Shown here piece by piece: positions 1 to 22,500 of a DNA stretch of 22,500 nucleotides. Below the pieces are notes generated by a model. That model was not told the DNA's origin, did no database searches, and worked only from the letters and a program-made list of their open reading frames with translations. Position 1 is the stretch's first letter; the number at the start of each line of letters is the position of its first letter. Source of the DNA: a virus; IMG/VR virus record IMGVR_UViG_3300009103_000168, positions 1-22,500 of that record. One strand, written 5' to 3'. The position numbers and the translations under genes were made by a program.

Positions 1-2338
1 AAAACCCCTGAACCACCGAGTGCTGCTCAAAGCCACGATACAATCTGACCGGTGTGGAAATCTCATTCGTCGAAAGATCGAACCTTTGTGCCGGCAGATA
101 GGGATTTAAAAAAGGACCCCACGAGTTGTTTTGCGTTACCGTAAAACTCTCGCCGCCAAACAAATGTGCGCTACACTCTCTGATAAAATGCTGAACGGAA
201 ATCGATGAATAGCCGGGAGCCACGAACCGCTCAGAAAAGAACTTCAAAAAGGAGGACAGGGAGATTGGAAAGTCGCCCAAGTTATACGCTACCTTCACCA
301 ACTGATCCTCTGGGTTGGAGCCGCGTGGCTTTCCGCTTTTAGGATATGTTGTATAATAAAAATCACCCAACATTAATGAATCTGTCTCGGCGGCGGTCTT
401 GCTCTCGTCACCGTTCTCAACAGAGCCCATGTTCGCGTAATAATTATTCATGACAATATCCATCAAGTCTCCAAAATAAAAATAATATACGCGCTTGTTG
501 TTCATTCCCTCGTCGGTCTGCACAAGCCGGTTCAAAACACCACCAGCCCCAGAGCTTATGTCAACATCGTGAGGCGGCTTGGCCATCATCTTCTTGACGA
601 GTTCATCAAGAGTATCGTCATCGATTTGATAGGAAAGGTGATCGTCCGGTCGCGCGACGCCTCGGTAACCTGCGGAGTTTGACTCAATTTTGTGTCCAAC
701 AATTTGCTGGGCAGAATCAAAACCGGATTTGGCATCGCTAAATTTCTTCCAAGCACCGTCAGGGGTCCTAGCCTTGTGAGTTGCCAGAGAAATTTCCTCT
801 GGTGTAAACTCAATGTAATGTAGCCTGTTGGAGAAAAACAAGTCCCTCAAGAGAGAGGCGTATCGTTCTTCGCGCTCAGCGGTGTTCATCGGATGACTCT
901 TAGATTCTTGAAGCTGGCTTCGAAGCCTGAGTATGTCTGCAAGAATTTTTTCCTCGTCGGTCCTCAGCTTGTTCATTTCTTCAGACAAGCCTTCCGACGC
1001 AGTTTTAATCTTGCTTTTCAAGCGGCTGCCAATCCTATCCGACCCGAACAAATGACCCCATCCGCCCGCGTTCATGCCAACATACCCGTTTGAAAACATA
1101 TCCTCGATATCGAACCCCGACTTCTGACTGTCCCATCCAAGCCCAGCGATGCCGCCATATGTCTTCCAATCCACATAAGCTGCTTCAAGCGCGGCTCGAT
1201 CATTAGGATCGTTCGGATCTAGATCGGGTGGAGGTCGAAATCCGTTATTCACCATGATATTGAAAGTGATTGGATCATCTTTTAGTTGAGCCTGCTCTAG
1301 AGCCTTCTGCTCCTTAAAGGCTTCATCGCGTGCCTGCTGCATTGCCTGCACTCTCTCGGTTCTAAGTTTTTTTGCTCGGTCTTGAAGCGTCTTACGCTCG
1401 TCTAGTTTGGCTTCAAGGTCTTTTCGGATCTGATCTTCTTTATCAATTACGCCTTGACTAGCTTTAAGAGAGTTACGCGGCAAAATATCCGCTCGGGCGT
1501 TAGCGTTGAAGCCTGTGAGATCTCTCGTTTGTAATAGCGGCAAATACTTGGTTTTTAACTGAACGCTGCCGTTTTCTTCAATTTGAAACTGAACGTCGTG
1601 AGGCTCGCCGAGGTGCCAAGTAAACTGAGTGTCTTTAATCGTGTTCCTGATCATACGACCCATGGGATCTGAAAATATATCCCCCATTGCTGACGGGGGC
1701 TCATTCCACCCAAGCGTCATTGACAGGTTCCACAGCGTCTCGGCGGTGCCATTTGTTCTAATCATTGCTGCGTCAGTCGGAATTAAATCTAAAAACCCGA
1801 TGCCCTCCCGTTGGTGTCCAATAAAAGTTTTCATCGAGTCAAATTCAAAAGCCACTTCCACAACAGTAGTTTGAAAATTTGCGTCTGATGCCACATATTT
1901 TGATTCGACATTTATGCTCTTAACGCCTGCACCAGCCATGGACGTCCCCACTGGAGAGAACATTTCGCTAGGCGTCTCAAAAGTTTTAAACTGGAGAGGA
2001 ACTTCCACGGGCAATTCCGGGCCTGCAAGAGATCGCGCGAAAGGAGTCGGCACCTTAGATAGCCTGATCTTTGGGAGCATTGCTGCTGCCTGAGCAGCGT
2101 TTACATGTGCAAGAGCTTGAATCGCCGTGTGGTCGACCTGTAGCGCACTCACTGATTGAATATCACCACGACCCCCCCCCCAATTGCCAATTCGTAAAAA
2201 AGACTTGGAGGCGTCACCGTCGGGGCCCTGTATTCGATGCTTGACGAACGCTGGTAGGTGCGCTATTAAAAGAGACTGCTCCCAGCTAGAGTCAGTGATG
2301 GCTAATTTTAGCCGCTCGTCCTTCTTGCCCTTTCCCAT
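1..2338 (-). CDS. Large baseplate-region structural protein, 5' part only (runs off left edge)
   Basis: An uninterrupted reading frame of 779 codons begins at ATG 2338 and is still open at the left edge; I translated every line and found no stop. The start sits one base after the stop of the gp53-like gene, with a GGGA seven bases upstream, which suggests translational coupling. I do not recognise a named family. A middle section (about residues 110-190) has the look of a beta-rich tail domain containing 'AGAGVKSINVESKY'. Two highly charged, probably coiled-coil stretches follow at about residues 293-354 and 433-481, and the last 250 residues are mixed alpha/beta. A run of ten G on the coding strand lies at about residues 53-56. 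Position directly after tube-initiator-like and LysM proteins argues for a baseplate or tail-tip part; this is inference from context. Reality of the gene is near certain, function is not. Confidence 0.85.
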   Translation of the reverse strand, partial: MGKGKKDERLKLAITDSSWEQSLLIAHLPAFVKHRIQGPDGDASKSFLRIGNWGGGRGDIQSVSALQVDHTAIQALAHVNAAQAAAMLPKIRLSKVPTPFARSLAGPELPVEVPLQFKTFETPSEMFSPVGTSMAGAGVKSINVESKYVASDANFQTTVVEVAFEFDSMKTFIGHQREGIGFLDLIPTDAAMIRTNGTAETLWNLSMTLGWNEPPSAMGDIFSDPMGRMIRNTIKDTQFTWHLGEPHDVQFQIEENGSVQLKTKYLPLLQTRDLTGFNANARADILPRNSLKASQGVIDKEDQIRKDLEAKLDERKTLQDRAKKLRTERVQAMQQARDEAFKEQKALEQAQLKDDPITFNIMVNNGFRPPPDLDPNDPNDRAALEAAYVDWKTYGGIAGLGWDSQKSGFDIEDMFSNGYVGMNAGGWGHLFGSDRIGSRLKSKIKTASEGLSEEMNKLRTDEEKILADILRLRSQLQESKSHPMNTAEREERYASLLRDLFFSNRLHYIEFTPEEISLATHKARTPDGAWKKFSDAKSGFDSAQQIVGHKIESNSAGYRGVARPDDHLSYQIDDDTLDELVKKMMAKPPHDVDISSGAGGVLNRLVQTDEGMNNKRVYYFYFGDLMDIVMNNYYANMGSVENGDESKTAAETDSLMLGDFYYTTYPKSGKPRGSNPEDQLVKVAYNLGDFPISLSSFLKFFSERFVAPGYSSISVQHFIRECSAHLFGGESFTVTQNNSWGPFLNPYLPAQRFDLSTNEISTPVRLYRGFEQHSVVQGF

Positions 2339-2339
2339 G

Positions 2340-2681
2340 CTAGTATCCCAAGCACGAAAGAGCAGCAGCCACTGGTGTTGGAATAAGTATTACGTCACCA
2401 TTCTCAACATAACTCTCGGTCGGTCTCTGGTTCCACTCGGCAATTACCCACCAATATCGTGCATCGTTATAATACCTATCTGCCAGCTTCCAGTACCGAT
2501 CTGCCTGCTTCCAAGTGTGAAAAACATTGTTCACGCTCCTCATGAGCCTGCGGTTGTAACCCGCCAGTCTCCTAGTCTTGTGCTGAACAATATAAGCCTT
2601 TCTTCTATTCTCTAGGAGATCTTCGAACTCCTCAAGATCATTAGCGACTTTTGAAACAAATTTATATCTAGAAACTGCCAT
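2340..2681 (-). CDS. gp53-like baseplate wedge protein with LysM-type segment
   Basis: The product is 113 residues. The second half has the usual order of small LysM-type baseplate proteins: an aromatic-rich 'DARYWWVIAEWNQRPTE' segment at about residues 72-88 followed by 'GDVILIPTP' at about 94-102. In T4, gp53 is the wedge protein that joins neighbouring wedges into the hexagonal baseplate and carries a LysM-like fold; here the same role is inferred. The first half is basic and helical ('ENRRKAYIVQHKTRRLAGYNRR'-like charge pattern). An AGGTGG ribosome site lies ten bases before the ATG. It follows the tube-initiator-like gene by 23 bases and is coupled to the large gene downstream. T4 gp53 is longer (196 residues), so this may be a shortened form or a general LysM tail protein such as those of P2-type phages. 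Confidence 0.65.
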   Translation of the reverse strand: MAVSRYKFVSKVANDLEEFEDLLENRRKAYIVQHKTRRLAGYNRRLMRSVNNVFHTWKQADRYWKLADRYYNDARYWWVIAEWNQRPTESYVENGDVILIPTPVAAALSCLGY

Positions 2682-2704
2682 CTTGCGTAATCCACCTCAT
2701 GCGC

Positions 2705-3634
2705 CTACATGCCTATGGTTCCGCCGCCGAAGCCGCCCTCGGGCGTCAACAAGGCATCCAAAAGACCGCGCTTAACTTCGTCAACAATCGTGCGCCCTTT
2801 GGTAACTTTCAACCCTCTTTGAAGCTGATTAACCTCCATCAAGTCAGGAGGCATCGTGTCTACGATTGCTTGCGAGTTATAGGGGAAGCCCTTGCCAGAG
2901 GGCGACCACTCGTTGTCTTGATTCCAGCCCAAAACATGTTGATGCAGAACATGAAAGCTTACCGAAAAATCATATTTTTGAGGCAAATAAATTGCGCCTT
3001 GGATTGGAGGCGTGCCGGGGGGGGCTTTTGCCCAGTCCGGTAGATTACCTTCCTCGGTGAGATACTGGTGCCCTCTAGTATCTATGGCGTCCAGCCCCAT
3101 TGAGTGAAACCACTGAGCATCCATGTCTGGTGCCATCTCAAATCCGTCAATCCAGCCAACAAGTTGTCCTCCGTTGGCTCCATCTTGAATCAAGTTTCCC
3201 ATGCGAATTCCAATAATCGGAGCACCATCTATTAACAGAGCGTTGCCTCCTGCAACGGACGGATTTTCCGACATCCTGTACGAAGGATATAAAAACCTCG
3301 CCAACTGCTGAAACTTGTTAAGATTCACCGCAGCCTCGCCGGGACCGTCGGCGACGACGGAGAGTTCAAAATCAATAGTCCTGTTCGTTGATTTAAACTT
3401 AGCAACGGAATCCATTCTTCCATAATATTCCGTCTCGTCCCAACTCGATCTATAACTATCCGAAAAATTAGTTACAATTGCCGGAAACGAAACCGACTTA
3501 CCCGAAACCCTTGATGTGAACTCTACTTGAAATTGATTAAATAAACCAGCATGTTTAGCGTGGGTATATGAACCTGCCTGTCCGCCCGCCAAACCGGGCT
3601 CAAAAGGTGAAGAATATTTGTCTTTCAAAGGCAT
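2705..3634 (-). CDS. Tail-tube initiator / baseplate protein, gp48/gp54-like
   Basis: The 309-residue product has the features of tube-fold baseplate proteins that follow the tape measure gene in T4-type phages: an N-terminal loop region rich in Gly/Pro, 'FPAIVTNFSDSYRSSW' near residue 50, a strand pair around 'IDFELSVVADGP' near 90, 'FLYPSY' near 115, and the late 'GWIDGFEMAPDMDAQWF' segment near 165-180. T4 gp48 and gp54 sit on the hub, fix the tape measure end and start tube polymerisation; that role is inferred from this resemblance and from the position right after the tape measure gene. AGGAGG lies eight bases before the ATG. A variant of the repeated upstream element occurs at 3654-3661. 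Only one such gene is visible where T4 has two, so the partner may be off-window or replaced. An eight-C run lies inside the gene at 3017-3024. Confidence 0.6.
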   Translation of the reverse strand: MPLKDKYSSPFEPGLAGGQAGSYTHAKHAGLFNQFQVEFTSRVSGKSVSFPAIVTNFSDSYRSSWDETEYYGRMDSVAKFKSTNRTIDFELSVVADGPGEAAVNLNKFQQLARFLYPSYRMSENPSVAGGNALLIDGAPIIGIRMGNLIQDGANGGQLVGWIDGFEMAPDMDAQWFHSMGLDAIDTRGHQYLTEEGNLPDWAKAPPGTPPIQGAIYLPQKYDFSVSFHVLHQHVLGWNQDNEWSPSGKGFPYNSQAIVDTMPPDLMEVNQLQRGLKVTKGRTIVDEVKRGLLDALLTPEGGFGGGTIGM

Positions 3635-3653
3635 CTTGAAATCCTCCTATTAG

Positions 3654-3661
3654 TATATAGT
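3654..3661 (-). promoter_or_regulatory. Degenerate copy of the repeated upstream element
   Basis: The coding strand reads ACTATATA, 19 bases before the ATG of the tube-initiator-like gene. It matches the first six and part of the last bases of ACTATTTATA found exactly at four other gene starts. Assignment is weak because the site is short and AT-rich. Confidence 0.3.
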
Positions 3662-3695
3662 TTTATATTTCTTTTTTAAGCTCAAACAAGAGCCA

Positions 3696-6600
3696 CTACT
3701 TCCAGCGGGTCTTGGGCGACACCTTGGCTGTGTCGATCTTGCCTGTTGCCTTCAAGCCCTCAAGCGCAGCCCTACCAAAGACCTTTCCATCCATAACAAG
3801 CTTCACTTCAGTCTTCTGGGACACATTCTGCTTTATCGTCCCGCCCTTAAAGAACAGGGAGCCCTCGGCGGTGTCGTTAACAAACTTGTTAACATGATCA
3901 GATACCTTTTTCCATTCTATCATGGCGTTTCTAGCCTCCTCAATGGCTATCGCACCTCCGCCGCCTGTGGGCATTTGCACAATTTTGGACAGTGCGCCGG
4001 CAATCATTTCCATTTCACCAGTGGTGACGGTCGCCAACAGACTCTCCATTCCAACGCCAATCTGTGCTATTGCAGCGCCGTGAGATTTTTTAAGATGGCT
4101 GGCATTATAAAAGAACGCAGCCATGCCCAAGTAGAACTGACCAGCAACTGGATCCTGCCCAGCAAGTTTAAGTTGATTGACCGTTTCAATAATGGGATCA
4201 AGCTTCGTCTGGATATCGCCGCGCTCTGTGAACAATACGAATCCTTCCAGCGCTGCCTGATAGCCCTGAAAGTTGTCAATGTCTTTCTGTGAAACCTTAA
4301 AGCCCATGCCAGCAAAATCCGCTGCCTTCTCTTCAATTGTCTTTACTTCACCTTGGTCAACCAAGGCATCCCAGCCGCCGATAGTATCCGACACCGCTTT
4401 CAAGAGCGAATCGGCTGTTAACTCCTGTCCCGAAGCTACAAGCTCCTGTACCTTTGTCGTAGCTTGTGTGGCAATCTCTGCCGAACTCATGGAACCAACG
4501 CGCTTACCTCCAAGAATAGTGTCCTGAACGAAGCCTGCAACATCCCCGCCTACACCCAACATTCCGCCGAGGTTAGCGCTGTCAGACAATACGCCACCGG
4601 CTTGAGCCAACTCATGAACCCGCTCACCTGAAAGTCGTTGTCGTCCAGCTTGAAGCAAAGGCATCCCGGCTTCTTTGCGTCTTGTATTTATACCGCCAAG
4701 CTCCTCGGCATGAATATACGCCCGACCTTCGCCGAGGGTCTCGCCCCCGACGGCTCCAGCGGCTTTCTCTTTGGCGGCTTGAGCGGTTTCAACCAAGAAC
4801 CGCTGAGTTTGCATGTTTTTAAGATTTTGTCGCAGTTCCGCGAGGCGCTTTTTGCGCTTCGGTGTCAGGTCGCCTGCGGCTTCGTAGCGCTTGAGCATGT
4901 TGTAGGTCTGCATCATTTCAGGTGTAAATGCAGATGTAGCCAAGTCAGTCAGTTCAAGCGTATCTTCAAACATCTCCTTTCCAAACGTCGTAAACTCGCT
5001 GGCTCTCTTATTGAGTAGAATCTTCAGCTTCTCTTGAGCCACCATCTTCTTCGACACCATTTCCTTCTCAATATTCGCACGAGATTTAAGAGACTCCCTA
5101 ATCGCAGCGTCCTCGATCTCCTCGTAATTATCTTGAATCGATGGCATATCAACGTCGGACGCCTCATAAATCTTCAGCATTTGATCCGCTCGATTGGCGC
5201 CCCATTCGTCTGCTTTTCTTTTAGCGGCTTCAAGTGCTTCTTGTTCTGCCTGATTAAGTCCGCCGAGGGCTGCAAGCTGTGCATCGACATCGCGAGTTAT
5301 CTCATCGATCTCTTTGCGCTGGTCGTCGAAGGAACCCTTCTGGCGGCTAGCTAATCTTTTGCGCGCGGCGTTCAGTTTTTGTTCGGCGACGAGAATATTA
5401 TCCATCGCCGAAGCTTCATAGCCAGCGCTATCGCCTTCGCGCTTAAAGAGTTGTAGAAGATCTGTCTTGTCGGCGCCTTCAAGATTAACCAATTCGTCGA
5501 GGCGACCCTTCTTTGTCTCAATGCCCTGTGCAAAATCCTCGCCCATGCGTGATCTAATATTGCGAGCGACAGCAGCGCCCCCCATCGTACCTTCGCCAAA
5601 CTCTCGGCGTCCACCGGTACGAGAAATTATATCTGAAACGACTTGTTTATGCACAGCGTTAAGACCGCCATAGCGTCTTTTCTCACCCGCGAGCAAAGTC
5701 TTCATAGTATCAGAACGGGTCGCCTCCCACATTTTCTGATCGACCATTACCTTCTCATGGTAATCTCCCCACTTCCAAATAATTTTTCCAAGCCCATAGA
5801 CCGCAGATGCGATCGTACCGACCGGGAAAGCGAACATTGCAACGGTCGCGACGATATCCGCAATGCCCTCAGTAAGCTTCCAGCCGTCGAACTCTGGACC
5901 GGCAAAAGCGTCATAAATATTCATCGCTCCTTCCAAGGCTCCGAGGAAGACACCCAACGGACCCAAGATCTTGCCTACAACTGTGCCAACCGTGCCAAAC
6001 ATTCTACCGAGTTTGCCGACTTCTTTGGCTCCAGCAGCAACCTCATCGCCAAATTTTGCCATTTCTGCGAGAGCATCGGCGTGGGAAAGGCCTTTGACGC
6101 CCGCTGTTGCAGGGCCTCCGCCGATAATGGTACCACTGGAGGCTGGGATACCCGCGCGGAGTCTCATATACTCGTCCGCCATTCCCGGTGCTATCTTTGC
6201 GCCCTGAAACGCCCTCTGAAAATCAGCCATCGGACCTGCCGCCGACCCGGCACCCCTCACATCACCGACCGTATCCATTGCACCCATAGCCTGTTTAAGA
6301 GCCGCGCGGCGGTGGAAGAAGCCCAGCTTTTTGTATTCAGCGGCGCCGCCTGCCTCTTCGATTAATTTCGCCTCGGCTCTCAATCGAGTCAACTGCTCGA
6401 ACGTGGCGCGCTGATCAGCCATCGTGCGTGCTTCCCTCATGGCAGGTCCGATGCCCTTGAGACCTGCGATCACACCCTGCAACCTACCACCGGGCAAAAA
6501 CTCAGCGCCTTGAAAACCAGCTCTGGCTGCTCGGTACCCTGCGGGAACAGCCTTCATGCTCGCCCATGCCTTCGCACCACCGCTAGCTCCTCGAATGGTG

Positions 6601-8831
6601 TTTGCCGTATGAGCTTGAGCAGCCAAAGAGGCTGGGCTCTGAGCGGCGGCGAGACCGGTACCAGCGGTGGCAGCAGCGTCACCCAAAATCCCCTCCTCAT
6701 CAACTGCCACGGAATTGCCCCTCAAAGGTCCCACAATTCTCACAGCTTGAGCCTTTCTCGCCAAGGCTTCCATTGACGTAGAATCGGTATGCCCCATGAG
6801 AGCACCCCACCCCTTTTTCATTTTTTGGAGGATGCCGCCGCCGCCTCTAAATGCGTCCATGAAGCTGCCTGCACGATCGCGCATGGCGCCGAGAAGCTTG
6901 GGAACGGGACCGAGACTTGTAATGAAGCTGACGCCCAGTGTAGTGACAGCACCCGTAAGGGTTGCGGCAACACCTGCAATCTTAACCAGTCCGCCGCCGA
7001 CGAGTGCAAGAACGGGAATCAAAACAGGACCCCAACCGTCAATTTCTGCCACCCACTTACGCATATTATTTACCAGATCTGGATTGCCGAACTTTTCGCC
7101 AATCCAGTTGATCGCGCCCTCAAATGCGCTAATAAATCCAGTCGCCGCATTAATAAACCACTTCTCGATCTTTCGAATCCAACAAGCCACAAACCTTGAT
7201 GTTGCAGCGACGATCTCCTTGAGCCCCTTCTTCGCGACACGGAGTTTTCTAAAGAATTTGCCTCCAGTAATCTCATTATATTCTTTCAAGACCATGGACC
7301 AGAAGTCCTTTCCGCCTCCGCCACCGGGGGGCTTTGTCCTGCGGAGTGCTTCATTAAATTGCTTCACGGCACCAGTAATATTCTGAACCGAGCGTTGGGC
7401 TTTTTGCACTCTAGTCAAGCCGCCACCCTTGGCACCGCCAAAAAGTTTTTCTGCCTCGCTGATGTCCATCTTCATTTCTTTAGCCATAGCCTTCTTCTGG
7501 TAAACCGTCAGATCGCTCCAGCTTTTACCGGCTTTCTTCAAGCCTTCATTCATTTTATTAGCAAATTCTTCAGGAGACTCATTAGCCGCTTTCATAAGCT
7601 CAACGTTATTATAAACAGCCTTGCCGAGAATCTGGTTCATTTGGGCTGCGCCCCTCGTGGCGTCCTCAAATGTCTCAAAGCCCTTAGCCAGCCCAAGAAC
7701 ATCCTTCAGGTTAAGACCCAGCTCCTTTGTAGCCGCAGCCATTTTTCGGAACCTTACTTCAATATCGCGACCATCCGAAGGAACGGACTTAGCAAACTCT
7801 TCGAAGTCCTCCATGTATTTCGAGATGGGAACACCAAGCTTAACAGCAGAGTTATACATCTTCATCATCGCTTTCGTTGCTTGATCTCCAGTCTTGCCCC
7901 AGCGGGTCATCATTTGATCGAGAATACCTGCCGTCAGATCCGCCTCGACATTGAAAGCCGACATCTTCACAGCCATGGTCGCGAGACCCTTTTGAGTCTT
8001 CGTGCTCATATGCATGAAGCCGGTGACGCCATCCATCAAGGTTCCAACAGCTTTTGCGCCCTCGTCAAATCCAACTTTTAATTTCTTACCTAGTCGACCA
8101 GCCTCCTTAGCCATCTTTGCAAGCCCATCAGTTGCATGACCTGTCATCTTAACAAACTGATGAATATTGGCTCCGCCTCCGCCGCCTTTACTGCCGAATA
8201 ACTTTGTCAAAACGCCCGTCAAAACTTGGAATGCACTTTGCATTATTTTAGTGCCAATCTGTGCGAGAGAAATTTGCTTTGCGAACGCCTTCATGGCATT
8301 AGTCATCGCCTTAATTTTATTTTTGGACTGAATGAACTTTTTGAGCATGGAGTCCTGTTCTTTCCTGAACCCCATTGCGTTTGCCAAGTTTTTACCCCAA
8401 GCTCCCGCCTCCTCTTCGACAAACTTTCGCTGCTGTTCAGCAGCGCTGGCGGACTCCTTCTGAGTGGCGACCTTCTGGCGAAGCTTGGCAATTGATTTAT
8501 CAAGTGCTTCAGGCTCCTCTTGGCGCATCCGCAAAGTTTCTCGTAGCAGCTCCAACTCTTGTTCTTGTGCTGCCGTTCTTATGCCGGTTTGCGCCTCCAA
8601 AGAAGCAATATTTGTCTGAAGAGCCTCCTCAGACTGCAACATAAGATCGACTTGAGCTTTTGTGGTCTCGTAAGCCTGTTGACGTAGCTCAGCCTGCATA
8701 CGAAGAGCAGAATATTGGTCATCCTCTCTGGAGGCTGTGCGATTATTCAGATCGAACAGCTCTTTGGATATAGCAAGACGGTCGCGAAGCATCGCGTTTG
8801 CCTGTTCCATTAATTTAATATTTTCAGCCAT
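3696..8831 (-). CDS. Tape measure protein, 1711 residues
   Basis: This is the longest gene in the window. Tape measure proteins set tail length and are extruded ahead of the DNA. Visible parts: a charged, Glu/Gln-rich coiled-coil region at residues 1-165; a Gly-rich hinge near 215; an alpha-helical section containing 'FETFEDATRGAAQMNQILG' near 380, a pattern I associate with tape measure proteins of large T4-like phages; a second Gly-rich hinge near 500; hydrophobic segments near 598-650 and 945-1020, as expected for membrane insertion; then long helical regions to the C-terminus. T4 gp29 has about 590 residues, so this one is nearly three times longer. AGGA lies nine bases before the ATG, a weaker site than most here. 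The gene follows the gp26-type and frameshift genes and precedes the tube initiator, the usual place for a tape measure gene. Confidence 0.85.
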   Translation of the reverse strand: MAENIKLMEQANAMLRDRLAISKELFDLNNRTASREDDQYSALRMQAELRQQAYETTKAQVDLMLQSEEALQTNIASLEAQTGIRTAAQEQELELLRETLRMRQEEPEALDKSIAKLRQKVATQKESASAAEQQRKFVEEEAGAWGKNLANAMGFRKEQDSMLKKFIQSKNKIKAMTNAMKAFAKQISLAQIGTKIMQSAFQVLTGVLTKLFGSKGGGGGANIHQFVKMTGHATDGLAKMAKEAGRLGKKLKVGFDEGAKAVGTLMDGVTGFMHMSTKTQKGLATMAVKMSAFNVEADLTAGILDQMMTRWGKTGDQATKAMMKMYNSAVKLGVPISKYMEDFEEFAKSVPSDGRDIEVRFRKMAAATKELGLNLKDVLGLAKGFETFEDATRGAAQMNQILGKAVYNNVELMKAANESPEEFANKMNEGLKKAGKSWSDLTVYQKKAMAKEMKMDISEAEKLFGGAKGGGLTRVQKAQRSVQNITGAVKQFNEALRRTKPPGGGGGKDFWSMVLKEYNEITGGKFFRKLRVAKKGLKEIVAATSRFVACWIRKIEKWFINAATGFISAFEGAINWIGEKFGNPDLVNNMRKWVAEIDGWGPVLIPVLALVGGGLVKIAGVAATLTGAVTTLGVSFITSLGPVPKLLGAMRDRAGSFMDAFRGGGGILQKMKKGWGALMGHTDSTSMEALARKAQAVRIVGPLRGNSVAVDEEGILGDAAATAGTGLAAAQSPASLAAQAHTANTIRGASGGAKAWASMKAVPAGYRAARAGFQGAEFLPGGRLQGVIAGLKGIGPAMREARTMADQRATFEQLTRLRAEAKLIEEAGGAAEYKKLGFFHRRAALKQAMGAMDTVGDVRGAGSAAGPMADFQRAFQGAKIAPGMADEYMRLRAGIPASSGTIIGGGPATAGVKGLSHADALAEMAKFGDEVAAGAKEVGKLGRMFGTVGTVVGKILGPLGVFLGALEGAMNIYDAFAGPEFDGWKLTEGIADIVATVAMFAFPVGTIASAVYGLGKIIWKWGDYHEKVMVDQKMWEATRSDTMKTLLAGEKRRYGGLNAVHKQVVSDIISRTGGRREFGEGTMGGAAVARNIRSRMGEDFAQGIETKKGRLDELVNLEGADKTDLLQLFKREGDSAGYEASAMDNILVAEQKLNAARKRLASRQKGSFDDQRKEIDEITRDVDAQLAALGGLNQAEQEALEAAKRKADEWGANRADQMLKIYEASDVDMPSIQDNYEEIEDAAIRESLKSRANIEKEMVSKKMVAQEKLKILLNKRASEFTTFGKEMFEDTLELTDLATSAFTPEMMQTYNMLKRYEAAGDLTPKRKKRLAELRQNLKNMQTQRFLVETAQAAKEKAAGAVGGETLGEGRAYIHAEELGGINTRRKEAGMPLLQAGRQRLSGERVHELAQAGGVLSDSANLGGMLGVGGDVAGFVQDTILGGKRVGSMSSAEIATQATTKVQELVASGQELTADSLLKAVSDTIGGWDALVDQGEVKTIEEKAADFAGMGFKVSQKDIDNFQGYQAALEGFVLFTERGDIQTKLDPIIETVNQLKLAGQDPVAGQFYLGMAAFFYNASHLKKSHGAAIAQIGVGMESLLATVTTGEMEMIAGALSKIVQMPTGGGGAIAIEEARNAMIEWKKVSDHVNKFVNDTAEGSLFFKGGTIKQNVSQKTEVKLVMDGKVFGRAALEGLKATGKIDTAKVSPKTRWK

Positions 8832-8861
8832 CCAAAATAATCCTAAAGGCTATGGTGGAAA

Positions 8862-9278
8862 CTACTCAATGGGCCACTTAATGCCTGTAGAGCTTTCAAA
8901 CCTGCGAACCGCTCTGTCTAGTTGATATTTGGACTGATAGGTGGCAGGATTGTCCAAGCCATATTTTTTAGCGGCTCGTATATAGCGTCGCTCACCCTTA
9001 AAAGCCTTTTCGAACGAGGAAAGTTGATTGCGCGAGCCTTTAAACTTGACTGGAATATTCCAACTCTTCATATCAACTCCCATTGTTGTTTTTAGGAGCC
9101 AATGAGTGATTCCGGCAAAAGCCCCAAACAGGGTTTCATTCAGAACGCCAGCTTTCGCCATATTTAAATCGATCACGATGTGTGTCTTTTCCTGATCGTC
9201 AATGGGACCTCCGCACTCTTCCGTGATACCCTCTGGAAGACCGGCTTCTTTTAAAAATTCATCTAGCTTCATGTTCAT
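8862..9278 (-). CDS. Conserved tail-region protein of unknown function
   Basis: I prefer the ATG at 9278, giving 138 residues, because GGAG lies nine bases upstream, the spacing used by most genes here; an ATG at 9293 would add five residues but has only a poor ribosome site. The protein has a hydrophobic helix around residues 40-60 ('NETLFGAFAGITHWLLKTT'), then a basic middle, and ends with 'YGLDNPATYQSKYQLDRAVRRFESSTGIKWP'-type sequence, a basic helical C-terminal region that I recall from hypothetical proteins of other T4-like marine phages, though I can name no function. It is the first gene after a terminator and a perfect copy of the repeated upstream element, and lies 30 bases before the tape measure gene, so a role in tape measure handling or tail assembly is plausible but only inferred. 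Confidence 0.8.
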   Translation of the reverse strand: MNMKLDEFLKEAGLPEGITEECGGPIDDQEKTHIVIDLNMAKAGVLNETLFGAFAGITHWLLKTTMGVDMKSWNIPVKFKGSRNQLSSFEKAFKGERRYIRAAKKYGLDNPATYQSKYQLDRAVRRFESSTGIKWPIE

Positions 9279-9312
9279 TTTAGCGCACTCCATAAATGCA
9301 TACTACTCTTCT

Positions 9313-9322
9313 TATAAATAGT
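9313..9322 (-). promoter_or_regulatory. Repeated upstream element, exact copy (ACTATTTATA)
   Basis: The coding strand reads ACTATTTATA between the terminator at 9331-9366 and the start of the next gene (34 bases to the preferred ATG). Lying directly downstream of a terminator, this is a good candidate promoter for the tape measure operon. There is no obvious -35 box. Confidence 0.5.
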
Positions 9323-9330
9323 GTTCTCGG

Positions 9331-9366
9331 TAAAAAAGAAAGGGGAACGCAAGCATACGTTCCCCC
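9331..9366 (-). terminator. Rho-independent terminator after the gp26-type / frameshift genes
   Basis: On the coding strand GGGGAACG and CGTTCCCC form an eight-pair stem (9358-9365 with 9342-9349) around an eight-base loop, followed by TTTCTTTTTT. It lies 13 bases beyond the stop of the start-less frame at 9379. Confidence 0.85.
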
Positions 9367-9378
9367 TCAAAAATCACT

Positions 9379-9549
9379 TTATTTTTTCATCGCCTTGTTC
9401 TCATCGTCCTTCTGTTTAATCAGCCTATCGAGGAACCACCTTCTAAGTTTAGTGGGCAAGCTGTAAGCCTCAATGAAACTCCAACCTCCATGATATTTTA
9501 AAATAAAGAACTCTTCGTAAACATATTGGGCGTATTCATCATTCAGGCC
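9379..9549 (-). CDS. Frameshift extension of the gp26-type gene (56 codons, no start codon)
   Basis: The frame is open from just after a TGA at 9565-9567 to TAA at 9379-9381. It encodes GLNDEYAQYVYEEF followed by 'YHGGWSFIEAYSLPTKLRRW' and a basic, polar tail. The composition and the aromatic/helical pattern look like real protein. There is no ATG, GTG or TTG between the upstream stop and the well-formed part; the first TTG lies at codon 31. It overlaps the end of the gp26-type gene across a T7 run, so the simplest reading is expression by +1 or -2 ribosomal slippage, giving a fusion of about 359 residues. Alternatives are a rare start (CTG at 9546) or an extra T in the assembly: with six T the two frames would be one gene. 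Function is inferred as the longer form of a tail assembly chaperone pair. Confidence 0.7.
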   Translation of the reverse strand, partial: GLNDEYAQYVYEEFFILKYHGGWSFIEAYSLPTKLRRWFLDRLIKQKDDENKAMKK

Positions 9550-10459
9550 AAAAAAACTGCGCCGTCATGGGCATCTCCACCTCGCTTTCCGAACCACAGT
9601 CTGGGCAGATGTATTGCAGAGATGTATCAACGTCTGGCTTCATCTTGACATACGATTGTCGGAGTACTCGTGCGTCATTTGCTGGCATGTTGTCGGCGAA
9701 CTTGTTAATAAGGTTCGAGTCAGTATGACCTGAGATATCAACAATCATTGCCCTGAATTGATCCGTCATTCGGCTTTCGCCAAGATTCGCCTTCTTCTTG
9801 TTCTGAGCCAACTTTTCAAGGCGCGTCTCATCAACGCCCGTAAGAAAGCGGATATTAACAATTGCCTTTGTGATTGGCAGTTGAAGTGAATAGCCGCGTG
9901 GGGTGCGCGTAACACTGTATTTTTCCACAAAAGCAGAATCAGGCACTGAAACAGTAGCATGAGACAGATCCCAGCTATGCTCATTTCGAGCAGCACAAAT
10001 AGGGCACTGGAGATTGACCTTATACTCTTCACCATAGCCGGTGATTCGAGCAGCAATCATTAGCGCGTTCTTGTCGCCTGTCAAGAGAGTGTCCGTATTG
10101 ATCTTATCAATGCACACGCTCTGAATCATTCGATCAATTGCAATGCCCTTCTTGAGAAGACTGCGTGAGGTTAGAATGTCCTCCTCTTTTGCCGTCATAA
10201 AGCGAATCTCAACGCTCTCCTTGTTGTGCCAAGGATGACCCTCTGGGTAATACTTTCCCTCGGATGGGAGGTCTACCATTTCAGTAGGGTTAACCCACTT
10301 CAGAAAGCTGTCGCTAGGATTAGCTGATTGAGGAGGGGCGGAAGCGGGGGCTGAAGAAGCCTGCTTCGACGCAGCGGCTGCTGCAACCTGCCCGCCATCC
10401 TCAAGGGCAGGTCCGGTCTTGGGAAGACCGGTTGTGCGGTCAACGTTTCTATCGCTCAT
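9539..10459 (-). CDS. 26: gp26-type baseplate hub / tail assembly protein (PF12322 family)
   Basis: The 306-residue product starts with a low-complexity Ala/Ser/Pro stretch (to about residue 50), then carries the family core: 'MVDLPSEGKYYPEGHPW' near 61-77, 'FMTAKEEDILTSRSLLKKG' near 87-105 and 'DRMIQSV' near 109. Two Cys pairs, C152/C155 (CPIC) and C295/C298 (CPDC), are likely to bind one zinc ion. T4 gp26 and gp51 are needed for hub assembly and lie just ahead of the tape measure block; this gene has the same place, between tube and tape measure genes. GAGAGG lies five bases before the ATG. The last codons cross a run of seven T, and a second frame without a start continues past the stop (see the entry at 9379-9549), so two products are likely. 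The family match is firm, the mechanistic role is inferred. Confidence 0.85.
   Translation of the reverse strand: MSDRNVDRTTGLPKTGPALEDGGQVAAAAASKQASSAPASAPPQSANPSDSFLKWVNPTEMVDLPSEGKYYPEGHPWHNKESVEIRFMTAKEEDILTSRSLLKKGIAIDRMIQSVCIDKINTDTLLTGDKNALMIAARITGYGEEYKVNLQCPICAARNEHSWDLSHATVSVPDSAFVEKYSVTRTPRGYSLQLPITKAIVNIRFLTGVDETRLEKLAQNKKKANLGESRMTDQFRAMIVDISGHTDSNLINKFADNMPANDARVLRQSYVKMKPDVDTSLQYICPDCGSESEVEMPMTAQFFWPE
9550..9556 (-). other. Candidate programmed frameshift site (T7 run)
   Basis: The coding strand reads CAG TTT TTT TGG CCT GAA TGA. After TTT TTT, skipping one T (+1), or re-reading two (-2), puts ribosomes on GGC CTG AAT in the downstream open frame. All tRNA re-pairing on a T run is possible. 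The zero-frame stop is only nine bases beyond the run, which could promote slippage. Confidence 0.6.
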
Positions 10460-10481
10460 GAAAACCTCTCGTTAAGTTAGT

Positions 10482-10500
10482 CGATATATTAAGTATATCG
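10482..10500 (-). promoter_or_regulatory. Inverted repeat upstream of the gp26-type gene
   Basis: CGATATA and TATATCG form a perfect seven-base inverted repeat around a five-base centre, 22 bases before the ATG. A degenerate copy of the repeated upstream element (7 of 10 bases, 10485-10494) lies inside it. It may be a promoter element, an operator or an mRNA hairpin; the sequence does not decide. Confidence 0.35.
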
Positions 10501-10534
10501 CAAATAAACTTTTTTTAAAGGTTTTTTTGAGAGT

Positions 10535-11155
10535 CTAGACGGCTCCCCTGCCCTTACCTTTCGGTCGAGGCATGGGGCGCTTGTTGAACCCACCTGCGAT
10601 GACATAGTTGGTGCCGCCGACCAACGAATTCATAGTCGCATAGTCATAGCGAATCGACACCGAAACGTTCACCATCTCATCAGAAGAATAGTCCAGCGAG
10701 CCAAACTCTGCCTTGGTGATGAAGGGGTTGTGCAATTCCCAATGCTCGACGACTTCGCCGTCAGCATTAAGCTGCTTAATCTCAGTGACGCCCATGGCTT
10801 CAACGGCACGCTTCTTGCTGATACCCGAGGGGTTGCCACCCTTGTTGTTGGTGCCAGAGGCATAGTCCAGACCGTCAGGATAATCGTACCCCATTTGGCG
10901 CAAAAGGTTCATCATTGATGCAGCAGAATCAGGCTGGATAGGGTCGCCCAAGACAACCTCGATCGGTTGCCACTCGACACGACCGGGATGGTAAAAGGTG
11001 TGCCCCAGAAATTGGGTCGAACTCTCCGTAATTGTGAAGTTCGGCTTAGTTGTCGACTTCAGTATCCACGCTGGGATCTGATTAAAACTCATGACCCAGT
11101 TATAAGCCTTCTTGGGCTCGCTGTTTGGGTCGCTCCAAAATAATCCTTTTGCCAT
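10535..11155 (-). CDS. 19: Tail tube protein, gp19-like
   Basis: The tube is the inner channel for DNA, built of stacked hexamers. I start the protein at ATG 11155 ('MAKGLFWSDPNSEPKKAYNW', 206 residues) because AGGAG lies ten bases upstream; an in-frame GTG at 11185 would place the ribosome site inside the gene. T4 gp19 has 163 residues. Matching features are the N-terminal segment, 'FTITESSTQFLGHTFYHPGR' near residues 40-59, the strand 'EWQPIEVVLGDPI', 'MMNLLRQMGY', and the late 'FITKAEFGSLDYSSDEMVNV' strand pair where the tube protein packs into its ring. The C-terminus ends in a Lys/Arg/Gly/Pro tail. It follows the sheath gene by 87 bases, as in T4 where 18 and 19 are adjacent. Confidence 0.9.
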   Translation of the reverse strand: MAKGLFWSDPNSEPKKAYNWVMSFNQIPAWILKSTTKPNFTITESSTQFLGHTFYHPGRVEWQPIEVVLGDPIQPDSAASMMNLLRQMGYDYPDGLDYASGTNNKGGNPSGISKKRAVEAMGVTEIKQLNADGEVVEHWELHNPFITKAEFGSLDYSSDEMVNVSVSIRYDYATMNSLVGGTNYVIAGGFNKRPMPRPKGKGRGAV

Positions 11156-11196
11156 TTTTTTGATTCTCCTATAATCTAGAACCACGAGGGGTCTGT

Positions 11197-11206
11197 ATTA
11201 ATTAGT
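11197..11206 (-). promoter_or_regulatory. Degenerate copy of the repeated upstream element
   Basis: The coding strand reads ACTAATTAAT, 41 bases before the tube ATG and after the sheath stop; seven of ten bases match ACTATTTATA. A weak five-pair hairpin (11211-11226) precedes it. Confidence 0.3.
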
Positions 11207-11242
11207 TCTTGAGAGGAATTTCTCTCGATTCTATTTTATTTT

Positions 11243-14200
11243 TTAGTCTGCGAACGAAGCACCGTTCCTAGCAATCACGAAATCAAGAGCAATAAACTCA
11301 ATGGCTCTCGTCGGCGCAAGCAGAATCTTCGCATACATAATGTTTCTCTCGATCAAGTCCTCTGTAGTCGTTGAACTATCAAGAACCAACTTGTAAGCAG
11401 AGAGACCGAATCGTCCCTTAACAGAAGCTAAGAGCTGATCGGCTGGTCCCTTAAATCGGTTCCAAGTCTCAGAAACATTCTGGTCAAACAAGGTCGTCGC
11501 GGCAATCTTTGAAATTTCTCTCTTGAGGAAGATCATCAACCGTCGAACATTAATTCTGTCCAGTGCGGAGGTTGTAACCTGCAAGGTCTTCTGACCAAAG
11601 ATTACGATACCCTCAGCAGGGAACTGCGCGATTGGATTAATGTTTGCATCATAAAGCTTGTCCCTCTCCTTCTGGTTAAGCTTCGCACGAACACCGACAA
11701 CTGTAATACCAGCCGCGCCGTTCTCACTCAACCCGCCTCTGGTAAATCCAGCAGGCGCAAACCAGAGTTCTTCTCTTCGGTCGGTACTTGAGAACACGCC
11801 GAGAGCCGCCACAGAAGGAGGCACCCACAGTTTTGCGTTGTTGACCGTATCCGAAATTTGGACCCACGGGTAGTAGCCGCAACCATAGCTTGAGTTAATA
11901 TCTCGTGCCTTCAGGTTACTAATGGTGTCCGCCACCGTACCCATGTCTTCCCTGAGACCCTCTGTCGTCGGGACATAACCACCCTCAAGGTCAATAATCG
12001 CCAGCATGTCACCACGACCTTCGGCGACCTCAAGCATGTGGTCCGTCAAGTCAGGGTTGGTAATACCGGGGGCGCAAACAGCGTTTGTCTCGACGACATC
12101 AGCGTCCGAAACCGCATCAATAGCCATCTTCACGCTATTAAAGGCGTAGCCCGTAAGCTCAGTCCTTCCGTTCAGCGGAGGAGTGGTGCTCTTATTGTCG
12201 TTGCCACCCGTGCTGTTACGGAAAGGCTCTTGCTCAAGAATATCAAGACCGTCGAAGCCGCCAAACATCGGAGCCGTGAACTTATTAAATCCATGGTCCA
12301 GAACGTCGGTGTAGGCACCAGTCACAGCAGTCATCGAGGTTCCAGCATAGCGGGAGCCCTGAGTCCACTTTGCGTGGACGCCATCTTTCACGAGGTCGTC
12401 AAGCGTAAACACATCAGACTGGTCAGCCAACGTAGAGGCGGAGACGTGCTGCGCTGTGTTGCCCTTTGCCTTGGCGAGACAGTCAGAGGTCTCAGCATAC
12501 GGCTGGAGGCTTCCGCTAGCGCTAGGCACCGTCGTTCCAGCAGTGCCGTCAACACCGTCGGGGGCGTAACAATAAACAATATCTGTTCCTGCCGCTGGGA
12601 AGGCGCGCGAAATATCCTTAACAGATGCTTCGAACTGCTTCGTGACGCTACCATCAGTTGCCTTAAGTCGAGTTGTGTCCAGACCGAAGAAAGTCTTAGT
12701 CGGATCGGACAGCGAACCGGAGCGCGAAGAGAGCGTCATCGGGTGCTTCGGGAACTGTGCCGAGTAAACGTGGTCGTCGTGACCGCCTGATGCACCGCTA
12801 ACAAACAAATCTGCGGTGCCCTTCGATTTGGCGGGAGAGGTCTTGCCAACGACACTTAATTTGGTATCCAAATCCGCACCGGACATGTCCTTCAGGTGAA
12901 GCGAGTTCGCCGAAGCACGTTGCATACGCCACCCCAGCATACGAGGTGCGCCGATGAAGCCGAACGGAAGGTACTTCGCATCAGTTGCGGCGTCGTCGAC
13001 ATCCGCATTCATACGAACGCGCAGGAACCGTCCCGTCACAGGGTAGTTGCCCTTAAGCACCCAACGTCGCTCTGATTCGGTCCACTCATAGTACTGATCA
13101 CCAATCTTCTTGGCAATATAGTTCTCAGCGTTCGGATTTAAAGTGCAATTCGCATACCGCTCAATATACTCTGGCGCGCCATCCTTATCGTCAATCTTTC
13201 TAATATTAACGGAGAACGTTCCATAGGGATCTTGCTTGTTGGTCGACGCCTTGACATCCTCAATGGAAATCTTAACATTGTTCTGGCACCACTCACCGTC
13301 ATCAAGACCCTCCAAGCGGAAGAGCTTCTGTTGCGTTGCCGCAGCAAATGATCCGGTAGCAGTACCAAGATCCTGACCAATAAACCAACCGGTTCTCGCA
13401 GGCTGCGTATTGCGTAAGTTAGAGCCCCACGGAAGGTCTGACGCCAAATCGGTGGCACTAGCTGATGTCCGCAAGCCAAGAATAACCGCCTGATGCGACT
13501 CGGCTGCACTGGAAGTTCCGCAAATATCAATAACATTTCTCTCGAACGTCTGTCCAAGGAAGTAGTTCTTTGTCTGAGTCGAAACCGTACCGTTAAGCAA
13601 GGTTGGGTTAGTGTTGAGACGATCGCGAATATACCGCTTGTCATCGGGGTCCAAGCCAACCTCGCAGTCCTCGACCACGCCGCCCGAACTGTCCTTAACC
13701 AAGACGCGGAAAGTGTGCCCCTTGGCAACATTCTTAACCATCAGCGCAGAACCGGAGTTTGAAACATCAGTCGTATTAACTTGCGCGCCGGAAAGCTCAA
13801 CGGCGCCGTCCTTGAGATAGAAGATTGCAGCTAGCGTGCCGCTGGTCATAGTAGTCTTAACATCAGAGCCGGACTCAAAAATAAACATTCCGTAGGCGCT
13901 ACCAGATGTCCATGAGGTGCCAGCCCCGGCATCGACGGGCTCGACGCCGACCTTCCAGCCAGCCTCAGCAGGCTGCCCAGTAGATGCGTCATCGTGAGAA
14001 CGACCCAAGAGGCGAACAATCTGAGCACGAGGCGTGCTGGCTAACCACGCCTGAGCAGCATAAGAGGCGTAACAAGGCGCGATGGCGTTGCCGTCTCTCC
14101 AGACGTCTCCGCCCGATTTACCGGGAACGGGATTTCCGAATTGCTCAACAAACTCAGCAAATGTTGAAACAGGGACCGGCCTCAAAGAGGGTCCTCTTGC

Positions 14201-14317
14201 GAATCGCCCAATAATTACCGGACCTACCGCAGCCGGGGGACCGGGGCGTTGAGAGTTGTCAATCTCATTTACATAAATTCCGGGGGATACGAACTTAAAT
14301 TGTTTACTGTCAGCCAT
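11243..14317 (-). CDS. 18: Tail sheath protein, gp18-like, 1024 residues
   Basis: The sheath surrounds the tube and contracts to drive it through the cell envelope. The N-terminus 'FKFVSPGIYVNEIDNSQRPG' (residues 8-27) followed by 'VGPVIIGRFARGPS' is typical of phage sheath proteins. The conserved C-terminal part, about residues 829-1024, has 'WVPPSVAALGVFSSTD', 'WFAPAGFTRGG', 'INPIAQFPAEGIVIFGQKTL' and 'INVRRLMIFLKREI', and ends in 'APTRAIEFIALDFVIARNG'. T4 gp18 has 659 residues; the roughly 365 extra ones lie in the middle, a Gly/Ser/Thr/Asp-rich region, probably outward-facing protrusion domains. AGGAG lies ten bases before the ATG. A perfect copy of the repeated upstream element lies 60 bases upstream, and the tube gene follows directly. 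Confidence 0.95.
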   Translation of the reverse strand: MADSKQFKFVSPGIYVNEIDNSQRPGPPAAVGPVIIGRFARGPSLRPVPVSTFAEFVEQFGNPVPGKSGGDVWRDGNAIAPCYASYAAQAWLASTPRAQIVRLLGRSHDDASTGQPAEAGWKVGVEPVDAGAGTSWTSGSAYGMFIFESGSDVKTTMTSGTLAAIFYLKDGAVELSGAQVNTTDVSNSGSALMVKNVAKGHTFRVLVKDSSGGVVEDCEVGLDPDDKRYIRDRLNTNPTLLNGTVSTQTKNYFLGQTFERNVIDICGTSSAAESHQAVILGLRTSASATDLASDLPWGSNLRNTQPARTGWFIGQDLGTATGSFAAATQQKLFRLEGLDDGEWCQNNVKISIEDVKASTNKQDPYGTFSVNIRKIDDKDGAPEYIERYANCTLNPNAENYIAKKIGDQYYEWTESERRWVLKGNYPVTGRFLRVRMNADVDDAATDAKYLPFGFIGAPRMLGWRMQRASANSLHLKDMSGADLDTKLSVVGKTSPAKSKGTADLFVSGASGGHDDHVYSAQFPKHPMTLSSRSGSLSDPTKTFFGLDTTRLKATDGSVTKQFEASVKDISRAFPAAGTDIVYCYAPDGVDGTAGTTVPSASGSLQPYAETSDCLAKAKGNTAQHVSASTLADQSDVFTLDDLVKDGVHAKWTQGSRYAGTSMTAVTGAYTDVLDHGFNKFTAPMFGGFDGLDILEQEPFRNSTGGNDNKSTTPPLNGRTELTGYAFNSVKMAIDAVSDADVVETNAVCAPGITNPDLTDHMLEVAEGRGDMLAIIDLEGGYVPTTEGLREDMGTVADTISNLKARDINSSYGCGYYPWVQISDTVNNAKLWVPPSVAALGVFSSTDRREELWFAPAGFTRGGLSENGAAGITVVGVRAKLNQKERDKLYDANINPIAQFPAEGIVIFGQKTLQVTTSALDRINVRRLMIFLKREISKIAATTLFDQNVSETWNRFKGPADQLLASVKGRFGLSAYKLVLDSSTTTEDLIERNIMYAKILLAPTRAIEFIALDFVIARNGASFAD

Positions 14318-14346
14318 GTTTTTATATCTCCTACTTGTGCTTGAAT

Positions 14347-14360
14347 CGTCGTGCGCGACG
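14347..14360 (-). promoter_or_regulatory. Short hairpin in the sheath 5' leader
   Basis: CGTCG and CGACG pair around a four-base loop, between the repeated upstream element and the ribosome site of the sheath gene. It could affect mRNA stability or translation; it may also be chance in a GC-rich patch. Confidence 0.25.
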
Positions 14361-14377
14361 CGCGGCGTTGTTACTGA

Positions 14378-14387
14378 TATAAATAGT
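14378..14387 (-). promoter_or_regulatory. Repeated upstream element, exact copy (ACTATTTATA)
   Basis: It lies in the 117-base gap between the gp15-like stop and the sheath start, 60 bases before the sheath ATG. Distance and position suit a promoter for sheath and tube. No -35 box shared with the other copies is seen. Confidence 0.5.
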
Positions 14388-14434
14388 ATTGTCTTTCCCT
14401 AAAAGTCAGTTCAAGTAATTCTTTTTGGGAGCGC

Positions 14435-15355
14435 CTATTTGTCGTCAGCGTGAGTATCAAACTGCTCACTGAAGAGACCTCGCAGGTCATCTTCTTCCAT
14501 CCATTCGTTGATATCCCCTAAAACAACACGTTCGCGTCCATAAACAGCTTTCACGGCAGTTTGTCTTCTGACAACGTGCGGTTGTGGTTGATTGGGACCT
14601 TCGCCGAGGAAGTAGCCATTAACAATCATCTTCAATTGTGTCTCGTAAACTCGTTCCTCGTTCTCCATCGTGCTAATGTTGTTATTCGGAGTTAAGTCCG
14701 CTTCAAAATGAGAGACGTAACTATGATGATCGCTGGCTTGAATCCTGAAATCACTCTTTTGACCACTTTTGACCAAAAACGGCTGGACCAATTCATTAAT
14801 TTGCTGTTGATATCCTGCGCGAATTGATATTGTATAATTACAATCAACATACACTGGGACCGGGACAGTGATCATGTCGTAAACGACCGTCGTGCTTGGA
14901 TGCTTGCTCCAGTTTTTCATATTCCGCTGACCACGACCAACTTCAGGACCACTAATAGCTCCTTTGCGACGGGCTGTTGCCGCATTAGTTTGGCGTGCGG
15001 TCTTGGTTTGGTTTATCACCTTGCCGATCGTAAATTGATTTCGCATTCGATCGCGCACTTGAGGCATATGAATCCCCATCGCGCCCTTACGCACCGGGTC
15101 CTTAACAATCCCGGTCCTCTCAATAGTAATCAGAGGCAAAATTAGGGTGCCGTCGTCATCTCTTAGATCTTTATTTTTCTTTCGCTGATAAGAGCGCTCC
15201 GGGGCAACCCATAAAACCGGAACCTTCCGCCACCCATCGAAGCGCGACGAAAACAACGCCATCTCATCTTTTACATAACGCAAGACGGCACCGTCAATCG
15301 ACTCCAAATTCGAAGGAGGCAATATATAGTCGTATTCTTCCTCAGACCTCGCCAT
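14435..15355 (-). CDS. Tail terminator / sheath stabiliser, gp15-like
   Basis: I start at ATG 15355 ('MARSEEEYDYILPPS', 306 residues): AGGGGGT lies six bases upstream. The longer frame start at 15391 has no ribosome site. The start overlaps the end of the gp14-like gene by 14 bases. T4 gp15 (272 residues) caps the tube and sheath and joins the tail to the head. The resemblance is in the middle: 'YDMITVPVPVYVDCNYTISI' near residues 155-174 followed by an amphipathic helix 'QQQINELVQPF', like the strand and helix of gp15 in which the tail end hexamer forms, and a late 'YETQLKMIVNGYFLGEG' strand. The N-terminal basic region 'ERSYQRKKNKDLRDDDG' also fits an end-capping protein. Position between gp14-like and sheath genes supports the call; I rate the family match as likely, not certain. 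Confidence 0.7.
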   Translation of the reverse strand: MARSEEEYDYILPPSNLESIDGAVLRYVKDEMALFSSRFDGWRKVPVLWVAPERSYQRKKNKDLRDDDGTLILPLITIERTGIVKDPVRKGAMGIHMPQVRDRMRNQFTIGKVINQTKTARQTNAATARRKGAISGPEVGRGQRNMKNWSKHPSTTVVYDMITVPVPVYVDCNYTISIRAGYQQQINELVQPFLVKSGQKSDFRIQASDHHSYVSHFEADLTPNNNISTMENEERVYETQLKMIVNGYFLGEGPNQPQPHVVRRQTAVKAVYGRERVVLGDINEWMEEDDLRGLFSEQFDTHADDK

Positions 15356-15836
15356 TGAAGACCCCCTTTCGAGCCTTAATACACTCTGCAAGAATCTCCA
15401 TTCGAGCGTCTACATCACCGAAAATCTGCTCTGGCTCGCTAAGCTGTGCTATCTCATAATAAGTGGAGCCATAGTACACAAAATCGCCAACTCGAACATA
15501 CAAGTCCTGATCATCAGTCAGTCGTCGCTTGTGAAAATGAACTTTGATATTGCTGCGTCGATCCACTCCATATTGGTTGGTAATAGACTTGCTCTCTGGT
15601 CCTTCCACCAAAACGTATACTCGAACCGGAGGCAAAAATGTTTTTTTAATTGCCTCACCATAAACAGGATGAAAATTTGTATGTTGTGTGCTGATCGGAT
15701 AATAAAGAATCTGCTGACCAATAACGCGCTCGATAAGCTCATCATTAACCTGCTTAACCAAATCCTTTTCCTTCGCTCCCGTAAACAAAGGGGGCGGAGG
15801 ATTAGAGGGCTGAGACCATTTATTATTCTGAGACAT
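15342..15836 (-). CDS. Neck protein, gp14-like
   Basis: The 164-residue product has a Pro-rich start, 'ILYYPISTQHTNFHPVYGEA' at about residues 43-62, 'NQYGVDRRSNIKVHFHKR' at 86-104, 'YVRVGDFVYYGSTYYEIAQL' near 112-132 and 'EPEQIFGD' after it. The last two resemble the 'GDLIYFP..NSLFEINWVEP' part of T4 gp14 as I remember it; gp14 (256 residues) forms a ring below gp13 at the neck. The gene begins six bases after the gp13-like stop and its 3' end overlaps the gp15-like start, the same order as T4 genes 13-14-15. It is shorter than gp14, lacking the C-terminal extension. GGGGTGA serves as ribosome site across the gp13 stop. Confidence 0.6.
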   Translation of the reverse strand: MSQNNKWSQPSNPPPPLFTGAKEKDLVKQVNDELIERVIGQQILYYPISTQHTNFHPVYGEAIKKTFLPPVRVYVLVEGPESKSITNQYGVDRRSNIKVHFHKRRLTDDQDLYVRVGDFVYYGSTYYEIAQLSEPEQIFGDVDARMEILAECIKARKGVFNGEV

Positions 15837-15842
15837 TGATTA

Positions 15843-17087
15843 TCACCCCGTGAAAATTGAAGCCGGAATTGTGCTGTTGAGCTTGTTGGCATTTTCTGCC
15901 AACGTCGCGTCCGTTTCAACCAGTTTATCATAGGTCAAGGAATCTAAGATCTCTTTCAACTCATCCCTCAACATCTGCTGTTCTTCTTTCGCCTGTCCAA
16001 GAAGATCCTGAGCGTTCATTTGAACGTCTTTGCCGGGAATCGGAATCGACTGGAATTTGCCTCGGACCTGACCAAGCACCTCCTTACAAAGAGCCAAGGA
16101 GAACCTACGGATCCACTGCTTTCCAATTGAGTTAATGCTTTCATATGGAATATTGCCAAACGGAATTGTATTAAGATTATTAACACCGTCCACGCCCATC
16201 TTCCTCGTTGAATCCTCGTCCCAAGCATCACCCGGCACAAAGAATTTAAACCAAAACTTCGTAGGCGCGTTGCCTGTGGGTGCCGGGAAGAGCCTTAGCT
16301 TGTTGTCTATAAGCTCGTAAGAATAGTGAGAAGTTCTGACCGACAAGGCGTCCTCATAAGCCATGGCTTGGAGCCTGTTCTGCCAAACTGGAATTATCTC
16401 GTATGTAGACTCATCTGCATACTGACCGTAAGTGCCCAAGTTGCCAACAACGTTCACACCACCGTAGTAACCATAATACCTCCACATCGCATTAGCCGTT
16501 TTATAATAAACGTTTGTGATGACAATTCTCTTGTTATTGACCTTGTTGTAAAAATGTGAGGTAGCATCTGCGGAGGCGTCCTGCACAATCTCTTGTAGGT
16601 CATAGTCTTGTTGCTCATCAACTGTCGTTATAGATGCCGAGTAATAGCGAATAGAGCCGTTCGTGCCAGCCTCGATGGCAGTAGCTTCAGACACCCTTCT
16701 CGCATAATCAAAAGTAAATCTCGGGTATTTGGTGGTGACAGAAGAGCCTGTTGTTAGCTCACCCTTGTGATCAAAACTGCCAGTAGAATTGCCCAGCACG
16801 TTTGAAAGGATGTTCTTTCCTTGATGAAGATTCACCAAATAAGAATACTCTAGAACCGCCTCTTCATACGCAGAATAAACACTCGCGTCCTTGATCTCGA
16901 TATCAAGCACGTCGCCGCCCAGCTTTTTGTAAACATAGGCAACCTGTTGAGCAGCGCCCGAAAGAAAAGCTGTCGACGTGGAATAAACCCCGTAGGGAAG
17001 AGCCGACGAGACATCGGCGGTCGATCCTGTTACGGAAAGCTTAGATACAGAAACAGTGCTTGCTGGAGTTAAAGTTGGTGCTGCCAT
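15843..17087 (-). CDS. 13: Neck / head completion protein, gp13-like
   Basis: The 414-residue product has a Ser/Thr/Ala-rich N-terminus and then the family's pattern: 'VYSAYEEAVLEYSYLVN' near residues 68-84, a central beta-rich region with many Tyr, and the C-terminal section 'IPYESINSIGKQWIRRFSLA' near 313-332 followed by 'LCKEVLGQVRGKF', 'IPIPGKDVQMNAQDLLGQA' and an acidic helix. This last part is what I recognise from cyanophage and other T4-type gp13 proteins. T4 gp13 is about 309 residues, so this one has extra N-terminal sequence. gp13 with gp14 forms the neck that seals the filled head and receives the tail. AGGAG lies nine bases before the ATG; a copy of the repeated upstream element lies 20 bases before it. 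Confidence 0.85.
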   Translation of the reverse strand: MAAPTLTPASTVSVSKLSVTGSTADVSSALPYGVYSTSTAFLSGAAQQVAYVYKKLGGDVLDIEIKDASVYSAYEEAVLEYSYLVNLHQGKNILSNVLGNSTGSFDHKGELTTGSSVTTKYPRFTFDYARRVSEATAIEAGTNGSIRYYSASITTVDEQQDYDLQEIVQDASADATSHFYNKVNNKRIVITNVYYKTANAMWRYYGYYGGVNVVGNLGTYGQYADESTYEIIPVWQNRLQAMAYEDALSVRTSHYSYELIDNKLRLFPAPTGNAPTKFWFKFFVPGDAWDEDSTRKMGVDGVNNLNTIPFGNIPYESINSIGKQWIRRFSLALCKEVLGQVRGKFQSIPIPGKDVQMNAQDLLGQAKEEQQMLRDELKEILDSLTYDKLVETDATLAENANKLNSTIPASIFTG

Positions 17088-17107
17088 TCATGTGTTCTCC
17101 TATCAAC

Positions 17108-17117
17108 TATAAATAGT
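17108..17117 (-). promoter_or_regulatory. Repeated upstream element, exact copy (ACTATTTATA)
   Basis: It lies 20 bases before the gp13-like ATG and sits inside a six-base inverted repeat (CAACTA ... TAGTTG, loop TTTA). The short distance to the ribosome site leaves little leader if it is a -10 box. Confidence 0.45.
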
Positions 17118-17130
17118 TGGCGGGAGAGGT

Positions 17131-17379
17131 TTAGGCATCGTCGTCCTTCTTCTTTCTCTTCGCAGGTGCTTTCTTTTTCAGAGCAGCCTTCTTTGCAGGT
17201 GCAGCTTGCACCTTTTCAACCTTTTCAACGATCACTTCTGCTTCTTCCTTGGGCTCAGAGGTGAGAACTTCCTTCACTTCTTCTTTTAACAAGCCCAGCC
17301 GTGATGCTGCCTTCTCTCTAAGTGTCGCAAACTTCTTTGCAAATTTATTACTACGGATTCTTCTAGCTTTGTTGCCCAT
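17131..17379 (-). CDS. Small basic protein with histone-H1-like tail
   Basis: The 82-residue product has three parts: a basic N-terminal helix ('GNKARRIRSNKFAKKFATLR'-type, residues 2-21), a Glu/Val-rich middle (residues 32-56) and a Lys/Ala/Pro tail ('APAKKAALKKKAPAKRKKK', residues 60-78) ending in acidic residues. AGGAG lies nine bases before the ATG and the site is preceded by a terminator and a near-perfect copy of the repeated element. I know of no named family. The Ala-Lys-Pro repeat is typical of proteins binding nucleic acid non-specifically, such as H1 tails and bacterial AlgP, so an internal head protein or DNA-packaging aid is a fair guess from composition and from position between head and neck genes. 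Confidence 0.75.
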   Translation of the reverse strand: MGNKARRIRSNKFAKKFATLREKAASRLGLLKEEVKEVLTSEPKEEAEVIVEKVEKVQAAPAKKAALKKKAPAKRKKKDDDA

Positions 17380-17412
17380 TTTTCATATCTCCTGTTGAAC
17401 GATTGCTCGTAT

Positions 17413-17422
17413 TATAAGTAGT
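17413..17422 (-). promoter_or_regulatory. Repeated upstream element, one mismatch (ACTACTTATA)
   Basis: It lies 12 bases downstream of a terminator stretch and 33 bases before the 82-residue gene. The bases TATAAT follow within it, so this copy also fits a bacterial -10 box. Confidence 0.5.
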
Positions 17423-17433
17423 TTCATAATAAC

Positions 17434-17464
17434 AAAAAGCCCCAACCGATTGGAAGGGGCTTTT
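17434..17464 (-). terminator. Terminator after the 158-residue gene
   Basis: AAAAGCCCC and GGGGCTTTT (17456-17464 with 17435-17443) form a nine-pair stem, flanked by T runs on both strands, so it may act in both directions. On the coding strand it lies 37 bases beyond the stop of the 158-residue gene. Confidence 0.85.
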
Positions 17465-17501
17465 GATTTTGGAGATTGTTATTAATCAGCTAACTATTCA
17501 A

Positions 17502-17978
17502 TTAGGTGGAGAACACAGCCAAGCCAACGGCAGCGCCAATAATGTTCCCTGTCCACCACCATGTGGTGCCGTCACAAACAACCTCAAGCCAAGAACCGAT
17601 TGCGGTGTCATCACTCCCCCCGATAGTTAAAACATCTTCAGACCCACACGTTTCAGTGGCGACTGCGCCATCGGTGGCGTGAGTTGTGTACTCTACGATG
17701 GTTCCGCCAAAATCGCCTGCTGTGTTAGTATTGCTGTTAAAAACGACTCTGGCTGTGTTATCAGTCATTGCCGTCTTCCAAATAAACTTAAAATAAGCGC
17801 CGTCTCGCTTGGGTGGCAGGGTAATAGTCAGGTTGCTAGCGTGATTATGATCGATTAGATACAATTCGCCAGTCTCATCCTTGCCAATGTTTTTCGCCAC
17901 TGCCGCAGAGGTGCCGTTGCCCAACGTCTCTGTTCTTTGCTTACTAGCGACGGTAGCCGCTCTTCCTACTTTACCCAT
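17502..17978 (-). CDS. Small beta-rich structural protein, possible head decoration or fibre cap
   Basis: The 158-residue product is rich in Thr, Gly, Ala and Asp, with few charges after the basic start. It has alternating beta strands ('NLTITLPPKRDGAYFKFIWK', residues 49-68) and an aromatic cluster 'GSWLEVVCDGTTWWWTG' at about residues 127-143, followed by a small hydrophobic end. This is the build of exposed virion proteins rather than enzymes, and it lies directly after the capsid gene between two terminators, so a separate transcript in amount-controlled expression is likely. The last part of the fibre-like protein at 21326-22456 ends in a similar strand-and-Trp arrangement. I do not recognise a named family. 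AGGAG lies nine bases before the ATG. Confidence 0.7.
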   Translation of the reverse strand: MGKVGRAATVASKQRTETLGNGTSAAVAKNIGKDETGELYLIDHNHASNLTITLPPKRDGAYFKFIWKTAMTDNTARVVFNSNTNTAGDFGGTIVEYTTHATDGAVATETCGSEDVLTIGGSDDTAIGSWLEVVCDGTTWWWTGNIIGAAVGLAVFST

Positions 17979-18035
17979 TTTTAAAATCTCCTATGGTTTG
18001 AGTTTATCAAAAAGCTTTCGCCTCATGTTCGTCTC

Positions 18036-18045
18036 TATAAATAGT
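18036..18045 (-). promoter_or_regulatory. Repeated upstream element, exact copy (ACTATTTATA)
   Basis: It lies between the capsid terminator and the 158-residue gene, 57 bases before that ATG. As this is the only transcriptional gap after a strong terminator, a promoter here is expected. Confidence 0.55.
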
Positions 18046-18076
18046 ATCTTACTTTGTTAAAGTTCCTTTGTATTGC

Positions 18077-18116
18077 AAAAAAAAGCCCCGACGAGGATTA
18101 CTCCAAGTCGGGGCTT
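18077..18116 (-). terminator. Strong rho-independent terminator after the capsid gene
   Basis: AAGCCCCGAC and GTCGGGGCTT (18107-18116 with 18083-18092) form a ten-pair GC-rich stem, followed on the coding strand by eight T. It lies 28 bases beyond the capsid stop codon. Confidence 0.92.
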
Positions 18117-18144
18117 AGTCACCCTTCTAATCAGTGATTATGGC

Positions 18145-20019
18145 TTAAGCGCCAGACTCACCAACCAGACCACGGACAACAACAAGACCATACATGTCAG
18201 GCTTAACCATCTGCTTGGCATAACGGGTCATCACTCCCTTGCGGGGAGTGAAGTCGTCCTCACCAAAGATGGTAGGCGTGACTTGCAGCGGCACATATGG
18301 AGCGTAAACATAGCCGCTCTCAAGGAAGCTGTTACCCTTACGACCGACCAGAATCAGATTCCGAGGGAAGTAGGGGTCGACATAAAGCTCGAACTTCTTA
18401 GAGAGACTACCCACGTTCACAGCACCAATGTCGCCCTTATTCTCGTCATGAGTGACGCTTGCGCGGAACCCACTCGTGAACTCAAGAATGTTGGCAACCT
18501 CGGGTCCGCAGACGCAGAAGTTAGCTCCACCGCGAAGAGTCTTGCGGTGAATACGGGCAGAAACATCGTTGATCGTCTCAACAAGAGTCTCATACCACTC
18601 GCTCACAGTACCGGTGAAATCGGGAGCCGCCGAAGAGGCACCAAGCTCAACACCAGTATCACGGTTCACAAACAAACCGGGGGAACGCGACCAATACATC
18701 GTACCGGCAGTAGCGCCCTGAACCAGATCGTTCAGAATCTCCTGATCGATCTCAAGAGCAATCTGCTCGGAGAGAATCGACGTAAGCTCGACCTCGGCAT
18801 CCAAGTTATGGTAGGCATTAAGATCCTGACCAAGCTCTGGAGTCCAACGAGCCTTGAGCTTCTTCGTCACAGCGGTAACAGCGATGCTGTCCACTTGAAT
18901 GTTGATCTCGGGGATGGATTCAGTATTCTCCAAGCCCCAAGTCGAAGTACCCTTAACGGCGCCGAGACCACTAGGATCTCCAGCAGCAGTAAACTGATCG
19001 GCAGTCGGGAAATCAACCTTCATGGTACCATTCAACGCAGTCTGATTGTGGGTCACATCAGCAAGAGCCGCAATTTGAGCATCCTTGCCAATAACACAGA
19101 AGTAAACATGCGTTTCCGTTCCATCCCAATCAGGGTTGGTCGGGTGGTGGGTAGCAGAGCCCAAAGCCGTGAGACGACGAACCTGCAAACAGTCATTGTC
19201 AGCATCAGCCGTTCCCGAAAGAACCATGTTAACAACCAGTCGCTTGTTCAGCTTCTCGTTGCCGGTCTCAATCGCACCAGACAAGTTAGCCTGAAGGAAA
19301 ATAGCCTTATGACCAGCACCAAGGTTGGTCAAGTCGGGATCGTAGCGCAGAGCGTTACGAGCATTTCGACAAGCAACCGTCGTAGCTGCACCATGAATCG
19401 GGTCGTCACTCGTGAAATCGAGATCAATCTCAGACTCGCCAGACCCGTCGCCAACGTCCCAAGCCACAAACTTCGCAGCCGCGATGCCGGTGGTTGAACC
19501 AGTTGGAGAACTAGAAGCTCCTCCAAGGTTGTAGAAGCCACGATCAAGCTCACGGTTCGAGCTGTTAACATCAGAACCCATGTCGGCGCTCGAAACATAC
19601 TTCTGCTTCACACCGCCAGTGATCTGACGACCAACAACACCACCACCGTAAACGGAACCAGTGCCACTATCAAGCCGATCCGCATCGTGCTTGAAGTCTA
19701 GGAAGAAAATCAGCCCAGACGGAAGGCTCATCGGTTGCACGGAGACAATATCCTGAGCCAAGAGTCCACCAAACACTCGGCGGACGATCGGGAATGCCAC
19801 GGAGGCAAAGCCCTCGACGTTTCCGGCTTCCATGGTGGAAACCTCACGCAGAAGCTCCTTAGCTTGGTTCTCAAGCAGTCGAGCCATGTTATTTGAATTG
19901 CGATCGTCTTCCATACCCTCCAAAAGACCAGTGCGTGCCCACTTGTTAACGAGTGCCGCACCTTCTCTACGGAGAGAACGCTCAACGATGCCTTCAGTAA
20001 GTTTTTCTAAAACAGACAT
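18145..20019 (-). CDS. 23: Major capsid protein, gp23-like, 624 residues
   Basis: The protein forms the hexamers of the head shell. Diagnostic sequence: 'KWARTGLLEGMED' near residues 26-38, 'FPIVRRVFGGLLAQDIVSVQ' at about 76-95 followed by 'PMSLPSGLIFFLDF', the best signature of gp23; 'LDAEVELTSILSEQIALEID' (about 400) with 'NFCVCGPEVANILE' (about 500); and 'FTPRKGVMTRYAKQMVKPDM' near 590-609. T4 gp23 is 521 residues, so about 100 extra lie mainly between residues 110 and 390. In T4 the N-terminal 65 residues are removed by gp21; here candidate sites occur (LLE at about 34 and 50, TME at about 64), but the protease gene is not in the window. AAGGAGG lies nine bases before the ATG. It follows the scaffold gene by 36 bases and ends in a strong terminator. 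Confidence 0.96.
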   Translation of the reverse strand: MSVLEKLTEGIVERSLRREGAALVNKWARTGLLEGMEDDRNSNNMARLLENQAKELLREVSTMEAGNVEGFASVAFPIVRRVFGGLLAQDIVSVQPMSLPSGLIFFLDFKHDADRLDSGTGSVYGGGVVGRQITGGVKQKYVSSADMGSDVNSSNRELDRGFYNLGGASSSPTGSTTGIAAAKFVAWDVGDGSGESEIDLDFTSDDPIHGAATTVACRNARNALRYDPDLTNLGAGHKAIFLQANLSGAIETGNEKLNKRLVVNMVLSGTADADNDCLQVRRLTALGSATHHPTNPDWDGTETHVYFCVIGKDAQIAALADVTHNQTALNGTMKVDFPTADQFTAAGDPSGLGAVKGTSTWGLENTESIPEINIQVDSIAVTAVTKKLKARWTPELGQDLNAYHNLDAEVELTSILSEQIALEIDQEILNDLVQGATAGTMYWSRSPGLFVNRDTGVELGASSAAPDFTGTVSEWYETLVETINDVSARIHRKTLRGGANFCVCGPEVANILEFTSGFRASVTHDENKGDIGAVNVGSLSKKFELYVDPYFPRNLILVGRKGNSFLESGYVYAPYVPLQVTPTIFGEDDFTPRKGVMTRYAKQMVKPDMYGLVVVRGLVGESGA

Positions 20020-20032
20020 TTTGTAAATCCTC

Positions 20033-20042
20033 CTTAAATAGT
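20033..20042 (-). promoter_or_regulatory. Degenerate copy of the repeated upstream element
   Basis: The coding strand reads AACTATTTAA immediately before the AAGGAGG of the capsid gene, 13 bases from the ATG. This is too close to the ribosome site for a usual -10 box, so a role in mRNA or chance must be considered. Confidence 0.35.
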
Positions 20043-20055
20043 TATTATAGAAAAG

Positions 20056-21210
20056 TTAATTCTTCCCCAGCCCAGCAAGAAGACGCCACCGATCCAATTC
20101 GGGATTGGCTTCAGTTTTATTTTCCTTGCGTGAAGCAGCGAAGATTGTGGATGCGCGTCCTCTATTAACAGCCTCGCTCAGTGAATTTGGAGCACGTCTT
20201 GATGACGCACTGCTCACAGTGCTCTGAAGTGTTTCATAAATAGTTTTTGCTTCTTCCACTGAACCAGCCCTAGAAATCGACTCGACAATTTTATTCTTTT
20301 GTCGCTCATTAAGTGAGGCACTCCCCAAAGCTCTGTTCGTGTAAAGTAATTTAGCGTTAGCAAGGTTTACTTTAAGAACCTGTTCACGTAACACTGAAAT
20401 TTTATTCTCCAGTGCTTTATTCGTTTCTTTTAATTTTTTGATTTCCTCGGCAGAGAACTGCTTAGTGCGCTTGAGTCTTTCCGCAAGCTGTTGTTTCTCT
20501 TTGTGAAGAATGAGATTTTCGTTATCTGTCGCTTCCTGATCAGCGGGAGGCGGCTCAGAAGAGTTCACAGATAAAGTTATGGTTTCAAGATCTTGTCCCT
20601 TCAATTCCTTCGGAACATCGTTGTCCGCTGCTGCGTTGGCTAAAGTCTTGGCATTGGAGATCATTGCAGCATCAGCAGTCTCCTGTTCTGTCCACTCAGT
20701 GCCAGCAGGCGTTACGTCACCGTCGAAAGTGACCTCCTCCAGAAGAGTGCTATATAGCAGATCTTCAAGTTCTTCCAGCAGCGGCTCTTCGGCGTCGAGA
20801 CCAAAAGCATCTTCTCTATCCACCTCGTCGCCAGCCTCAGCGGCTTCGGGATCTTGAAGTTGAGCTGCCAAGTCATTAAAATCAATCTCTATCTCTTCGT
20901 CCTCGTCGGGACATGGACACAGCTTCTCACCGTCAGCAAAAGCATCAGGCATACTTTGTACAACGGGCTCTGGTGGTGCAATTTCTTCCTCACCTCCGAG
21001 CCCCATCTCTTCTCCGCCTAATTCATCACCCCCTTCATCGGCTCCGAGACCAAGGGGATCTTCCTCCCCTTCTTCCTGCTCTAAGAGCAGTTTCAAACTC
21101 TTCTTGACCTCGCTGGAGTACTTCTCCAAAATACGATTTTCGGCGTTTTTGAGGGCTACTTGTTTAAGTGCCTCAGCATCAATAATAGCTTGTTCTAAAA
21201 GCGAAGACAT
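20056..21210 (-). CDS. 22: Prohead core scaffold protein, gp22-like
   Basis: Scaffold proteins fill the prohead and are degraded before DNA packaging. I start at ATG 21210 ('MSSLLEQAIIDAEALKQVAL', 384 residues), which has GGGAG seven bases upstream; the frame extends ten codons further only through a TTG. The N-terminal helix is followed by a very acidic low-complexity region (about residues 45-160, rich in Glu, Asp, Gly), then a long coiled coil (about residues 220-300, 'EKQQLAERLKRTKQFSAEEI' and after), and a C-terminal domain with 'LLYTNRALGSASLNERQKNK' and 'RWRLLAGLGK' at the end. This acidic-plus-coiled-coil build and the place just before the capsid gene match gp22, although T4 gp22 is shorter (269 residues). 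Confidence 0.85.
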   Translation of the reverse strand: MSSLLEQAIIDAEALKQVALKNAENRILEKYSSEVKKSLKLLLEQEEGEEDPLGLGADEGGDELGGEEMGLGGEEEIAPPEPVVQSMPDAFADGEKLCPCPDEDEEIEIDFNDLAAQLQDPEAAEAGDEVDREDAFGLDAEEPLLEELEDLLYSTLLEEVTFDGDVTPAGTEWTEQETADAAMISNAKTLANAAADNDVPKELKGQDLETITLSVNSSEPPPADQEATDNENLILHKEKQQLAERLKRTKQFSAEEIKKLKETNKALENKISVLREQVLKVNLANAKLLYTNRALGSASLNERQKNKIVESISRAGSVEEAKTIYETLQSTVSSASSRRAPNSLSEAVNRGRASTIFAASRKENKTEANPELDRWRLLAGLGKN

Positions 21211-21242
21211 ATTTCTCTCCCAAAATACAATACTTGTCAACT

Positions 21243-21252
21243 TTAAATAGTT
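21243..21252 (-). promoter_or_regulatory. Repeated upstream element, one mismatch
   Basis: The coding strand reads AACTATTTAA, with ACTATTTAAA one mismatch from the exact element, 32 bases before the scaffold ATG in a 115-base gap after the fibre-like gene. It would be a promoter for scaffold and capsid, the two genes needed in highest amount. Confidence 0.4.
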
Positions 21253-21325
21253 TCTAAATCACCAAAATGACCTTTATTAAGCAGAATGACATATCCGGCT
21301 AATTAATTTGACTTTCCCCTGCTTA

Positions 21326-22456
21326 TCATGAACTAATATCACCCAAAGGCACCCATCGTAGAGCGCCGCCGCCTGTCGCATCAAAGGAACAGAGAATCAT
21401 TCCCGTACCATTGATCAGAGTTTTACTGACTGTGTTCCCAGCAGGATTTTTATAAGAAAGAATCGAGTCTCCCACGCCCGCGTTGAGACCCATCACTATT
21501 TTTATCTGACCTGCAAAAGAAGGATCAGCTAAAGTCCCTGTAACATCGCTCATTGCAGCAATAATCATCACAATAGGAGTATTGGCATTCAGCGTTCCTG
21601 TAGACGTGATTGAATCATAGCCCATCCCTAGACGGCGATCTAATTTAATAGCATCGTCAGAAGAATCGATGGTTAATAATCTATTACCACCCTGAGAAGC
21701 GAATCTTATGTCCTTCCCAGATACTTGTGGTTGAAAATCTACGTCCCCATCAGCATCAGGTGTAATTTTAAGAAAGGATGTAGAATCTTCTCTAAAGTCC
21801 AAAGTCTTACCATCACCGACATCGAGAATAATATCTCCACGAGCTTCGAAATCGATATGAGCAGCAGTTCCATCACTGTCGATAGCCTGAAGCCTAAGAG
21901 CACCATTAGCGCCCACTGATATATCAGCATAGTCAGACGCTGAGCCATTAGAGTCATTGTATGTCAGCCTTATTGAACCGCCAGAAGAGTTGTTAATTTC
22001 TAGATCTTTGTCAGGTGCTGTGGTTCCAATTCCAACTCTACTAGTAGACGCATCAGTCATTAGAATAGTATTACCACTATTATCTTCAACAACAAAATCT
22101 ATATTGTTTCCGCCTTGGTTGATCCTAACCTCGTGAGGAGCAGAGCTTTTTTCCTCCATAGTAAGCATCGAAAGGTTGCCTGCCTTGAAGTTTATTTTAT
22201 CATCGGTGAAATTAATATGCGTGTTGGTGTCACCATTGTGCCTGATGTATTGGTCTACGCCAATGTCGCCTGCCACATCAAGTTCGTAGTCGGGAGCGTC
22301 TGTTCCAACTCCAACCTTATCGTTCCCGGCGTCTACGAATAACATGTGAGTGTTGCTATTGCTTTCCACCCGCAAATCCGACTCGCTCGAACTGCCATCG
22401 TTAACTATAAGCGAGCCACTTACGCTTCCGTCATCACCATATGAAGAGCCTGCCAT
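21326..22456 (-). CDS. Fibre-like virion protein with repeated 'GIGTxAPD' blocks
   Basis: The 376-residue product is rich in Asp, Gly, Ser and Asn and is built of repeated beta blocks. 'VGVGTDAPDYELDVAG' (about residues 47-62) and 'VGIGTTAPDKDLEIN' (about 142-156) are the 'GIGTxxPxxxLxV' motif widespread in phage fibre and spike shafts; 'HINFTDDKINF' and similar Ile/Phe strands repeat between them. The C-terminal 110 residues form a different hydrophobic beta domain ('IVMIIAAMSDVTGTLADPSF' and later 'GGGALRWVPLGDIS'). No intramolecular chaperone motif is evident. GGGGTG lies seven bases before the ATG, and a hairpin precedes it at the right edge. T4 has no fibre gene at this place, so a head-fibre or insertion-module origin is possible. 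The fibre class is likely, the exact role unknown. Confidence 0.7.
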   Translation of the reverse strand: MAGSSYGDDGSVSGSLIVNDGSSSESDLRVESNSNTHMLFVDAGNDKVGVGTDAPDYELDVAGDIGVDQYIRHNGDTNTHINFTDDKINFKAGNLSMLTMEEKSSAPHEVRINQGGNNIDFVVEDNSGNTILMTDASTSRVGIGTTAPDKDLEINNSSGGSIRLTYNDSNGSASDYADISVGANGALRLQAIDSDGTAAHIDFEARGDIILDVGDGKTLDFREDSTSFLKITPDADGDVDFQPQVSGKDIRFASQGGNRLLTIDSSDDAIKLDRRLGMGYDSITSTGTLNANTPIVMIIAAMSDVTGTLADPSFAGQIKIVMGLNAGVGDSILSYKNPAGNTVSKTLINGTGMILCSFDATGGGALRWVPLGDISS

Positions 22457-22469
22457 CTATAAACACCCC

Positions 22470-22500
22470 AAAACGGTCAGGAGCCCATCGGGGCTCCTGA
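22470..22500 (-). terminator. Hairpin terminator of the gene to the right (outside the window)
   Basis: TCAGGAGCCC and GGGCTCCTGA form a perfect ten-pair stem with a four-base loop (22477-22486 with 22491-22500), followed on the coding strand by CCGTTTT. The T run is short, so strength is uncertain. It separates the fibre-like gene from whatever lies upstream. Confidence 0.6.

Follow-up and report, generated by a model that had tools for sequence, protein, structure and literature searches.

The analysed window, 22,500 nucleotides of an IMG/VR virus record (IMGVR_UViG_3300009103_000168, positions 1 to 22,500), carries on its minus strand a gene of the PF12322 family that overlaps, on a run of seven T, a second reading frame without a start codon of its own. 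The arrangement raises the question of whether the two frames yield a fusion protein by programmed frameshifting and, if so, in which direction the ribosome would slip.

The PF12322 gene and its surroundings

The window is considered T4-like on account of its capsid gene, which matches Gp23 (E 3.7e-72), and of the sheath and tube genes just upstream of the junction; no DNA similarity of the window to phage records or to plasmids was found. The features of the region are as follows:

11243..14317 (-): tail sheath protein, upstream neighbour (PF04984, E 6.9e-6, and PF17482, E 5.6e-4, both below the gathering cut-offs)
10535..11185 (-): tail tube protein (gp19-like), upstream neighbour (phrog_4542 tail tube, E 8.6e-23; PF06841, E 5.8e-6, just below the gathering cut-off)
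9539..10459 (-): zero-frame gene of the PF12322 (T4 gp26/gp51) family, 306 aa; putative short product, the N-terminal part of the tail assembly chaperone (TAC-N), gp26- and lambda G-like
9565..9567 (-): TGA closing the +1 frame upstream; the stretch from there to the extension is free of start codons
9550..9556 (-): T7 run within the slip site; an eighth T upstream is avoided among homologues
9548..9556 (-): slip site TTT TTT TGG, third base T in 164/164 loci; TGG at 9550-9548
9539..9541 (-): zero-frame stop TGA, third codon past TGG
9382..9549 (-): +1-frame extension of 56 codons (GLNDEYAQYVYEEFFILKYHGGWSFIEAYSLPTKLRRWFLDRLIKQ...), from GGC (9549-9547) to AAA; predicted three-helix domain, gp51 C-terminus- and lambda T-like
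9379..9381 (-): TAA stop of the fusion product
3696..8831 (-): probable tape measure protein, 1711 aa, downstream, assigned by position and length

The zero-frame protein scores 62.2 bits against PF12322 in Pfam (cut-off 24.5, E 7.6e-17) and also matches the baseplate hub family phrog_150 (E 3.5e-17). The gene order is that of TAC genes, with the tube gene upstream, the probable tape measure gene downstream and one 143-aa gene in between. The 1711-aa protein has no match in Pfam or PHROG, and annotated tape measure genes occupy the same position in loci L006, L009 and L010. Directly past the fusion stop, in the gap separating the TAC gene from its 143-aa neighbour, positions 9332-9366 hold a terminator-like hairpin (GGGGGAACG...CGTTCCCC) followed by a T-rich tract.

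The zero frame ends ...ACG GCG CAG TTT TTT TGG CCT GAA TGA, overlapping the second frame on the T7 run, and the 56-codon second frame lies start-less between the TGA at 9565-9567 and the TAA at 9379-9381; both were read directly and agree with an earlier note on this DNA, as does the length of the fusion, which it had put at about 359 residues (303 + 56 = 359 aa). The +1 frame has no ATG, GTG or TTG at or 5′ of GGC 9549-9547, and the starts within the extension are all internal, namely a TTG at codon 31 and an ATG three codons ahead of the stop. The -1 frame meets an immediate stop at the junction (FFLA*), and the window has G TTT TTT rather than the T TTT TTY of a -1 heptamer (X XXY YYZ).

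Conservation of the overlapping frame

Profile searches of IMG/VR and annotated phages yielded 326 loci, of which 247 differ from one another around the junction. The extension profile places its domain in +1 in 203 of these distinct loci, in -1 in 37 and in frame 0 in none; the other seven, one of them truncated, have no clear extension domain, which leaves 240 scorable loci. Such agreement goes well beyond what chance would give. The locus scans A2 and A4 used patterns touching the slip site, and A1 and A5, which did not, gave the same result. The clade of the window, defined by YTT TGG NCT, comprises 164 loci. Its nearest IMG/VR relatives, at 40-51% protein identity, keep TTT TTT TGG CCT in nearly all cases, and its cultured members include Microcystis phage Mel-JY01 (TTT TTT TGG) and Flavobacterium phage immuto (TTT CTT TGG), in whose records the extension region is annotated as a separate hypothetical protein; many phage annotations likewise omit the long form or label the extension a separate hypothetical ORF.

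A homopolymer on a single metagenomic contig invites the suspicion that a sequencing or assembly error has split one continuous gene. This explanation is practically out of the question and already refuted by the homologues, as the same +1 relation recurs across numerous samples, in 203 distinct loci, and also in cultured phages of Microcystis and Flavobacterium; some of these loci have no seven-base homopolymer. The T-run, whose length the earlier note had proposed to follow across relatives, is 7 in 149 clade loci, 4 in six and 3 in nine, and never 5, 6 or 8. One locus nested in the +1 clade, L318, is the sole one with its extension in -1; it carries one extra base after TTT TGG CCC (around 2229), which could be a one-base sequencing error or a recent switch.

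The change of coding frame is sharp. Across 81 distinct sequences, the variable codon position jumps from the third base of the zero frame to the third base of the +1 frame exactly across TTT TGG. Among 159 distinct sequences, the synonymous share of single-base codon differences falls from 55% upstream to 9% downstream in frame 0 and rises from 22% to 60% in frame +1. In the +1 frame, every sequence opens with GGN followed by CTN, both varying only synonymously, and the zero-frame stop follows within 3-4 codons (TGG counted) in 83 of 84 loci. As in G/GT-type genes, the second ORF overlaps the first and has no start codon of its own, and a conserved slip site leads into it. Judging by this comparative evidence, the junction is a programmed frameshift and not an artefact; the frame counts (203 in +1, 37 in -1, none in frame 0) and the coding switch at TTT TGG bear out the frameshift that had been suggested just upstream of the tape-measure region.

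Alternatively, the second frame could be translated as a separate small protein from a non-canonical or coupled start, such as the CTG at 9546-9544. Annotators do call separate ORFs, and an ATG, GTG or TTG is present in the second frame of some homologues, yet none occurs at or before GGN in 59 of the 164 clade loci, and a start with an SD-like 4-mer is found in only 20 of the 164. Moreover, the slip site leads directly into the conserved Gly-Leu, whose Leu codon (CTN) varies in its third base and is thus not a fixed start, and separate translation leaves the invariance of YTT and the avoidance of T8 unexplained, which makes it highly improbable. The expectation that homologues would lack a second-frame start holds in part: starts do occur in some, and a stand-alone one was seen just in rare distant relatives. 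In L008 (3768-3923) the extension is a separate gene whose ATG overlaps the TAA stop, and in L004 (3728-3756) an in-frame ATG lies 5′ of the extension; both are possible solutions without frameshifting, the latter less clearly so.

Slip site and probable direction of the shift

The slip codon itself is under evident constraint. It is YTT in 164 of 164 loci, whereas in the remainder of these genes 22% of Phe codons are TTC (P 7.5e-18), and the first TTT of the run is kept in 158 of 164 (P 1e-11); these P values assume independent loci, which the loci are not, and the argument is carried by the effect size and the near absence of exceptions. Next, the codon preceding the run ends in T in only three loci, against 77.5 +/- 5.3 expected; where it encodes Asp, it is GAC in 76 cases and GAT in two, in contrast to 948 GAC and 2274 GAT elsewhere. 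All three T-ending exceptions carry TTC TTT TGG, that is, a broken run. A T before the run would create the -1 heptamer T TTT TTT, the product of which usually ends at once in the clade (FFLA*).

The PF12322 gene is very probably the TAC gene of a T4-like myovirus, from which a short form and, via a +1 slip at YUU-U, a long form would be made. Most ribosomes would terminate at TGA 9541-9539 and release the 306-aa short form. In a minority, the P-site tRNA-Phe on UUU with U next (UUU UUU UGG) would move +1 onto the overlapping UUU, and reading would continue with GGC CUG ... to add the 56-aa three-helix domain of the 359-aa long form. The join, the frame, the constraint on the slip site and the homology are shown by the sequences themselves; that the ribosome shifts by +1, how efficiently it does so and that the proteins are chaperones are inferred.

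The earlier note had allowed for either a +1 or a -2 slip. A Mu-like programmed -2 frameshift on the same T7 run arrives in the same frame as +1, with a junction peptide containing one extra Phe (TAQFFFGLNDEY, QFFFGL) compared to that of +1 (...TAQFFGLNDEY..., QFFGL), and where the run is T7, tRNA-Phe can pair again after stepping back two bases. The conserved first TTT would suit -2 and fits +1 equally well, since a T7 run allows a +1 slip on either TTT codon. The natural variants of the site are more telling: although the CTT TGG variants (nine loci) discriminate poorly between the two, a -2 slip would leave tRNA-Phe mismatched on UCU, ACU or UGU in TTC TTT TGG (six loci) and in the distant variants GAA TTC TTT CGT, AAC TTT CTA and CTG TTT CGC, where +1 gives UUU or UUC. 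After a +1 move, pairing is preserved throughout the YTT-TGG variants, and +1 is therefore favoured; the shared frame stands as first described and the direction can be narrowed. A -2 slip is considered unlikely, on the strength of a few variants and the assumption of one mechanism common to all members.

Transcriptional slippage, by which a subpopulation of mRNA with six (or nine) U would join the frames, might be suspected from a homopolymer of seven whose length is tightly kept. A run of seven T is short for polymerase slippage, and in 15 clade loci with only 3 or 4 T (TTT CTT TGG, TTC TTT TGG) the frame relation is unchanged, so this route appears very unlikely. A slip at the following CCT codon, as at the proline codon of PSA, is disfavoured in the window clade, where TCT and ACT also occur at that position, synonymous only as GGN in +1.

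Elements that could stimulate the slip were sought around the site. No conserved downstream RNA structure was found (alifold on 159 sequences, 0 kcal/mol; mean z -0.72), nor was an upstream Shine-Dalgarno-like stimulator as a conserved element, the motif being present in six of 164 loci; the efficiency of the frameshift may therefore be low.

The extension domain and its relation to T4 gp26 and gp51

Both T4 gp51 and T4 gp26 match PF12322, and gp51 carries an additional C-terminal three-helix segment. Compared directly by profile, the window-type extension and the gp51 C-terminus match weakly (pairwise E 0.0065, probability 6%), and the link therefore relies on an intermediate group. The window-type extension profile aligns with the -1 extensions of P-SSM2, S-PM2, HTVC008M, phiM12 and KVP40 (E 1.2e-9), and these cyanophage/KVP40-type extensions in turn align with the gp51 C-terminus (E 2.7e-11), which the cyanophage-type profile also finds with HMMER (E 1.7e-6 in a small target set). 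The profile of the whole fusion matches gp51 with E 3.7e-6 and a probability of 87%. On this evidence, the long form carries a C-terminal helical domain of the gp51 type.

AlphaFold models, in which the extension and gp51 were folded apart, are in line with this. The extension (pLDDT 90.6) has predicted helices at 4-21, 25-30 and 33-55, and the gp51 C-terminus has them in the same order at 206-221, 226-231 and 234-248. Fold searches with the gp51 model against the PDB and with the extension model against viral models returned nothing significant.

The two forms thus appear to be a TAC pair, with gp26 as the counterpart of the short one and gp51 of the long one. The proposal that the PF12322 protein and its extension act as a G/GT-like pair finds support in the homology to the gp51-type C-terminus and in the position of the gene between tube and tape measure. 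If it works like lambda G/GT and T4 gp26/gp51, the pair would coat the tape measure protein with the domain shared by both forms, bring in tail tube subunits through the extension, and depart ahead of tail maturation. A T4-like virus of bacteria hence probably makes two versions of its tail-assembly chaperone from one gene; that the long form is produced, its proportion and its role are predictions from sequence.

A weak resemblance of the extension to DUF6760 (PF20546) was also observed. The window extension falls below the gathering score (17.8 bits against 27, E 0.0035), and 33 of 54 extension peptides (the window and 53 homologous) match it weakly, all below threshold, which may hint at a link to other contractile tail systems; by profile, the link was not found in four phage genomes.

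Relation to known frameshift systems

The G/GT mechanism is classic, and T4 has long been listed as the exception to the conserved frameshifting of tail chaperones (PMC5009743). The window gene resembles lambda G/GT in its short/long TAC pair, the predicted minority frameshift product and the location ahead of the tape measure gene; lambda slips -1, however, and the likeness is one of arrangement, not of protein sequence. Although the earlier note had regarded T4 gp26 and gp51 as not previously framed as such a pair, they were so identified by Vladimirov, Gautam and Davidson (2022, Virology 566:9-15), according to papers citing that work (PMC10885494, PMC12846349), which also attribute to it the poly-T -1 signals in T4-like TAC genes.

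The proposed shift itself resembles those of RF2 (CUU U) and influenza PA-X, in both of which the P-site tRNA moves to an overlapping, near-identical codon. A P-site YUU followed by U, as in RF2, is found in 164 of 164 loci, and the CTT TGG variants resemble the RF2 slip codon. RF2, in contrast, has an A-site stop and an upstream SD-like stimulator, whereas the A site of the window is UGG and an SD-like motif is rare in its clade; the RF2 and PA-X proteins are unrelated to the TAC of the window. PA-X is likewise without evident stimulators, and the TAC gene of Halorubrum virus HSTV-2, a G/GT-type gene of a myovirus, has been described as very likely +1 (PMC5009743). HSTV-2 is likened here by description and differs in its archaeal host. 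The 164 +1 loci with their natural site variants are a resource for studying stimulator-free +1 slippage.

The -1 relatives and probable switching between lineages

One PF12322 gene was detected in each of P-SSM2, S-PM2, HTVC008M, phiM12 and KVP40 (L351, L352, L354, L355 and L356). These genes end NNT TTT TTY (T TTT TTC or T TTT TTT), have the gp51-type extension in -1 and are likely -1 frameshift TAC genes; the same -1 heptamer is present in a separate group of jumbo phages. Like the window, the cyanophages, Pelagibacter phage, KVP40 and phiM12 have a single PF12322 gene with the same join position and a homologous extension, although theirs shifts -1 at NNT TTT TTY and that of the window +1 at TTT TTT T in register, without an eighth T. 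T4 shares the family and, through the intermediate group, the C-terminus of the long form, but employs two genes where the window has one gene and a frameshift.

In a quick-method tree of the zero-frame protein (122 rows), T4, KVP40, the cyanophages and phiM12 fall into one group (support 100), and the jumbo -1 group is separate (support 99), inside a larger set that also holds +1 groups. Given its starred branches, the tree requires the +1 label to have changed three times or more, with the deep order uncertain owing to long branches and low identity. It is probable that, inside one orthologous TAC family, the one-base register of the T-run sets the direction (NNT TTT TTY for -1; TTT TTT T without an eighth T for +1), that the opposite slip is selected against, and that lineages have moved among -1, +1 and a duplicated gene with the two proteins conserved throughout. 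The data indicate that frameshifting does take place among relatives of the T4 genes, by -1 in some and by +1 in others, and the two genes of T4 thus look like one of several routes to the same two proteins. No earlier description was found of the +1 version in this clade, its +1-pointing natural variants, the strict register or the avoidance of T8, the 2022 study being covered through papers that cite it. What appears to be new here is the +1 version and the direction set by the register of the T-run, the general trick being already known in other phages.

The slip site varies further outside the clade. In a subclade from the A5 set (L269-L341) the site is TTT TTT TAY CCT, and the A-site codon is thus not fixed as TGG. 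A distant +1 group (L149-L176, L007, L009, L151) has TTY TTT CGT CCN in place of TTT TTT TGG, with UUU-C and the following Pro codon as candidate slip sites; it shares UUU CGU with the shift site of influenza PA-X.
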